Program-made: the position numbers and the translations under genes
Assembly (NCBI GenBank): GCA_018710945.1
Contig: DVIW01000038.1
Span: forward strand, 62,001 to 126,000
Length of the DNA stretch: 64,000 bases
Source of the DNA: Candidatus Aphodovivens avistercoris
GTDB lineage: Bacteria > Actinomycetota > Coriobacteriia > Coriobacteriales > Eggerthellaceae
Direction of reading: 5' to 3'
In this document: in pieces, positions 1 to 64,000 of the stretch
How positions within the stretch are numbered: position 1 is the first letter of the stretch
Layout of the letters: each line of letters starts with the position of its first letter
The notes under the pieces: generated by a model
The model's input: only the letters and a program-made list of their open reading frames with translations
Database searches by the model: none
Told to the model about the DNA's origin: nothing

Positions 1-329
1 AGGTAGTCCGCCTTCGCCTTGTCGGCAGCCAGCGCAATGAGGCAGTCCTCGTAATCGTCCCACCCAAGACGCGCCGCGCGCAGAGAATCCTCCCCCGACA
101 AGCCCACCGGCGTCACGACCTCGCACGCCGCCAGCATCGCCTTCTGCACCCGTTGGGAGTCGAGGTAGTGGCCCAGCACGTAGAAAGCGTCCTTGAGCGA
201 CAGGGCCGAGACCCACAGCTTGGCGTCTCCGAAAAAGCCCGCGGCAACGACGCGCTGCGCAGAAGCGAAATGGGGCGGCTTGCGGCCGAGGTAGTCGATG
301 AGAACGTTGGTATCAAGCAAGAGATTCAT
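1..329 (-). CDS. PIN-domain toxin, C-terminus cut by the window edge
   Basis: The reverse strand from the ATG at 329 reads MNLLLDTNVLIDYLGRKPPH, the classic PIN N-terminus with the first catalytic Asp in LLDTNVLID. Further in it has VSALSLKDAFYVL and a late acidic stretch (GWDDYEDCLIA) that fits the third or fourth acidic residue. PIN proteins paired with small antitoxins are usually VapC-like ribonucleases that cut tRNA or mRNA. About 109 codons are visible and the frame is still open at base 1, so the end is not seen. The start overlaps the antitoxin stop by 17 bases, which argues for translational coupling. The target RNA cannot be told from sequence. Confidence 0.8.
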   Translation of the reverse strand, partial: MNLLLDTNVLIDYLGRKPPHFASAQRVVAAGFFGDAKLWVSALSLKDAFYVLGHYLDSQRVQKAMLAACEVVTPVGLSGEDSLRAARLGWDDYEDCLIALAADKAKADY

Positions 330-612
330 AGTCGGCGCGCTTTCCCTCGCGGAGGATGGTGCGGTAGTCAACCGAGGCGGGATCGGGACCCCAATCGACA
401 TCGAGCGTGCTGGACGCCACGAAAGCAGAGAAACGCTCGGCGTCGGCCCCGCCGTCGCGCTCTTGCGCGCCGGGTATCCTCCGGTAGGCGATGAGGTAGT
501 CGTAGGCACCGTTCACCAGCTCCGTCACCGTGGCATCGAGCGCCTCGAGGATTCCGCCGCCCGCCTCTTTCTTCGCCTGCGGAACCCGAGCATTCACCAT
601 CGAGCTCTCCAT
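313..612 (-). CDS. RelB/DinJ-like antitoxin partnered with a PIN toxin
   Basis: A 99-residue protein. I chose the ATG at 612 because a strong purine-rich Shine-Dalgarno (GGAAGGGGAG) lies just upstream; an upstream in-frame ATG at 645 overlaps the palindromic site and has no such signal. The N-terminus (SSMVNARVPQAKKEAGGGIL) is typical of the ribbon-helix-helix region of RelB/DinJ antitoxins. The acidic, Asp-rich C-terminal half would wrap and inhibit the toxin. It is cotranscribed with the PIN gene and probably represses the operon. RelB-type antitoxins usually pair with RelE-fold toxins, so the PIN partner is a mixed pairing. Confidence 0.72.
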   Translation of the reverse strand: MESSMVNARVPQAKKEAGGGILEALDATVTELVNGAYDYLIAYRRIPGAQERDGGADAERFSAFVASSTLDVDWGPDPASVDYRTILREGKRADYESLA

Positions 613-625
613 CTTCTCCCCTTCC

Positions 626-639
626 GTAATATGTATTAC
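626..639. promoter_or_regulatory. Palindromic operator candidate of the toxin-antitoxin operon
   Basis: GTAATATGTATTAC has perfect 6-base arms around a 2-base centre. It lies 14 bases upstream of the antitoxin start in an AT-rich island within GC-rich DNA. Position and symmetry fit autoregulation by a ribbon-helix-helix antitoxin; binding is inferred. Confidence 0.5.
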
Positions 640-694
640 AGACATTATAGCACGGTTCGCCGTTTCCCGCAGGTTTCGCATGCGGGCGCCACCC

Positions 695-722
695 TTGCGT
701 ATGCGGCGGGGTGCGCTACAAT
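695..722 (+). promoter_or_regulatory. Promoter of the FMN-riboswitch/ribU operon
   Basis: TTGCGT (695-700) and TACAAT (717-722) are separated by 16 bases and would start transcription about 10 bases before the riboswitch. This is a good sigma-70 type match. Confidence 0.55.
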
Positions 723-739
723 AGCGGCGGATTCTGTTT

Positions 740-905
740 CAGGGCGAGGTGCAATTCCTCACTGGCGGTGATCCGGCCCGCAGCGTGCGCTGCGCGGCTC
801 GGCAGTCCGCGACCCTGCAGCGCCCGTCCATCGCGACGCGGCAACGCAGGCTGACTCCGGTGCGAACCCGGGACCAACGGTCACAGTCCGGATGGAAGAG
901 GCAGA
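740..905 (+). ncRNA. FMN riboswitch (RFN element)
   Basis: The conserved RFN blocks appear in order: AGGGCGAGGTGCAATTCCTC then ACTGGCGGTGAT, GCAGTCCGCGACC, GGCTGACTCCGGTGCGAACC and GGACCAACGGTCACAGTCCGGATG-GAAGAGG. The element lies about 155 bases before ribU. It should sense flavin mononucleotide and lower expression of the riboflavin transporter when FMN is plentiful. Confidence 0.95.
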
Positions 906-1020
906 GATCCGCGAGAAGGAGGCCGCCGCATCGCCGCGGGGCGCTTCCGTCGTTTGCGGACCAGATGAGCCTGTGTGGAAAGGAATCCATGCGGGCTCGT
1001 TTTCTTTTCCAGGCCGGAAA

Positions 1021-1060
1021 GCAAGCCCCTTGACGGAAAGGCCTGACGAAAGGGGCTTGC
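1021..1060 (+). promoter_or_regulatory. Hairpin that would hide the ribU ribosome-binding site
   Basis: GCAAGCCCCTT (1021-1031) pairs perfectly with AAGGGGCTTGC (1050-1060) around an 18-base loop, directly before the ribU ATG at 1062. The right arm holds the only plausible Shine-Dalgarno (GAAAGGGG). No U-tract follows. This looks like the translational expression platform of the FMN riboswitch. Confidence 0.65.
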
Positions 1061-1061
1061 C

Positions 1062-1661
1062 ATGAGCCAACCGAACGCCGCCGACGCGCAGGGCGCCGGC
1101 ATCAAGAACACGAACGCGTGGAGCACCCGCCAGCTGGTGACGATGGCGCTTCTGTGCGCCATCGGCGTGCTGCTGTCGTTCATCGAATTCCCGCTGATCC
1201 CCGGCGTCACCTGGCTGAAGTACGACGCATCGGCTATGCCCGCCATGGTGTGCGGCTTCGCCTTCGGCCCCGGCAGCGGCCTGGCCGTGGGCATCGCGGG
1301 CGCCATCATCCACGGCATCCTGATGGCCGACTTCTCCGGCGCGGTGATGAACATCCTCGTGGTCATCGGCTTCGTGCTGCCCGCCGCGCTGATCTACCGC
1401 ACGGGGCGCACGCTACCCCGCGCCATCGTCGGCCTCGTCGCCAGCGTGGTGGCGGCCATCATCATGGCCATCATCGGCAACCTTGTCATCACGCCCGGCT
1501 GGCTGGGCGTGCCCGTCGACGCCGTGGTGGCCATGATCATTCCCATCCTCGTGCCGTTCAACCTGCTGAAGGCCATCATCAACGCGGTGCTGACCCTGGC
1601 CGTGTACAAGAGCATCTCGAATCTCATCACCCCGCGCAAGAACCAGGTGCGGGGCCGCTAG
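1062..1661 (+). CDS. ribU: Riboflavin ECF transporter substrate-binding component RibU
   Basis: A 199-residue integral membrane protein with about six hydrophobic segments, the usual size and topology of ECF S-components. The N-terminal TRQLVTMALLCAIGVLLSFIEFPLIPGV and the following WLKYDASAMPAMVCGFAFGP region resemble the RibU family (substrate contact loop after TM1). It would bind riboflavin outside the cell and release it through the EcfA-EcfA'-EcfT engine encoded just downstream. The FMN riboswitch in its leader supports the riboflavin assignment. The gap to the next gene is only 19 bases, so it leads the operon. Confidence 0.88.
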   Translation: MSQPNAADAQGAGIKNTNAWSTRQLVTMALLCAIGVLLSFIEFPLIPGVTWLKYDASAMPAMVCGFAFGPGSGLAVGIAGAIIHGILMADFSGAVMNILVVIGFVLPAALIYRTGRTLPRAIVGLVASVVAAIIMAIIGNLVITPGWLGVPVDAVVAMIIPILVPFNLLKAIINAVLTLAVYKSISNLITPRKNQVRGR

Positions 1662-1680
1662 ACCGGGAAAGGACGCCTTA

Positions 1681-2616
1681 GTGAGCACCCTCGAACCCTC
1701 CGGCTTCGCACTCGGCGCTGCGGCCGCTTCCGCCGCAGCCGACGCTTCGGACGTTGCCGCCGCCCCCGCCACAGCCGCGCCCGACCCTGCGCCCGCCGTC
1801 GACGCGCACGGGCTGGCCTTCACCTACGACGGCAGCTCCTTCGTGCTGCAGGGCATCGACCTGCGCATCGAACGCGGCGAGTTCGTGGCCATCCTGGGCG
1901 GCAACGGCTCGGGAAAGTCGACGCTGGCCAAGCACATGAACGCCCTGCTCACCCCCGACGAGGGGCGCATGGACGTGCTCGGTCGCGACACGCGCGACCC
2001 CCAGGCCACCTACCTCATCCGCAGCCAGGCGGGCATGGTGTTTCAGAACCCCGACGACCAGCTGGTGGCGTCGCTTGTGGAAAACGACGTGGCCTTCGGG
2101 CCGGAGAACCTGGGCGTGCCCGCTCCTGAGCTGCGCGAGCGCGTGGACGAGAGCCTTGAGGCCGTGGGGCTGCCCGGCTTTCAGAAGCGCGAGACGGCGT
2201 CGCTGTCCGGCGGGCAGAAGCAGCGCGTGGCGACGGCCGGCATGCTGGCGATGCGCCCCGAGATCGTGATCTTGGACGAAGCCACCTCCATGCTGGACCC
2301 GCAGGGCCGCGCCTCGTTCATGGAGCTGTGCCGCTCGATGCACGCAGCCGGCAAGACGGTGGTGATGATCACCCACTTCATGGAAGAGGCCTCGCAGGCC
2401 GACCGCGTGGTGGTGCTGGACGGCGGCCGCGTCGCCTGCGAGGGCGCACCCGACGAGGTGCTGTCGCAGGCGGACCTTCTTGAGCACCTGAACCTGGACG
2501 TGCCGTTTTCCTGCGCGCTCTCATTGGCCCTGCGGGCGGCGGGCGTGGACGCAGGCGTGCACGTGCGCCCCTACGAGCTGAAGGAGGAGCTATGCCGCTT
2601 GCATTCGAAGGCGTGA
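1681..2616 (+). CDS. ecfA1: ECF transporter ATPase EcfA
   Basis: A 311-residue ABC ATPase. Walker A is GGNGSGKS, the signature is SGGQKQR and Walker B is EIVILDEATSMLDP. The GTG start at 1681 is preceded by GGAAAGGA at 8 bases. The first 40 residues are an Ala/Pro-rich tail not usual for the family, so a later start cannot be excluded. It hydrolyses ATP with its paralogue EcfA' to drive riboflavin uptake through RibU and EcfT. Its last 25 bases overlap the next gene, a sign of coupled translation. Confidence 0.9.
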   Translation: MSTLEPSGFALGAAAASAAADASDVAAAPATAAPDPAPAVDAHGLAFTYDGSSFVLQGIDLRIERGEFVAILGGNGSGKSTLAKHMNALLTPDEGRMDVLGRDTRDPQATYLIRSQAGMVFQNPDDQLVASLVENDVAFGPENLGVPAPELRERVDESLEAVGLPGFQKRETASLSGGQKQRVATAGMLAMRPEIVILDEATSMLDPQGRASFMELCRSMHAAGKTVVMITHFMEEASQADRVVVLDGGRVACEGAPDEVLSQADLLEHLNLDVPFSCALSLALRAAGVDAGVHVRPYELKEELCRLHSKA

Positions 2617-3572
2617 GCTATTCCTACGACGACCCGAAAGGACGCAAGAAAAAGCGGGCCCACCGCAGCGCGCAGACGGAGCCCGCAGCAGCGGCAACGG
2701 GCGGCGCGCGGCGCTGGGCGCTGCACGAGGTGTCGTTCACCCTGGAAGATGGCGAGTTTTTGGGGCTTGCCGGGCACACCGGCAGCGGGAAGAGCACGCT
2801 CATCCAGCACGCCAACGGGCTTTTGCACCCCACGGAGGGCCGCGTGCTGTTCGACGGGCGCGACCTTGCCGACAAGCAAGCGGCGCAGGAGTGCCGCAGC
2901 GCCGTGGGGTTGGTGTTCCAGTACCCCGAGCACCAGCTGTTCGCCGCCACCGTGCGCGAGGACGTGGCGTTCGGCCCCCGCAACCTGGGGCTTCCCGAAG
3001 ACGAGGTGGCCGCGCGCGTCAGCGAGGCGCTGGCGCTCGTGCACCTGGACGAAGCCGACGTGGCCGAGCGCAGCCCCTTCGAGCTGTCCGGCGGGCAGCA
3101 GCGCCGCGTGGCGTTCGCCGGCGTTCTGGCCATGCGCCCGCGCGTGCTGGTGCTCGACGAGCCGGTGGCGGGGCTCGACCCGGTGGCGCGCGAAGAGTTC
3201 CTCGCGCTCATCGGCGAGCTGCACCGCACGGGGCTGTCGCTGATGATGGCCTCGCACAGCATGGAGGACCTGGCGCGTTTGGCCGACCGCATCCTCGTGC
3301 TGGCCGGCGGCGAGATGCTGCGGCTTGGCACGCCCGAAGAGGTGTTCTCCGACGGCGAGGGCCTGCGCGCGGTGGGGCTGGACGTGCCGGCGGCGCAGCG
3401 GTTCGCCGAGCAGCTGCGCGCCGAGGGGTTCCGCCTGCCGCGGGCGCTCTACGACGTGGAGTCGCTGGCGGCCGACATCGCCGCCGAGCTGGGCGCAGGC
3501 GCGTCTGCCGCCGAGCCCGCTGCGGCCGCCGCTGGCCCGGCCACGTCACAGCAGGAGGGCCATCATGCCTGA
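2592..3572 (+). CDS. ecfA2: ECF transporter ATPase EcfA'
   Basis: A 326-residue ABC ATPase with Walker A GHTGSGKS, signature LSGGQQRR and Walker B VLVLDEPVAGLDP. The Q-loop region has FQYPEHQLFA, as in Cbi/Ecf ATPases. The start has AAGGAGG 4-5 bases upstream. A charged insert (KGRKKKRAHRSAQTEPAA) sits near residues 17-36 before the core. The Ala-rich C-terminus overlaps the ecfT start by 8 bases. It forms the ATPase heterodimer with the preceding gene product. Confidence 0.9.
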   Translation: MPLAFEGVSYSYDDPKGRKKKRAHRSAQTEPAAAATGGARRWALHEVSFTLEDGEFLGLAGHTGSGKSTLIQHANGLLHPTEGRVLFDGRDLADKQAAQECRSAVGLVFQYPEHQLFAATVREDVAFGPRNLGLPEDEVAARVSEALALVHLDEADVAERSPFELSGGQQRRVAFAGVLAMRPRVLVLDEPVAGLDPVAREEFLALIGELHRTGLSLMMASHSMEDLARLADRILVLAGGEMLRLGTPEEVFSDGEGLRAVGLDVPAAQRFAEQLRAEGFRLPRALYDVESLAADIAAELGAGASAAEPAAAAAGPATSQQEGHHA

Positions 3573-4359
3573 TGCCGCCCTCATCGGCCGCTACTGGCCC
3601 GCGGACAGCCCGCTGCACCGCATGGACGCGCGCGCGAAGCTGGTGATGTCGCTCGTGTTGATGGCGGTGGTTTTCGTCGCGCAGACCTTCTGGGGCCTGG
3701 CGGTGTGCGCCCTGTTCATCGGCGCGTTCTTCCTGCTGGCGCGCATCCCGCTGGGCAAAGCGCTGCGCTCGGTCGCGCCGCTGGCGTTCATCGTGGTGGT
3801 CACGGCGCTGCTGAACGTGTTCTTCGTGCAGGGCGGCCCGGTGTACTTCGAGTGGTGGATCGTCCGCATCAGCCAGGCCGGCCTGGTGCAGGCCGCGTTC
3901 ATCGCCTGCCGCCTGCTGCTTCTGCTGCTGGGCGTGAGCCTGCTCACCCTGACGACGCAGACCCTCGACATCACCGACGCGTTCGAGCATCTTCTGAAGC
4001 CCCTCGCCCGCTTCGGCGTTCCCGCGCACGAGCTGTCCATGATGATGGGCATCGCGCTGCGCTTCCTGCCGCAATTCGCCCAGGAGCTCGCCACCATCTA
4101 CCGCGCGCAGCTCAGCCGCGCCGCCACGTTCTCGAAAGGGCGGGCGCGCACGCTGCTGTCGCTGATGGTGCCGCTGTTCACCAGCGCGTTCCGCCATGCC
4201 GAAACGCTGTCGTCGGCCATGGACGCGCGCTGCTACCACGGCGGCGCGGGCCGCACGCGGCTGCACCCCCTGGCCCTCTCGCGCACCGACGCGGCGGCGG
4301 CCGGCGTGCTGGCGCTGATGCTGGCCTGCGTGTTCGCCACCAACTTCATCCCGCACTGA
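3565..4359 (+). CDS. ecfT: ECF transporter transmembrane component EcfT
   Basis: A 264-residue membrane protein starting at the ATG at 3565 after GGAGGG; a longer open frame upstream only reads through ecfA'. It has hydrophobic segments between residues 30 and 130 and near the C-terminus. The coupling-helix motifs of EcfT are visible as the SRAATFSKGR region and the AMDARCY stretch (family consensus A-x-R-G). It couples the two ATPases to RibU. With ribU and both ATPases beside it, the locus encodes a complete transporter. Confidence 0.9.
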   Translation: MPDAALIGRYWPADSPLHRMDARAKLVMSLVLMAVVFVAQTFWGLAVCALFIGAFFLLARIPLGKALRSVAPLAFIVVVTALLNVFFVQGGPVYFEWWIVRISQAGLVQAAFIACRLLLLLLGVSLLTLTTQTLDITDAFEHLLKPLARFGVPAHELSMMMGIALRFLPQFAQELATIYRAQLSRAATFSKGRARTLLSLMVPLFTSAFRHAETLSSAMDARCYHGGAGRTRLHPLALSRTDAAAAGVLALMLACVFATNFIPH

Positions 4360-4485
4360 CACTGCGGCGTTGCCACGCGCGGCGCAGGCTTCGAATGCCT
4401 TGCGGCGCGCTGGCGCCCAACCCGAAACGAACGCGGGCCGCGCCGCCGATGCGCCGCAGCCCGCCAACCCGAAAGGAGCACTCCC

Positions 4486-4911
4486 ATGACCGACCGAACC
4501 GACAGCTTGGAAACCATCGTCGGCTACCTGACCAGCGTTCCCGCCTGGTACCTGGCCACCTGCGAGGGCGACCAGCCCCACGTGCGCCCGTTCAGCTTCG
4601 CCGCACTGGAGGACGGCCGCATCTGGTTCTGCACCGCCACCACCAAAGACGTCTACCGCGAGCTTACGGCCAACCCGAAGTTCGAGCTGACCGCTTGGAA
4701 ACCCGGAAGCGGCTGGATCATCGTGCGCGGCAAGGCCGACCTCGCCGACGGCGCCAGCGCCGAGGTGCGCCAGGCCGGCTTCGAGCACATGATCGCCCTT
4801 GGCGAGCATCATGACGGCCCCAACGCCCCCGAGCTGACGTTCTTCAGCATGACCGACGCCGCCGCCTGGCTCTGCGACATCGACGGCAGCTGGAACCCGC
4901 TGCCGCTGTAG
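4486..4911 (+). CDS. Pyridoxamine 5'-phosphate oxidase-type FMN-binding split-barrel protein
   Basis: A 141-residue protein starting after AAAGGAG. The pattern VPAWYLATCEGDQPHVRPFSFA, followed by WFCTATTKDVYRELTANPKFELTA, is the split-barrel flavoprotein fold of the NimA/PNPOx-like group, which binds FMN or F420 and reduces small substrates. The substrate is unknown. It lies 126 bases after ecfT in the same direction and may share the flavin-controlled transcript, which suits a flavin-using protein. The downstream end is shared with a convergent terminator. Confidence 0.75.
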   Translation: MTDRTDSLETIVGYLTSVPAWYLATCEGDQPHVRPFSFAALEDGRIWFCTATTKDVYRELTANPKFELTAWKPGSGWIIVRGKADLADGASAEVRQAGFEHMIALGEHHDGPNAPELTFFSMTDAAAWLCDIDGSWNPLPL

Positions 4912-4940
4912 CCCTGCGCCGCAGCCCCGCCGCGCCTGCG

Positions 4941-4986
4941 CAAAAAAGGGACGGGCGGTGCGGCGTTCCGCAACGCCACACCGCCC
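4941..4986 (-). terminator. Terminator of the GntP-type permease gene (probably bidirectional)
   Basis: GGGCGGTG-c-GGCGTT (4953-4967) pairs with AACGCC-a-CACCGCCC (4972-4986). On the minus strand a T6 run (complement of AAAAAA at 4942-4947) follows the stem. It lies between convergent genes. Confidence 0.7.
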
Positions 4987-5011
4987 ACTGCGTCACCGCT
5001 CGCTCGCAGCG

Positions 5012-6334
5012 CTACTGCACGCCCAGCGTGCCCAGCACGATGATCACGACCAGCGCGATGCCGTCGATGACGACGGACTGCCAGAAGAAGTGCTTGTAGG
5101 CCGTCTTGTGCGAAAGCCCCATGGCGTTCAACATGCCGAACAGCGAGCCCGCGTTCGGCAGCGCGCCGCCCACCAGGGCCGCCACGTTCACCACCTTGTA
5201 CAGCACGGCAGCCGAGGCGCCCATGGCCAAATAGTCGCCCACGAAGTTCTGCACCATGATGCCGCAGGCCGCCGTGCCGCCGCCGATGATGCCGCCCAGC
5301 GTGCACGACAGCACCGCCGCCGACACGTAGGGGCCGCCCGGCAGCGCGTAAACCGCCTGCTGGATGACGCCGAACCCGCTCGATGCGGCCACCACCGAGC
5401 CGATGCCGGCCGCTGCGGCCGTGAACAGCACCGGCCCCAGCGAGTCGGCCGCGCCCTGCCCCAGCACGCCCTTGTAGTCGTAGCGAATGTGCTTGCCGAA
5501 CAGGACGGCCGACAGCAGAATGGCAGCAGTCATGGCGATGTAGACGATGTTGCCCACCTTGAACGCGCTGCCGATGAGGATCGTGCCGATCAGCACCACG
5601 ATGGGAGCCAGCGAACGGCCCAGCCCCGGCAGCGATTCGGTCGAGTACGTCACGTCAGGCAGGATGCAGTCATAGTGCTCGCCCTTCGCCTGCGACCGCG
5701 CAAGCGCCACCCTGATGTACACGCAGCCCAGCACCACGGTGATGACCGCGGCCGTGATGCCCAGCACCGGCGCGGCCGTGGTGGTCACCCCGCAGCCGTT
5801 CGCCGTGATGATGTTGGACGTGTCGGGGCTGCCAGGCAGCATGCCCATCGTGAACGAGGCCGCGCCCAGCGCGAACGCCGCCACGAACAGATGCCACGCG
5901 ATGTCGCATTCCTTGAAGATCGGCTTGGCCAACGGCATGATGGCGAACATCACCACGAAGATGGCGATGCCGCCGTACGAGAACAGCGCGGTGACGGCGG
6001 CGATGCCCAGCAGCACGCCGTAGGCGCTGTTGCGCCCGATCTTCGCCATCAGCGCGCTGGCGATGGAGCGCGCCGCACCCGACGCGTCGATGAACTTGCC
6101 GAACACCGCCGACAGCACGAACACGGGGATGGTGCTCATGACGAAGCTCCCCGCGCCCGCCAGATAGGAATCCTGCGGGTCGGAGAAGAAGAACTGCTCG
6201 AAGTCCATCTGGTTGGTGAGGATGATGATGATCGCGGTGATGGGCGCCGTCAGCATGACGGTATAGCCGCGCATGGCGGCCACGATGAAGAACACCAGCG
6301 CGAAGACGATGCCCGCGACCCCTATCCATTCCAT
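5012..6334 (-). CDS. GntP-family permease, copy 1
   Basis: A 440-residue, very hydrophobic protein with about 12 membrane segments and the GntP/citrate-like architecture: an N-terminal MEWIGVAGIV segment, a central conserved MGMLPGSPDTSNI loop and a C-terminal GGALPNAGSLFGM loop. GntP proteins are proton symporters for gluconate and other organic acids; the substrate here is unknown. It is about 75-80% identical by eye to the permease at 6712-8034. It is last in a minus-strand series that begins with the molybdoenzyme, so it may carry that enzyme's substrate or product. The Shine-Dalgarno is GAGGGGG. Confidence 0.85.
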   Translation of the reverse strand: MEWIGVAGIVFALVFFIVAAMRGYTVMLTAPITAIIIILTNQMDFEQFFFSDPQDSYLAGAGSFVMSTIPVFVLSAVFGKFIDASGAARSIASALMAKIGRNSAYGVLLGIAAVTALFSYGGIAIFVVMFAIMPLAKPIFKECDIAWHLFVAAFALGAASFTMGMLPGSPDTSNIITANGCGVTTTAAPVLGITAAVITVVLGCVYIRVALARSQAKGEHYDCILPDVTYSTESLPGLGRSLAPIVVLIGTILIGSAFKVGNIVYIAMTAAILLSAVLFGKHIRYDYKGVLGQGAADSLGPVLFTAAAAGIGSVVAASSGFGVIQQAVYALPGGPYVSAAVLSCTLGGIIGGGTAACGIMVQNFVGDYLAMGASAAVLYKVVNVAALVGGALPNAGSLFGMLNAMGLSHKTAYKHFFWQSVVIDGIALVVIIVLGTLGVQ

Positions 6335-6364
6335 AGCTCTACCCCCTCTTTCACAACCTCGAAG

Positions 6365-6391
6365 GGGGAAGCGGCGCCAGGCCGCTTCCCC
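6365..6391 (-). terminator. Perfect hairpin between the zinc-ribbon gene and permease copy 1
   Basis: GGGGAAGCGGC (6365-6375) and GCCGCTTCCCC (6381-6391) form an 11-base stem with a 5-base loop. No U-tract follows on the minus strand, so it may only weaken read-through or protect an mRNA end. Confidence 0.4.
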
Positions 6392-6463
6392 GTGGTCGAT
6401 CCGTTGCGTTTCAAGCGGCGGGGCGGCGCGTGGAGGGATCGCCCGCCCCGTCTTCCTTCGGCG

Positions 6464-6667
6464 CTAGTTGCCCGCCGGCGGCTTGGGAGCCGTCGGAGCG
6501 CTCGGCATCTTGGGCGGCATGGGCATCGACGGCATGGTGGGCATGCCGGGAGCCGCAGTCGCCTTCGCGCCGCAATGCGGGCACTCATCTGCGAACGGGC
6601 TCACGTCCCCTCCGCATTTCGGGCATTTCACCGGGCCGTTGCCGGTGACGGCAGGTCTGAAGCACAT
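6464..6667 (-). CDS. Small zinc-ribbon protein with Pro/Met-rich tail
   Basis: A 67-residue protein. Two CxxC knuckles (CPKCGG and CPHCGA) form a zinc ribbon in the first 35 residues. The rest is a low-complexity tail with repeated MPxMPSMPMPP-like units and no membrane segment. A clear AAGGAGG lies 9 bases upstream. It sits between two paralogous permease genes in the same direction, so it is probably cotranscribed. Its function is unknown; zinc-ribbon/proline-tail proteins can be adaptors. Nothing links it directly to transport apart from position. Confidence 0.7.
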   Translation of the reverse strand: MCFRPAVTGNGPVKCPKCGGDVSPFADECPHCGAKATAAPGMPTMPSMPMPPKMPSAPTAPKPPAGN

Positions 6668-6711
6668 GGGGCGAAACCTCCTTGTTCCTCTTGTTGAAAC
6701 CGGGCGTCACG

Positions 6712-8034
6712 CTAGGCAATGCCCAGGGAACCCAGAATGATGATGGCAACGAGCGCCACCAGGCTGGCGACGATGGAAATCCAGAAGAAGTGGCGGTAAG
6801 CGGTCTTGTGGGTCAGGCCCATGGCGTTGAACATGCCGAACATGGAGCCCGCGTTCGGCAGCGCGCCGCCGATGAGGGCCGACACCACGATGACCTTGTA
6901 CAGCACCGCGGCGTTCACGCCCGGCACCAGGTAGACGCTCAGGAAGTTCTGCACCACGATGCCGGCAGCCGCCGTGCCGCCGCCGATGATGCCGCCCAGC
7001 ACGCCGGAGAGCGTCGCCGCGGAGACGTAGGCGCCGCCAGGCATGTTGAACAGCACTTCCTGGATGTAGGAAAAGCCGCTGGACACCGCGATGATGGAGC
7101 CGATGCCGGCAGCCGCAGCGGTGAACAGAGCGGGGCCGAGCGAGTCGATGGCGCCCTGGCCCAGCACGCCCTTGTGGTCATGCTCGATGTACTTGTTGAA
7201 CAGAACGCCCGCCAGCACGATGCCCACGATCATGGCGATGTAGACGATGTTGGGGATGCCCATGGCGCTGCCGATGAGGATGATGGCGATCAGCACCACG
7301 ATGGGGGTCAGCGAACGGCCCAGCCCCGGCAGGTTGTCGGTGGCGTAGGTGGTGTCGGGCAGCGTGCAGTCGTACACCTCGCCCTTGGCCAGCGAGCGCT
7401 TCAGCGCGATCTTGATGTAGATGCAGCCCAGCACGATAGTGATGAGCGACGCCACGATGCCTAGGATGGGGGCGGCGGTCACCGGCACGCCGATGGCGTT
7501 GGCGGCGATGACGTTGGTGGAGTCGGGGCTGCCAGGCAGCATGCCCATGGTGAACGAGGCGGCGCCCAAAGCGAACGAGGCCACGAACAGGTGCCACGCG
7601 ATGTTGCACTCCTTGAACAGGGGCTTCGCCAGCGGGATGACGGCGAACATGACCACGTAGATGGAGATGCCGCCGTAGGTGAACAGCGCGGTGACCGCGG
7701 CAATGCCCAGCAGGATGCCGTAGGGGCCGAACTTGTTCATCTTGCCCATGAGCGAGTTGGCGATGGAGCGCGCCGCGCCGGACGCGTCGATGTACTTGCC
7801 GAACACCGCCGACAGCACGAAGATGGGTATCGAGCTGGTGATCAGCGCGCCGACGCCGGAGAGGTAGGAGTTCTCCGGATCGGTGAAGAAGAACTGGTTG
7901 AAATCAAGCTGGTTGGTGAGGATGATGATGATCGCCGTGATGGGCGCCGTGAGCATGACCGTGTAGCCACGCATGGCAGCCACGACGAAGAACACCAGGG
8001 CGACAACGATGCCGACAACCCCGACCCATTCCAT
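6712..8034 (-). CDS. GntP-family permease, copy 2
   Basis: A 440-residue permease with the same motifs as the copy at 5012-6334 (MGMLPGSPDSTNV and GGALPNAGSMFGM loops, MEWVGVVGIV start) and identical length, so the pair is a recent tandem duplication. AAGGAAAA precedes the ATG. It should be an organic-acid/proton symporter of unknown substrate. It follows the molybdoenzyme B subunit by 318 bases containing strong hairpins, so it probably has its own promoter or is only partly cotranscribed. Confidence 0.85.
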   Translation of the reverse strand: MEWVGVVGIVVALVFFVVAAMRGYTVMLTAPITAIIIILTNQLDFNQFFFTDPENSYLSGVGALITSSIPIFVLSAVFGKYIDASGAARSIANSLMGKMNKFGPYGILLGIAAVTALFTYGGISIYVVMFAVIPLAKPLFKECNIAWHLFVASFALGAASFTMGMLPGSPDSTNVIAANAIGVPVTAAPILGIVASLITIVLGCIYIKIALKRSLAKGEVYDCTLPDTTYATDNLPGLGRSLTPIVVLIAIILIGSAMGIPNIVYIAMIVGIVLAGVLFNKYIEHDHKGVLGQGAIDSLGPALFTAAAAGIGSIIAVSSGFSYIQEVLFNMPGGAYVSAATLSGVLGGIIGGGTAAAGIVVQNFLSVYLVPGVNAAVLYKVIVVSALIGGALPNAGSMFGMFNAMGLTHKTAYRHFFWISIVASLVALVAIIILGSLGIA

Positions 8035-8234
8035 AATGGTTTTCCTTTCCTATACATTGATCCTTCGTTCGGCGGCTGAAGCCGCCTTGCCGGAAACCGC
8101 CTGTCCAAAGCCGTAAACGGCCCGAAGCCAAGCAGGTGCCGACGAAACCCGGAGCGCTCCTTTTCAAACCAGGAGGACGCCCCAGGTCGAGCCAACGTCA
8201 GCGAGCGGGAGCGTGACGAGTGCGGATGGCGTGA

Positions 8235-8273
8235 AAGGTTCCCGAAGCGGCCTTCGGGCCGTGAGGGAACCTT
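8235..8273. repeat. Hairpin in the gap between ferredoxin gene and permease copy 2
   Basis: AAGGTTCCC (8235-8243) and GGGAACCTT (8265-8273) enclose a smaller GAAG/CTTC stem. It shares the GGTTCC core with the terminator at 8316-8345. The rest of the 8035-8352 gap shows only permease promoter space and no gene. Confidence 0.4.
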
Positions 8274-8315
8274 GGAGCGCCAGCCGTGCCGCCACGCTTC
8301 CGCGCAGCGTCGGCC

Positions 8316-8345
8316 GGTTCCGCGGTTCGGCAGAACCGCGGAACC
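8316..8345 (-). terminator. Strong hairpin after the molybdoenzyme operon
   Basis: GGTTCCGCGGTTC (8316-8328) and GAACCGCGGAACC (8333-8345) form a perfect 13-base stem with a 4-base loop, only 7 bases after the ferredoxin stop. There is no clear U-tract, but its strength and position suggest termination or 3'-end protection. Confidence 0.6.
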
Positions 8346-8352
8346 TCCTCCC

Positions 8353-9096
8353 CTACGCCATGTCGTTGCGCGTCGCGCGCATCAGCTCGGCGACGGTGGC
8401 GTGCTTCATCTTCAGCTCGGAGCGGCCGATGGTGCCCGTCTCGAACTCGGTCAGGTCCTCTGGCGCCTCGAACAGCGTCCCCAAATCGCCGCGCTGGCGG
8501 TTCAGCTCGATGGCCCGATCGGCGTCGTAGGGGATGAGCGGCTGCTTCTCGCGATGCGGCCACACCAGATACGACGGGTCCGTCAGCTCCGGCGACGGCA
8601 TGCCCTCGCACTGGCGGATGTCGGTGTACTTCTCTGCCAGCTCGTCCACCGGGCCGAAGTCCAGCGCGCGCAGCGGGCAGGACGCGGCGCACAGCGGGCG
8701 CAGCCCCTCTTCCAAGCGGTCGATGCACATGGTGCACTTGCTCATCTTGCAATCGGGCTCGTCGGTGGCGAACTTCGGCGCGCCGTAGGGGCACGCCTCC
8801 GCGCAGCTGCGGCAGCCGGTGCACTTGTCCTGGTCCACCAGCACCGCCCCGTACTTCTCTTCCTTGTAGATGGCGCCCGCCTCGCAGGCCGCCATGCAGG
8901 CAGGGTTCGCGCAGTGGGCGCAAGAGAACGCCAGCGCGTTCAGCCGGATGTTCGGGAACGTGCCGCTCTCCCATTCGTACACGCACATCCACTTCTCGGC
9001 ACCGGGGTCGATGCCGTTCCAGTCTTTGCACGCGATGCTGCACGCTTGGCAGGCGTAGCAGCGGTTCATGTCGAAATGAAAGCCGTATTGCGTCAT
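8353..9096 (-). CDS. Four-cluster [4Fe-4S] ferredoxin subunit of the molybdoenzyme (DmsB-like)
   Basis: A 247-residue protein. The cysteine groups appear as CYACQACSIACKDW, CAHCANPACMAACEAG, CTGCRSCAEACPYG and CTMCIDRLEEGLRPLCAASCP, the four-cluster pattern of DmsB/NrfC subunits. It would pass electrons to or from the catalytic subunit encoded upstream, whose TGA overlaps this ATG by 4 bases (ATGA). There is no signal peptide and no gene for a DmsC-like membrane anchor beside it, so the enzyme is probably a soluble heterodimer that takes electrons from a cytoplasmic carrier. Confidence 0.92.
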   Translation of the reverse strand: MTQYGFHFDMNRCYACQACSIACKDWNGIDPGAEKWMCVYEWESGTFPNIRLNALAFSCAHCANPACMAACEAGAIYKEEKYGAVLVDQDKCTGCRSCAEACPYGAPKFATDEPDCKMSKCTMCIDRLEEGLRPLCAASCPLRALDFGPVDELAEKYTDIRQCEGMPSPELTDPSYLVWPHREKQPLIPYDADRAIELNRQRGDLGTLFEAPEDLTEFETGTIGRSELKMKHATVAELMRATRNDMA

Positions 9097-11693
9097 CGTC
9101 CCATCTCCTTCTCGCCCAGAGACGCGCGCGTGTCCAGAACCAGGCGCGCACCGCGCATGCCGGCGCGCTCGGTCTCGGCGCCGAAGCCCTCGGCATCGCC
9201 GTCGGCCACCTTCTCAACCTCTATCAGTCCGGCGATGATCAGGGCGCCCACGATGTGCGGGTAGTGGATGTCATCCATCAGGATGCAGGGCGCGCCGCGA
9301 TGGTCCATGCCGAACGGGTTCAGCTCGGTGGGCGTGCCGTCGCTTTGGTACCAGGCGCCGTGGTAGAGCGCCGCCGTGCCCGGCATCATGCGGTTGGTCA
9401 CGTAGGCCGCCAGGATCATCTCGCCGGCATCGCTGTAGGCGCGCACCATGTCGCCATCCTTGATGCCGCGCGCCTTGGCGTCCACGCCCGACAGCCACAC
9501 GCAGTGGCGGTAGCAGTCTTCGCGGAGGAAGGGGTTGTTGTCGTTGGACGAATGCTGACGGTACACCGACACCGGGCTCACCAGCGACAGCGGGTACTTC
9601 TCCGCCTTGGGGTTGTAGAAGCCGTCGTTCGACGCGCTGCCGATGTCGCCCTCCACGTAGCTGGGGCTCCACACCGGCATGGGCTCGTAGTTGCCGCGCC
9701 AGCGCGTGTGCTCCAGGTCGTTGTCCTTCACGTAGCTCGACACGAACTCGATCTTGCCCGACGGCGTGGCGAAGGGGTTGATGCCCTGCTCCATGCACTC
9801 CTTGTAGGCGTAGTGCGGATCGTTCACCGGGATGCGCACCACCGGGTCGACCTGCAGCTCTTCCCAGGTCTTGGGCGTGACGCCGAGGTACTTCAGGATG
9901 CCCGTCTCATCCTTGGCCCACTCCTCGTAGGCTTCCTTGTAGATGGCTTCCTGTGCCGCGGTCCAGTCTTCCCATTCCACGTCTTTCATGCGCGGGTTGT
10001 ACTGGTCCACCACGCCCAGGCGCTTGGCCAGCTGCGTCCACACCCATTCCTTCGAGCGCACCTCACCGGGGTAGTCCGCACCCGGGCCGCAGTACACGAA
10101 GTAGTTGCGCATGCCCGACGGGCCGCTGACGAAGCGCTGGTGGCCGTACATGTGCTGGTCCATGCCCTCGAACTGCCACACGGGGCTGGGCAGCACGATG
10201 TCGAGGAACTCCACCGTCGGCTGGTTCATGTGCCACTGGAAGCCCCAGTTGAACTCGGTGGAGGCGAAGCCCCTCATGCGCTTATTGATGTCGTGGATGT
10301 TGTTCACGTAGTTGCACTCGAGGATGAGCATCTGGCAGTTGGGCAGCGGCGAGTCGTCGCTGAACGCGCCGATGCGGCGGCGGAACTCGGCCTCGGGCAT
10401 GCGGCCTTCCCAGTAGTCCTTCTGGCTGACCAGAAGCTCCGCCAGCTTGTTCGAGTTGATGAGCGGCGGCTCGCTGTACACGGCCGGCGCCTGCTTGAAG
10501 TCGGCCAAAGGCGCCGGCAGGCGGCCCGGCGTGGGCAGGGCGGAGCCGGTCTGGCAGCCACCGGGGATGGTCAGGTTGCCCGTCATCGACTGCAGCAGCA
10601 TGGCGGCCGCCGCGCCGTACTCGCCCATGTGGCGCTTCGCGCAGCTGTAGAAGTACTGCAGGTGCACCGGCGTGGACGTGCCGTACAGGCGCGCGAACTC
10701 GCGGATCGTCTCCGCGGGCACGGCGCAGATGGCTTCAGCCCATTCAGGCGTCTTGGGCGTGCCGTCCTCGCCCTCGCCCATCACGTATTCGCGCCAGGTG
10801 GCGAAGCCGACCGGCTCCACCCACTGCTCCACGTACTCGTGGTCGTACAGGTCCTCCTCGAAGAGCACCTGGGCAACCGCCAGCAGCATGGCCAGGTCCG
10901 TGCCGGGGCGGATGGGAATCCACTGGTCGGCCAGGATCTCGGCGCTTTGCGTGTAGCGTGGGTCCACGACGATGGTCTTCACGCCGTACTCATGCGCCAG
11001 CTGCATGTAGTACGACACGGGACCGAACCACGCCACCACCGGATCCATGCCCCACATCACGATGAGCTTGGAGTTGAACAGGTCAGGCGCCTCGAAGCCG
11101 GGCAGCGCCGGGCTGTCGCCGGTGTTCAGGCAGCGCATGAGGTCGAAGCCCAGATGGAACTTCTCGCCGGGGGTGTGCCCCGAGGTGGAGTGGTCGCCCC
11201 AGCAGCTGAAGCTCGACTCCCACCAGCGCGAAAGCGGGGCGCGCGTGGCCTCGAAGGCGTCGCTGCCCGTGTGGTGGATGCCGTAGGGGCCGTACTTCTC
11301 GCGGATCTCCACCATCTTCTGCGCGATGGTGTCCAGCGCCTCTTCCCAGCTGATCTGCTCGAAGTAGCCCTTGCCCGGGCCCTTCTGGCCGATGCGCTTC
11401 ATGGGGTGCAGGATGCGCGTGTCGGCGTAGAGCTCCTTCTTCCACGCATGGCCCATCGCGCAGGGGCGCATCTGCACCATGCCGTGCCACAGCTGCTCGA
11501 AATCAACGTCTTCGCGGCACATGTGGCCGTTGATGCTGTCATCGGGCTCGATCGCCGTGAGCTTGCCGTCCTTCACATGGCATTTCAGGATGCAGGCGCT
11601 GTCCCAGCAGCCGTTCACCGGGCACGACGTGTAGAAAATGCGCTCGCCTTCGCGCCGTTTGCGGCTCGCGTCGATGATTCCCTGTTTGTCCAC
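9093..11693 (-). CDS. Molybdopterin-dependent oxidoreductase, catalytic subunit (DMSO-reductase superfamily)
   Basis: An 866-residue protein starting at the GTG at 11693, which has GGGAGG upstream; the frame stays open further up but without family sequence. Cysteines at about 24, 29, 34, 38 and 59 (CPVNGCWDSAC, then HMCRED) suit a [4Fe-4S] site. Molybdopterin-binding stretches such as WGMDPVVAWFGP, VVDPRYTQSAEILADQWIPIRPGTDLAML and the C-terminal dinucleotide-binding domain follow. No Tat signal is present, so it acts in the cytoplasm. Close relatives in Eggerthellaceae include catechol dehydroxylases and other uncharacterised reductases. The sizes of the two subunits (866 and 247) also recall pyrogallol transhydroxylase. 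The substrate is not known. Confidence 0.9.
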   Translation of the reverse strand: MDKQGIIDASRKRREGERIFYTSCPVNGCWDSACILKCHVKDGKLTAIEPDDSINGHMCREDVDFEQLWHGMVQMRPCAMGHAWKKELYADTRILHPMKRIGQKGPGKGYFEQISWEEALDTIAQKMVEIREKYGPYGIHHTGSDAFEATRAPLSRWWESSFSCWGDHSTSGHTPGEKFHLGFDLMRCLNTGDSPALPGFEAPDLFNSKLIVMWGMDPVVAWFGPVSYYMQLAHEYGVKTIVVDPRYTQSAEILADQWIPIRPGTDLAMLLAVAQVLFEEDLYDHEYVEQWVEPVGFATWREYVMGEGEDGTPKTPEWAEAICAVPAETIREFARLYGTSTPVHLQYFYSCAKRHMGEYGAAAAMLLQSMTGNLTIPGGCQTGSALPTPGRLPAPLADFKQAPAVYSEPPLINSNKLAELLVSQKDYWEGRMPEAEFRRRIGAFSDDSPLPNCQMLILECNYVNNIHDINKRMRGFASTEFNWGFQWHMNQPTVEFLDIVLPSPVWQFEGMDQHMYGHQRFVSGPSGMRNYFVYCGPGADYPGEVRSKEWVWTQLAKRLGVVDQYNPRMKDVEWEDWTAAQEAIYKEAYEEWAKDETGILKYLGVTPKTWEELQVDPVVRIPVNDPHYAYKECMEQGINPFATPSGKIEFVSSYVKDNDLEHTRWRGNYEPMPVWSPSYVEGDIGSASNDGFYNPKAEKYPLSLVSPVSVYRQHSSNDNNPFLREDCYRHCVWLSGVDAKARGIKDGDMVRAYSDAGEMILAAYVTNRMMPGTAALYHGAWYQSDGTPTELNPFGMDHRGAPCILMDDIHYPHIVGALIIAGLIEVEKVADGDAEGFGAETERAGMRGARLVLDTRASLGEKEMGR

Positions 11694-12031
11694 CGTTTCC
11701 TCCCTTCGTTCGCCGATGCGCCTGGCACGTGCCAGGCGGGCGCGCGGGGCCGCAGGGCTCCGGCGCCGGTTTCGGCCAGGCGGGTCTGTGTCCGCCTGCC
11801 CCCTTGGTTCGAGCCAGCGGCAGCGGCGCTCGCGAGGCGCCGGCCGTCCGGCCACGCTTGGCATGCGGGGGTCGTCCGTATTGACAAGGGCCCCTTCGAC
11901 CGCCCGGGCCAAGATAGGGAAAGAATACGGCGGAAAACCTGAAAAACCGCCTTTCACCTGCATATTCGCCGATCAATTTGAAACGGGGGGATTGGAAACG
12001 AACGTTGCTCGGGCAACTGGAGAAAGCAGGT

Positions 12032-12053
12032 GGTGTAATGCATCGTTTACACC
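12032..12053. promoter_or_regulatory. Candidate LysR-type operator
   Basis: GGTGTAA (12032-12038) and TTACACC (12047-12053) form a perfect 7-base inverted repeat with 8 bases between. It contains a T-N11-A-like dyad, the usual LysR-family pattern, about 340 bases before the molybdoenzyme start and next to the regulator gene. Confidence 0.4.
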
Positions 12054-12079
12054 CGTTCCGCTTGTTTTCCGCTGCGCCT

Positions 12080-12130
12080 CGCCTGCAAGCGGGCGGCGGA
12101 AGATGTGCCGCGAACGGCAGCTTGCAGGCG
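12080..12130. repeat. 11-base inverted repeat downstream of lysR
   Basis: CGCCTGCAAGC (12080-12090) and GCTTGCAGGCG (12120-12130) are perfect complements separated by 29 bases. It lies about 170 bases past the lysR stop and could fold in the leader RNA of the molybdoenzyme operon or end lysR transcription. Confidence 0.45.
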
Positions 12131-12297
12131 GGAGGACGCGAGCAAAGCGGGAGAGAGAGCGAGGGACGGGGTGCTGGCAGCAGCACAAGAGGAAGCGGCG
12201 CGGCAGCATGCGGAAGAGCCACGAACGAGGAACGAACGCCCAGTGCGGGCGCAGAAGCGCGACTGCACCGGGCGGAAACGGAATGGCCGGCCGCAGG

Positions 12298-13218
12298 CTA
12301 CTTCTGACGGAAATAGCCTGCGGGAAGGTGCGCTTTGAAGAACGCCATGAACCGCCGCGCCGGCTCGGGGATGTCATGGTCGGCGTGCCAGGCGATGTCG
12401 ACGGGGTACAGGATGTCGTCGCAGTCGATCTTCAGGCGGATGAGATCGGGGTCACCCTTGTGGCGCTCGGCGATGACCTCGGGCATCGACGCCCACCCGA
12501 TGCCCTCGCGCACCGCGATGATGCGCGACTCCCATGAATCGAACTGCACCACCAGATCCTCGCTGCGCAGGGCCAGGCCGTAGCGCTCGCGGAAGAACCG
12601 GTTGCCCGTCAGATGGAAGCCGCACTCGCGCTCGTAGCTCACGCAGGGCCACTTGAACAGGGTCGTGACGGGAATGGGCTGCGCAGCCGTGTTGTAGGGA
12701 GGCTTGTTCGGCGCCAGGAAAGTCAGGCGCTTGTAACCCAGCGTCTCGCGCGCTATCTCGTCATCAAGCGGGGCGTTCTCCAGCACCGCGAAGTCCAGCG
12801 ACCCGTCCTTCAGCTTCTCCATCAGCTCGATCTCGTAGCCCGCGTCCAGGTGGATGTACTCGTTGGGGTACACGTCGAGAAAGCGCCTCACCGCCGGCGG
12901 CAGCAGCGTCTCGGCGTCGGCCAGCGCCATGCCCACCTCGATGGTGCTGTTGAACGACTCCTGCACGGCGGCCAGCTCGGCCGCCAGCGTCTCCTCCAGA
13001 TCCGACACCTTCTTCGCGAACTTGGTGAAGATGTCGCCCGCAGGGGTAAGCGCGACGCCCGACGGCGTGCGCTCGTACAGCTTCACGCCGTAGCGCTCTT
13101 CCAAACGCGAGATCTTCTTCGACAGTCCCGGACGCGACAGGTACAGCCGATCCGCTGCCCGCGACAGGCTCTTGGTTTCCGCAATGGTCGTAAGGATCTC
13201 AACCTCGTCAAGAAGCAT
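12298..13218 (-). CDS. LysR-family transcriptional regulator
   Basis: A 306-residue protein from the ATG at 13218. Residues 1-60 form the winged helix-turn-helix (TIAETKSLSRAADRLYLSRPGLSKKISRLEERYGVKLYERT), and the rest is the substrate-binding-like sensor domain (LDFAVLENAPL, VREGIGWASMPEVIAE). It probably controls the molybdoenzyme operon downstream in the same direction. The only ribosome-binding candidate is a run of twelve G residues ending 6 bases before the ATG. An upstream in-frame ATG at 13260 would read this run as Gly codons, so a change in tract length would shift that frame. Confidence 0.88.
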   Translation of the reverse strand: MLLDEVEILTTIAETKSLSRAADRLYLSRPGLSKKISRLEERYGVKLYERTPSGVALTPAGDIFTKFAKKVSDLEETLAAELAAVQESFNSTIEVGMALADAETLLPPAVRRFLDVYPNEYIHLDAGYEIELMEKLKDGSLDFAVLENAPLDDEIARETLGYKRLTFLAPNKPPYNTAAQPIPVTTLFKWPCVSYERECGFHLTGNRFFRERYGLALRSEDLVVQFDSWESRIIAVREGIGWASMPEVIAERHKGDPDLIRLKIDCDDILYPVDIAWHADHDIPEPARRFMAFFKAHLPAGYFRQK

Positions 13219-13224
13219 GGAATA

Positions 13225-13236
13225 CCCCCCCCCCCC
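13225..13236 (-). repeat. G12 homopolymer at the lysR start
   Basis: Twelve consecutive C on the plus strand (G on the coding strand) end 6 bases before the lysR ATG and take the place of the Shine-Dalgarno. Homopolymers of this length slip during replication and can switch gene expression. Confidence 0.8.
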
Positions 13237-13334
13237 GCTCAGTTTTGCAACGGGCTCCATTATGGCAGGGTTTCACGAATCCGTCAGCGCACGTTTTCGC
13301 GCCCTCGCAGCGCGCGGCGGGCGTTTCGGCGGCG

Positions 13335-13667
13335 CTATTCGAAGCGGTAGATGTCCTTGGTGGCTTCGCGGAAGTCGTTCCACACTTCCAGGGCGATGGC
13401 TTCGTCGTCCACCAGCTCGAAGGCGGCGGGCTGGCCTTCCTCGTCAAGCTCGGTGACCTCCAGCAGCACCACCTCGCCGGACGACTTCGCCGGCGCGTCC
13501 TCCGTCACGGGAAAGAAGAAGCCGTAGCGACGGTCGTTGTGCAGGATGAGGCCGAGGAACTCCATCACGGTCTCGTCGCCGCGTTCGTCGGCCATCGTGA
13601 AGGTGATGCCCTCCTCCACCGGCGGGCAGAAATTCGGGGCGCTTCCGGTGCGCACGTCCTCGCTCAT
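13335..13667 (-). CDS. DUF1292-family protein
   Basis: A 110-residue acidic protein with an AGGAGG just before the ATG. The central FLGLILHNDRRYGFFFPVTED ... EVVLLEVTELDEEGQ pattern, followed by FELVDDEAIALEVWNDFREA, matches the DUF1292 family, a small cytoplasmic protein of unknown function often found near yrrK/mltG genes in Firmicutes. Here it stands alone, divergent from the TerB operon and separated from lysR by its own spacer. Confidence 0.72.
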   Translation of the reverse strand: MSEDVRTGSAPNFCPPVEEGITFTMADERGDETVMEFLGLILHNDRRYGFFFPVTEDAPAKSSGEVVLLEVTELDEEGQPAAFELVDDEAIALEVWNDFREATKDIYRFE

Positions 13668-13844
13668 GGGATCCTCCTCGTCGCGGCTCTTGACGGGCGC
13701 CGCTTCGCCAGCGCGTTCGCCGGCAGGGAAAGCGGGCCGCTATCCAACTGACCAGGGTACCACAACGCATCGCCCGCCTACCGGCGCCGCAGGGAAATCG
13801 AAGAGCCGCGCGACGGGCAGCTTTCCCAAGGCATCCCTTGAACA

Positions 13845-13873
13845 GGAACATCTGTTCCCCGAACATTAGTTTC
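13845..13873. promoter_or_regulatory. Two adjacent SOS-box-like (LexA-type) sites
   Basis: GGAACATCTGTTCC (13845-13858) is a perfect palindrome with the GAAC-N4-GTTC core. CGAACATTAGTTTC (13860-13873) matches the Gram-positive LexA consensus CGAACRNRYGTTYC except at the two central R/Y positions. The second overlaps the -35 region of the TerB operon promoter, where a repressor would block polymerase. Confidence 0.55.
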
Positions 13874-13898
13874 ATAGCAGGGGCGCTTCCTCTATAAT
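13870..13898 (+). promoter_or_regulatory. Promoter of the TerB-BrxD-helicase operon
   Basis: A perfect -10 TATAAT (13893-13898) follows a weak -35 TTTCAT (13870-13875) at 17 bases. The predicted leader is about 95 bases to the start at 13999. Confidence 0.6.
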
Positions 13899-13998
13899 GA
13901 GGGAGAGAATCGAAGGAAGGCGCGGCGGACGCGCGGCGAGGAAAGCGGCTCGCGGCAGCGCGGCGGAAACGAAGGACACGGGCGAAGGAGGTGGCAAG

Positions 13999-16293
13999 AT
14001 GAGCTACGCGCAGCGGCTGATCGGGCGCATCCTCGCCGACGAGCGCGCCCGCGGCGGCAAGCTGGCCGACGAGAAGGTCTACCGCGACGAGCCGATCCTG
14101 CGCACCGGGTCCGACCTGCTGAAAGAGCGCCAGCGGGAACAGGCCGTTCTCGCGGGCACCCATGCAGACGCCCGCGTGAACGCTCGCGGAAGCGCGTCGA
14201 ACACCGCCCGCGTCTCCGTCCGCGGACGCGCAGGAAAAGCAGCACAGAGCAGTTCGGCAGCGCGCAGCGGCGGCGGCTGGCGCGCTGCAGCGCGGCCCGA
14301 CGCAGCACCGCGCGACCGCTCCTGGCAGCGCGGCTCAAGCTGGCGCGAAGTGTCCATCCCCCAGCCCGTCGAAGAGCCCTGCGACCTGCCCGCCCCGCTG
14401 GAGCAGCTGCGCGCGCTCGAACGCAAGGCGGACGCACTCATCCTCCCCGAAAGCCGGCTGTTCTTCGACCAGGCGCTGCTGACCGCCGGCTACGAGGACG
14501 ACTTCCGCTACGACGGAAAATTCCACTGCTACTTCCCCACCTACCGGCAGATGAGCGACCAGCAGCTGCGCGGCTACTTCGCCTGGAGGACCGCTTGGCG
14601 GCGCGGACAGCACCGGCAAACGTCGCTGTCGTTCGCGTTCGTGCACCTCTACGAGCTGCTGAACCGCATCGGACCGGACGGCCTGACAGACCCCGAAAGC
14701 GGCTACCGCGCGCTGCAGGCGTTCGCACGCGATTACGGCGCCCTCGACCCGTTCATCAACCGCCACACGACCACGTGGCTGCACGATTACGTCATCTACC
14801 ACGACCTCGACCTGCGCTTGCTTTCCGGAACCACCGATGCCGAGGACGGCAACGTGTTCGCCCTCTTCGCCGCCAAGAGACAGGCTGAAGAAGGGGAAGG
14901 CGAAGCGCCCGAAGCGGCAATCGGCGGAGGAAGCAACGTCGCGGCGCCGGGGGTCCCAAAGGCGCCCTCTGCGGAAGCGCGTGCGAACGCAGCGGCCCGC
15001 ACCGACGAGAACGGGCAGAACGCCGAAAGCGAGCGCAAGCGCGGAGGCGCCGGCGCGCAACCCCTTCCGCACGACGAGGCGCTGGCCGTGCTGCTGCGCG
15101 ACGATCGGGAAGGAAACGTGCCCGATGACGAGCTGTTCGCTGCCCTGGCGTCGCTTTCGGCCTACCGCATCGGGCAGTCGCGGCTTTTGCGCGAGGACGC
15201 GCCCGCTCTGAAGGCGACGGCCTGCAAAACCTGGCGGGCGCTGTCGGCCTACTACCGCGCGCACCGCAAGCGCACGCTGTTCGAGCACCTGTTCGGCGTG
15301 CGCTCGGCCCAGCCCTACCCGATGTTCCGCGCGGCGGTGTTCCATGCGCCCGAGAAGCATCCGGACACCGTGCGCGAGGTCGGCCCCATCTGCCGCTTCG
15401 TCTGCAAGAACGGCCGCTGGACCTGCGAGCGGTTCCATCGCGCCGAAACGCGCAGCCGCGAGCTGGGCGCCGTGCTGAAAGCCGTCGACGCAACGCTGCG
15501 CGAACGGCTGGGGTGCGCGCACCCCTTGAAAGACGCCGCCGTGCCGAAGTACGTGCAGGGCATCATCGACAAGCAGGCGGCGGCGCTTCTGGCCGCCCGC
15601 GACGAGCGGGAAGAGCAGAAGCGGCGCCAGGCGGAAGAGCGCGCCCGCCGCACGGTGTCCATCGACCGCGCGAAGCTGCAGGGCATCCGCCAGGCCGCCG
15701 CCCTCACCTGCGAAGCGCTGCTGGTGGACGAGGAACGCGACGACGGTGCCACGACGTTGGGTGCAACGTTGAAACCAAGCGCGGTGCCGCAGGTCGGAGG
15801 AGGCGGCGAAGCGGAAGGGGGAACCCGTCCAAGCTCCGACGCCGAGGCGCACGCGGCAGCGGGGACTTCCGCAGCAAACGGGACTGCAGCAGCGATTCAA
15901 CCCGAAGCGGCGCACGCCGACGCCCGTGACGGCAACGGCAACCCAAGCGCCAGCGCGCCCGCGCAGCAAGGCGGCAATGCCCGAGCCGGCACCGTGCCCG
16001 CCGCCGCCCCGTCCGCTCTCGCCGCCGCAAGCGCCGCCAACACGCCCAACCCCGCCGGCCCGCTTTCCCCCGCGGAGGCCACCTACGTACGTTGCCTGCT
16101 GGCAGGCGCACCGGCAACCGAGCGCAAAGCGGCGGCGCAGGCGGCGGGCGTTCCCGAGTCGATGATGATGGACGCCATCAACGAGAAGCTGTTCGACGAG
16201 CTGGGCGATGTCGCCTTGGAGGAAGGCGCCGACGGCCCGCGCGTCGTGGAGGATTACGAAGAAGACGTGAGAGGAATCGTGCAAGCATGCTAG
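13999..16293 (+). CDS. TerB-N/TerB-C domain protein, first gene of a putative DNA-processing or defence operon
   Basis: A 764-residue protein; the ATG at 13999 has GGAGGTGG upstream. Residues about 130-270 match the TerB-N domain: SRLFFDQALLTAGYEDDF, FPTYRQMSDQQLRGYFAWRTAWRRG, SLSFAFVHLYELLNRIG. The C-terminus (MMMDAINEKLFDELGDVALEE ... VEDYEEDVRGI) matches TerB-C. Long Ala/Glu-rich linkers lie near 305-355 and 610-690. Established work links such TerB proteins with P-loop ATPases and helicases in Ter-type stress and DNA-processing loci; the biochemical role is unknown. The stop overlaps the ATPase start by 7 bases. Confidence 0.82.
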   Translation: MSYAQRLIGRILADERARGGKLADEKVYRDEPILRTGSDLLKERQREQAVLAGTHADARVNARGSASNTARVSVRGRAGKAAQSSSAARSGGGWRAAARPDAAPRDRSWQRGSSWREVSIPQPVEEPCDLPAPLEQLRALERKADALILPESRLFFDQALLTAGYEDDFRYDGKFHCYFPTYRQMSDQQLRGYFAWRTAWRRGQHRQTSLSFAFVHLYELLNRIGPDGLTDPESGYRALQAFARDYGALDPFINRHTTTWLHDYVIYHDLDLRLLSGTTDAEDGNVFALFAAKRQAEEGEGEAPEAAIGGGSNVAAPGVPKAPSAEARANAAARTDENGQNAESERKRGGAGAQPLPHDEALAVLLRDDREGNVPDDELFAALASLSAYRIGQSRLLREDAPALKATACKTWRALSAYYRAHRKRTLFEHLFGVRSAQPYPMFRAAVFHAPEKHPDTVREVGPICRFVCKNGRWTCERFHRAETRSRELGAVLKAVDATLRERLGCAHPLKDAAVPKYVQGIIDKQAAALLAARDEREEQKRRQAEERARRTVSIDRAKLQGIRQAAALTCEALLVDEERDDGATTLGATLKPSAVPQVGGGGEAEGGTRPSSDAEAHAAAGTSAANGTAAAIQPEAAHADARDGNGNPSASAPAQQGGNARAGTVPAAAPSALAAASAANTPNPAGPLSPAEATYVRCLLAGAPATERKAAAQAAGVPESMMMDAINEKLFDELGDVALEEGADGPRVVEDYEEDVRGIVQAC

Positions 16294-17678
16294 ACAGCGC
16301 ATCCGCACCCCGGCCCAAAGTCCCCCGTCGCGTGGCGGCGGTCATCGTCAACTCGCTGAAGGGCGGCGTGGTGCCGCGCATCGGGCTGCCCTACATCACC
16401 GTGGGCCGCGAGCGCGAGATCCAGGCACTCCTGCACGATCTGGACCTCACCGCCGACGGCGGCGCCTCGTTCCGCTTCCTGGTGGGCCGTTACGGCAGCG
16501 GCAAGAGCTTCCTTTTACAGACCATCCGCAACCACGCCATGGGCAACGGCTTCGTGGTGTGCGACGCCGACCTCTCGCCCGAGCGCCGCCTGCAGGGCAC
16601 GCGCGGCCAGGGGCTGGCCACCTACCGCGAGCTCGTCCGCAACCTCTCCACCAAGACACGACCCGAAGGCGGGGCGCTCAACCTCGTGCTGGACCGCTGG
16701 GTGGCCGCCACGACGGAGGGCGGCACCTTCGCAGAAGGCGACGCCGCACGCGCCGACGCGCTGGTGGACGCGCAGATGGCGCCACTCGAAGAGCTGGTGC
16801 ACGGGTTCGACTTCTCGCGCATGGTGCGCCGCTACCGCGCCGCCGCACTGGAGGGCGACGACGAGACGATGGGCAACGTGGTGAAATGGCTCCGCGGCGA
16901 GTACCGCACCAAGACCGAGGCGCGCCAGGAGCTGGGAGCGACCGCCATCATCACCGATGACGACTGGTACGACTACCTGAAGCTGTTCGCCGCGTTCTTG
17001 GTGGGCGCGGGCTACAAGGGGCTGCTGGTGCTCATCGACGAGCTGGTCAACCTTTACAAGATCCCCAACGCCGTCACGCGCCAGTACAACTACGAGAAGA
17101 TCCTGACCATGTACAACGACACCTTGCAGGGCAAGGCGCGCCACCTGGGCATCATCATGGGCGGCACCCCGCAGTCCATCGAGGACCGCCGCCGCGGCAT
17201 CTACAGCTACGAGGCCCTGCGCAGCCGCCTGGCGCAGGGGCGTTTCGCCCAGGAAGGGCTCGCCGACCTGCTGGCGCCCGTCATCCACCTGGAGCCGCTC
17301 ACTTACGAGGAGCTGCTGGTGCTCATCGAGAAGCTGGCCGACATCCATGCCGGGCTGTTCGGCTACGAGCGAACGCTGACCGAAGACGACCTGGTGGCGT
17401 TTCTGCGCATCGAGTTCGGGCGCGTGGGGGCCGACACGCACCTCACCCCGCGCGAGGTCATCCGCGACTTCATCGAGCTTCTGGACATCGTGAGCCAGAA
17501 CCCGCAGGTGAGCGTGGCCGATCTGCTGGAATCAGACGATTTCGCCTACGCCCAACCCGCCGAGCCCGGAACGCGCGAGGCAGCTCCCGCCGCGCTGCAC
17601 GTGCCCGCTGCGACCGGCCCGTCCGGCACCCGCACGCCGGCAGAGAGCGGCAGCCCCTACGCGGAGTTCACGCTGTAG
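16287..17678 (+). CDS. BrxD-like P-loop ATPase (BREX-associated family)
   Basis: A 463-residue protein. Walker A is GRYGSGKS (residues 67-74) and Walker B is LLVLIDELVNLY near 246-257. The long conserved segments (GRYGSGKSFLLQTIRNHAMG and LGIIMGGTPQSIEDRRRGIYSYEALRSRL) are those of the BrxD/DUF2791 ATP-binding family found in type 2 BREX and related loci. It probably uses ATP to load or regulate the helicase encoded next. Family members lie beside Lhr-like helicases in known phage-defence islands. The C-terminal 30 residues are a low-complexity tail. Confidence 0.85.
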   Translation: MLDSASAPRPKVPRRVAAVIVNSLKGGVVPRIGLPYITVGREREIQALLHDLDLTADGGASFRFLVGRYGSGKSFLLQTIRNHAMGNGFVVCDADLSPERRLQGTRGQGLATYRELVRNLSTKTRPEGGALNLVLDRWVAATTEGGTFAEGDAARADALVDAQMAPLEELVHGFDFSRMVRRYRAAALEGDDETMGNVVKWLRGEYRTKTEARQELGATAIITDDDWYDYLKLFAAFLVGAGYKGLLVLIDELVNLYKIPNAVTRQYNYEKILTMYNDTLQGKARHLGIIMGGTPQSIEDRRRGIYSYEALRSRLAQGRFAQEGLADLLAPVIHLEPLTYEELLVLIEKLADIHAGLFGYERTLTEDDLVAFLRIEFGRVGADTHLTPREVIRDFIELLDIVSQNPQVSVADLLESDDFAYAQPAEPGTREAAPAALHVPAATGPSGTRTPAESGSPYAEFTL

Positions 17679-17729
17679 ACCGCCCTCCGAAGCCGCACCG
17701 CACGCGAAACGGGAAAGGAGCCCCGCCCG

Positions 17730-20168
17730 ATGGGAACGTTCGAGCGCTACGCGCCGTTCATCCAGGACTTCATCTACGAGCACGATTGGGAGAACCTGCG
17801 CGCCATCCAGGTGGCGGCGGCCGACGCCCTGTTCAACACCGACGACAACGTGCTGCTGTGCGCCTCCACCGCATCGGGGAAAACCGAGGCGGCCTTCTTC
17901 CCCATCCTCACCGAGTTTTGGGAAGACCCGCCCCGCTCGGTGGGCGCGCTGTACATCGGGCCGCTGAAAGCCCTCATCAACGACCAGTTCTCGCGTCTGA
18001 CCGACCTGTGCGCCCAGGCCGACATACCCGTATGGCACTGGCACGGCGACGTGGCGGCCTCGCGCAAAGCGCGCCTGATGAAGAACCCTTCGGGCATCCT
18101 GCAGATCACGCCCGAGTCGCTGGAAGCGCTGCTTCTGCGCAAGCATTCGGCCATCGCGCGGCTGTTCGGCGACCTGCGCTACATCGTCATCGACGAGGTG
18201 CACTCGCTTCTGCGCGGCGACCGCGGCGGGCAGACGCTGTGTCTCATCGAGCGCCTGGGCAGGCTGGCGAACGTGAACCCGCGGCGCATCGGGCTGTCGG
18301 CCACCATCGGCGACCCGCAGCTGACCGGCGCCTACCTTGCCGCCGGATCGGGCCGCGGCACGGTGATCCCCCGCATCGAAGCCCCGAAGCGCCCTTGGAG
18401 GCTGTCGATGGAGCACTTCTACGTTTCGGGGCCGCAGGCTGCTGATGACTTCTATCCCGGCCGTTCTCGGGGCGGGGGTCTCGTGCTCAAACAGTCCTGC
18501 TCGCACGAAAGCGCCACTGGCGCTTTCGGCTCGTGCGGAACTGCGCGCGAGACCCCCGCCCCGAGAACGGCTGATGCTGCTGCAGCCTGCGGCCCCGCAA
18601 AAGGAAGTGCTCCTCTTGGAATGGAGATTCAACCTGGGGGCAGCGTTGGGTGGGAAGCGGAAGCACCGACCGACACTGCGCCTGCTGCAGCGGATCCGGG
18701 GTTGGGGTACATCTTCGAGCATACCAAGGGGAAGAAGTGCCTCGTGTTCGTGAACTCGCGCGAAGAGGCCGAGGGCGTGTGCACCTCGCTTCGGCAGTAC
18801 TGCGAGGCGAAGGGCGAGCCCGACCGGTTCCTCATCCATCACGGCAACCTGTCCTCGTCGTTCCGCGAAAGCGCCGAGGATCTGATGAAGGACGACGACT
18901 CGCTGCTGACCACCGTCACCACGGCCACGCTTGAGCTGGGGATAGACATCGGGCGGCTGGAGCGGGCGTTCCAGATCGACGCGCCGTTCACCGTGTCGTC
19001 GTTTTTGCAGCGCATGGGTCGCACCGGCCGGCGCGGCGCCCCGCAGGAGATGTGGTTCGTCATGCGCGAAGAGCAGCCCGAAGCCCGCGCGCAGGTGGCC
19101 GAGAGCATTCCCTGGAAGCTGCTGCAGGGCATCGCGCTCGTCCAGCTGTACGTTGAGGACCGCTGGGTGGAGCCCCCGCGCCTCGACCGGCTGCCCTACA
19201 GCCTGCTTCTGCACCAGACGCTGGCCACGCTGGCCTCGGAAGGCGAGATGTCGCCCGCGGCCCTGGCCTCCCGCGTGCTGCCGCTTGCGCCCTTCCATCG
19301 CGTCACGCAAGACGACTTCCGCCTGCTTCTGCTCCACTTGCTGGAAACCGACCTGATCGAGCGCACGGAGGGCGGCGGGCTCATCGTGGGGCTGGCCGGC
19401 GAGCGCGTGGTGAACTCGTTCAAATTCTACGCCGTGTTCCAAGAGAACGAGGAGTACACCGTCCGCAGCGATTCGCAGGAGATCGGCACCATCGTGCAGC
19501 CGCCGCCCGCCGGCGAGAAGATCGCCATCGCCGGGCACGTGTGGGTGGTGGACGAGGTGGACCACAAGCGGCACCTCGTGTACTGCACCCAGGTGAAGGG
19601 AAAGGTGCCGGCATACTTCGGCGACTGTCCGGGCGACATCAACACGCGCGTGCTGGAACGCATGTGCCAGGCGCTCAAAGAGGACGCGAGCTACCCCTAC
19701 CTGATGCGCAACGCCGTCGCGCGCCTTGCGCTGGCGCGCCACGTTGCGGAAAACGCCGGTTTGGCTGAGCAGCCGCTCGTGAACCTGGGCGGCGACGCCT
19801 GGTGCCTTTTGCCGTGGCTGGGAAGCTACTCGTTCCTGGCGCTGGAGCGCATGTTGAAGCGCCTGGTCGCACCCAAGCTGGGGCTGAAGGGCATCGAGGC
19901 GTCGCGGCCCTACTTCATCCAGTTCAAGATGCCAGATACCGCCGAAGAGCTGCTGGCCGAGCTGGGACGGCTGGCCGACCGCCATGAAGCGGGGCTGCTC
20001 GACCCCATGGAGCTGCTCTATCCCGACGAGATCCCCCTGTTCGAGAAGTACGACGCCCTGCTGCCGCCTGAGCTCGTGCGGCGCGGCTTCGCCTACGGCG
20101 TGCTGGACGTGGAAGGGGCCTGTGCGCGCATTCGCAGCTGGGACGCGCCGCGCCCGCTGCCGCGCTGA
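17730..20168 (+). CDS. Lhr/BrxHI-like superfamily 2 helicase carrying an in-frame palindromic insertion
   Basis: An 812-residue helicase after AAGGAG. Motif I is ASTASGKTEA (about 45-54), motif II is IDEVHSL (about 153), motif III is LSATIGD, and motif VI is QRMGRTGRRG (about 426). The second RecA domain and a winged-helix/Lhr-type C-terminus follow. This is the BrxHI-like partner of the preceding ATPase. Residues about 228-295, between the two RecA domains, are encoded by a nested palindromic element (18410-18613). They are low in complexity (Gly/Ser/Ala/Cys-rich) and have no family counterpart I recognise. The frame stays open, so the gene may still work. Confidence 0.88.
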   Translation: MGTFERYAPFIQDFIYEHDWENLRAIQVAAADALFNTDDNVLLCASTASGKTEAAFFPILTEFWEDPPRSVGALYIGPLKALINDQFSRLTDLCAQADIPVWHWHGDVAASRKARLMKNPSGILQITPESLEALLLRKHSAIARLFGDLRYIVIDEVHSLLRGDRGGQTLCLIERLGRLANVNPRRIGLSATIGDPQLTGAYLAAGSGRGTVIPRIEAPKRPWRLSMEHFYVSGPQAADDFYPGRSRGGGLVLKQSCSHESATGAFGSCGTARETPAPRTADAAAACGPAKGSAPLGMEIQPGGSVGWEAEAPTDTAPAAADPGLGYIFEHTKGKKCLVFVNSREEAEGVCTSLRQYCEAKGEPDRFLIHHGNLSSSFRESAEDLMKDDDSLLTTVTTATLELGIDIGRLERAFQIDAPFTVSSFLQRMGRTGRRGAPQEMWFVMREEQPEARAQVAESIPWKLLQGIALVQLYVEDRWVEPPRLDRLPYSLLLHQTLATLASEGEMSPAALASRVLPLAPFHRVTQDDFRLLLLHLLETDLIERTEGGGLIVGLAGERVVNSFKFYAVFQENEEYTVRSDSQEIGTIVQPPPAGEKIAIAGHVWVVDEVDHKRHLVYCTQVKGKVPAYFGDCPGDINTRVLERMCQALKEDASYPYLMRNAVARLALARHVAENAGLAEQPLVNLGGDAWCLLPWLGSYSFLALERMLKRLVAPKLGLKGIEASRPYFIQFKMPDTAEELLAELGRLADRHEAGLLDPMELLYPDEIPLFEKYDALLPPELVRRGFAYGVLDVEGACARIRSWDAPRPLPR
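18410..18613. repeat. Nested palindromic element, copy 1, inside the helicase gene
   Basis: Arms pair in nested order: GGAGCACTTC (18410-18419) with 18604-18613; GGGGCCGCAGGCTGC (18428-18442) with 18582-18596; a 23-base perfect arm 18461-18483 with 18548-18570; and the inner GAAAGCGCC/GGCGCTTTC stem. On the minus strand the internal-loop strands read GCGCAGTTCCGCACGAGCC and GCAGGACTGTTTGAGCAC, also seen in the copies at 38116-38243 and 49253-49368. Confidence 0.85.
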
Positions 20169-20261
20169 CGCGGCGAGGGGCCGTCCCGCTCCGCCGGCCG
20201 CGACCGCGCGCGCACCCGCGCATCCACGCCCAGCAGCCGCCACCCACCGCCCGAAAACGCA

Positions 20262-20289
20262 GCGAGGGGCCGCTTGCGCGACCCCTCGC
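20262..20289 (-). terminator. Terminator of secDF
   Basis: GCGAGGGG (20262-20269) pairs with CCCCTCGC (20282-20289). On the minus strand a short T-rich stretch (GCGTTTTC) follows. It lies between the convergent helicase and secDF genes; the rest of the 192-base gap is empty. Confidence 0.5.
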
Positions 20290-20360
20290 CCGTGCGGAAC
20301 GTCAACCGCCGCCTTCCCGATGCCTCGATGCGGCATCGGCCCGGCGCGCCGGCCTTCCGC

Positions 20361-23003
20361 CTACTTCTTCCCCTTGCGCTGCGCGCGGCTCTGGCGGCGA
20401 CGGTGCGCCATGGCCTCCTTCGCCTCGTCCCCGTCGACGCGCCGCACCGGCGCCGCAACCGCAGTCGCCTCCGGCTCGCCCGCCTTAGGCGCGCCTTCCG
20501 CCGTGTCGGGCAAATCCGCCGCAGCCCCTTCGCCATCGGCCGGCGCCGCAGCGCCCTCCGCCGCGAAGAACCCGGCCACGCGCGGATCGTTCGGCAGGTA
20601 GCCCAGATAGCAGCGCTGCACCTCGGGACCGAACTTCTTCGCCAGATGCGCGTACTTCGGCTCGCGCGACTTCCAAATGCTGTACAGCGGCGTGGCCACC
20701 GAGATGGTGGAGTACGCGCCGCAGACCAGGCCGATGGTCATGGCGAAGGCGAAGTCCTTCAGCGTCTCGCCGCCGAACAGCAGCATGGCCACCACCGGCA
20801 CTAGCTGCGCGATGGAGGTGTTCATCGTTCGGATGATCACCTGGTTCAGCGAGCGGTTCGCCATGGTCAGGAAGCTGCAGGCGCCCTCGTCGGTCTTCAT
20901 GTTCTCGTTGATGCGGTGGAACACCACCACCTTGTCGTAGAGCGAGTAGCCCAGGATGGTCAGCAGCGCCGCCACGGCGTTCGGCGTCACCTCGCGCCCC
21001 ACCAGGGCGTACACGCCCACCACGATGATGATGTCGTGCAGGAGCGCGATGATGGCGCAGATGCCCATCTTGTACTCGAAGCGCACGGCGATGTACGCGA
21101 TGATCAGCGCGAACGACACCAGCAGCGCTATCAGCGACGACTGGATGACCCCGGCGCCCCAGTCGGGCCCGATGGTAGTCACCTCGATGGAGTCGTGCGA
21201 CCAGCCGAACTGGTCGGCAACCTGGTTGGCGGTCGCCGCCGCGTCCTCGGCCGAGGTGGTGGCGGTGCGCACCAAAAAGCCCTCCTGGCCGTCGGACGAG
21301 GTGGTCTGCACCACGGCGTCGGGCTCGCCTGCGTCGGCGAACGCGTCGCGCACCTGCTCGATGGTCACGTTGCCCGTGTCGCGCATGCTGATGGACGTGC
21401 CGCCCTGGAACTCGATGCCGAAGTTCAGCCCGCGGAAGCCCACGATGGCGAACGCCGCCACGATCATGACCGCGGCGATGGCGAAGAACACCTTGCGCTT
21501 GCCCAGGAAATCGATGTCGCGCTTGATGAAGCGGCCGCGCGGCTTGCGCGCCAGCGTGCCGGACGCCTCGGCTTCGGCCAGGTCAAGGCAGTCCTTCACC
21601 TCCCAGAACGCAGGATGGCGCGTGATGGCGCGCGGGGCCAGCAGGCGGATGACCGGCATGATGAACACCAGCATCGCCACCAGATCGCACGCGATGCCCA
21701 GCGCCAGCGTCAGGCCGAAGCCCTTCACCGAGGCGCTGGCCAGGAAGAACAGCGTCAGCGCCGACACCAGCGTCACCAGGTCGGCGTCGATGGAGGTGGT
21801 GATGCCGTGCCACACGCCCGTCTTGGCCGCGCCGCGGACGCTTCGGCCCATGCGGATCTCTTCGCGGAAGCGCTCGAGCACCAGGATGGACGAGTCGGCC
21901 GCCATGCCGATGGTCAGCACCACGCCCGCGATGCCCGCCAGCGACAGGCTGAACAGCCCGAAGTGCGACAGCAGGGCCAAAAGCCCCAGGTAGAACACAG
22001 CAAACACGCCGATCATCGCCGCCGCGATGACGCCCAGGCCGCGGTAGAAGAAGATCAGGTACAAAAGCACCACGACAAGCCCGATGACGGCCACCACCAC
22101 GCCGGAGGCCAGCGCGTCCTGGCCCAGCGTCGGGCCGACCACCTGGCTCTGCGAGTACTCGAAGCTGATGGGCAGCGAACCGGATTGCAGCACCGTCTGC
22201 AAGTTGAAGGCGCCGTCGCGGTCGTAGCCGCCCGTGATGGACACCTGGCCGTCGGTGATGACGTCCTGCACGGCAGGCGCGCTTTGCACCTCGCCGTCCA
22301 AGATGATGACGATCTGCCCGTTGGTGGACACGAGGTCCTGCGTCGCCTCGGCGAACGCCTGGGTGCCCTCGGCGTCCAGGCTCACGTTCACGGCGAAGTC
22401 GGTCGAGGTCTGGCTGGCCTGGCCGATGGAGACGTTCGTGATGTTCTCGCCGGTGAACAGCGGCGTGTAGGTGCCCTCGGCCACCTCCAGATGCGCCTGC
22501 TCGCCCGTGGGGAAGGCGTTGCCGAACTCGTCGTAGGTGTAGCTGTCCTGGCCGTACTGGCCGCTTTCGATCTTGCTGACCACGTCCTCGTCGGTGAACG
22601 AGTCGAGGCGCGCGAACTCCAGCTTGCCCGTCTTGCCGATGGTGTTGAGCGCTTCCTCGGTGTCGGACATGCCGGGGATCTGCACGAGGATCTGGTTCGC
22701 CCCCTGCACCTGGACGCTGGCCTCGGACGCGCCGAGCGCGTTCACGCGGCTCTCGATGATGGCGCGGCTCTTCTCCATGTCCTCGGCCGACGGCACCGAG
22801 CCGTCCTCGCCCGTGGCGGTGAGCACCACCGACAGGCCGCCCTGAATATCGAGGCCCTGGTTGATCTTCTCCTGGGGAGGGGTGAACATGAAGATGGAGC
22901 CGATCACGAGGACGGCAGCCAGCACGAGGAGCCACACGTTCCTGCGCGTCTCGGCGCCCTTCTTCTTTTTCTTCTTCTTGTTCTGGGATATGCTGGGTGC
23001 CAT
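20361..23003 (-). CDS. secDF: Protein translocase SecD-SecF fusion
   Basis: An 880-residue membrane protein from the ATG at 23003 (GGAAG upstream). The N-terminal cytoplasmic Lys run is followed by TM1 and the D1 motif GLDIQGGLSVVL, then the P1 ectodomain and the SecD membrane block (SIKGFGLTLALGIACDL-like region near 445-470). SecF begins at about residue 490 with RDIDFLGKRKVFF and has its own GLNFGIEFQGGTS motif. The fusion uses the proton gradient to help SecYEG export proteins. Fused SecDF is common in Firmicutes and Coriobacteria. The C-terminal tail is Ala/Glu-rich and ends in a basic cluster. No yajC is adjacent. Confidence 0.95.
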   Translation of the reverse strand: MAPSISQNKKKKKKKGAETRRNVWLLVLAAVLVIGSIFMFTPPQEKINQGLDIQGGLSVVLTATGEDGSVPSAEDMEKSRAIIESRVNALGASEASVQVQGANQILVQIPGMSDTEEALNTIGKTGKLEFARLDSFTDEDVVSKIESGQYGQDSYTYDEFGNAFPTGEQAHLEVAEGTYTPLFTGENITNVSIGQASQTSTDFAVNVSLDAEGTQAFAEATQDLVSTNGQIVIILDGEVQSAPAVQDVITDGQVSITGGYDRDGAFNLQTVLQSGSLPISFEYSQSQVVGPTLGQDALASGVVVAVIGLVVVLLYLIFFYRGLGVIAAAMIGVFAVFYLGLLALLSHFGLFSLSLAGIAGVVLTIGMAADSSILVLERFREEIRMGRSVRGAAKTGVWHGITTSIDADLVTLVSALTLFFLASASVKGFGLTLALGIACDLVAMLVFIMPVIRLLAPRAITRHPAFWEVKDCLDLAEAEASGTLARKPRGRFIKRDIDFLGKRKVFFAIAAVMIVAAFAIVGFRGLNFGIEFQGGTSISMRDTGNVTIEQVRDAFADAGEPDAVVQTTSSDGQEGFLVRTATTSAEDAAATANQVADQFGWSHDSIEVTTIGPDWGAGVIQSSLIALLVSFALIIAYIAVRFEYKMGICAIIALLHDIIIVVGVYALVGREVTPNAVAALLTILGYSLYDKVVVFHRINENMKTDEGACSFLTMANRSLNQVIIRTMNTSIAQLVPVVAMLLFGGETLKDFAFAMTIGLVCGAYSTISVATPLYSIWKSREPKYAHLAKKFGPEVQRCYLGYLPNDPRVAGFFAAEGAAAPADGEGAAADLPDTAEGAPKAGEPEATAVAAPVRRVDGDEAKEAMAHRRRQSRAQRKGKK

Positions 23004-23157
23004 TATGCTTCCAAGCTCTCTTCCTAGTTTCGTCGCGGCGCGGCGCGGCATAGCGCGCGTCGTGGCTGCCGAACTGAACTATTGTGCCACAACCGGGCAG
23101 GTCCGTTTTCCAGGATTCGGTAACGGTACCCTCAAATTTGAATAAAGCGGAAGCCAG

Positions 23158-23186
23158 GCGCGGCGCATCCGTCTGAAGCGCCGCGC
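23158..23186 (-). terminator. Hairpin after the U32 peptidase gene
   Basis: GCGCGGCGC (23158-23166) pairs with GCGCCGCGC (23178-23186). The minus strand continues CTTTATTC, a weak T-rich tail. The secDF promoter must lie just beyond. Confidence 0.45.
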
Positions 23187-23196
23187 GCCGACCAGC

Positions 23197-25812
23197 CTAC
23201 GACACGCCGCGGAACAGGTGCCCCGTGGTGGCGCCCTGCACCTTGTGGACCGTCGATCCGTCGGAAAGCGCCAGGTCGCGGGCGCGCACGGCGCGGGCGA
23301 CGGCAGTGCCGGCATCCTTGGCGTCCATCAGCGTGGTGTCCACCAGGAACGCCGACACGCCCGCTTCGATGAGCTCGGGCGCCAGATGCGCCACGTCCAG
23401 CACCACGCCGTTGTACAGGTGGCTGCGGCCCAGCGCGTCGGTGGACACAGGGAACTCGTAGCCTTTGCGATCGCGCAGCACGTGCGGCACCGTGCGCCGC
23501 GGGCAGGCGGCGCAGTCCTGGTTGCAGGGGCCCTGGCTCATCAGCAGGCAGTGCTCGGTGACCATGAGCTCCTGCGCGCCGATGATGGCAAGGCCCAGCG
23601 GCAGCGGCGCATCCTGGCCCAGCTGCTCGATCTGGCGCAGCGTGAGCTCCGGCGACAGCCACGCGCGCTGCGCGCCCAGATCGGCCGCGCAGCGCAGCGC
23701 GGCGGCGTTCGTCAAGGGCAGGTGCGGCCCCGCCTCCGGCAGCGCGCCCAGGTCGGCGGCGCGCACGAGCGCGCCCAGGCTGTCGGCCAGAACGGGCTTG
23801 CCGGGCCGCACGTAGGACCACGCGTCGTCGATGCCCGTGCGCGCCTCGCGCGAGGCGCCTACCGCGTCATGCTCCACCGCGGGAAGCACCGAGATGCACT
23901 GCTTCGGGTAGCCCGCCTGCTCCACGCCGTCCTGCCGCAGGCCCGCCACCTCGGCGCCGCCGCGACGGTAGTTCAGCGCGGGCACGTACACCGCATCGGC
24001 CCCGGCGCGCTTCGCCGTGCGTGCGCAGGCGGGGTTCGTCGCCAGCGCCGCCACCAGGCAGGTGCGCGGTGCCTTCTCCCGCCCCGTGCGCTCGCGTCCA
24101 CGTTCGCGGACGCGCACGGCGCGGCGGCCCGCCCACGGAGCCAGAAGCCGCTGCGCCAGATCGTCCAGCGCCGCGGCCCTTGCGCGGTGCAGCTGCGAGA
24201 AGCCCACGCCCACGCCTTCGTCCAGCTCGACCTCAAGCGAGGCCAGGGCGAACGGCGTGGACCCCATGCGGTCCACGTGCGCCCGCACGTCGGCGGCCTC
24301 CACCGCCTTCGTGCGCGCGGCCTCCACCGCCGGCCCTTCCGCAACCCCGACGGCGCCCTCCGCTCCCGCCGCGACGCGCGCGCCCGCGGCCAGGCGGAAC
24401 TCGATGCGCAGCGGCTCGCCGATCCGCAACGTCGCGCGCCCCTCCACCGGGATGCGCGGCTCCAGCGCGTCGTCGGAGAACGCGTCGGCGGCGCTGCGCA
24501 CGCGGAACACGCGGTCGCCCTTGCCCACCGGCTTGTCGGGCTCGGCCAGCACGTTGCCCGCGCGGTCGGTGCGCACTTCGTCCAGGGTGTAGGCGAAGTG
24601 CCCGCGCTTCGTCCAGAACTCCAGCACGTCGCCAGCCGCAAGCGGGCGCTGCGCCGCGATGGCCGCCTTGCCGTCGCGCACCGAGGCCACGCGCCCCACC
24701 AGCACGCCGCGGTTGTTCGGCCGCCCGTAGCTCATGATCTCGTTGCCGCGCTCGCCCTCCAGATACGCCGTGGTGAACCCGCGCGAGAACGCCTCGGACA
24801 GGATGCGGCGCTCTTCGTCGGTGGCGCGCACCTCCCGCGCCGCCTCCGCGCCGCCGGCTGCCCGCGCCGCTAGCACGCGGTCGAGCACGGCGCGGTACAC
24901 CGACGTGACGGCGTGCACGTAGTCGGGCGACTTCATGCGCCCCTCCAGCTTCAGCGACGCCGCGCCCGCCTCCACGAGAGCGGGCAGCAGATCGACCGAG
25001 CACAAATCGCGCGGCGACAGCAGGTGCTCGCCCGGCGCGGGCAGCGTCTCGGCGCCAGCGCCCGGGCACAGCTCGTAGGGCAGCCGGCACGCCTGGGCGC
25101 ACATGCCGCGGTTGGCCGAACGCCCGCCGATGAGCGACGACATGAAGCACTGGCCCGAATAGCACACGCACAGCGCCCCGTGCGCGAACGCCTCCACTTC
25201 CATCCCGTGCGCGGCGGCCTCCTGCGCCAGCAGCGCCACCTCGCCAAGCGACAGCTCGCGCGCCAGCGTCACGCGCGAGGCCCCCAGCCGCGCCGCGGCC
25301 TCGATGCCCGCCGCGCTGTGCGTGTTCATCTGGGTGGAAACGTGCAGGCGCGCCTGCGGCAGCGTGCGGCGCAGCTCGGCGGCCAAGCCGATGTCCTGCA
25401 CGATGAACGCGTCGGCCCCGGCCTCCCACGCCCGCCGCGCCGCGTCCAGCGCTGCGCCCATCTCGTCGGGCAGCACTGCCGTGTTCATGGTCACGTACAG
25501 CCGCACGCCGCGCAGGTGCGCGTAGGTGCAGGCCTCCGGGAACGTCTCGGCGGTGAAGTTGTCGGCGCCGCGGCGCGCGTTGAACGACTCCAGGCCCAGA
25601 TACACCGCATCGGCCCCGGCGCTCACCGCCGCATGCAACGCCGCCATGCTGCCGGCGGGCGCCAAAAGCTCCACCGTCGCCGTCGGCGCGCCCTCGCACG
25701 CGGGCGCATCTTGTTCGCCGCGAAGCGGGAGGCGCTGCGCCGCGGCCTGGTCGGCCGAAGCGGAAGAGGGTGCCGGAGAGGATGCGGAAACGAGTGCGGA
25801 GTCGGTGTTCAT
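23197..25812 (-). CDS. Peptidase U32 family protein with extended C-terminal domain (RlhA-like)
   Basis: An 871-residue protein from the ATG at 25812 with AAGGA upstream. It has ELLAPAGSMAALHAAVSAGADAVYLG at about 60-85 and the U32 signature EAFAHGALCVCYSGQCFMSS near 205-225, followed by the cysteines of RGMCAQACRLPYEL. The last third (PCNQDCAACPRR) adds a second cysteine group. U32 proteins of this architecture include RlhA, which hydroxylates C2501 of 23S rRNA, as well as tRNA-modifying and collagenase-annotated members, so the exact role is not settled. It is divergent from the PBP gene at 25882. Confidence 0.82.
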   Translation of the reverse strand: MNTDSALVSASSPAPSSASADQAAAQRLPLRGEQDAPACEGAPTATVELLAPAGSMAALHAAVSAGADAVYLGLESFNARRGADNFTAETFPEACTYAHLRGVRLYVTMNTAVLPDEMGAALDAARRAWEAGADAFIVQDIGLAAELRRTLPQARLHVSTQMNTHSAAGIEAAARLGASRVTLARELSLGEVALLAQEAAAHGMEVEAFAHGALCVCYSGQCFMSSLIGGRSANRGMCAQACRLPYELCPGAGAETLPAPGEHLLSPRDLCSVDLLPALVEAGAASLKLEGRMKSPDYVHAVTSVYRAVLDRVLAARAAGGAEAAREVRATDEERRILSEAFSRGFTTAYLEGERGNEIMSYGRPNNRGVLVGRVASVRDGKAAIAAQRPLAAGDVLEFWTKRGHFAYTLDEVRTDRAGNVLAEPDKPVGKGDRVFRVRSAADAFSDDALEPRIPVEGRATLRIGEPLRIEFRLAAGARVAAGAEGAVGVAEGPAVEAARTKAVEAADVRAHVDRMGSTPFALASLEVELDEGVGVGFSQLHRARAAALDDLAQRLLAPWAGRRAVRVRERGRERTGREKAPRTCLVAALATNPACARTAKRAGADAVYVPALNYRRGGAEVAGLRQDGVEQAGYPKQCISVLPAVEHDAVGASREARTGIDDAWSYVRPGKPVLADSLGALVRAADLGALPEAGPHLPLTNAAALRCAADLGAQRAWLSPELTLRQIEQLGQDAPLPLGLAIIGAQELMVTEHCLLMSQGPCNQDCAACPRRTVPHVLRDRKGYEFPVSTDALGRSHLYNGVVLDVAHLAPELIEAGVSAFLVDTTLMDAKDAGTAVARAVRARDLALSDGSTVHKVQGATTGHLFRGVS

Positions 25813-25881
25813 GGAAGCGGTCCTTGCTGGCGGGCGTTCGCGACGCGGGACGGATAATCGGTATGCTAGTATAGAGCAATC

Positions 25882-28164
25882 ATGAAGAATCGGCGCAAAC
25901 AGCGGCAAACGCGCGCCCACCCCGCCACGTGGGCTTTCTTCTTCGCGCTGTTAGCCCTGGTTCTGTGCGGCGCCGGCGCCTACTTCGGCATCATGCGCCT
26001 GGCGAACACCTGGACGGCCGACCTCCCCCGCATCGACGACACCGAGGCGTTCAACTACGCCCAGGAATCGGTCGTCTACGCCGCCGACGGCTCCACGCTG
26101 CTGGCCCGCTTCCAGCTGGAAAAGCGCGACCCGGTGGAGTACGACCAGATCAGCCCCTACGTGCTGCAAGGCACGGTGGACACCGAGGACGTGCGCTTCT
26201 ACCAGCACAACGGCGCCGATCTGGTGGGCATCGCGCGCGCCGTGCTGAACAACCTGGCCGGCGGCAGCCTGGAGGGCGCCTCCACCATCACCCAGCAGCT
26301 CATGCGCAACACGGTGCTCTCGCAGGAGGCCACCGACATCACCTTCGAGCGCAAGGTGCGCGAGATCCAGCTTGCCGTGGAGTTCGAGAAAGAGCACACC
26401 AAAGACGAGATCCTGGTGATGTATCTGAACACCATCAACTACGGCGACGGCTGCTACGGCATCGAGGCCGCGGCGCAGAACTACTTCCAGGTGTCCGCCG
26501 CCGACCTCACGCTGGGCCAGGCGGCCGCGCTGGTGGGCATCCCGCAGTCGCCCGAAAGCCTCAACCCGAAAAACGACCTGGAGGCCTGCCAGCAACGCCG
26601 CAACGTGGTGCTGGACCGCATGCTGTCGGCCGGTCACATCACCCAGGAAGAGCACGACGCCGCCCGGGCCGAGCCGCTGACGCTCAACCCCGCGCCCGAG
26701 GCGCCCTTCGACGGCATCTACGCCTACCCGCACTTCACCAGCTACGTGCGCGACAAGCTGCTGGAGGACGACAACGCCTACGGCTGCTCTTACGCGGAGC
26801 TGTTCGAGGGCGGGCTGACCATCTACACCACGCTCGACCCGACGCTGCAGCAGCAGGCGGAGGCCGCGCGCGACGCCCAGCTTGCCCGCATGCCCGCCGA
26901 GCTGGACGCGGCCCTGGTGGCCATCGACCCGCAGACCGGCTACGTGCGCGCCATGGTGGGCGGCAAAGACTACGGCTCCGACGAGTTCGGCCAGGTGAAC
27001 CTTGCCACCGGCACAGGCGGCACGGGCAGGCAGGCGGGCTCGTCGTTCAAGGCGTTCACCCTGGCGGCCGCCGTCAAGGCCGGCATCGACCCGAAAACGC
27101 TCATCGACTGCACCTCGCCCATGACGCTTTCGGGCGGCACCCGCATCGAGAACTTCGGCAACGCCGACTACGGCATCCGTTCCATCCAGCGCGCCACCGC
27201 CGTGTCGTCCAACACCGGCTATGTGCGCCTCATCCAGGAGGTGGGCCCGCAAACCGTCGTGGACCTGGCGCACGAGATGGGCATCGAATCGGAGCTGGAC
27301 GCCGTGCCCACGCTGACGTTAGGCGCCTCATCGGTCACCCCGCTGGAGATGGCATCGGCCTACGCCACGTTAGCGGCCGGCGGCGTGCACCGCGACCCGG
27401 TGGTCATCACCAAGATCGTCAACGCCGACGGCGAGGTGGTCTACGAGGCGCCCGACACCTCCGAGCGTGTGCTGAGCGAAGAGGTCTCCGGTGCCGTGAC
27501 CAGCGTGCTGCGCACGGTGTTCGAAAGCAGCGAGGGCACCGCCTACGGATCGGGTCCCTCGAACGGCCAACCCGTGGCGGGCAAGACCGGCACCTCCGAC
27601 GACTTCGTGGACCACTGGCTGGTGGGTTACAGCCCCACGCTGTCGTGCGCCACCTGGATCGGCAATCCGGCCGGTAGCATCGCCACCCCCTCGTGGCTGA
27701 GCTGCAACGCGTTCTGGCACGACTTCATGAGCGCCGCCCTGTCCGGCACGCCCATCCAGCCCTTCCCCAGCACCGCCGCGCCCGCCTACGACAACGACTT
27801 CAACAAGCGCCAGAAAGACAAGCTGGGCACCGAGGAAGAGCGCAAGAAGAAAGAGGAAGAGGAAAAGAAGAAAAAGGAGGAGGAAGAGAAGAAGCGCGAG
27901 GAAGCCGAGAAGGACGACGAAGAGGACGATAAGCCCGCCGACCCCGCACCACCGCAGGAGCCCGAAGAGCCCCAGGCGCCCGACCCCTCCACCGCGCCGG
28001 ACTGCACCGGCCTCACCCTCGAGGAAGCCGCGAAGAAGCTGGAAGGCTACGAGGCAGGCTACGTGGAGCAAGCGTCCGACACCGTGCCGAAGGGCACGGT
28101 CATCAAGCAGGAAGTGCGCGACGGCAAAGTGGTGCTCATCGTCTCCAGCGGGCCCGGTTCGTAG
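25882..28164 (+). CDS. Class A penicillin-binding protein with C-terminal PASTA domain
   Basis: A 760-residue bifunctional peptidoglycan synthase. A cytoplasmic basic stretch and one TM (residues 15-38) are followed by a GT51 glycosyltransferase domain (TVDTEDVRFYQHNGADLVGI, GASTITQQLMRN) and a transpeptidase with SSFK near residue 390 (GRQAGSSFKAFTL), SSN (AVSSNTGY) and KTGTSDD. A charged Lys/Glu coiled stretch (about 650-680) leads to a PASTA domain (LTLEEAAKKLEGYEAGYVEQ). PASTA domains bind peptidoglycan or beta-lactams. The ATG has no clear Shine-Dalgarno and lies close to a TATGCT-like -10, so the mRNA may have a very short leader. Confidence 0.93.
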   Translation: MKNRRKQRQTRAHPATWAFFFALLALVLCGAGAYFGIMRLANTWTADLPRIDDTEAFNYAQESVVYAADGSTLLARFQLEKRDPVEYDQISPYVLQGTVDTEDVRFYQHNGADLVGIARAVLNNLAGGSLEGASTITQQLMRNTVLSQEATDITFERKVREIQLAVEFEKEHTKDEILVMYLNTINYGDGCYGIEAAAQNYFQVSAADLTLGQAAALVGIPQSPESLNPKNDLEACQQRRNVVLDRMLSAGHITQEEHDAARAEPLTLNPAPEAPFDGIYAYPHFTSYVRDKLLEDDNAYGCSYAELFEGGLTIYTTLDPTLQQQAEAARDAQLARMPAELDAALVAIDPQTGYVRAMVGGKDYGSDEFGQVNLATGTGGTGRQAGSSFKAFTLAAAVKAGIDPKTLIDCTSPMTLSGGTRIENFGNADYGIRSIQRATAVSSNTGYVRLIQEVGPQTVVDLAHEMGIESELDAVPTLTLGASSVTPLEMASAYATLAAGGVHRDPVVITKIVNADGEVVYEAPDTSERVLSEEVSGAVTSVLRTVFESSEGTAYGSGPSNGQPVAGKTGTSDDFVDHWLVGYSPTLSCATWIGNPAGSIATPSWLSCNAFWHDFMSAALSGTPIQPFPSTAAPAYDNDFNKRQKDKLGTEEERKKKEEEEKKKKEEEEKKREEAEKDDEEDDKPADPAPPQEPEEPQAPDPSTAPDCTGLTLEEAAKKLEGYEAGYVEQASDTVPKGTVIKQEVRDGKVVLIVSSGPGS

Positions 28165-28280
28165 GTGTTACGCAACGCGGGGACACCGGCGCATCGATGC
28201 GCGCCATCAGATCCCGAAGGCCCGTCCTTTCCGTCCCGCCGACGCGCGACGCGAAACGCACCCGCAACCCAACGGCGACT

Positions 28281-28364
28281 GCAGCCCCGACCGCAGCCCC
28301 ACCAGCAACGGCAGCCCCACCAGCAACGGCAACCCCAACAGCGGCGGCAACCCCAACAAACAGC
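28281..28364. repeat. 18-base tandem repeats
   Basis: Four 18-base units of the form GCAGCCCCACCAGCAACG run from 28293 to 28364, after a 12-base partial unit at 28281. They drift in sequence towards the right. The last unit, GCAACCCCAACAAACAGC, contains the end of the inverted-repeat element that follows. Confidence 0.8.
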
Positions 28365-28590
28365 TTTTCCGCTATTATGGCTAGGTTTTTGCGAAAGTTG
28401 GGGTTGAGCGGATCAGAAACGCCGAATGTTGGGGCAGCAAAGAGGGTCGGCACGAGCGGCGATTTTCCCGACCTGGGGTTTTGCAGGCGCAAGCGCCTTC
28501 CACAGCGCGCTGGCAGCGCTTTTCGGAAGCTCGCAACCCCAACTTTCGCGTTTTTCGTTCCGAAATCTCACTTTTGCTGTTTGTTGGGGT
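28350..28590. repeat. 241-base inverted-repeat element with two conserved arm blocks
   Basis: The outer block ACCCCAACAAACAGC (28350-28364) is repeated inverted at 28576-28590. The inner block GCGAAAGTTGGGGTTG (28391-28406) is repeated inverted at 28534-28549. The 26 bases between the blocks differ on the two sides but have the same length. The centre contains smaller hairpins. No transposase is encoded. Confidence 0.8.
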
Positions 28591-28637
28591 CGGCAAAGCG
28601 CGCAGAGCCGTCGCTCGGCCGGGATGGAAGCCCGTTG

Positions 28638-28738
28638 CGGGACGCAAGCCCAATGCGATGCGCAGACCCGCTGCAAGACGCCTGCCGACGCGGAACGCAA
28701 GCCCGAAACGGCACGCAGACCCGTTGCAGAACGCAGAA
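28638..28738. repeat. Degenerate direct repeats of about 53 bases
   Basis: CGGGACGCAAGCCC ... GCGCAGACCCGCTGCAAGACGC (from 28638) recurs as CGGAACGCAAGCCC ... CACGCAGACCCGTTGCAGAACGC (from 28691). No coding or regulatory role is visible. Confidence 0.5.
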
Positions 28739-28797
28739 ACAGCCCGCCCGCGCTGCGTGCGCGGACGAGCCGTTTCCAAGCGCCGAAGAAAGACGCG

Positions 28798-29400
28798 TTA
28801 CTGGGCGGTGTCGCCAGCGCCCTGCGCATCCTGCTGGGACGCGTCGGCGGCGTCTTGCGCCTGGCCGGCGCCCTGGCCGCCCTCGCCGGAGGCTTCCATG
28901 CCGGCGGCCATCTGGTCGGTCTCCTGCAGCTTCGCGATGCCCTCGTCGTACTTCTCCTGGATGGCGGCAAGGCGCTCGTCGTAGGCGGACCAATCGAACG
29001 GCGCGGCCTCGGTGGCGCTGTGGATCTCGGTGTAGAGCGCCACGTAGTCCGTCAGCGCCTCGCGCAGCAGCGCGGCGCCGTCAACGTAGCCCTGCTTCAC
29101 GTCGGCCAGCGCCTCGGGCGCCTCGATGGAGCCCAGGTCGTCCAGCACCGAAAGGGCGTCGTCAGCCTGGGTCTGCATGCCCACCACGTCGTCGCGCGAT
29201 ACCGCGTCGGTGAAGGAGGACAGGCGGGTGTCCAGGTCGTCCATGACCTGGTTCACCTGCGCCATGTACTGGCGGTTCTCGTTCTGCTGCTCGTTGGCGG
29301 CGTTCTGCTGCTGGCAGCCGGACAAAGCGGCCAGCGCCAAGGCGGCCGCCGCAGCGAAGGCGAGGATCTTCGGCAACGCCGCGCGCATGGGTGAAGTCAT
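28798..29400 (-). CDS. Putative lipoprotein, coiled-coil rich
   Basis: A 200-residue protein. A hydrophobic signal segment (ILAFAAAAALALAALSGC) ends in a lipobox (LSGC, Cys near residue 28), so it should be lipidated and anchored outside the membrane. The mature part is helical and rich in Gln, Asp and Glu, with no enzyme motif; the last 35 residues are Gly/Ala/Gln low complexity. The ATG at 29400 has AGGAG 11 bases upstream. It lies just downstream of, and in the same direction as, a class A PBP. Its function is unknown. Confidence 0.75.
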   Translation of the reverse strand: MTSPMRAALPKILAFAAAAALALAALSGCQQQNAANEQQNENRQYMAQVNQVMDDLDTRLSSFTDAVSRDDVVGMQTQADDALSVLDDLGSIEAPEALADVKQGYVDGAALLREALTDYVALYTEIHSATEAAPFDWSAYDERLAAIQEKYDEGIAKLQETDQMAAGMEASGEGGQGAGQAQDAADASQQDAQGAGDTAQ

Positions 29401-29574
29401 CGGTTCATCTTCTCCTGTCATCAGGCGGCTTCGCGCCGCCCGCATTTCGTCTCCTTGGGGCGGCAGGCGCCCGCTTGGCGTGTCGGACTATCATAGCGGA
29501 ACGGGCGCGGCCCTGCGGCAACAGCTCGCAAACAACGCAGCCTGCGCGCCCGACGCCGCAACCCCGCCGCGGTC

Positions 29575-31776
29575 CTACGCGGCGCCGGTGCCGCCACCGC
29601 CGCCGGTGTTGCCGCCGCCTCCGGTTTCGCCATCGCCCGCGTTGCCGCCGCTTCCGCCGGTGCCGCCGTCGCCCGTGCCGGAACCGCCGTCGCCGGTATC
29701 GCCGCCGTCTCCGGTTCCGCCTTCGCCGGTATCGCCGGTATCGCCGCCGTCAGCAGGCTCCTCTTCGTCAGCCTCGTCATCACGGCGGGCGTCTTCGTCA
29801 TCCTTCTCGTCCTCTTCGCTTGTCACCTCTTGCCTGGGCGAGGTCACGCCGATGTCGTACTTCTCGTCGACGTACTTCTTGTACGTCGGATCGCCCGCCT
29901 CAGGGAACTGCTCGATGGGCTGGCCGGCCAGCGCCACTTCCATGAAATCGCGGAACACGTCGTCCATGCCGGCGTTGCCCACCGCCACCTGGTTGTTCGG
30001 GTCGCCGATCCAGCAGGCCACGGACAGCTGCGGGGTGATGCCGCAGAACCAGATGTCCATGTAGTTCTCCTGCGTGCCAGTCTTGCCGGCCACCGGCTGG
30101 CCGCTCGACAGGCGGGCCAGGGTGCCGGTGCCCTCGGAGCTGTTCACGACGAGCTTCATCACCTCGGTGGCGGCATGGGCCACCTCGGCGCTGATGGCGC
30201 GCTCGCCCTGCGGGTTCGTGTTGTCGATCAGCACGTTGCCCTCGGCGTCCTCCACCTTCAGGATGGGCGTGGCCTCGTAGTGCGTGCCGCCGTTGGCGAT
30301 GGTGGCGTAGGCGTCGGCCATTTCCAGCGGCGTGACCGGCGACGAGTCGGCGCCCAGAGTCAGGCCGCCTTCCGCCACCAGGTCGGACTCGACGCCCATG
30401 CGGTGGGCCGTCTCGGCGATCTTCTCCGGGCCCATCGACATGGCCAGGCGCGCGAAGCACGTGTTGGAGGACACCGCGAAGCCGCGGGCGATGGTGCGCA
30501 CGCCGTACTCGGTGTAGCCGAAGTTATGCACGTTCCAGCCCGGCAACTCGGCGGTGGCGGAGCAGTTCACGTAGGTGTTCTGCGGGTCGATGCCCTGTTC
30601 GATGGCGGTGACCAGCGTGTAGGTTTTGAACGTGGAACCCGCAGGGCGCCCGCCGCCGCCGCCGCCCGTCGCCAGGTTCACCTTGTTGTTCTCCCAATCC
30701 TTGCCGCCCACCATGGCCTTCACGTAGCCGTTGTCGGGATCGACCGCCACCAGCGCCACGCACAGCGCCGGGTCGGACTGCGCCAGCTTGGCGTCTGCCG
30801 CCGCCTGCGCGGCATCCTGCATGGCGGGATCGAGCGTGGTGTAGACGGTCAGCCCCCCTTTGAACAGCTCGTCAGAAGAGTAAGCGTAGTCGTTCACCAG
30901 CGTGTCGCGCACGTAGCTGGTGAAGTAGGGGTACTTGTAGATGCCGTCGACGGAAGGCTCCGAGGGATTGAGCGTCAGCGGCTCGGCCTGGGCGGCGTCG
31001 TGCTCTTCCTGCGAGATGTCGCCGTTGGACAGCATGCGATCCAGCACCAGGTTGCGGCGCTCCAGGCAGGCGTCCGGATTGTCGATGGGGTTGTTGTACG
31101 TCGGCGACTGCGGAATGCCCACCAGCGTGGCGGCCTCCACCAACGTCAGCTCGCTGGCGTCCTTGGAGAAGTAGCGCTGCGCCGCCGCCTGGATGCCGTA
31201 GGCGCCCGAGCCGTAATTGATGGTGTTCAGGTACATCTGCAGGACTTCGTCCTTGCTGTACATCTCCTCCACCTTCAGCGCCAGGTAGATCTCGCGCACC
31301 TTGCGCTTGATGGAGATCTCGTTCATCTCGGCCGACAGGATGGTCTGGCGCACCAGCTGCTGGGTGATGGTGGAGGCGCCCTCCTGGCCGCCCGTCAGGT
31401 TCACCACCACGGCGCGCGCGATGCCCGCCAGGTCCACGCCGTTGTGCTCGTAGAAGCGCTCGTCCTCGGTGTCGACGGTGCCCAGCAGCACGTACTCGCT
31501 CACCTCGGAAAGCTCCACCGGGTCGCGGTTCTCCAGCTGGAACTCGGCCAACACGGTGGTGCCGTCTGCCGCCAAGACCGTGGTGGTCTTCGCGTCGTTG
31601 TATTCGTTCACCTGGGCGTAGTCGGGCAGATCCTGCAGCCATGACGAGCACAGCGCCCACAAGCCCACGGCGCAGGCGATCATCGCCGTCACCAGCACCG
31701 CCAAAACGGAAAGGACCACCGTGGAACCGCGCTTCTGCCTGGTTCCCGGCCTGTTCTTCATCGAGCGTGAAGCCAC
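29575..31776 (-). CDS. Class A penicillin-binding protein with Gly/Thr-rich tail
   Basis: A 733-residue protein from the GTG at 31776, which has GGGAGG 6 bases upstream; the ATG at 31761 has no such spacing. After one TM (about 17-40) comes the GT51 domain (TVDTEDERFYEHNGVDLAGI, GASTITQQLVRQ) and a transpeptidase with STFK (RPAGSTFKTYTL), SSN (AVSSNTCF) and KTGTQEN. The tail after residue 640 is acidic, then a Gly/Asp/Thr-rich repeat similar to wall-spanning linkers. It is the paralogue of the PBP at 25882-28164 but lacks PASTA. Confidence 0.93.
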   Translation of the reverse strand: MASRSMKNRPGTRQKRGSTVVLSVLAVLVTAMIACAVGLWALCSSWLQDLPDYAQVNEYNDAKTTTVLAADGTTVLAEFQLENRDPVELSEVSEYVLLGTVDTEDERFYEHNGVDLAGIARAVVVNLTGGQEGASTITQQLVRQTILSAEMNEISIKRKVREIYLALKVEEMYSKDEVLQMYLNTINYGSGAYGIQAAAQRYFSKDASELTLVEAATLVGIPQSPTYNNPIDNPDACLERRNLVLDRMLSNGDISQEEHDAAQAEPLTLNPSEPSVDGIYKYPYFTSYVRDTLVNDYAYSSDELFKGGLTVYTTLDPAMQDAAQAAADAKLAQSDPALCVALVAVDPDNGYVKAMVGGKDWENNKVNLATGGGGGGRPAGSTFKTYTLVTAIEQGIDPQNTYVNCSATAELPGWNVHNFGYTEYGVRTIARGFAVSSNTCFARLAMSMGPEKIAETAHRMGVESDLVAEGGLTLGADSSPVTPLEMADAYATIANGGTHYEATPILKVEDAEGNVLIDNTNPQGERAISAEVAHAATEVMKLVVNSSEGTGTLARLSSGQPVAGKTGTQENYMDIWFCGITPQLSVACWIGDPNNQVAVGNAGMDDVFRDFMEVALAGQPIEQFPEAGDPTYKKYVDEKYDIGVTSPRQEVTSEEDEKDDEDARRDDEADEEEPADGGDTGDTGEGGTGDGGDTGDGGSGTGDGGTGGSGGNAGDGETGGGGNTGGGGGTGAA

Positions 31777-31977
31777 GCGCCACCTCCCGAAGATGCCGCC
31801 GCAGGCAAGCGGGCCCGGCACGCCGTACCGCGGGCGCGCCCTCTGCCGCACCTTCCCGCTTCAGCGGAAAGCCCTGCTGCGGATGGGTACAACTCCCGCA
31901 ATTGTAGCATCGGGGGTTTTTCCTAAGGGAAACACCACAGTATCGCTTGAAAACGGACAGGGCGCGACGCAAGAGAA

Positions 31978-32011
31978 ACGGCCGGACGGAGGACGAACCC
32001 CGTCCGGCCGT
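31978..32011 (-). terminator. Terminator of the arginine operon
   Basis: ACGGCCGGACGG (31978-31989) and CCGTCCGGCCGT (32000-32011) form a perfect 12-base stem. The minus strand continues TTTCTCTTGC. It lies 46 bases after the argH stop. Confidence 0.75.
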
Positions 32012-32057
32012 CAAGGAGATGCCGGGAAAGAAACGGGCCAGGCGGCGAAACCCCGTC

Positions 32058-33446
32058 CTACAGCGCCGCCTCGTCGGACGCCATCTGGGCCTCGGCCTGC
32101 TCAAGCTGCGCGCGCACGGCCTCGTGCCCGGTGCCGCCCTCGGTGGTGCGGGCGGCCGCGATGCTCTTCAGGTCCAAAGCGCCGGTGATGTCGGCCTCGA
32201 ACAGATCGCTGGCGGCCTTGAAGTCCTCCAGTGCCAGGTCGTCCAGGTCGCACCCGCGCGTCTCGCACAGAAGCACCAGATGGCCCACCACCTCGTGCGC
32301 GCGACGGAAGGGCATGCCCTTCTTGGCCAGGTAGTCGGCCACGTCGGTGGCCGCCAGGTAGCCCTTCTTCGCCTGCGTCATCATGGCGTCGGCGTTCACC
32401 TGCATCGTGCCGATCATGCCCGCCATGCACACCAGGCAGTCCTCCAGGGTCTTGGCGGCGTCGATGGCGCCTTCCTTGTCCTCCTGCAGGTCCTTGTTGT
32501 AGGCCAGCGGCAGGCCCTTCATGGTGACCAGCAGCGCCACCAGATCGCCCACCACGCGGCCGGTCTTGCCGCGCACCAGCTCCGCGAAGTCGGGATTCTT
32601 CTTCTGCGGCATGATGGATGAGCCCGTGCTGAAGCTGTCGGACAGCGTGACGAAGCCGAACTCGCTCGTGGACCACAGGATGATCTCTTCAGCCAGACGC
32701 GACAGGTGCATGCAGCTGACGCTGCAGGCGTACATGAGGTCCAGCAGGAAGTCGCGGTCGGACACCGCGTCCAGCGAGTTGGGGATCACGCGCGAGAAGC
32801 CCAGCTCGGCAGCCGTCATCTGGCGGTCGAGCGGGTAGGTGGTGCCGGCCAGGGCGGCGCAGCCCAGAGGGCTGGCGTCGGCGGCGCGACGGGCGGCAGC
32901 CAGGCGCTCGAAGTCGCGCGTGAGCATCCACACGTAGGCCAGCAGGTGGTGGCTGAACAGCACCGGCTGGGCGTGCTGCAGGTGCGTGTAGCCTGGCAGG
33001 ATGGTGTCGAAGTGTTCTTTGGCCTGGTGGATGAGGGCAGCCCGCAGATCCAGATTCGCGCGCATCAGCTGGCTGCAGCGCTCCTTCGCGTACAGGCGCG
33101 TGTCGGTGGCCACCTGATCGTTGCGGCTGCGCCCGGTGTGCAGGCGCGCGCCCGCGTCGCCGATCTCGGCGGTCAGGACGCTTTCGATGGACATGTGGAT
33201 GTCCTCGTCGTTGATGTCGAAGGCGAACTCGCCCGCCTCGATGCGCGCCTTGATGGCGTCGAGGCCGGCCTGGATGGCGTCGCAGTCGTCCTGCGAGATG
33301 ACGCCCTGGGCCGCCAGCATGCGCGCATGGGCCTTCGAGCCGGCGATGTCCTGCGCGTAGAGCGCCTTGTCAACCGGCAGCGACGCGCCGAACTGCTGCG
33401 TGAACTCGCTCACGCCCTCCGTGAAGCGGCCCGACCAAAGTGCCAT
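32058..33446 (-). CDS. argH: Argininosuccinate lyase
   Basis: A 462-residue protein of normal length, starting after AAGGAG. The fumarase/ASL signature SSIMPQKKNPDFAE is intact, as are the N-terminal WSGRFTEGVSEFTQQFGASL and HTGRSRNDQVATDTRLY. It splits argininosuccinate into arginine and fumarate in the cytoplasm. It is the last gene of the argCJBDRGH series, with a strong terminator beyond it. A 321-base hairpin-rich gap separates it from argG. Confidence 0.97.
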   Translation of the reverse strand: MALWSGRFTEGVSEFTQQFGASLPVDKALYAQDIAGSKAHARMLAAQGVISQDDCDAIQAGLDAIKARIEAGEFAFDINDEDIHMSIESVLTAEIGDAGARLHTGRSRNDQVATDTRLYAKERCSQLMRANLDLRAALIHQAKEHFDTILPGYTHLQHAQPVLFSHHLLAYVWMLTRDFERLAAARRAADASPLGCAALAGTTYPLDRQMTAAELGFSRVIPNSLDAVSDRDFLLDLMYACSVSCMHLSRLAEEIILWSTSEFGFVTLSDSFSTGSSIMPQKKNPDFAELVRGKTGRVVGDLVALLVTMKGLPLAYNKDLQEDKEGAIDAAKTLEDCLVCMAGMIGTMQVNADAMMTQAKKGYLAATDVADYLAKKGMPFRRAHEVVGHLVLLCETRGCDLDDLALEDFKAASDLFEADITGALDLKSIAAARTTEGGTGHEAVRAQLEQAEAQMASDEAAL

Positions 33447-33767
33447 GGGGTTTCTCCTTGCCTTCCATGAAGCGGGACGGTTCGACCAACCGCGCTAATC
33501 GGGCGAAACGTGCGCCTTTCCTGCACGTTTCGCCCGATTAGCGCGCATTTTCTTTGCCGTCGCGCGCTTCAACGCTTATCTCATCTCGTTGACCTGCGGT
33601 TTTGTGCAGCCGTTCCCGTCGTTTGCCGGAACGGTCGCGCTAATCGGGAGGTTTTTGCGCCAGCGCTGCGCGTTTCGCCCGATTAGCGCGATCGAGCAGA
33701 CGGGTGGGCGACGCGCTCGGGCGGGACGGCGCCCGAATAGCGCGCCGTCCTGCCCGCCGTTGCCTCG
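33447..33767. repeat. Hairpin array filling the argG-argH gap
   Basis: Hairpin A has perfect 22-base arms (33492-33513 and 33523-33544; 5' end GCGCTAATCGGGCG). Hairpin B reuses the motif: TCGCGCTAATCGGG (33635-33648) and CCCGATTAGCGCGA (33678-33691). A third stem (GGACGGCGC ... GCGCGCCGTCC) follows at about 33722-33750. CGCTAATCGGG thus occurs four times. No gene is present. Confidence 0.8.
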
Positions 33768-35003
<1,236 letters not shown>

Positions 35004-35124
35004 GTTCGGTTCCTTCCCTGTCTCGTCCTTCGGCCCGCTCGCTTCGGGCGGGCCGTCGTTCCCGTTCGTTCCGTTCCCGCTTCCGCGCCGCGTTCGCAGC
35101 AGGCGGAAGCGGAAGGCGCTGCGG

Positions 35125-35601
35125 CTACCGGCGCCGCAGGCCGTCGATGGTGCGCGCCACCTGGTCGGCGGCGTCGGCGTCCATCGCGGCTATCATGATG
35201 GTGTCGTCGCCCGCCACCGTTCCCAGCGCGCCGGGCAGCTGGGCGTCGTCCAGCGCGGCGCACACGCCCTGGGCGCCGCCGGGCAGCGTCTTCACCACCA
35301 CGATGGTGCCGCCCACCTTCACGTCCACCGCCAGCTCGGCCACCAAACGCTCCAGGCGGTCGGCCTCGGGCAGCAGGTAGCGCCCGTCGGGCGACTTGCG
35401 CAGCCCCAGCTCCATAATGTCGCGCGACACCGTAGCCTGGGTGCAGTCGAAGCCCTCTTCCTGAAGGCGCGCCGCCAGGTCGCGCTGCGTGCGCACCGCC
35501 TCGACGCGGATGATGGCGCGGATGGCGTCGTGGCGCTGCTGGCGCTTGCCCGTCGCTCTGCCGTTGCCCGCCACCGGCCCCCCTTTCGTCGCAGCGGCCA
35601 T
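35125..35601 (-). CDS. argR: Arginine repressor
   Basis: A 158-residue protein. The N-terminal winged helix (RHDAIRAIIRVEAVRTQRDLAARLQEEGFDCTQATVSRDIMELGL) binds ARG boxes. The C-terminal hexamerisation/arginine-binding domain has GTVAGDDTIMIAAMD. The start overlaps the argD stop by one base (TAATG), so the two are coupled. It should sense arginine and repress the arg genes; a candidate site is at 39711-39724. The first 20 residues are a Gly/Ala-rich extension. Confidence 0.93.
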   Translation of the reverse strand: MAAATKGGPVAGNGRATGKRQQRHDAIRAIIRVEAVRTQRDLAARLQEEGFDCTQATVSRDIMELGLRKSPDGRYLLPEADRLERLVAELAVDVKVGGTIVVVKTLPGGAQGVCAALDDAQLPGALGTVAGDDTIMIAAMDADAADQVARTIDGLRRR

Positions 35602-36866
35602 TATAGCAGCCGGCCCAACTGCTCGATGAGCGCGTCGACGTGCTGCTTGCCGCACACCAGCGGCGGCAAAAAGCGCAGCGTATGGGGGCCGGTGCAGTTC
35701 AGCAGCAGGCCCTCGTCCAGCCCGCGCAGCACCACGTCGGCAGCATCTGCGCCCTCGTCCAGGTCGGCGGCCACCATAAGGCCGAGGCCGCGCACCTCGC
35801 GCACGGCGGGCAGCGTCGCCAGCCGCTCGCGCAGGTAGGCGCCCACTTCCTTCACGTTGCGCGCGATGGCGCCGTCGGCCAGCTGCTCCAGCGTCGCACG
35901 CGCGGCGGCGACGGCCAGGCAGCTGCCGCCGAAGGTGGAGCCGTGGTCGCCCGGCTGCAGCGCCTCGCCCGCTGCCCCGCGGGCGCAGCAGATGCCCAGC
36001 GGGAAGCCGTCGCCGATGCCCTTGGCGATGGTCACCACATCGGGCGTGATGCCGAAGTTCTGGAAGCCGAACGGCTCGCCCGTGCGGAAGACGCCGCACT
36101 GCACCTCGTCGCAGACGAGCAGCGCGCCGTGTTCCTGCGTGAGGCGGCGGGCCGCCTGCAGGAACTCCGCCGTGCAGGGATGCACGCCGCTTTCGCCCTG
36201 GATGCACTCCACCATGACGGCGCAGATCTCGTACCCGCGCTGCGCGAACAGAAGCTCCAGCGCCCCCACGTCGTTGATCGGAGTGGCGACGAAGCCACCG
36301 GGCAGCGGCTGGAACGCCTCCTGCTTCGCCGGCTGCGCCGTGGCGGCCAGCGAGGCCAGCGTGCGCCCGTGGAAGCTGCCCTCCAGCGTGACGATGAGCT
36401 GCGGCGCCGCCTTCGCGATGGTGCGGGCGGCGTCTTCGTTTGCCCCCTTCGCGCGGGCGCGCGCCGCCGCCTGCTTGCGGGCATGCAGGCGCGCCACCTT
36501 GATGGCGCACTCGTTGGCCTCGGCGCCCGAGTTCGCGAAGAAGCTCTTCCACGGCATGCGGTCGGCCTCGGGAACGCGGGCGTTCAGCAAGTCGGAGACG
36601 GCCTTCGCCACCTCCCCGCGGCCCTCGATGTAGTAGTAGTTGCTCACGTGCATGAGCGTGGCGGCCTGGTTCTGGACGGCCTCCACCACCGCCGGGTGGC
36701 AGTGCCCCAGCGACAGCACGCCAATGCCGCCGATGAAGTCCAGGTAGCGGCGGCCCTTGTCATCGACCGCCTCCATGCCCGAACCGCTCACCAGCTCCAC
36801 CGGCTTGCGGCCGAACGTCGCCATCACGTAGTCTTTTTCCAGTTCCCGCTGTTCAGCGAGGGTCAT
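35601..36866 (-). CDS. argD: Acetylornithine aminotransferase
   Basis: A 421-residue class III PLP aminotransferase starting after AAGGAGC. It has YLDFIGGIGVLSLGHCHPAV near the start, FANSGAEANECAIKVAR, LLVCDEVQCGVFRTG, and the PLP lysine in VTIAKGIGDGFPLG. It transfers the amino group of glutamate to N-acetylglutamate semialdehyde. A short charged insert (KQAAARARAKGANEDAARTIAKAAP) before LIVTLEGSFHGRT is slightly longer than usual. It is coupled to argR by a one-base overlap. Confidence 0.95.
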   Translation of the reverse strand: MTLAEQRELEKDYVMATFGRKPVELVSGSGMEAVDDKGRRYLDFIGGIGVLSLGHCHPAVVEAVQNQAATLMHVSNYYYIEGRGEVAKAVSDLLNARVPEADRMPWKSFFANSGAEANECAIKVARLHARKQAAARARAKGANEDAARTIAKAAPQLIVTLEGSFHGRTLASLAATAQPAKQEAFQPLPGGFVATPINDVGALELLFAQRGYEICAVMVECIQGESGVHPCTAEFLQAARRLTQEHGALLVCDEVQCGVFRTGEPFGFQNFGITPDVVTIAKGIGDGFPLGICCARGAAGEALQPGDHGSTFGGSCLAVAAARATLEQLADGAIARNVKEVGAYLRERLATLPAVREVRGLGLMVAADLDEGADAADVVLRGLDEGLLLNCTGPHTLRFLPPLVCGKQHVDALIEQLGRLL

Positions 36867-36986
36867 CTCCGCTCCTTCCGCATGAGGTCCCGCGTTGCGT
36901 CGCGCTGCGCCATCCAGCCCGTCCGGCCCCGGCGCAGCCCCGGCCCGAAAGCCGCAGCCGCCTTCTGCGGCGGCCGCGCGGGCGCG

Positions 36987-37934
36987 CTAGTTGTTCACCG
37001 CCAGCTTCGACGCGAAATTGCCCAGGGGCTTCGCCTCGAAGCTCTCCACGTCGGCCGGCTGCGTCACCATGGTGCCGATGCCCTTGTCGGTGAGCAGCTC
37101 CAGCAAAAGCGCGTGGGGCGTGGTGCCGTTGATGATGTGGGCACGGTGCACGCCGGCGTCGAGCGCGTGCACGCACGAGCGCATCTTGGGCACCATGCCC
37201 GTGGACAGCGTGCCGCCCTCCACCAGGGCGCGCGCCTCGTCCAGCATCATGCTGGAAACCAGCGTGTCCTTGTCGTCGAAGTCCTCGTAGAGCCCGTCCA
37301 CGTCGGTGAGGAACACCACCTTGTGCGCGCCGATGGCCGCGGCCACATGCCCCGCCACCACGTCGGCGTTCACGTTGTAGAAGCCGCCGTCCTCGCCCAC
37401 GCCCACCGTGGCCAGCACGGGAATGAAGTCGCTGTCCACCAGGTCTTCCAGAAGCTGGGCGTTGATGCGCTCCACCTTGCCCACGCGCCCCAGGCGCGGG
37501 TCGGCCTGGCTGGCCACGATGGTGCCCGCATCGGCGCCGCTCACGCCCACGGCCAGGTTGCCGTGCAGGTTCAGCGCCGCCACCAGCTCCTGGTTCACCT
37601 TGCCGGTGAGCACCGTGCGCACCACCTCCATGGCCGCGTCGTCGGTGACGCGCTGCCCGTCGATGAACTGCACGTCCAGCTGCTCGCGGTTCATCGCCTC
37701 GGTGATGGCCTTGCCGCCGCCGTGCACCAGCACGGGGTTCACCCCGATGATCTTCAGCAGCACGATGTCGGCCATCACGTCGGCGCGCAGCTTGGCGTCC
37801 ACCATCGCCGCCCCGCCGTACTTGATGACCACCGTCTTGCCCGTGGCGTTCTTGATCCACGGCATGGCCTCGGCCAAAACCTCAGCCGTCAAACTGGAAA
37901 CCCCGTCAGGCCGCGTATCCTTGTCGTACTTCAT
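36987..37934 (-). CDS. argB: Acetylglutamate kinase
   Basis: A 315-residue amino-acid kinase starting after AGGAG. It has TVVIKYGGAAMVD at the nucleotide site, VLVHGGGKAITEAMNR for the substrate, and GEDGGFYNVNADVVAGHVAAAIGAHKVVFLTDVDGLY. It phosphorylates N-acetylglutamate and is usually the arginine-feedback step. It sits between argJ and argD. Confidence 0.96.
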   Translation of the reverse strand: MKYDKDTRPDGVSSLTAEVLAEAMPWIKNATGKTVVIKYGGAAMVDAKLRADVMADIVLLKIIGVNPVLVHGGGKAITEAMNREQLDVQFIDGQRVTDDAAMEVVRTVLTGKVNQELVAALNLHGNLAVGVSGADAGTIVASQADPRLGRVGKVERINAQLLEDLVDSDFIPVLATVGVGEDGGFYNVNADVVAGHVAAAIGAHKVVFLTDVDGLYEDFDDKDTLVSSMMLDEARALVEGGTLSTGMVPKMRSCVHALDAGVHRAHIINGTTPHALLLELLTDKGIGTMVTQPADVESFEAKPLGNFASKLAVNN

Positions 37935-38115
37935 ACCCCGCTCCTATCCAACCTGAAACCCCGGTCGCTCGCGAATTCCAAAGAGGGAAAGCCCAGAAGC
38001 AAAAACCGCCTCCAGCCCCATCAACGCCGCAACAACCCCATCCCCCACCCGAGCAGACCACATCACCACTCCAAGAAAGGGGCCACCCCTCCCCATCGGC
38101 TCGCGCCTTCAAGAA

Positions 38116-38243
38116 GGCGCGGCCCCCTCAGGGGCGGGGGCTCGCGCGCAGTTCCGCAGCCCCTTTGGTCGCGATCGCAGATCGCGACCCGCAAAGGGCG
38201 AGGACTGTCTGAGCACGTGCCCCGCCCCTGAGGGGGCCGCGCC
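38116..38243. repeat. Nested palindromic element, copy 2, between argJ and argB
   Basis: Perfect 24-base outer arms are 38116-38139 (GGCGCGGCCCCCTCAGGGGC...) and 38220-38243. The inner stem is CCCTTTG/CAAAGGG plus GTCGCGATC/GATCGCGAC. Internal-loop strands read CTCGCGCGCAGTTCCGCAGC and GCGAGGACTGTCTGAGCAC, matching the copies at 18410-18613 (inverted) and 49253-49368. It lies 31 bases after the argJ stop; the rest of the 340-base gap shows no gene. Confidence 0.85.
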
Positions 38244-38274
38244 CGCCGGCCAAAGGCCGGCGACCAACCGATGA

Positions 38275-39621
38275 TTACGTGCGATAGTCCCCGTTGATGG
38301 TGATGTAGTCATGCGAGAAATCGCAGGTCCACATCGTCGCCGCCGCGTCGCCCGCGCCCAGATCGATGTCCAGCACGATCTCGTCCTGCTCGAAGCGGCG
38401 CAGCGCCTCGTCCTCGTCGAACGGCACCGTCAGCCCGCCGCGGCACACCGGCAGCCCCATGATGTCGATGGCCGCGTCCTGCTGGCGAAACGCTGCGCCC
38501 GAGCGCCCGATGGCGGCGGCGATGCGCCCCCAGTTGGCGTCGTGGCCGGTGACGGCCGTCTTCACCAGCGGCGAGTTCGCCACCGTGCGCGCCGCCGCAT
38601 CGGCGTCGGCTGCGCTGGCGGCTCCCGTCACGTTCACCGTCACCAGGCGCGTGGCCCCTTCGCCGTCCGACGCCATCTGGCGCGCCAGGTTCACGCACAC
38701 CGCCTTGAGCGTCGCCAAAAACGCCTCGTAGGCCGGCGTCCCCACGGCGAAGGGCGCTGCGCCCGCCGGAGCCGCTGCGCCGCTGGCGAACATCAGGCAC
38801 GTGTCGTTGGTGGAGGTGTCGGAATCCACCGTCACGCGGTTGAAGCTGCCGTTCACCGCCTCGACCAGCGCCGTGTGCAGCGCGTCGGCGGAAAGCGGCG
38901 CGTCGGTGGTGATGACGCTGATCATCGTGGCCATGTTCGGCATGATCATGCCCGAGCCCTTCGCCATGCCGCCCACCGTGAACGTGCAGCCGTCGTAGCC
39001 CACGCCGTCGCCCGAAAACGTCGCTGCGGCCTCCTTGGGATGCGTGTCGGTGGTCATGATGGCGCGCGCCGCGTCGTGCCCGCCCTCGCGCGAGAGCTTC
39101 TCCAGCGCGGCGGGAACGCCCGTGCGGAACGGATCGAGCGGCAGGTGCTCGCCGATGACGCCCGTGGACGCCACCATCACCTCCTGCTCGGGGCAGCCCA
39201 CCGCGTCGGCGGCGATGCGTGCCATCTCGCGCGCCGCCTCCAGGCCGCGCTCGCCGGTGGCCGCGTTCGCGATGCCGGAGTTCACCACCACGGCGCGCGC
39301 GATGCCGTAGGACACGCCGTCCAGATGCTCGCGCGACACGGTGACGGGCGCGGCGCAGAACACGTTCTGTGTGAACGTGCCCGCGCAGGCGCACGGCTCG
39401 TCGGCCGCCACCAGCGCCAGGTCGAACCGCTCGGGGTTCTTGCGGAAGCCCGCGTGCACGCCCGCCGCCGCGAAGCCGCGCGCGCTGGTCACCCCGCCGC
39501 CGTCCACGAACGCCACGCCCTCCGGCGCGCCGCCGCAGCGCCGCGCGCCCGCGCGCTGCGCGAGCGGCGTCAGGTCATCGACCGGAACCGGATGCGCCGA
39601 GGGCATCTCCTTGTCCACCAT
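38275..39621 (-). CDS. argJ: Bifunctional glutamate N-acetyltransferase / amino-acid acetyltransferase
   Basis: A 448-residue protein from the ATG at 39621. It carries the self-cleavage site of the ArgJ family with the nucleophilic Thr in the MAKGSGMIMPNMATMISVITTDA stretch. Conserved AVVVNSGIANAATGERG and DTSTNDTCLMFASG are present. It recycles the acetyl group between acetylornithine and glutamate, so the pathway is cyclic. A longer open frame upstream (to 39675) lacks family sequence. The C-terminus CDFSHDYITINGDYRT is the usual end. Confidence 0.95.
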   Translation of the reverse strand: MVDKEMPSAHPVPVDDLTPLAQRAGARRCGGAPEGVAFVDGGGVTSARGFAAAGVHAGFRKNPERFDLALVAADEPCACAGTFTQNVFCAAPVTVSREHLDGVSYGIARAVVVNSGIANAATGERGLEAAREMARIAADAVGCPEQEVMVASTGVIGEHLPLDPFRTGVPAALEKLSREGGHDAARAIMTTDTHPKEAAATFSGDGVGYDGCTFTVGGMAKGSGMIMPNMATMISVITTDAPLSADALHTALVEAVNGSFNRVTVDSDTSTNDTCLMFASGAAAPAGAAPFAVGTPAYEAFLATLKAVCVNLARQMASDGEGATRLVTVNVTGAASAADADAAARTVANSPLVKTAVTGHDANWGRIAAAIGRSGAAFRQQDAAIDIMGLPVCRGGLTVPFDEDEALRRFEQDEIVLDIDLGAGDAAATMWTCDFSHDYITINGDYRT

Positions 39622-39710
39622 CCTGGCCTCGCCTTCCTTTCCGCATACTGTCCCCTTGATTGCACGAGCCGACATTATGCGCCTAAATATTCAGTTTTCT
39701 GTTACCTTTT

Positions 39711-39724
39711 TGCAAAAATATGCA
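39711..39724. promoter_or_regulatory. Candidate ARG box upstream of argJ
   Basis: TGCATATTTTTGCA (minus strand) matches the ARG-box pattern TGMATWWWWATKCA at 13 of 14 positions. An ARG half-site, ATTCA after an AT run, lies at about 39684-39693. The 39670-39740 region is strikingly AT-rich. ArgR is encoded in the same operon. Confidence 0.5.
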
Positions 39725-39854
39725 GAATTCCGAAACTCGTCACATTTGGAAGCGAACGGGGCAAAGCGCGCGCAACCCGGCGCCCCGCCGCGCCGCGAAC
39801 CGCCGCCCAGCGCAAGCCCGGGCCGCGCCCGCCGCGCACGGCGGAACGCGCGCG

Positions 39855-40919
39855 CTACACGGAAAGCGAAACGCCCGAAAGCCCCGCGTCCTGCGGCAGG
39901 CCGAACACGATGTTGGCGCACTGCACCGCCTGGCCCGCCGCGCCCTTGCCCAGGTTGTCGATGGCGCACACCGCCACGAGCGCATGCGCCGGCTCCGACA
40001 GCGCCAGGCCGATGTGCGCGCGGTTCGTGCCCGCCACCGACGCCGTGCGCGGCATCGCGCCGTCCCCCAGCACGGCGACGAAGGGGCTGCCCTCATAGGC
40101 GCGGCGGTACAGCGCGCGGTAGTGCTCGATGTCGCGGGGAGCGTCGTCGGACAGCGGCAGCGTCACCGTGGACAGCAGGCCGCGGCCGAGCGGGGCCAGA
40201 TGCGGCGTGAACACCACGCGGCCCGGCATTCCCAGGATCTGCTCGATCTCCGGCGTGTGGCGGTGCGTCCCCACGCCGTAGGCTTCCAGGTTCGCGTCGG
40301 CGAAGCAGAAGTGCGTGCGCTGCGTGGCCTTCTTGCCCGCGCCCGTCACGCCCGAAACGGCGTCCACCACCACCGGCGCGCCCTCGCGCACCAGCCCGGC
40401 GCGCACGGCGGGCGCGGCGGCCAGCGAGGTGGCCGTGGGATAGCAGCCCGCGCAGGCCACCAGCACGGCCTCGCCTGCGGCGTGGGCCGTCGCGACGCGC
40501 GCCAGCTCGTCGCCGGAAAGCTCGGGCAGGCCGAACGCCGCGCGCGCCAGCAGGTCCTTCTGCGTGTGGGGCACCTTGTACCACTGCTCGTACACCGCCG
40601 GGTCCTTCAGGCGGAAGTCGGCCGAAAGGTCCACCACCGAGATGCCGCGCTCAAGGAAACCCGGCGCCGCCGCCAGCGCGGCCGTATGGGGAACCGCCAG
40701 AAACACCACGTCGCACGCGTCCAATGCTGCGTCGTCATGGGACAAAAAGCGCAGGTCGCACACGCCCTCGAACGCAGGGTAGGCGTCGGCTGCGCGCTGG
40801 CCGGCCAGCTCGCTGGACGTGATGGCGACCAGTTGGAAATCGGGATGCGCGCTCAGCAGCCGCATCAGCTCCATTCCCGCGAAACCCGCCGCCCCTACAA
40901 CGCCTGCCTTCATAGCCAT
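39855..40919 (-). CDS. argC: N-acetyl-gamma-glutamyl-phosphate reductase
   Basis: A 354-residue protein; the ATG at 40919 has AAGGAAGAGG about 11 bases upstream, better than the ATG at 40913. It has the NADP-binding VGAAGFAGMELMRLL and the active-site cysteine in VACAGCYPTATSLA. It reduces N-acetylglutamyl phosphate to the semialdehyde. It is first in the arg series, but the AT-rich control region between it and argJ suggests that argJ onward can be transcribed separately. Confidence 0.96.
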   Translation of the reverse strand: MAMKAGVVGAAGFAGMELMRLLSAHPDFQLVAITSSELAGQRAADAYPAFEGVCDLRFLSHDDAALDACDVVFLAVPHTAALAAAPGFLERGISVVDLSADFRLKDPAVYEQWYKVPHTQKDLLARAAFGLPELSGDELARVATAHAAGEAVLVACAGCYPTATSLAAAPAVRAGLVREGAPVVVDAVSGVTGAGKKATQRTHFCFADANLEAYGVGTHRHTPEIEQILGMPGRVVFTPHLAPLGRGLLSTVTLPLSDDAPRDIEHYRALYRRAYEGSPFVAVLGDGAMPRTASVAGTNRAHIGLALSEPAHALVAVCAIDNLGKGAAGQAVQCANIVFGLPQDAGLSGVSLSV

Positions 40920-40988
40920 GTGCCGTGTCGCCTCTTCCTTCGCCGTTCCGTTCGCTTTCGTCCTGCGCGCCGCCTGTGGGCGCGCGCG

Positions 40989-42833
40989 TCACTTGTTGGT
41001 GGTGTGCCGGTAGGTGGGGACGGCCTCTTCCAAAATGCGGATGGCCTCCTCGTCGGTCATCGACAGCGACTGCTCCAGCTCCTGAAGCTTCGCCGCCACC
41101 TCGTCGTAGCTGATCTCCTGGCCGGTGGACACCATGATGGAGTGGTTGTCGGTGGGAAGCGTGCTCTCCTCGTCCATGAGCAGCTCCTCGTACATCTTCT
41201 CGCCCTCGCGCAGGCCTGTGAACACGATCTTAATGTCCACGTCGGGCGTGAGGCCCGACAGCTGGATGAGACCCTTCGCCAGATCGACGATCTTCACCGG
41301 CTCGCCCATGTCCAGGATGAATATCTCGCCGCCGCGCGCCATGCCGCCCGCTTGGATGACCAGGCGCGACGCCTCGGGAATGGTCATGAAGTAGCGCTCA
41401 ATGTCGGGGTGGGTCACCGTCACGGGGCCGCCCTCGGCTATCTGGCGGCGAAACACCGGGATCACGCTGCCGTTGGAGCCCAGCACGTTGCCGAAGCGCA
41501 CGGCGGTGAAGATGGTCTTGGAAGTGCGCGCGTAGTACTGCATCACCATCTCGCCCATGCGCTTGGTGGCGCCCATCACGCTGGTGGGGTTCACCGCCTT
41601 GTCCGTGGAGATGAAGATGAAGCGGTCGGCGCCGTAGGCATCGGCGGCGCGGACGGTGTTCAGCGTGCCGAACACGTTGTTGTGCACCGCCTCGCGCGGG
41701 CAGGCCTCCATCAGCGGCACGTGCTTGTGCGCCGCCGCATGGAACACCGCCGAGGGGCGGTACTTCGCGAAGATGTCGTCGATGCGGCGCTCGTCGCACA
41801 CGTTGCCGATCTCCACGCGGATGTCGATGTCGTCGTATTCGCGCACGAGGTCGTTGCGCAGCAGGTAGGCGTCGTTCTCGTACATGTCGAAGATGACGAT
41901 GCGCGCGGGCGCCACCTGGCACAGCTGGCGCACCAGCTCGCTGCCGATGGAGCCGCCGCCGCCGGTGACCAGCACGCACTCGCCGGAGATGTAGCCCGAC
42001 ACGGCGCGGGTGTTCAGCACGATCTCCTCGCGGCCCAGAAGGTCGGCCACATCCACGTCGCGCAGCTTCACGTCGCCCACCTCGTCCAGCGACAGCTCGC
42101 GGATGTTGGGCAGGGTGCGCAGCTTGCAGTCGGTCTTGGTGCATTCGCCGTAGATGCGCTTGCGCTCGTCAATGCTGGCCGAGGGGATGGCCACCACGAT
42201 CTGCTCGATGCCGTACTTCTCGGCCAGCTCCACGATGTCGTCGGTGGTGCCCTCCACCTTCACGCCGTGGATGCGGCTGCCGCGCTTGGCGGGGTCGTCG
42301 TCGGTGGCCACCAGGGGGATGCCCGGCATAAGTGGGTCCTTCGAGGCCATGCGCCCGATGGCCAGCGAGCCGGTCTCGCCCGCGCCCACCACCAGGGTGC
42401 GCGGACGGTCGGCCGCGCGCTGGGTGGAGGTGAACGCGCGGCGCTTCTGGCGGAAGATGCGCAGCATGAAGCGCGTGCCGCCCAGCAGCAGGATCAGCAG
42501 GATGCACGAGCCGAAGAACACGCGGATGGGCAGGCGCACGTCAATGACCCACAGAAACACGGCGCCTACCAGGGTGGACAGCACCACGGCCAGCACGATT
42601 TGGATGGCCTCATCGATGCTGGCGTACTCCCACAGGTTGTTGTACAGCTTGAACAGCGCCAGCGACAGCACGTTGATGACGGCCAGGATGCCCAGGATGA
42701 AGTAGATCTCGTTGTTAACGAACACCTCGTCCACGACATTGGTCAGAAGCGATGCCAGCCAGTAGGCAGCGTACGTCAGCACGATGTCCAACAGCAGCAG
42801 AACCGCCGTGCGCCTTGTGATATGAGCGTCCAA
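40989..42833 (-). CDS. FlaA1/CapD-like membrane nucleoside-diphosphate-sugar dehydratase
   Basis: About 614 residues if read from the TTG at 42833, which has AGGGGG 11 bases upstream and places the first TM at residue 10 as in the family; a GTG at 42890 is possible. Four TM segments come first, then a CoA-binding-like domain (TLVVGAGETGSLAIGRM). The catalytic Rossmann domain follows, with VTGGGGSIGSELVRQL, SVMGATKRMGEMVMQYYAR and RFGNVLGSNGSVIP. These enzymes make UDP-4-keto-6-deoxy sugars for capsule, glycan or glycoprotein synthesis. It is divergent from gshA. Confidence 0.88.
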   Translation of the reverse strand: MDAHITRRTAVLLLLDIVLTYAAYWLASLLTNVVDEVFVNNEIYFILGILAVINVLSLALFKLYNNLWEYASIDEAIQIVLAVVLSTLVGAVFLWVIDVRLPIRVFFGSCILLILLLGGTRFMLRIFRQKRRAFTSTQRAADRPRTLVVGAGETGSLAIGRMASKDPLMPGIPLVATDDDPAKRGSRIHGVKVEGTTDDIVELAEKYGIEQIVVAIPSASIDERKRIYGECTKTDCKLRTLPNIRELSLDEVGDVKLRDVDVADLLGREEIVLNTRAVSGYISGECVLVTGGGGSIGSELVRQLCQVAPARIVIFDMYENDAYLLRNDLVREYDDIDIRVEIGNVCDERRIDDIFAKYRPSAVFHAAAHKHVPLMEACPREAVHNNVFGTLNTVRAADAYGADRFIFISTDKAVNPTSVMGATKRMGEMVMQYYARTSKTIFTAVRFGNVLGSNGSVIPVFRRQIAEGGPVTVTHPDIERYFMTIPEASRLVIQAGGMARGGEIFILDMGEPVKIVDLAKGLIQLSGLTPDVDIKIVFTGLREGEKMYEELLMDEESTLPTDNHSIMVSTGQEISYDEVAAKLQELEQSLSMTDEEAIRILEEAVPTYRHTTNK

Positions 42834-42971
42834 GCCCGGCCAAGCCCCCTTACGGGAAATGGAATCATTCCGAATTGCAGCACCCCGCACGGGGCGGGGC
42901 GTTCGATGTGGCTATTGTATACAAAGTCAGTGGCCGTTGCAGAAAATGCAGGGAAAGGGGAAACCCGGTAC

Positions 42972-44279
42972 ATGAATACTACAGCCGGCAAGGCGGCTTC
43001 CTCGGCGCGGGGCGCGGCGGACGCCCAGCCCGCGCGCGAGCAGAACATCGCGGCGGTGGTCGCGTACTTCGAAAGCGGCATCAAGCCGGCGGACCAGCCG
43101 CCGGCCGTGGGAATAGAGCTTGAGCACACCATCGTGAGCAGCGACGGCGGCCCGGTGGGCTACCGCGGCGAGCGCGGGGTGGCGTGGCTTTTGGAGCGGC
43201 TGAGCGCGCGCTACCCGCAGCAGACCCGCGACGCCGAGGGCGACCTGATCGGCGTGGCGCGGCCGGGCGAGGCCATCACCATCGAGCCCGCCTCCCAGGT
43301 GGAGCTTTCGGCCGGGCCCTTCACCGCGCTCTCGGACGCGCAGCGCGTCTTCGACGGTTTCGAAGAGCTGCTTGCCGACGAGCTGGCGCCCTTCGGCATG
43401 AAGGCGCTTACCGTAGGCTACCACCCCACCGCGAAGGCGGCGGATCTGGAGCTCATCCCCAAGCGGCGCTACCGCTTCATGAACCTGTACTTCGAGCAGC
43501 GCGGTCCCTACGGCATGCGCATGATGCGCGGCAGCGCCTCCACGCAGGTGTCCATCGACTACCGCAGCGTGCAAGACTGCCTGCGCAAGCTGCGCCTGGC
43601 CGGCACCGCCGGTCCGCTGCTGGCGCTTCTGGCCGACAACGCGCCCGTCTTCGAGGGGGCGCCCCGCCCCTGCAAGCTGGTGCGCACGAAGATCTGGCGG
43701 GAGTGCGATCCCGACCGCTGCGGCATCGTGCCCGGCTCGCTGGATGCGGGCTTCACCCTGCGCGACTACGCGGAGTACCTGCTGGACACCCCCGCCATCT
43801 TGGTGCCGTGCCGCAAGGAGGGCGTCTGCTACACCGAGCGCACCTTCGGCGAGGTATACGCGGACGCACCGATGACCCGCGAGCAGGTGGAGCACATGGC
43901 ATCGATGTTCTTCACCGACGCGCGGCTGAAGACCTACCTGGAGATCCGCCCCGCCGACGCGCTGCCCATCCCCTGCGCGCTGGCCTACGCCGCCGTGGTG
44001 AAGGGGCTCTTCTACGGCGACGCGCAGCTGGACGCGCTCGACGCGCTGTTCGCCGGCCTGGGCGAGGCCGACGTGGAAGCCGCCAAGGACGCGCTGATGG
44101 CCCAAGGCTACGCGGCGACCGTTTACGGCCAGCCGGCGGGCCAGCTTATCGACCGGCTGCTGGAGGTGGCCGAAGGCGGGCTGCCCGCCGAAGAGCGCGC
44201 GTTCTTGAAGCCGCTGGCAGACCTCGCCGCACAGCGCGTCACGCTGGCCGATCTCGCGGAGATGGGGCGGCGCGGCTAG
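42972..44279 (+). CDS. Glutamate-cysteine ligase (GCS2-type)
   Basis: A 435-residue protein from the ATG at 42972. It carries VGIELEHTIVSSDGGPVGY and ITIEPASQVELSAGPF, and the following YHPTAKAADLELIPKRRYRFMNLYF is typical of the GCS2/EgtA-like family that joins glutamate and cysteine using ATP. No glutathione synthetase is adjacent, so the product could feed gamma-glutamylcysteine or a related thiol. The intergenic region with the minus-strand dehydratase holds a TGTATACA palindrome. Confidence 0.8.
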   Translation: MNTTAGKAASSARGAADAQPAREQNIAAVVAYFESGIKPADQPPAVGIELEHTIVSSDGGPVGYRGERGVAWLLERLSARYPQQTRDAEGDLIGVARPGEAITIEPASQVELSAGPFTALSDAQRVFDGFEELLADELAPFGMKALTVGYHPTAKAADLELIPKRRYRFMNLYFEQRGPYGMRMMRGSASTQVSIDYRSVQDCLRKLRLAGTAGPLLALLADNAPVFEGAPRPCKLVRTKIWRECDPDRCGIVPGSLDAGFTLRDYAEYLLDTPAILVPCRKEGVCYTERTFGEVYADAPMTREQVEHMASMFFTDARLKTYLEIRPADALPIPCALAYAAVVKGLFYGDAQLDALDALFAGLGEADVEAAKDALMAQGYAATVYGQPAGQLIDRLLEVAEGGLPAEERAFLKPLADLAAQRVTLADLAEMGRRG

Positions 44280-44436
44280 CAGCGCCGCCGCCCCTCCGTT
44301 AGACTGGACGAACCGCGAACGTCGGGGCCGCCCGTCCGCACGGCGCGCCCCGTCAACGACGGCGGCGCCTTGCAGCAGGCGCCCCTCCCCTGCGCCGCAG
44401 ACGCTGCGGCGCCGACCGAAGAAAGGAACGCGTTCC

Positions 44437-44865
44437 ATGAGCAACGAAGGCAAGAAGGTCAAGGTCCACTACATCGGCACGCTCGATGACGGCACGAAGT
44501 TCGACTCGTCGTTCGACCGCAACGAGCCGCTGGAGTTCACCTGCGGCGCCGGCCAGATGATCCCCGGCTTCGACGACGCCGTAAAGGACATGGAGGTGGG
44601 GCAGACCATCAAGGCCCACATCCCCGCCGCCCTGGCCTACGGAGAGCGCCGCGACGACATGGTGCAGAAGGTGCCGGTCAGCCAGATTCCCAACGGCGAG
44701 AACCTGCCCGTCGGCCAGACCATCTACATGCGCGCCCCAACCGGCCAGCCCTTCCCCGTGTTCGTGGCCGCCATCGAGGACGGCGTCGTGACGTTCGACA
44801 TGAACCACGAGCTGGCCGGCAAGGACCTGAACTTCGACATCACCCTGCTGGAGGTCTCCGACTAG
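44437..44865 (+). CDS. SlyD-like FKBP peptidyl-prolyl isomerase
   Basis: A 142-residue protein. KVKVHYIGTLDDGTKFDSSFDRNEPLEFTCGAGQMIPGFDDAVKDMEVGQ is the FKBP N-terminal half. The insert-in-flap region follows (residues 70-125, including PTGQPFPVFVAAIEDGVVTFDMNHELAGKDLNF), as in SlyD. It lacks SlyD's metal-binding His-rich tail. It would help folding in the cytoplasm. It lies 157 bases after gshA in the same direction. Confidence 0.9.
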   Translation: MSNEGKKVKVHYIGTLDDGTKFDSSFDRNEPLEFTCGAGQMIPGFDDAVKDMEVGQTIKAHIPAALAYGERRDDMVQKVPVSQIPNGENLPVGQTIYMRAPTGQPFPVFVAAIEDGVVTFDMNHELAGKDLNFDITLLEVSD

Positions 44866-45089
44866 CCAGCCGCAGCAGCGCGCAACCCCGCTGCATCATG
44901 CCGCCACGCGGAGGGCGGGCGGCTCCCAGCGCAGCCGCAACGGGCGGCAGCGCAAGCCACCAGGGCGGCCCAGCCGCATCGGACCTGCCACCCGGGAAGC
45001 GAAACCCCGTTGGCAGCCTTCGAACCGGGCGCCGGTCTTCCGATCGGCGCCCGATCGCGTTTTCGGGCGCACAGCAGCGCGCAGCCGCG

Positions 45090-45395
45090 TCAGCGCCGAC
45101 GACTCGTCGCCGCCACGCGCGCAACGAAGCGGAACGCGTCCTCGCAGGGCATCACCGTGAACCCGCGGCAGATATGGGCGTCAGCTTCACCGCATTCCAG
45201 CTGCACCGACCCCGCCGGATCGGCCAGCTCAAGCAGCAGCCGCTCGGCCCCCTCGTCGGAGCGGCACAGCGGCAGTGCCTCAACCACCACCAGCGCGTCG
45301 GGGGCGTCCTGCTGGCAGAGGCGGGCGCTCCACCCCGCTGGGCAGGGTGGAGCCTCAGGTTCGGAGCAGGCGAAAGCGAAGCAGGATGAGGGCAT
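45090..45395 (-). CDS. Small Cys-rich hypothetical protein, possibly damage-inducible
   Basis: A 101-residue protein from the ATG at 45395; GGAGG lies 6 bases upstream, which supports real translation. It has seven Cys spread over the length (for example ACSEPEAPPCP, RLCQQDAP, ECGEADAHICRGF), no TM or signal, and an Arg-rich C-terminus. I do not recognise the family. A site close to the LexA consensus (45557-45570) and a TATACT -10 lie upstream, so it may respond to DNA damage. Confidence 0.6.
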   Translation of the reverse strand: MPSSCFAFACSEPEAPPCPAGWSARLCQQDAPDALVVVEALPLCRSDEGAERLLLELADPAGSVQLECGEADAHICRGFTVMPCEDAFRFVARVAATSRRR

Positions 45396-45539
45396 GGCGC
45401 GCCTCCTTCCCGTGCGTTCCTGGTTCCATGAGGATCTTGCAAGCGTGGTACGGGCGCCGAGGAACACCGGCACCATCTATGGGCAAGCCGCCGGACGAGC
45501 CGACGGCTTGCGCTTGCACTGGCTCTGTTTCTTGCAGCC

Positions 45540-45570
45540 AGTATACCAGAATAATTAGAACATTTGTTCG
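45540..45570 (-). promoter_or_regulatory. SOS-box-like site and -10 element upstream of the 101-residue gene
   Basis: CGAACAAATGTTCT (minus strand, 45557-45570) matches the CGAACRNRYGTTYC consensus at 13 of 14 positions. TATACT (45540-45545) lies where a -10 would be if the site covers the -35. The core GAACA-NN-TGTTC is the same as at 13845-13858. Confidence 0.5.
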
Positions 45571-45599
45571 TAAAAATCAGGCATTGCGCCCGCGTTTCC

Positions 45600-46484
45600 C
45601 TACCAAGAAAGCAGCTCGTAGCCCGTCTCGGTGATGACCACCTGCACCTCCCACTGCGCGGTGGGCAGGCCGTCCTTCGTGCGCACGGTCCATCCGTTCG
45701 GGTCGGACATGTCGATCTCGCAGCCGCCCATGTTCACCATCGGCTCGATGGTGAAGCACACCCCCGGAGCCAGCACCATGCCGGTGCCCGCCTCGGACAC
45801 GAAGCTGACGAAAGGATCCTCGTGGAACTCCAGCCCGATGCCGTGGCCGCCGAACTCGCGCACCACCGAGAAGCCGTTGGCCTGCGCATGCGCGTTCACC
45901 GCCGCGCCGATGTCGCCGAGGAACCCCCACGGCTTGATGGCCTCGAGCCCCTTCTGCACGCACTCCTTCGTCACGCGCACCAGCTTCTCGCGCTCCGGGT
46001 CGACCTGCCCGATGCAGAACATGCGCGACGAGTCGGAGAAGTAGCCGTCCAGGATGGTGGAGCAGTCCACGTTCACGATGTCGCCCTCGCGCAGCACCAC
46101 GTCCACAGAGGGGATGCCGTGGCACACCTCCTCGTTCACCGAGGTGCACACGCTTTTCGGGTAGCCCTCGAAGTCCAGGTCGGCGGGGATGCCGCCGTGC
46201 TCCACCGTGTAGTCATGCACCCAGCGGTCGATCTGCTCGGTGGTGACGCCCGGCGCGATGCGCTCGGCCACGTAGTCCAGCACGCCGATGTTGATGGCGG
46301 CACTTCTCCTGATGCCCTCGATGTCCTCCGGGGTTTTCAGCAGACTGCGGTAAGGAACCTCCAGCCCCTGGTCGTAGCACTCCTGCAGGCGCTCGTCGAT
46401 GCCTAGGTGACACTTCTTGTACTTCTTCCCGCTGCCGCACCAGCACTCGTCGTTGCGCCCGGGCTGCCCTTCGCCGTCGTACAT
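45600..46484 (-). CDS. map: Type I methionine aminopeptidase with N-terminal SEC-C zinc motif
   Basis: A 294-residue protein; the ATG at 46484 has AGGAG 6 bases upstream, and a longer open frame upstream is rejected. Residues 8-25 hold the SEC-C motif (CWCGSGKKYKKCH), which binds zinc and can contact the ribosome or SecA-type partners. The peptidase part has the metal ligands in NVDCSTILDGYFSDSS, FGGHGIGLEFHE and FTIEPM. It removes initiator Met. The usual family is about 250 residues; the extra N-terminus is the SEC-C module. Downstream space is shared with the SOS-like site. Confidence 0.95.
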   Translation of the reverse strand: MYDGEGQPGRNDECWCGSGKKYKKCHLGIDERLQECYDQGLEVPYRSLLKTPEDIEGIRRSAAINIGVLDYVAERIAPGVTTEQIDRWVHDYTVEHGGIPADLDFEGYPKSVCTSVNEEVCHGIPSVDVVLREGDIVNVDCSTILDGYFSDSSRMFCIGQVDPEREKLVRVTKECVQKGLEAIKPWGFLGDIGAAVNAHAQANGFSVVREFGGHGIGLEFHEDPFVSFVSEAGTGMVLAPGVCFTIEPMVNMGGCEIDMSDPNGWTVRTKDGLPTAQWEVQVVITETGYELLSW

Positions 46485-46590
46485 GTATCGCTCCTGATCT
46501 CCGCGATCCGTCGTTTTGCCGAAGCGTAGTATAGCGCGACCCCCGCGCAAACCGCCCTGCGCGCCGCCATTCGCAACCGAACGGACAGCG

Positions 46591-46633
46591 AAAAGGCCGC
46601 CCGGAAGCGCGAACCGCGCCCCGAACGGCCTTT
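46591..46633 (-). terminator. Terminator of pheT
   Basis: AAAAGGCCG (46591-46599) pairs with CGGCCTTT (46626-46633). The minus strand continues TTTTCGCTG. It lies between pheT and the methionine aminopeptidase gene. Confidence 0.5.
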
Positions 46634-46695
46634 CTGCCTGCTTCAACGCCTAACCCCGCACCCGTCAGGACACCGGGGCCTTCGCCTGCGCGCTG

Positions 46696-49167
46696 CTAGC
46701 CGCGCACTTCGGCGCCGGTGGCGCCGCAAACCTTCTTGACGAGCTTCGCCTGCGCCTTCTCGGCTTCCTCGCTGGTGAGGGTGCGGTCGGCCGCGCGCCA
46801 GGTAAGGGCGTAGGCCATCGACTTCTTGCCCGCGCCCACGCGCTCCGCGTCGCGGTACACGTCGAACAGCTGCACGCTCTCCAGCAGCTTGCCGCCGGCG
46901 GAGCTCATGCACTGCATCATGCGCTCGTGCGTCACGTCCTCGTCCACGACGAACGCCACATCCAGCGCCACCGCCGGGTAGGTGGGCACGTCAACGTAGG
47001 GGCGCGCCGGCTGGCTGCTCTTCACCAAGGCCGGCATCTCCAGCTCGAAGGCCACCACAGGGCCGTTCGCCTCGAACGCGGCCACGGCCAGCGGGTGCAG
47101 CTCGCCCACCCAGCCCAGCACCGTGCCGCCAGAGAGCACTTGGGCGGCGCGTCCGGGCTGCAGGTGCGGGGCCTCCTCGGCCGACAGGGCCTTGAAGCGC
47201 AGCTTGGGGATGGCCAGCTCGCGCGCGAGGCTTTCCACCACGCCCTTGCCGTCGAAGAAGTCGAACGCGGCGGGCGCGGCGTTCCACGCGGCCTCGCCCA
47301 TGGCGCCCGCCATCACGCCGGCCACGCGCGTGCGCTCCTTCGGCAGCTGGCGCCCCTCGGCGGCATGGAAGGTCTCGCCGATCTCGTACAGCTGGATGTT
47401 CTTCACGCCGTGCGCCTGGTTGTGGGCCACGCTGCCCAGAAGCCCGGGGATGATGCTGCGGCGCAGCACCGACTGGTCGGCGTTCATGGGGTTGATCAGC
47501 TCGACGGCCTCGCCCAGGCCCTCTTCGGGCATGCGCAGGCGCGCCAGGTCGTCAGGATGCGCGAAGGAGTAGGTCATCGTCTCATTCAGGCCGCAGGCGC
47601 GCAGCGTGTCGTTCACGATGTCGCGCTTGTGCTCCTCGACGGTGCGCGTGCCCACGCGACCCGGGCCGCCCGGCAGCGACGACTCGATGCGGTCCATGCC
47701 CCACAGGCGCAGCACTTCCTCGTACAGATCGATCTCGCGCTCCAGGTCGGGGCGGAAGGTGGGGGCCACGACGTCCAGCGTGTCAGCGTCGGCGCCGTCG
47801 GACACCTGGCAGCCCAGACGACCCAGGATGTCCGTGATGAAGTCGCGCGGGATGCTCGAGCCCATCATCGCGTTGAAGCGCAGGATGCGGAACGCAAGGC
47901 GGCGCTCCTCAGTCTTCAGCGGCCACACGTCCACGATGGCCTCGTCGTTGTCTGCCGCGGGCGCCACGGTGCCGCCCGACACCTCGGCGATGAGCGCTGC
48001 AGCGGCAGCCGCGCGCGCCTCGATGCCGTGATCGTCCACGCCGCGCTCGTAGCGCAGCGAGCTCTCGCTGATCAGCCCCAGGTTGCGGCTGGTGCGGCTG
48101 GTGCGGCCGGGCTCGAACGTGGCGGCCTCCAGCAGGATGTCCACCGTCTTCTCGGTCACCTCGGTGTCCATGCCGCCCATCACGCCCGCCAGCGCCACCG
48201 CGCCCAGCTCGGGCGTGGAGATGACGGTCATGTCGGAGGTCAGCACGCGGTCGGTGCCGTCGAGCGTCTGCAGCTTCTCGCCCTCTTCCGCCGCGCGGAT
48301 GACGATGTGCGCCACGCCGTCGTCGTTCTTCAGCGTGTCCAAGTCGAACGCGTGCAGCGGCTGGCCCAGCAGGAACAGGATGTAGTTGGTCACGTCCACG
48401 ATGTTGTTGATGGAGCGCTGGCCGATGGCCGTCAGGCGCTCGACCATCCAGTCGGGGCTGGGGCCCACCTTGCAGCCGCGGATGACGCGCGCCGTGTAGC
48501 GGGGGCAGCGCACCGCGTCGTCGATGGTGATCTTCACCTCGTCTTCCAGCGGCGCTGCGGAAGCGTCCGGCTGCATCTTCGCGGCCATGTCCGCCAGCGG
48601 ATTGCGGAACGCGGTCTGGTACATGGCGGCCACCTCGCGCCCCAAACCCGCGATGGACAGGCTGTCGGGACGGTTCGGCGTGATCTCCAGGTCCAGCACC
48701 GTGTCGCCCAGACCCAGGTAGTCGGCGATGGGCGTGCCGGTGGGCGCGTCGTCGGGCAGCACCCAGATGCCCGCGTGGTCGGTGCCCATGCCCAGCTCGC
48801 GCTTGGAGCAGCACATGCCGCAGCTGGTCACGCCGCGCAGCTTGGACTTCTTGATTTTCAGGTCGCCCGGCAGCACGGCGCCCACCGTGGCAACCGGCAC
48901 CTTGATGCCGGCCGCAATGTTCGGCGCGCCGCAAACGATCTGCACCGGCTCGCCCTGGCCGGTATCCACCGTCACCACGTGCATGTGGTCGCTGTCGGGA
49001 TGCTCTTCGCAGGTGAGCACATGCCCGACGACCACGCCGTCGAACTGAGCGCCCAGCTTCTCGACGCCCTCAACGCCCGTGCCGGTAAGGTCCAGCCGGT
49101 CGCAGAACTCCTTGATGTCGGCCGGCACGTCAACGTAATCCGCCAGCCATTTCAACGATACTTTCAT
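46696..49167 (-). CDS. pheT: Phenylalanine-tRNA ligase beta subunit
   Basis: An 823-residue protein of normal length from the ATG at 49167 with AGGAAG close by. The N-terminal MKVSLKWLADYVDVP is followed by the tRNA-binding (EMAP-like) domain (GHVLTCEEHPDSDHMHVVTVDTGQGEPVQIVCGAPN), the B3/B4 editing domain, the B5 domain and the C-terminal ferredoxin-fold anticodon-binding domain (PTYPAVALDVAFVVDEDV). It charges tRNA-Phe together with PheS. It lies 209 bases after pheS with a palindromic element between them. Confidence 0.97.
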   Translation of the reverse strand: MKVSLKWLADYVDVPADIKEFCDRLDLTGTGVEGVEKLGAQFDGVVVGHVLTCEEHPDSDHMHVVTVDTGQGEPVQIVCGAPNIAAGIKVPVATVGAVLPGDLKIKKSKLRGVTSCGMCCSKRELGMGTDHAGIWVLPDDAPTGTPIADYLGLGDTVLDLEITPNRPDSLSIAGLGREVAAMYQTAFRNPLADMAAKMQPDASAAPLEDEVKITIDDAVRCPRYTARVIRGCKVGPSPDWMVERLTAIGQRSINNIVDVTNYILFLLGQPLHAFDLDTLKNDDGVAHIVIRAAEEGEKLQTLDGTDRVLTSDMTVISTPELGAVALAGVMGGMDTEVTEKTVDILLEAATFEPGRTSRTSRNLGLISESSLRYERGVDDHGIEARAAAAAALIAEVSGGTVAPAADNDEAIVDVWPLKTEERRLAFRILRFNAMMGSSIPRDFITDILGRLGCQVSDGADADTLDVVAPTFRPDLEREIDLYEEVLRLWGMDRIESSLPGGPGRVGTRTVEEHKRDIVNDTLRACGLNETMTYSFAHPDDLARLRMPEEGLGEAVELINPMNADQSVLRRSIIPGLLGSVAHNQAHGVKNIQLYEIGETFHAAEGRQLPKERTRVAGVMAGAMGEAAWNAAPAAFDFFDGKGVVESLARELAIPKLRFKALSAEEAPHLQPGRAAQVLSGGTVLGWVGELHPLAVAAFEANGPVVAFELEMPALVKSSQPARPYVDVPTYPAVALDVAFVVDEDVTHERMMQCMSSAGGKLLESVQLFDVYRDAERVGAGKKSMAYALTWRAADRTLTSEEAEKAQAKLVKKVCGATGAEVRG

Positions 49168-49252
49168 CTTCCTCTTCCTAACGTTTCGCCTGCCTGCCCC
49201 ACCCCGGACCGGAATGGACAAGGCAGACCGCGCTTTCGACAATGAAAACGTA

Positions 49253-49368
49253 GCCGGCGGCGGTCGGCGGGGCCCGATGCGAGATTCCGCACGAGCCGAA
49301 ACGTCCAGTGGACGTTTCGTGCGAGCCCAGGACTGCCCGAGCAGCGGGCTCCGCCGACCGCCGCCGGC
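49253..49368. repeat. Nested palindromic element, copy 3, between pheS and pheT
   Basis: GCCGGCGGCGGTCGGCGG (49253-49270) pairs perfectly with 49351-49368. The inner stem is CGAAACGTCC/GGACGTTTCG around AGT. Internal-loop strands are TGCGAGATTCCGCACGAGC and GAGCCCAGGACTGCCCGAGC, matching the copies at 18410-18613 and 38116-38243. It starts 8 bases after the pheS stop. Confidence 0.85.
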
Positions 49369-49376
49369 GGACGGCT

Positions 49377-50441
49377 CTAGAACTGCCGCAAGAAGCGCAT
49401 GTCTCCCTCGACCAGCATGCGCAGGTCGGGAACGTTGTACTTCAGGCAGGCGATGCGTTCCACACCCATGCCGAACGCGAATCCCGAGTACTTCTCCGGG
49501 TCGATGCCCGCGTAGCCGTACACGTTGGGATCCACCATGCCGCAGCCCAAGATCTCAAGCCAGCCGGTGCCCTTGCAGAAGCGGCAGCCCTCGCCGTGGC
49601 AGATGCCGCAGCTCACGTCCACCTCGGCGGACGGCTCGGTGAACGGGAAGTAGTGGGCACGGAAGCGGGTCTTGCGCTCTTCGCCAAAGATCTGCTTGCA
49701 CACGTACTCAAGCGTGCCCTTCAAGTCGCCGAAGGTGATGCCCTCGTCCACCACCAGGCCCTCGATCTGGTGGAACTGGGGCAAGTGCGACGGGTCGGCC
49801 ACGTCGCGGCGGTACACCTTGCCGGGGCTGATGATGTAGATGGGCGGCTTCTGGCTCTCCATCACGCGCGCCTGCACCGGCGAGGTCTGCGTGCGCAGCA
49901 GCACATCGGACTCGCCCTTCACGTGCGTGTGCGCGTTCTCGGAGCGATCGACCACGTAGAAGGTGTCAGCCAGGCCGCGGCTGGGATGGTCGGCTGGGGC
50001 GTTCAGCGCGGTGAAGTTGTAGTACTCCGTCTCCACCTCGGGGCCCTTGGCGATGGAGTAGCCCAGGCCCAAGAAGATCTCGGAGATCTCGTCGGCGATG
50101 CGGTTGATGAGGTGCCGCGTGCCCAGCTGCTGCACGCGCCCGGGCAGCGTCACGTCGACGGCGCTCGCGTCCATCGACGCCGCAAGCTCAGCCGCCGCAA
50201 GCTCCGCCTTGCGGGCCGCCAGCGCTTCCTCCACCGCGCCGCGCACGGCGTTCACCGTCTTGCCCACCTCGGCGCGCTCCTCCGGGGGAACCTTCCCCAT
50301 CCCGCGCAGGTAGCCGGTGAGCGAGCCGGACTTGCCCAGCACCCCCACGCGCACCTGCTCGAGCGCCGCGGTGTCCGCCGCAGCCTCGATGGCGGCCAGT
50401 GTCTCGTCCTTGAGCGCCGCCACTTCCTCGACAATAGCCAT
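49377..50441 (-). CDS. pheS: Phenylalanine-tRNA ligase alpha subunit
   Basis: A 354-residue protein from the ATG at 50441. Class II aminoacyl-tRNA synthetase motifs are clear: HPSRGLADTFYV (motif 1 region), VYRRDVADPSHLPQFHQIEGLVVD (motif 2) and GYAGIDPEKYSGFAFGMGVERIACL (motif 3). The N-terminal coiled coil (residues 1-85) binds tRNA. Expression is controlled by the T-box leader upstream. Confidence 0.97.
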   Translation of the reverse strand: MAIVEEVAALKDETLAAIEAAADTAALEQVRVGVLGKSGSLTGYLRGMGKVPPEERAEVGKTVNAVRGAVEEALAARKAELAAAELAASMDASAVDVTLPGRVQQLGTRHLINRIADEISEIFLGLGYSIAKGPEVETEYYNFTALNAPADHPSRGLADTFYVVDRSENAHTHVKGESDVLLRTQTSPVQARVMESQKPPIYIISPGKVYRRDVADPSHLPQFHQIEGLVVDEGITFGDLKGTLEYVCKQIFGEERKTRFRAHYFPFTEPSAEVDVSCGICHGEGCRFCKGTGWLEILGCGMVDPNVYGYAGIDPEKYSGFAFGMGVERIACLKYNVPDLRMLVEGDMRFLRQF

Positions 50442-50554
50442 GCCTTGCCTTTCTTCCCGTTCGCGCGTCGCCGCCCCGCTTCGGTTCGGCCCCCGGGCCG
50501 ATGCCGCGCTGCGCCGGCGCGCCCGCCTGCGGAACCCCGCAGGCGGAATCCAAC

Positions 50555-50960
50555 AAAAAAGCCTGCTCCCTCTTGGAAAACCCTTCGGGGAAATCCAAGG
50601 ACGGGAGCAGGCTCTCGCGGTACCACCTCGGTTGACGGCTGCTCTCGCACGCCCGACAGCCCGCGGCGGAGCACGTCCGCCAACCCCTGGCGTGAAGCCG
50701 GGGCGGGCATCGAGCGCGACTGGCGCGCCGCCCTCTTCTTGGCGCCCGATGACGGGGGCAACCGGCACGGCCTACTGCACGTCCGCGGCGCCCGTCGGAA
50801 CCCTGCGTTCCGCCGCGCGTCCGCCCCGCCTTCAGCCCTGCTGCTCGGAAGGGAAAGCAGGCTGCGCGTTCCGCTGGGCCCTTTCAGCCGACGAGGCCCT
50901 TCTCTGGAAGCGGAACCGATGCGCGCCCGCATCTTCGTCAACGCATTTCGCACCGCGTTC
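50555..50960 (-). ncRNA. T-box leader of the pheST operon
   Basis: On the minus strand the T-box sequence GAGGTGGTACCGCG (50616-50629) is followed by a terminator hairpin, AGCCTGCTCCC ... GGGAGCAGGCTTTTTT (50555-50612). A Stem I-like region (AGAGAAGGGCC ... GGCTGAAAGGGCC) lies at about 50870-50915. A GGTTCCGAC stretch at about 50794-50802 could supply a Phe UUC specifier. It should stop transcription when tRNA-Phe is charged. The 5' limit is approximate. Confidence 0.88.
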
Positions 50961-51089
50961 GCGGCGCATTTGCGCAGTATAGCGCAAACCGCGTGCCCCA
51001 TGCACGCCCCCTCGCGTCATTTCCGCGTCAAATCTCGACGACGCGAGAGCGGAATGCCGAGGAGGGCCTGCACGGACGCGCCAACCGCA

Positions 51090-51248
51090 TCACGAACGAC
51101 TGCGGATTTCCGACGGTTCGCACCGCGCCTCAACGAGCGCGCGGCGAAGCTGGTACTCGGCCTCATCAGCCTCCCACGCTTTCCGAAACGCCGGATCGCG
51201 CAGCTGCTCTTCGAGGAAGCGATCAAAGTCGTCAACGTTGCGAGACAT
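51090..51248 (-). pseudogene. Truncated antitoxin of the HigA/XRE kind
   Basis: Residues MSRNVDDFDRFLEEQLRDP and then FRKAWEADEAEYQLRRALVEAR match the N-terminal part of small XRE-type antitoxins, in which this leader helix precedes the helix-turn-helix. Here the frame stops after 52 residues, before any HTH. The other frames downstream do not restore it by a single shift. AGAGGG lies 8 bases before the ATG, so the stub may still be translated. Confidence 0.5.
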
Positions 51249-51289
51249 TCGAATCACCCTCTTTTGCCGTTTCCCCGAAACCCTCGGCA

Positions 51290-51412
51290 GTGCGCTCATA
51301 CCGCATGCTGTTCTGGATCAACGAATCCACCGAAACGGTTCACCTCGTCTCCTTCCGCCACCGGACCGAAGACGTCTCAACCTTCGAGGACTACGATCCA
51401 TGCGCGAACTAG
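51290..51412 (+). pseudogene. Remnant of a RelE/ParE-like toxin C-terminus
   Basis: Forty residues ending at the TAG at 51412 read SYRMLFWINESTETVHLVSF then RHRTEDVSTFEDYD. This is the ending typical of RelE/ParE toxins (strand with a basic-histidine pair). The N-terminal two-thirds is absent, and the adjacent antitoxin stub is on the opposite strand, so the locus looks like a scrambled toxin-antitoxin scar. Confidence 0.35.
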
Positions 51413-51421
51413 CCACCCCCC

Positions 51422-51700
51422 CTACTCCTCCCGCATGCCCATGAGGGTCAGGGTGCTGGAGAACGCGAGCTTTTGGGCCAAAAGCTGCTGGCCAGTGGCG
51501 CTGCGCAGCTTGCCGGCGGCTTTCAGCTCGTCCAGCTTCGCGGACGTGCGCGCCAGCTGCTGCTCCACCAGCTCCGCCGCGTCCTCGAACGCCGCCAAGC
51601 GGTCGATGGCCGGACCGCTTGCGCGCCCGCCTTCAACCTGCACCGTCTCCGCCGGCGCTGCGCAGGCGCCCTCCTCGTCTTTGAACGTCATGCGCTCCAT
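51422..51700 (-). CDS. Small hypothetical protein, helical
   Basis: A 92-residue protein with GAGGGGAAG just before the ATG at 51700. It is largely helical (IDRLAAFEDAAELVEQQLARTSAKLDELKAAG) and has no TM, Cys or enzyme motif. The MERMTFKDEEG opening recalls short phage-borne proteins of unknown function, a weak resemblance. It is divergent from the GNAT gene and beside the toxin-antitoxin remnants. Confidence 0.55.
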   Translation of the reverse strand: MERMTFKDEEGACAAPAETVQVEGGRASGPAIDRLAAFEDAAELVEQQLARTSAKLDELKAAGKLRSATGQQLLAQKLAFSSTLTLMGMREE

Positions 51701-51791
51701 CCGCTTCCCCTCTTTCCTCTTGCGTGCTATCGTTTGCCGCGTCGCCCGTGCGGCGGCCGTTCGAACCAACCATACCGCAGAAAGCCGCACC

Positions 51792-52439
51792 ATGACCGAA
51801 CCTGCCCGCAACCGTATCGGCATCCGCCTGGCCACGCCGGACGACGCCGAGGGAATCCGCCGCGTCTACCTTCCCTTCATCAACACGCCCGTCACCTTCG
51901 AGGAAGAAGAGCCCGCCCCCGACGCGTTCCGCCGCACGATGGAAGGCATCCTGGCGTTCTACCCCGGGCTCGTTGCATACCGAACCGATGGCGCAGCAGG
52001 CGATCCAGGCGAACCGGAGCGCATCATCGGCTACGCCTACGCGCACCGCCAGGCGAAGCGCGCGGCCTACGACTGGAACGCCGAGCTTTCCATCTACCTG
52101 GCACCCGACGCGCGCCGCACCGGAATCGGATCGGCGCTCTACGAAGCGCTGCTCGCCTTATTGCCGCTGCAGGGGATCCGCTGCGCCTACGCGCGCGTCA
52201 CGCTGCCCAACGCCGGCAGCGAGCGGCTGCACGCCCGCTTCGGCTTCTCCACCATGGGCGTCCAGCGCAACGCCGGCTTCAAAAGCGGCGCCTGGCGCGA
52301 CGTAGCCTGGTACACGCTGCCGGTGGGCGCCTTCGACGCGAAGCCCGAGCGCCCCGTCCCCTTCCCCCTCGCGCTGAGCGCGCACGCACGCGAAGTCGAG
52401 GACATCCTGCGCCGCGCGAACGACCGGCTGCGCGCCTAG
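51792..52439 (+). CDS. GNAT acetyltransferase, phosphinothricin acetyltransferase-like
   Basis: A 215-residue protein from the ATG at 51792. IRLATPDDAEGIRRVYLPFINTPVTFEEE, then ELSIYLAPDARRTGIGSALYEALLALL (acetyl-CoA loop), then LPNAGSERLHARFGFSTMGVQRNAGFKSGAWRDVAWY, follow the Pat/Bar-like N-acetyltransferase pattern. It acetylates a small amine or amino-acid analogue; the true substrate is unknown. The C-terminal 30 residues extend beyond the usual family length. Confidence 0.85.
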   Translation: MTEPARNRIGIRLATPDDAEGIRRVYLPFINTPVTFEEEEPAPDAFRRTMEGILAFYPGLVAYRTDGAAGDPGEPERIIGYAYAHRQAKRAAYDWNAELSIYLAPDARRTGIGSALYEALLALLPLQGIRCAYARVTLPNAGSERLHARFGFSTMGVQRNAGFKSGAWRDVAWYTLPVGAFDAKPERPVPFPLALSAHAREVEDILRRANDRLRA

Positions 52440-52515
52440 GGGAAGCGGGCGCGGCCGCAACGGAACGGCCCTGAGGGCCTCGGTGCGCGTCACCCGCGAG
52501 AAGCCGAAGCGCGCA

Positions 52516-52554
52516 GCGGGGGCGGGGAAGCGGCAGCCGCCTCCCCGCCCCCGC
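52516..52554. terminator. Terminator hairpin between convergent GNAT and lectin-domain genes
   Basis: GCGGGGGCGGGG (52516-52527) pairs perfectly with CCCCGCCCCCGC (52543-52554). It can serve both strands, though a U-tract is lacking. Confidence 0.5.
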
Positions 52555-52588
52555 ACTAAACCCACCTGCAAAAGCGCTGATCAGCGCC

Positions 52589-53641
52589 CTATGAAACCGG
52601 AACCTCCACGTCCTTCTGCATCACGAAACCGCGCACGTTCTCGCGGTAAACGCCATCGAATGAGCTGGGCGTGTCGTACCAATCCCATTCGCCGTTCACG
52701 TTGAACATCGCCAGGTAGCCCTCGTTGCCGCCGTCGTTGTTGGGCTCGCCGGAGGCCCAGTCGGAGAACTGGTCGGTGCGCCCTTCGCCATCCAGCCAGT
52801 CGAACGCGCCAGCGTCGCGGCCGTCCCCGTGCCGCACGCCGCCCAGCCACAGCACCTTCAAGCCGCTGGCGTTCGCCGCGTCCAGCACCTGCTGGTATTC
52901 CTCGGCGCTGTGCACGCAGGCCAGCTGGCCGCCCTGGCTCTCGCAGTAATCCTGCGCGTCGTGGAATGACAGCGGCTGCGACACCACAGTGTACTCGCGC
53001 TTCACCACCGTCTTGGGGCCGGACGAGACGACCAGCGCCGCATCGGCCGCAGACGAGTCGGCCTGCGTCCCGGCAGCGGGCGTCTGGGAGATCACCATTC
53101 CCTTGGCGACCGAGCTGCTGTTCTCGAACGTCACAGACGGCTCGGCGAAACCCGCGTCGGAAAACGCCTCTATGGCGTCGTCTTCGCTCATGCCTTCCAC
53201 ATCGGGCACCGGCACCTGGTCCGCCGCCGGTGCCGTCGTCGCCGCCTCCGGCGCGGGGCTTTCGGCCGAAGAACCCGTCGCGCCGCCGATGACGCCGGTG
53301 CTCACCAGGGCGAACACCGCAATGGCCGCAACCACGGCCACCGCCGCCACCGAAACGGCCACGATGACGGCCACGCGCTTCCCGCTCCCCGCCTCAGGCG
53401 GCGCGCCGGCCAGCTGCCCTGCTGCGCCGTTGAAACCCTGCTGCATGGAGCCCTCGGAACCGAAGGACGGCGGCGCGCCGGCGCCCGCTTGCCCCGGAGC
53501 GCCCGCCAGAGGAACCGCGCCCGCCGCCTGCCCCGCCAGCGCAGAGGCCCGCGCCACATCAGGCGTCGTGGGTGCGCCGCAGTGAGGGCAGAACAGGGCG
53601 CCGTCCTCGTCTATCCGCTTGCCACATTGTCCACAAAACAT
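52589..53641 (-). CDS. Zinc-ribbon/TM/PASTA/C-type-lectin protein
   Basis: A 350-residue protein with a perfect AGGAGG before the ATG. Order of parts: N-terminal zinc ribbon (CGQCGK ... CPHCGA, residues 3-22), Gly/Ala/Pro linker, one TM (about 88-112, VAVIVAVSVAAVAVVAAIAVFAL), a PASTA domain (VPDVEGMSEDDAIEAFSDAGF, about 147-210) and a C-type lectin-like domain (about 215-345) with SFHDAQDYCESQGGQLACVHS, WLDGEGRTDQFSDWASGEPNN and GEWDWYD. The EPN/WD features suggest calcium and sugar binding. The zinc ribbon would be cytoplasmic and the rest outside. It may sense or bind cell-wall or host glycans. The gene for a GH3 hexosaminidase lies just upstream. Confidence 0.82.
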   Translation of the reverse strand: MFCGQCGKRIDEDGALFCPHCGAPTTPDVARASALAGQAAGAVPLAGAPGQAGAGAPPSFGSEGSMQQGFNGAAGQLAGAPPEAGSGKRVAVIVAVSVAAVAVVAAIAVFALVSTGVIGGATGSSAESPAPEAATTAPAADQVPVPDVEGMSEDDAIEAFSDAGFAEPSVTFENSSSVAKGMVISQTPAAGTQADSSAADAALVVSSGPKTVVKREYTVVSQPLSFHDAQDYCESQGGQLACVHSAEEYQQVLDAANASGLKVLWLGGVRHGDGRDAGAFDWLDGEGRTDQFSDWASGEPNNDGGNEGYLAMFNVNGEWDWYDTPSSFDGVYRENVRGFVMQKDVEVPVS

Positions 53642-53690
53642 GGCAACCTCCTTGCTCCGCCGCAGCCTCGGCGCAGGCGCGCCGCATCCG

Positions 53691-54947
53691 CTACAGCTCC
53701 AGCTTCGCCTCCACGATGCGCACCACCGACTCATCGATGCGCTGCTCGGTTATCTGGCCGCTTGCCACCGCGTCCAGCACGCCTTGGTAGGCTGCGTTGA
53801 AATCGGCCGGCATCAGCACGATGTCCACGCCCGCCTGGATGGCGCGCACCGCCGCGTCGGCGGGGGCGAAGCGCTCGTTGACGGCGCCCATCCCCATGGA
53901 ATCGGTGATGACCAGGCCCTCGTACCCCAGCCTGCCGCGCAGAACGTCGGTGACGATGGCGGGGTTCACCGAGGCGGGAAGGTCGTCGCCGGTCGCCTCG
54001 GGCGTGGACAGGTGCCCCACCATCACGAAGGGAACGCCGGTCTCGATGGCGGCCTGGAAGGGCAGCAGTTCGTCTTCCGCCATCTGGTCGATGGTCTTGT
54101 GCGAGTAGATGCTCACCTCGTGGCTGTCGCCCTCGGCGCCGCCGATGCCCGGGAAGTGCTTGGCGCACGACAGCATGCCCGCTTCAGTGAAGCCTTCCAC
54201 CTGCGCTTTCACGAACGGGGCGGCCTCCTGCCCCGTCGAGCCGAACGCGCGCAGGGCCATGGTGTCGCTGGCGGGGTTGTTCACCACGTCGGCATCGGGC
54301 GCGAAATCCACGTTGAAGCCCAGATCGGCAAGGTAGGTGCCTATCTCGACCGCCACCTGCTTGGCGTAGGCGGTATCGCCCGTGGCGCCCACGTCGCGCA
54401 TGTCGCCTTTGTTGGCAACGTTGAAGCCCGGGTTGCCGCCCACGCGCGACACGGTGCCGCCCTCTTCGTCAACGCACAGGAAGATGGGCAGCCCCGTGGC
54501 CGCCTGCGCGTACTGCTGGGTGTTCGCCAGCATCTCGCGCGTCTGCTGCTCGTCCTGCAGGTTGTCGCCGAAGTACACGATGCCGCCCACTGGATGCTCC
54601 TGGAGCGCCTGGCGGGTCGCATCGCCCGCCGTCGTCGCAAGGTCAACGCCCGTTATGGCCTCGGGGCGCACGATGAACATCTGCGCCACCTTCTGCTCAA
54701 GCGTCATGTCCGCGACGATGCGCTGCGCCTCGTCCGCCACGGAAGCCTCTTGCTCCTCCTGCCCGCCTGCTGCGCTGGTCGCGTCAGATACCTCCAGCTT
54801 GGACGAGCCGGCGTCCGCATCGGATCCGCCGACGGCAGGCGAGCACGCCGCCAGCCACGCGCACGAGAGCACGCACGCCGCCACCGCCGCGCACGCAGCG
54901 ACGACTCGAAGCGGATGCGCGCGATGGAATCGCCCGAAGATGCCCAT
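53691..54947 (-). CDS. Lipoprotein beta-N-acetylhexosaminidase, GH3 (NagZ-like)
   Basis: A 418-residue protein from the ATG at 54947 with AAGGAGG upstream. A signal segment ends in a lipobox (LAAC), so it is anchored outside. The GH3 motif AKHFPGIGGAEGDSH is intact, with the Asp-His dyad, and the nucleophile is in VITDSMGMGAV. NagZ-type enzymes remove GlcNAc from muropeptides; the exported form points to wall turnover or glycan foraging. It is followed, 49 bases downstream in the same direction, by the lectin-domain gene. Confidence 0.9.
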   Translation of the reverse strand: MGIFGRFHRAHPLRVVAACAAVAACVLSCAWLAACSPAVGGSDADAGSSKLEVSDATSAAGGQEEQEASVADEAQRIVADMTLEQKVAQMFIVRPEAITGVDLATTAGDATRQALQEHPVGGIVYFGDNLQDEQQTREMLANTQQYAQAATGLPIFLCVDEEGGTVSRVGGNPGFNVANKGDMRDVGATGDTAYAKQVAVEIGTYLADLGFNVDFAPDADVVNNPASDTMALRAFGSTGQEAAPFVKAQVEGFTEAGMLSCAKHFPGIGGAEGDSHEVSIYSHKTIDQMAEDELLPFQAAIETGVPFVMVGHLSTPEATGDDLPASVNPAIVTDVLRGRLGYEGLVITDSMGMGAVNERFAPADAAVRAIQAGVDIVLMPADFNAAYQGVLDAVASGQITEQRIDESVVRIVEAKLEL

Positions 54948-55181
54948 GCCCCCTCCTTCCGCGATCGGGAAGCACCCGGCCGAACGCGCCGCGCCCCCAT
55001 CGCCTTCCGCATCCCATTTTACGCTATCAGCGCCGAGTCCGCCCGACAGCCGCGCCCCGCCCCGCCACCGGCAGTGCGCAGCGTCCCCGCATCGGCGCCC
55101 CGCCGGGCAGCGTCGCCGCCGGCCACGCCGCATCGGCGCCCCGACGGCAACGCCCCCAGCACGCCGCGTCGCGTCGCGCCC
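54948..55181. other. Gap between endonuclease IV and the hexosaminidase gene
   Basis: No gene. GCATCGGCGCCCCG occurs twice (55089-55102 and 55130-55143) in a C-rich stretch; otherwise only hexosaminidase start signals are visible. Confidence 0.4.
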
Positions 55182-56012
55182 TTACCACGCCGCGCGCAGG
55201 CGCGCGATCTCGTCGGCGTAGCCGGAGGGGTCTTCCTGGGGCGTTTCCAAATAGAAGGGAAGGTCGCACAGGAGCGGATGGCGCGTCACGCCGGACAGCG
55301 CCTCGAAGCCGATGCACCCCTCGCCGACGCGCGCGTGGCGGTCCTTGCGCGCGCCGCGGGGGTTCAAGCTGTCGTTGAGGTGGATGGCGCGCAGCCGGTC
55401 CAGTCCCACCACGCGGTCGAACTCGCGCAGCACGCCATCCAAATCGCCCGCGATGTCGTAGCCGGCGTCCCACACGTGGCAGGTGTCCAGGCACACGCCC
55501 ACCTTGTCGGAAAGCTCCACGCGCGCGATGACGGCCGCCAGTTCCTCGAAGCTGCGGCCCAGCTCAGTGCCCTTCCCCGCCATCGTCTCCAGCAGCAGCA
55601 CCGTGGACTGCTCCGGCCGCAGCGCGCGGTTCAGCGCCGTCGCCACCAGCTCGACGCCCACATCCGCCCCCTGGCCCACGTGGCTGCCGGGATGCATGTT
55701 ATACAGCTGCCCCGGCGTATTCTCCATGCGCGCAAGGTCCTCCGCCAGCACCATGTCGGCGAACTCGCGCGTCTTCTCCGTCGCTGAGGCAGGGTTGAGC
55801 GTGTAGGGCGCGTGCGCCAGGATGCGTTTGATGCCCCGCTCCGCCGCGAAGACGCGAAACGCCTCCACGTCCGCCGGGTCGATGGCGCGCGCCTTGCCGC
55901 CGCGCGGGTTGCGCGTGAAGAACTGGAACGTGCTGGCGCCCAGCGACGCCGCTTCCTTCGCGATGGCCAGATAGCCTTTGGAAATGGACAGGTGGCACCC
56001 AATGTCGAGCAT
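55182..56012 (-). CDS. nfo: Endonuclease IV, AP endonuclease
   Basis: A 276-residue protein from the ATG at 56012. The metal-binding motifs of the TIM-barrel family are present: HAPYTLNPAS, NMHPGSHVG, LLLETMAGKGTELG, GVCLDTCHVWDAGYD, AIHLNDSLNPRGARKDRHARVGEG. It cuts abasic sites in base-excision repair. A longer open frame upstream lacks family sequence. It stands alone, downstream of the fix operon terminator. Confidence 0.95.
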   Translation of the reverse strand: MLDIGCHLSISKGYLAIAKEAASLGASTFQFFTRNPRGGKARAIDPADVEAFRVFAAERGIKRILAHAPYTLNPASATEKTREFADMVLAEDLARMENTPGQLYNMHPGSHVGQGADVGVELVATALNRALRPEQSTVLLLETMAGKGTELGRSFEELAAVIARVELSDKVGVCLDTCHVWDAGYDIAGDLDGVLREFDRVVGLDRLRAIHLNDSLNPRGARKDRHARVGEGCIGFEALSGVTRHPLLCDLPFYLETPQEDPSGYADEIARLRAAW

Positions 56013-56092
56013 GCGCAGACCCTTCCTCTCGTCGTTTGCACGCATCATGCCACAAGTCCGCCGCGCGGGCGGCGCCACCGCGCAGGAAAAGC

Positions 56093-56135
56093 GCAAGGCC
56101 GCGCCGCCGTCGGGGAAACGGCAGCGCGGCCTTGC
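56093..56135 (-). terminator. Terminator of the fixABCX operon
   Basis: GCAAGGCCGCGC (56093-56104) pairs perfectly with GCGCGGCCTTGC (56124-56135); the inner loop also has CCGT/ACGG. The minus strand continues GCTTTTCC. It lies 126 bases past the fixX stop. Confidence 0.7.
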
Positions 56136-56260
56136 ATTGGGGAAGCAGCCGCGACGGCGGGGGACCGCCGCGGCTTTGAATCCGCCCAGCTTGGGTCAGG
56201 CCCCGGATGCGGCGTCCGCGGGGGATGCGGCGCCAAGGAGGGGGGTCGGGGCCGCCTTTC

Positions 56261-56560
56261 TTAGCCGAAGCGGTATTCCACGCCCATGGTGGGCTGCGGG
56301 TTGTCCCATTTCTTCACGATGGTGCCCTCGCAGGCGATGCGGCACGTGCCGCACTCCAGGCACCCGGCGTAGTCAAACGTCTTGTTGCCGTCCTCGTCGA
56401 TCTTGTACAGGGCGGCCGGGCACAAAAGCACCAGCTTGCGGAACTCCTCGTCGGAGGGATCCTCCACCAGCTCGATGTGAGCGCTCTCCTCGTCCACCTC
56501 GTACTTGTTGACGCTCAGAAGCTCGTCAACGTTGACCGTGATCTCGCTTACCGGCTTCAC
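56261..56560 (-). CDS. fixX: Ferredoxin-like protein FixX
   Basis: A 99-residue protein; its GTG at 56560 overlaps the fixC stop (GTGA). It has CPAALYKID and CLECGTCRIACEG, a [4Fe-4S] ferredoxin with one main cluster, as in FixX. It passes electrons between FixC and a low-potential acceptor. The C-terminus (KKWDNPQPTMGVEYRFG) is the normal end of the family. Confidence 0.93.
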   Translation of the reverse strand: MKPVSEITVNVDELLSVNKYEVDEESAHIELVEDPSDEEFRKLVLLCPAALYKIDEDGNKTFDYAGCLECGTCRIACEGTIVKKWDNPQPTMGVEYRFG

Positions 56561-57852
56561 AGGGCCTTCACCGCCTTCCGGATCTCCTTGAACAGGCGCA
56601 GCAGGCCGCGCTTCTTGACGATGGGCATCATGCGCTTGGCCAGGTGCTGCTGCGGCTTGCCGTCCACGCAGAACAGGCCGTTGAAGATCTCGCGCACCAT
56701 CGTCGGGTACTCGGTGAACATGCGGTCCCAGTGCTCCATCGTCTCGGGCCACGCCTGGAAGGTGCGCAGGTCCTGGATGACGAAGCTGTCCTCAAGCTTC
56801 TGCTTGTAGGAGGCCAGGCCCGCGGCGGAGGTGTCGCCCGCGTCGATGGCGGCGCAGGCGGCCTCGGCGGCCATGCGGCCGGAGGCCACGGCGAAGTCCA
56901 TGCCGCGCACCTGGTAGCCCAGGTTCATGCAGAAGCCGGCGGTCTCGCCCGCCAGCAGGCAGCCGTCGAAGATGTACCGAGGAATCATGTTGTAGCCGCC
57001 CTCGGGCACCATGTGCCCGGAGTGCTCGACCATCTTCGCGCCCTTGATGATGGGGGCCACGGCCGGGTGGTTCTTGAAGTCCTCCATCATCTGGTAGACG
57101 GGCTTGTCCTGCGCCGCCGTGGTGGAGATGGTGGCCACGAGCCCCAGGCTGATGGACTCCTTGTTGGCGTAGAGGAAGCCGCCGCCCACGTGGCCGGCCG
57201 TGCAGTCGCCCACGAACAGCATCGCGGCGCCCTCGCCCTCAGGCGTGAGGAAGCGGTCCTCGATGACGGAGGCGGGCAGCTCGAAGGTCTCCTTGATGCC
57301 CACGGCCATCTGGTTGGGCTTGGGACGGGGGTTGCCCAGGCAGCGCTCGGCCAGCATGGAGTTGGTGCCCTCGCAGAGGATGACCACCTGGCCGGTGATC
57401 TCGTCCTCGCCGGCGCGCACGCCCACGACGCGGCCCGACTCGTCCTTGATGAGCTCCTCCACCGGGATGCCGTAGATGGCCTCGGCCCCGGCCTCCTCGG
57501 CCTTCTCGGCCAGCCACTGGTCGAAGGGGCCGCGCAGCACCGAATAGCTGTCGGCGCCCTCGCGGGCCAGCTCCGGGCTGGTGAAGTCGACGGTCATCAT
57601 CGACTCGCTGTCCAGCAGCGCGATGCGCTCGTGCGTGATCTTGCGCTCGACGGGGGCCTCTTCCTCGAAGTTCGGGAAGACCTCCTTGAGCGAGTGCGAG
57701 TAGATGCGCCCGCCCGTCATGTTCTTGGCGCCGGCGTAGTTGCCGCGCTCGACCATGAGCACGCTCTTGCCGGCCGACGCGGCCACGTAGGCCGCCACCG
57801 ACCCGGCGCAGCCCGCGCCCACGACGATGACGTCGAAATCGGCTTCGGACAT
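56557..57852 (-). CDS. fixC: FAD-dependent oxidoreductase FixC (ETF:quinone oxidoreductase-like)
   Basis: A 431-residue protein from the ATG at 57852 with AAGGAGC. VIVVGAGCAGSVAAYVAASAGKSVLMVERG is the FAD-binding fold, and KNMTGGRIY and a late GYQVRGMDFAVASGRMAAEAA support FixC. With FixABX it can bifurcate electrons from NADH to quinone and ferredoxin, or deliver electrons to an acyl-CoA dehydrogenase. A strong hairpin lies between it and fixB. Confidence 0.93.
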   Translation of the reverse strand: MSEADFDVIVVGAGCAGSVAAYVAASAGKSVLMVERGNYAGAKNMTGGRIYSHSLKEVFPNFEEEAPVERKITHERIALLDSESMMTVDFTSPELAREGADSYSVLRGPFDQWLAEKAEEAGAEAIYGIPVEELIKDESGRVVGVRAGEDEITGQVVILCEGTNSMLAERCLGNPRPKPNQMAVGIKETFELPASVIEDRFLTPEGEGAAMLFVGDCTAGHVGGGFLYANKESISLGLVATISTTAAQDKPVYQMMEDFKNHPAVAPIIKGAKMVEHSGHMVPEGGYNMIPRYIFDGCLLAGETAGFCMNLGYQVRGMDFAVASGRMAAEAACAAIDAGDTSAAGLASYKQKLEDSFVIQDLRTFQAWPETMEHWDRMFTEYPTMVREIFNGLFCVDGKPQQHLAKRMMPIVKKRGLLRLFKEIRKAVKAL

Positions 57853-57980
57853 CACCGCTCCTTTCCTGATGGTTCTCGTCTTGGCACGCGCCGACCCTGG
57901 CCCCCTCTCGAAGGGGACTCATGGGGAGGGGATGGGATCGGCGCAGGGGGTTCCGCGCCGCCGCGAAGGGCGGCGGCTGG

Positions 57981-58005
57981 GCGCCCCGCCCGGACGGCGG
58001 GGCGC
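57981..58005 (-). terminator. Hairpin between fixB and fixC
   Basis: GCGCCCCGCC (57981-57990) pairs perfectly with GGCGGGGCGC (57996-58005). It lies 9 bases after the fixB stop inside a 161-base gap. It could reduce read-through into fixCX or protect the fixAB mRNA. Confidence 0.5.
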
Positions 58006-58013
58006 AAGGCTCG

Positions 58014-58898
58014 CTACAGGGCCGCGGTCAGGGCCGGCAGGACGGTCTTGAGGTCGCCCACCAGGCCCAGGTCGCACTGCTTGAAGACGGGGGCGTTCTT
58101 GTCCTTGTTGATGGCGATAATGGTGCCCGCCTTCGTGACGCCCACCATGTGCTGCATCTGGCCGGACAGGCCCAGGGCGAAGTACGTCTTGGGAGCCACG
58201 ATCTGGCCGGACACGCCCAGGTACGCCTCGCGCGGGAACCAGTCGACGCCCTCGGTCAGAGGACGGGTGCAGGCCAGCTCGCCGCCGGTCTTGGCGGCAA
58301 GGTCGCGGGCCATCTGCAGGTCCTCCTGCTGCGCGAAGCCGCGGCCGCAGCCGATGACCACGTCGGCGCCCTGCAGGTTCACGTCGGAGGGAGGCAGCTC
58401 TTCGCTGCCGGTCTTGACGCACGCGGCGGCCGGAGCCTGCCAGGCGATCTCCTCCACGGCGTCGGATCCGGTGGCCGCAGCGCCGTCGAACACGCCGGCG
58501 CCCACGGTGTAGGCCGCCACGTCGCCTGCGGCCTTGGCCTGGCGCACGCCCGCGCCGCCGAAGTACATGCTGGTGGCGACGCCATCCTCGATGGACTGGC
58601 AGTCGGTGATGGCGGCGGTGCCCAGGTGCGCCGCCAGGCGGCCGACCAGGGACAGGATGCGGGCGGCCGGCTCGGCCAGCACCACGTTCGCACCCTCGGC
58701 GTCGAACGCCGCGTTCACGCCGACGTAGGCGTCGTCGGCCACGCAGCCCTCGGGCACCGCGATGGTCAGGCACTTGTCGGCGACGCCGGCAACCGGCTCG
58801 CCCAGCTTCGCCAGCACCACCTCGTCGGCCAGGGTGCGGGCGCCGGCGCACAGCTCGCGCGCAGCGTTTTCGGTCTCAGCAATGACGAAAGCCTTCAT
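58014..58898 (-). CDS. fixB: Electron transfer flavoprotein alpha subunit FixB
   Basis: A 294-residue protein. The C-terminal FAD domain has GADVVIGCGRGFAQQEDLQMARDLAAKTGGELACTRPLTEG and YFALGLSGQMQHMVGVTKAGTIIAINKDKNAPVFKQCDLGLVGD, the EtfA signature. The N-terminal domain is short and family-like. It pairs with FixA to carry electrons between the acyl-CoA dehydrogenase and FixC. Confidence 0.95.
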   Translation of the reverse strand: MKAFVIAETENAARELCAGARTLADEVVLAKLGEPVAGVADKCLTIAVPEGCVADDAYVGVNAAFDAEGANVVLAEPAARILSLVGRLAAHLGTAAITDCQSIEDGVATSMYFGGAGVRQAKAAGDVAAYTVGAGVFDGAAATGSDAVEEIAWQAPAAACVKTGSEELPPSDVNLQGADVVIGCGRGFAQQEDLQMARDLAAKTGGELACTRPLTEGVDWFPREAYLGVSGQIVAPKTYFALGLSGQMQHMVGVTKAGTIIAINKDKNAPVFKQCDLGLVGDLKTVLPALTAAL

Positions 58899-58919
58899 GT
58901 TTCGCGTATCCTTTCCCTG

Positions 58920-59666
58920 CTACAGCGCGGCCTTGACGGCGGCGATGAACTCGTCTGCGTCCTCGAACACCTTGCAAGCGCGGTCGACCTGCTCGGGCGC
59001 CTTCACGGCGACCGTCTCCACCGCGGCGGCCACGGGGGCCTCGGCGGCCTCCACGGACTGCGGCTTCTTGCCGGCGGCCAGGATCTGCTTCATGCCGGCG
59101 ATGCGGGGCTGCGCCACGTCGGGGGTGACGGCCACCACGGCGGGCAGCGGCACCTCGACGGTCTCCACGGCGTCGGCCAGCTGGCGCTTGCACACCACCT
59201 TGCCGTCGGCGGGCTCGATGGAGATGACCTCGGGCAGGTAGGGCACGTCCAGCTTCGCGGCCAGCTGCACGCCGGTCTGCTTGGCGTACAGGTCGGCGGA
59301 GCCGTCGCCGCAGATCACCAGGTCGGCGCCGCCCGCCTTCTCCACCAGCTTGGCCAGCTCGGCGGCGGTGGCGAACGCGTCCAGGTCGGCGCAGGCGTCG
59401 TCGGCGGTCATGTACAGCTCGTCGATGCCGCGGGCCAGGATGTCCTTGCGCAGCTTGGTGTTGCCGCCCATGGCCGCGTTGCACACGGTGACGGCCTTGG
59501 CGGAGGTGCCCTCGTCGGCCTCGGACAGCTGCGCCGCCACCTCGATGGCGTTCAGGTCGTAGGTGGAGATGACCGGCTTCGCCTTGCCGAAATCGAGGGA
59601 GCCGTCAGCCGCTGCGACGATGTCCTTGTCGTCGACGACCACCTTGCAGGGTACAACGATCTTCAT
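58920..59666 (-). CDS. fixA: Electron transfer flavoprotein beta subunit FixA
   Basis: A 248-residue protein. MKIVVPCKVVVDDKDIV, ISTYDLNAIEVAAQLSE and DLVICGDGSADLYAKQTGVQLAAKLDVPYL are EtfB/FixA features. It is the first gene of the fix operon, 21 bases before fixB. A perfect TATAAT (minus strand, 59816-59821) lies upstream, but no good -35 is visible, so an activator may be needed. Confidence 0.94.
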   Translation of the reverse strand: MKIVVPCKVVVDDKDIVAAADGSLDFGKAKPVISTYDLNAIEVAAQLSEADEGTSAKAVTVCNAAMGGNTKLRKDILARGIDELYMTADDACADLDAFATAAELAKLVEKAGGADLVICGDGSADLYAKQTGVQLAAKLDVPYLPEVISIEPADGKVVCKRQLADAVETVEVPLPAVVAVTPDVAQPRIAGMKQILAAGKKPQSVEAAEAPVAAAVETVAVKAPEQVDRACKVFEDADEFIAAVKAAL

Positions 59667-60085
59667 AGTGCCTTACCTTTCTCCCAGCGCCGCGCTGCGC
59701 GCCTTTCCCCGCCGCGCCCGCTGCGCTTCCCACGCCTTCGCGCGGATTCGGACGTATGCCCAACTTCTCCGGGAATCGACCGCCCGCACGGCGGCCTCTT
59801 CTCCTTGTGATTCGGATTATAGGAAGCGCGCTTTAGAATGTGTTTAGGCAAAACGGGCATCTGTACCGATTCGCGCCCCGAAGCATCAGGTCAACAGGGG
59901 TTTTGCCGCCTAAGGCAGAGCGCATCGCACAACCCGGCCGCCCCGCAGGCAGCGCAAACGCACAACTGCGGCGGCAGGCCCCCTTCCGGGTCCCAACGTC
60001 GGAAGGGCCCGGAAGGGCAGCATGCTCGCCGCCGTTCCGAGCCCTTCCCTGCAACGCGCCCCGCGAAAAGCGCCCGCAAGCCGCC
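59667..60085. other. Control region between the fix operon and the acyl-CoA dehydrogenase gene
   Basis: No gene in 419 bases. The fixA -10 TATAAT is at 59816-59821 (minus strand). A hairpin CCCTTCCGGG (59981-59990)/CCCGGAAGGG (60008-60017) lies 69 bases past the dehydrogenase stop and may end that transcript. Confidence 0.5.
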
Positions 60086-61288
60086 TTACGCCTGCTGCGC
60101 GGCGGCGATGCGCTCTTCGTCTGCGCGGCGCTCGGCCGCGCGGTTCGCCATGAGCGACTTCGCGATGAGGTGCACCATCACCTCGTCGGTGCCCTGGGCT
60201 ATCTGGTTGCCGCGGCAGTCCTGCCAGATGCGGCCGACGCGCGACTTCTCCGTGTAGCCGCGCCCGCCAAGGATCTGCAGCGCCTCGGAGGCCACCTCGG
60301 TGGCCATGCGCGGCACCGCGCGCTTCATCAGCGCGCAGTCCAGGTGGCTGCGCTCCAGCCCGCGGTCCACGGAGTCGGCGGCCCAGTACACCAGCTGGCA
60401 CATCGCGCGGATGCGCACCTCCATGTCAGCCAGCTTCTCGCGGATCTGCGGCAGGGTGCCCAGCGCCTGGCCCTTCACCATGTGGTCGTTGGCGTGGTCC
60501 AGCGCGTCGTCCATGGCCGCCAGCGCCATGCCCATGCTGGCCGAGCACACCAGCACGCGGCCCAGCTCGTACTGGCGCTTCATCATGGAGTCCAGCTGCC
60601 CTTCGGTCTGGATGCGCTGCTCGGGGCGCAGCGGCACGTGGTCGAACGTCAGCGTGGCGGGCGCCAGCATCTCCTGCCCCACCGTCTCAAGCGGGAAGGT
60701 GGACACGCCCGGCGCATCGATGGGCACCAGCCACAGCGACAGCCCGCCGTCCTCGCGGCCGTGCACGGGGTCGCGCGCCAGCACCAGCGCCTCGGGCGAG
60801 AACTGCCCGCCCGACACGAACGACTTCTCGCCGTCCAGAAACACGCCGTCGGCGTCCACGCTCACCGTGGTTTGCACAGCGGAGGCGTCGGAGCCGGCGC
60901 GCGCCTCGCTGAACGCCTCGGAGAACATCACGTGCCCCGTCTTGGTGAGCAGCTCTTCGGCCACCTCCTGCTGGGTGATGGCGCGCATGCTGCCCAGAAG
61001 GGTCATCGACAGCATGTCGCTGACGAACGGCAGCATGGCCCCGGCGCGGTGGCACAGCCGCGCGATGACGGCGGTCTTCTCGGCCAGGGTGCAGGTGCGC
61101 CCGCCCGCCGTCTCGGGCAGGCAGTACGCCCCCAGGGGGCTTTCGTAGAACGCGGTGTACACCGTGCGCGGAACGCCGCGCGACTTGCACCACTGCTTGA
61201 TGGCGGCTTCGGTGAAGTGGCGGTCGCAGAACTCGTCCACGGCCGCGATGGCCGCCCGCTGCTCGGGGGTCAGCTCGATGGCGATCAT
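60086..61288 (-). CDS. Acyl-CoA dehydrogenase (CaiA/AcdA-like)
   Basis: A 400-residue protein; the ATG at 61288 has AAGGAGG 10 bases upstream, with a TTG at 61294 as alternative. FSEAFSEARAGSDASAVQTTV is the FAD/substrate loop, and LQILGGRGYTEKSRVGRIWQDCRGNQIAQGTDEV is the C-terminal family signature. With FixABCX as electron donor it probably works in reverse, reducing an enoyl-CoA, as CaiA and AcdA do. It lies 15 bases after the ligase stop, in the same operon. Confidence 0.9.
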   Translation of the reverse strand: MIAIELTPEQRAAIAAVDEFCDRHFTEAAIKQWCKSRGVPRTVYTAFYESPLGAYCLPETAGGRTCTLAEKTAVIARLCHRAGAMLPFVSDMLSMTLLGSMRAITQQEVAEELLTKTGHVMFSEAFSEARAGSDASAVQTTVSVDADGVFLDGEKSFVSGGQFSPEALVLARDPVHGREDGGLSLWLVPIDAPGVSTFPLETVGQEMLAPATLTFDHVPLRPEQRIQTEGQLDSMMKRQYELGRVLVCSASMGMALAAMDDALDHANDHMVKGQALGTLPQIREKLADMEVRIRAMCQLVYWAADSVDRGLERSHLDCALMKRAVPRMATEVASEALQILGGRGYTEKSRVGRIWQDCRGNQIAQGTDEVMVHLIAKSLMANRAAERRADEERIAAAQQA

Positions 61289-61303
61289 GGTCAATCCGCC
61301 TCC

Positions 61304-62920
61304 TTAGGATGCCGACGCAGCCGCGTCCGACGGGCACAAGATGCCCGCCACCTGCGCCTCCAACGCTTTCTTGTCGATTTTACCATTGCCCAGGCGCGGG
61401 AAATCGTCCAGCTTCATCACCACGTCGGGGATCTTGCATTTCTCGATGCGCCCCTTGGCGTACTCGCGCATCTCGAAGGCGGACGGATCGGCGCCGTCGT
61501 TCATGATAGCGCACAGGCAGGTGCGCTGCCCCAGTTCAGGGTCGGGGTAGCCCACCAGGCAGCACTCGGCCACCTGCGGATGGTCCTGGTAGGTGTTCTC
61601 CACCTCGGCGGGGTAGATGTTGATGCCGCCGCGGATGATCATGTCCTTCACGCGGCCGTCCACCCACACGTAGCCCTGGGGGTCCACCCAGCCTATGTCG
61701 CCGGTGTGCAGCCAGCCCTCCGCGTCAAGGGGCCGCGACAGCGAGCCGTCGAAGCCGATGAGTCCGTCCATCAGCGAGGGCGTCTTGCACACCAGCTCGC
61801 CGCGCCGCCAGCCGCCGTCGGCGTCGGGCGGGAAGGGGCAGGCCAGGCTGCCGTCCGCCGAAGCCTCCAGCGGGGCCGTGCGCACCTCGGCGCCCTTGAT
61901 GGGCCGCCCCACCGTCGCGGCGCGCTCGCGCAGCGGGTCATCCAGCGCGCCCACCGTCAGCGTGGCGGTGGTCTCGGTCATGCCGTAGGAGTTCACCAGC
62001 AGCGTGCCGTAGCGACTCTCGTACTCTTCAAACACCGCAAGCGGGCTGGAGGCGCCCGCCACCAGCCCGGCGCGCAGGCAGCTCAGATCCCACTCGCCGT
62101 CGCGGTTCTCGCGCAGCTCGCGCAGGTACATGGTGGACACGCCCAGATACACGTTGGCGTGAGTGGAGGTGATGAGGGTCAGCGCCTGCTCGGGACGGTA
62201 CTTCACCAACGTCGCCACCGTCGCGTGCAGCGACAGCGCCGTGTGCAGCGCCACCACGCCGTAGACGTGGGCGAAGGGGACGGGAATGAAGAACACCTCG
62301 CCCGGCTGCACCTTCAGAGCGGCCGTCAGCTCGCCGGCGTGCCGGCAGAACGACGAACCGCGCAGCTGCACGGCCTTCGGCGTGCCCGTGGAGCCGGACG
62401 TGAACAGAATGAGCTTCGGATCTGCACTGGTCGCAGAGCCCTCCCACGGCTGCGCGCTGCGCCACGCCTCCTCGACGCTGGGCACGCCCGCCACAGGGCA
62501 GCCCACCGTCATCACGTGGGTGTCTGGCGCGCAGTCGGCCGCCAGCGCGCAGTGCGCCTCAGTGGACACGATGGCCACGGCCGGGTTCACGCGCGCGTAG
62601 ATGCCCGCGAACTCGCGGCGCTCCACCGTCGGCGACATCAGCGCCACGTTCGCGCCGGTCAGCTGGATGGCGCCCATCAGCGTGAAGTACGGCACGATGT
62701 TGGGCGCCGCCACCATGACGGTGTCGCCCGCTCCCACGCCGTGCTCGCGCTGCAGGCAGCCGGCCAGCGCCATCATGCGGCGGTAGGCCTCGGCGTAGGT
62801 GATGCCCTCGTTCATGCCCACCACCATCTGCTTGAACGGGTCGAGCGCGTACCCTTCGCAGATGAAGCGCGCCACGGAAAACGGCGGGGTGGGAACGCCT
62901 GCGCCCAGCTGTACGTCCAT
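61304..62920 (-). CDS. Acyl-CoA ligase (AMP-forming, CaiC-like)
   Basis: A 538-residue protein; the ATG at 62920 has GGGAGG 5 bases upstream. AMP-binding motifs are LILFTSGSTGTPKAVQL, NSYGMTETTATLT, GWLHTGDIGWVD and GRVKDMIIRGGINIYPAEVE; the catalytic Lys is in NGKIDKKAL. It activates a carboxylate to its CoA ester. Whether the acid is carnitine-like, an aromatic lactate or a cinnamate cannot be told from motifs. Confidence 0.9.
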   Translation of the reverse strand: MDVQLGAGVPTPPFSVARFICEGYALDPFKQMVVGMNEGITYAEAYRRMMALAGCLQREHGVGAGDTVMVAAPNIVPYFTLMGAIQLTGANVALMSPTVERREFAGIYARVNPAVAIVSTEAHCALAADCAPDTHVMTVGCPVAGVPSVEEAWRSAQPWEGSATSADPKLILFTSGSTGTPKAVQLRGSSFCRHAGELTAALKVQPGEVFFIPVPFAHVYGVVALHTALSLHATVATLVKYRPEQALTLITSTHANVYLGVSTMYLRELRENRDGEWDLSCLRAGLVAGASSPLAVFEEYESRYGTLLVNSYGMTETTATLTVGALDDPLRERAATVGRPIKGAEVRTAPLEASADGSLACPFPPDADGGWRRGELVCKTPSLMDGLIGFDGSLSRPLDAEGWLHTGDIGWVDPQGYVWVDGRVKDMIIRGGINIYPAEVENTYQDHPQVAECCLVGYPDPELGQRTCLCAIMNDGADPSAFEMREYAKGRIEKCKIPDVVMKLDDFPRLGNGKIDKKALEAQVAGILCPSDAAASAS

Positions 62921-62949
62921 CGCTTCCTCCCTCGGTCGTCGGCCCGCCG

Positions 62950-63738
62950 CTAGCGCGTCGCCGCCTCGCGGGCGTGCAGGGCCGCGCCCAAAGCGCCGAT
63001 GAGCTGCGAGTCCTCGTTGGTGGCGATGTCGCAGCCCAGCTTCTCGGCCAGCCGCTCGCGCAGGCGGCGGTTCAGCGCCACTCCGCCGGTCATCACCACG
63101 GGCGCCTTCACGCCCAAACGGCGCGCCAGGCCGGCGGTGCGCTCCACCACCGAGGTGTGGATGCCCGCCACGATGTCGGGGATGGGCTGCCCCTCGGACA
63201 GCTTCGAGATGACCTCGGACTCGGCGAACACCGTGCAGGTGGACGAGATGGTGGCCACGTGCTCGGACTGCTCGTCGAAGCCCGACAGATCCGACACCTC
63301 GCAGCCGAAGATGGAAGCCATCACGTCCAAAAAGCGCCCCGTGCCGGCAGCGCACTTGTCGTTCATCGCGAAGTTTTCCAGGTCGCCATCGGCGGAGATG
63401 CTCAGTACCTTGGCGTCTTGCCCGCCGATGTCGATGACGGTGCGCACGCCGGGGAACAGGCTGGCCGCCCCCTTCGCATGGCACGACAGCTCGGACATCT
63501 GCGAGGTGGCCCACTCCATCAGGTTGCGCCCGTAGCCGGTGGCGCAGGAGGCCGCCACGTCCTCGAAGGCGATGCCCGCATCGGCCAGTGCCTGGTCCAT
63601 GGCTTTCTGCGGGCCCGCGGTGCCCGCGCCCGACCGCGCCAAACCGCGCCCGACCAGCGCACCCTCAGCGTCCACCACCACGCACTTCGACGCGGTGGAC
63701 CCCACGTCGATCCCCAGATAATACGGTCCTTGGGCCAT
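62950..63738 (-). CDS. 2-Hydroxyacyl-CoA dehydratase activator (HgdC/FldI-like)
   Basis: A 262-residue ASKHA ATPase; the ATG at 63738 has AAGGAGC 8 bases upstream. GIDVGSTASK and IDIGGQDAK form the ATP site. Cys129 (in NDKCAAGTGRF) and Cys168 (in SSTCTVF) match in position the two cysteines per subunit that hold the bridging [4Fe-4S] cluster of the activator dimer. It injects a low-potential electron into a 2-hydroxyacyl-CoA dehydratase. No dehydratase is in the window; its subunits are probably encoded upstream, beyond the right edge. Confidence 0.93.
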   Translation of the reverse strand: MAQGPYYLGIDVGSTASKCVVVDAEGALVGRGLARSGAGTAGPQKAMDQALADAGIAFEDVAASCATGYGRNLMEWATSQMSELSCHAKGAASLFPGVRTVIDIGGQDAKVLSISADGDLENFAMNDKCAAGTGRFLDVMASIFGCEVSDLSGFDEQSEHVATISSTCTVFAESEVISKLSEGQPIPDIVAGIHTSVVERTAGLARRLGVKAPVVMTGGVALNRRLRERLAEKLGCDIATNEDSQLIGALGAALHAREAATR

Positions 63739-64000
63739 GTCGTCAGCTCCTTGAATCACGCGGCGTCGCGCCGCCCTTCCCCGTCGCGGGGCTTCAACGG
63801 CCAATCTTGGCGCATCGAGGCGTTCGGAAACGCGCCGATGCGTCAAGGCCCGGCGGGCGCTGCGCCGCCGGGCCCTGCCGCCATCGAACAGCAAGCCCGG
63901 CAAGCATGCACTCGCCGGGCCTTCCCTTCATCACGCTTGCAGCGTCAGCAAGGGCGCCGGAAGCGGCCGCGGCAAGCGGCCGACTCCGGCAGCCGGCAGG
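63739..64000. other. Right-edge region upstream of the activator gene
   Basis: No complete gene is seen. GGCCCGGCGG (63847-63856) and CCGCCGGGCC (63865-63874) form a perfect 10-base hairpin with an 8-base loop, perhaps ending an upstream minus-strand gene outside the window. Confidence 0.45.

Follow-up and report, generated by a model that had tools for sequence, protein, structure and literature searches.

The stretch of DNA analysed here (the window; 64,000 nucleotides of contig DVIW01000038.1 from Candidatus Aphodovivens avistercoris) carries three copies of a palindromic element (Table 1). Two small perfect hairpins, CGCGCCTTCAAGAAGGCGCG (38103-38122) and GCCGGCCAAAGGCCGGC (38242-38261), adjoin copy 1, one on each side. 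Copy 2 is inserted in frame in a coding sequence and not between genes; its host, a gene for a DEAD-box helicase, follows a BrxC/D ATPase gene, and the two (16092-20168) form a BREX-like pair. The helicase occurs widely among Coriobacteriia (168 of 398 genomes), and the element falls within one of its variable linkers. The window also contains an FMN riboswitch (RF00050; 731-907, + strand, 80 bits) and, at 56087-56178 on the - strand, a match to the Streptomyces sRNA family Scr3202 (RF02833), barely over the cut-off and here outside Streptomyces. The original prediction was that the three palindromes form a family with common loop strands, and with outer and inner stems that differ completely in sequence while remaining self-complementary. 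The family is real, each copy folding as DNA much more stably than chance would allow (z of about -9.5, -9.6 and -5.4 for copies 1, 2 and 3, respectively), and the outer stems are indeed unrelated in sequence across all three copies, yet complementary. The loop strands of copy 3, however, are the variants GATGCGAGATTCCGCA and GGACTGCCCGAGCA, and the inner stems are less diverse than was claimed, those of copies 2 and 3 being similar (CGAGCCGAAA...) and that of copy 1 distinct. The outer pairing of copy 2 continues beyond 18459-18571, out to 18410-18613, in a weaker form.

Table 1. Features of the three copies of the palindromic element in the window
Feature	Position	Strand	Remarks
Copy 1, outer 5' arm	38116-38142	+	Locus-specific; pairs with 38216-38243
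Copy 1, conserved loop strand CGCGCGCAGTTCCGCA	38143-38158	+	
Copy 1, inner hairpin	38159-38199	+	10-bp perfect stem GGTCGCGATC/GATCGCGACC inside a longer stem
Copy 1, conserved loop strand GGACTGTCTGAGCA	38202-38215	+	
Copy 1, outer 3' arm	38216-38243	+	
Copy 2, whole element	about 18459-18571	-	In frame within helicase ORF 17730-20168 (+)
Copy 2, conserved loop strands	18534-18548 and 18484-18497	-	
Copy 2, extended stem, left side	18410-18458	+	Host helicase codons (..MEHFYVSGPQA..)
Copy 2, extended stem, right side	18572-18613	+	Inverted copy of host helicase codons
Copy 3	about 49253-49369; 49250-49373 including feet	+	pheS-pheT spacer, antisense to operon
Copy 3, feet	GTAG at 49250-49253; GGAC at about 49369-49373	+	Flank arms and core
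Copy 3, variant loop strand ...GAGATTCCGCA	49280-49291 (ends approximate)	+	
Copy 3, loop strand GGACTGCCCGAGCA	49330-49343	+	

The further copies anticipated in related genomes were found by pattern searches, both in the 2.45 Mb home genome (G000) and in other Coriobacteriia. In the home genome, the pattern of the second loop strand gave 17 matches, compared with none for the reversed control; 15 of these are genuine (complete copies or copies at contig ends) and two (L008 and L016) are due to chance, giving a family of about 15 copies. Their conserved core of 65-75 bp consists of an inner hairpin flanked by the asymmetric loop strands CGCGCAGTTCCGCA / GGACTGTTTGAGCA, together with about 10 bp of adjoining stem, the order in the aligned home-genome copies being CGCGCGCAGTTCCGCA, inner hairpin, AGGACTGTTTGAGCACG. 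The outer arms (median 25 bp in 147 copies, extending to 45-83 bp in a MAG of Bdellovibrionales) are unrelated from copy to copy, even where the cores are identical, yet complementary; L002, L005 and L007, for example, share identical 70-nt cores and have unrelated arms. When the 13 complete home-genome copies were aligned, both sides had changed in 29 of 42 pairs and the covariation score was 0.466, compared with 0.164 after shuffling. None of 500 shuffles reached this value, the same was true of every measure of covariation, and the signal was lost once the pairing was shifted by one column, so that the covariation first suspected from three copies now has statistical support. The inner stem is nearly all Watson-Crick (1230 pairs, 6 G.T, 9 A.C), and in short copies from closed Eggerthellaceae genomes the inner hairpin is commonly the minimal GC-GNA-GC (36 of 39 by our own tally with a looser pattern); GNA mini-hairpins are unusually stable in DNA. 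One element sequence of G001, which is of the same genus as G000, recurs in record DVKR01 (Candidatus Aphodovivens excrementavium). Two copies, L001 and L014 (about 1350-1640), are composites in which a complete unit is nested within the apex of another; the linkers of these composites, GGCACCG[TC]GCCAAGCGG and GCT[TC]CAAGCAG, are alike at the two loci.

Exact-pattern matches were present in 13 of 60 relatives, spanning several families, and within one Coriobacteriaceae-like genus 35 of the 45 genomes had them; Coriobacteriia other than the home genome have 0-29 copies per genome, and closed Eggerthellaceae genomes have 6-29 copies each with the looser pattern, one genome having none. When 84,980 species genomes were scanned, the matches listed were mostly from Coriobacteriia, with others in MAGs of Bdellovibrionales, Deltaproteobacteria, Omnitrophota, Hydrogenedentota and Chloroflexi; chance accounts for a few of these 116 listed matches (e.g. 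those in Limisphaerales, Bacteroidales and Nocardia, which have no arms). Collections of viruses, phages and plasmids yielded no copies, and a search of the literature for the loop sequence or for Coriobacteriia palindromes returned nothing. A subset of copies has a near-constant span of 114-120 bp. A GNAG 5' foot is found in 35 of 105 copies against a background of 1.9 % (GTAG in 12, GGAG in 6), although most copies are without it, and a GGAC 3' foot in 19 of 105. Terminal inverted repeats common to the copies were not detected, the outer arms being different in each copy and the short feet recurring in the subset only.

The behaviour of single loci in close relatives bears directly on how the arms arise. 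Where the flanks of a locus have diverged by 1-10 % within the Coriobacteriaceae-like genus, its alleles have the same loops and different arms; L275 and L282, for instance, with flanks 3.5 % diverged, differ by eight both-arm and no one-arm changes in 24 pairs. Over all comparable same-locus allele pairs, both-arm changes outnumbered one-arm changes 252:87, totals that are descriptive given that pairwise counts with common ancestry are non-independent, and 113 of the 252 (45 %) were transversions, which means that these changes were not routed via a G.U pair. Sampling by loop pattern builds in apparent loop conservation, and the 20 alleles of locus B, retrieved via flanking DNA, therefore provide an independent check: the 20 genomes differ little in their loops, yet five or more types of arm occur among them, and in nearly all of these the two arms are complementary. 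Arms and core move independently of each other, since L323 has arms nearly the same as those of L320 and a different inner hairpin. Chimeric alleles, with left and right arms from different alleles (L271, L274, L279 (single-contig genome G186) and L301), reflect either recombination at the core or an assembly fault; palindromes assemble poorly in MAGs. At one locus, the core of L268 is inverted relative to the flanks when compared with L278 and L280, the outermost arms being similar. Copy 2 shows that an arm may extend into host sequence, its extended stem containing an inverted copy of the conserved helicase codons MEHFYVSGPQA that, among 33 orthologues, is found only in G000 and in the coreless allele of G002; the window allele gives the best inverted match of the 33 (0 of 100 shuffles). 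The both-arm changes in the distal stem, often transversions with few intermediates, together with this inverted host copy, argue for copying and not for stepwise selected compensation. The original view of compensatory change as a mark of structural selection holds for the loops, the inner hairpin and the core-proximal stem of about 10 bp, and fails for the distal arms, where both sides change together.

The region adjoining the core is also distinguished by strand. Among 178 non-redundant copies, mismatches of the G.T type outnumbered those of the A.C type 133:14 within 10 bp of the core, compared with 65:62 farther out. Were a palindrome to have no strand-specific role, the two types should by symmetry be equally frequent, and from an excess confined to the vicinity of the core we infer that the AGTTCC strand is recognised in single-stranded form, through its loops, inner hairpin and proximal stem, and that the distal arms are not recognised, although part of the excess may represent inherited wobble pairs. 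An overall G.U bias was considered as a sign of RNA selection and was dropped because the bias is confined to these 10 bp. The orientation of the loop strand favours the lagging sense, 90:52 overall and 68:26 in five closed Eggerthellaceae genomes, with no bias in the Coriobacteriaceae-like genus (in these counts genome lengths were rounded and dnaA was assumed to mark the origin). This hints at a tie to replication, the direction of the bias being the reverse of what an IS608-like element using the lagging template should show.

On balance, we think that the element is probably a non-coding, non-autonomous REP/MITE-like mobile hairpin that is recognised as single-stranded DNA and has arms generated and restored by template switching. 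The recognised part would be the fold that one DNA strand adopts over the inner hairpin, both loop strands and the nearest 10 bp or so of stem, and a putative enzyme or transposase would move the element in trans. The distal arms, not being recognised by sequence, would be made and kept complementary at the DNA level: replication may stall at the hairpin, the nascent strand would switch template, so that each flank or arm can be synthesised as a reverse-complement copy of its partner, and recombination between copies may assist. A change in one arm would then be either erased or copied into the other, with the predicted outcome of locus-specific arms, possible extension into host sequence and concerted drift around fixed loops. 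A single template-switching event is known to suffice for creating, maintaining or repairing a perfect hairpin (PMC8794818). The fixed feet and near-constant span of some copies go beyond what template switching alone predicts. Also against this account, no transposase gene recurs in the neighbourhood of the element and Y1 transposases do not follow copy number.

That the palindrome is mobile, one of the two possibilities raised originally, is borne out by its multiple dispersed copies, by empty sites in relatives, by insertion within a gene and by nesting. The scarcity of copies between divergent genes, for which counts are given below, also favours the preferred reading. The pheS-pheT spacer carries the element in G000, G005, G007, G021, G023 and G028, is only 16 nt long in G002, a member of the same genus, and contains other palindromes instead in G001, G032 and others. 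The pheS-pheT spacers of four relatives' loci (L177, L178, L184 and L188) hold palindromes of another family, unrelated to this one, whose arms are likewise specific to the locus and in which the sequences GACGCTGCG..., GTACCGAAGTACGC and ...CTCGCTGACTT recur. Locus A is filled in six relatives and empty in 16, and its empty allele has a short hairpin, the stem of which (GGTGGCGGAG/CTCCGCC) is identical to the outer portion of the arms in the filled allele. None of the filled and empty pairs displays a clean transposition target site, empty locus A differing also by an indel to the left of the element. The main rival explanation is that the core with about 10 bp of stem is alone mobile and inserts into the loops of host hairpins, such as terminators, so that the distal arms are simply the host hairpin. 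We regard this as unlikely, yet it accounts equally well for locus A, for coreless G002 with its inverted repeat at the helicase site and for units nested in the apex of others (L001 and L014), and it agrees with the inverted core within similar outermost arms (L268 versus L280) and with the lack of strand bias in distal arms. It leaves unexplained, however, the hypervariable arms at a locus that is always filled, which vary among close relatives, and the fixed GNAG/GGAC feet and near-constant span of the subset. Moreover, an empty allele could have arisen from a filled one by internal deletion, and the 45-83 bp arms of the Bdellovibrionales MAG exceed the length of terminators.

The other possibility raised originally, an RNA fold, is represented by the explanation that the element is a structured RNA, or a cis-regulatory or terminator element, under selection for its fold, which we consider improbable and weaker than insertion into hairpins. 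The covariation is very strong, G.U pairs are tolerated beside the core, and copies are mostly intergenic and away from divergent promoters (8 have divergent, 30 convergent and 97 codirectional neighbouring genes by rough gene calls) and occur in the pheS-pheT spacer of several genera, all of which would suit an RNA. Orientation is nevertheless independent of transcription, sense and antisense placement being about equal (42 versus 55) and both orientations being found at pheS-pheT; the distal arms have no G.U preference, the element is absent from the pheS-pheT spacers of close relatives, and one copy lies inside a coding gene. Rfam 15 gave no family at the gathering threshold and, at a permissive threshold, only sub-threshold miRNA-type matches, none credible. 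The antisense placement of all three window copies, tried as a family rule, was not general across copies. Least probable, and likewise weaker than insertion into hairpins, is that this is a GTAG-type REP family mobilised by the RAYT (Y1) transposase whose association had been suggested originally, since, despite the GTAG/GNAG 5' foot of the subset (GTAG in copy 3) and a REP-like genomic placement (PMC3733652), Y1 hits do not track copies (there is no correlation with copy number in 60 relatives, and G198, with about 19 copies, lacks any Y1 gene), the Y1 genes inspected are without flanking copies, the stems are unconserved within a genome, and the length and loops are unlike those of REPs. 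More generally, no transposase or other specific gene recurred around the loci found in the 60 relatives and in the scan of species genomes, where only generic ATPases and the pheST locus did so.

A bolder form of the preferred reading, that of a mobile hairpin with copied arms, is that the element represents a distinct class found in several phyla, in which only the loops are recognised in single-stranded DNA, the arms are inverted copies of the flanks and insertion itself creates a locus-specific palindrome; we put this forward as a tentative suggestion. Strong stem covariation is usually taken as proof of functional RNA, and the present element has strong covariation that includes hypervariable arms at a single locus, most of the stem being better explained by copying of DNA. 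It offers a natural system in which to test template switching and a warning to those who use covariation to discover RNAs, and it may be a mobile element of gut Coriobacteriia that is recognised as single-stranded DNA.

Integron attC sites are recognised via unpaired bases and shape, their stems being variable. Recognition of the present element is presumed to be similar, although its loop sequences are strongly conserved and no cassette arrays were seen. The GTAG/CGTC-tagged REPs (Di Nocera et al., 2013; PMC3733652) are likewise dispersed extragenic palindromes, some of them within genes, with mainly convergent or codirectional gene neighbours and a 5' foot that the GTAG-like foot of our subset resembles; they are, however, 20-40 bp long compared with about 115-120 bp, whereas the element described here has two conserved internal loop strands, arms that are unrelated within a genome, a low copy number and no RAYT link that we could find. 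The ends of IS200/IS605 elements and other single-stranded DNA hairpins recognised by HUH enzymes (PMC6006769) are similar in having a strand-specific hairpin and a foot tetranucleotide (here in a subset), but our element lacks a linked Y1 gene and its lagging-strand bias is partial and of opposite sense. Template-switch hairpin mutations (Monttinen & Loytynoja, 2022; PMC8794818) and quasipalindrome mutations in E. coli (PMC7202029) share with it the one-step both-arm changes, the perfect stems and the reverse-complement copies of nearby sequence; those represent a mutational process, whereas here such a process would operate again and again on the members of a dispersed family and shape their arms.
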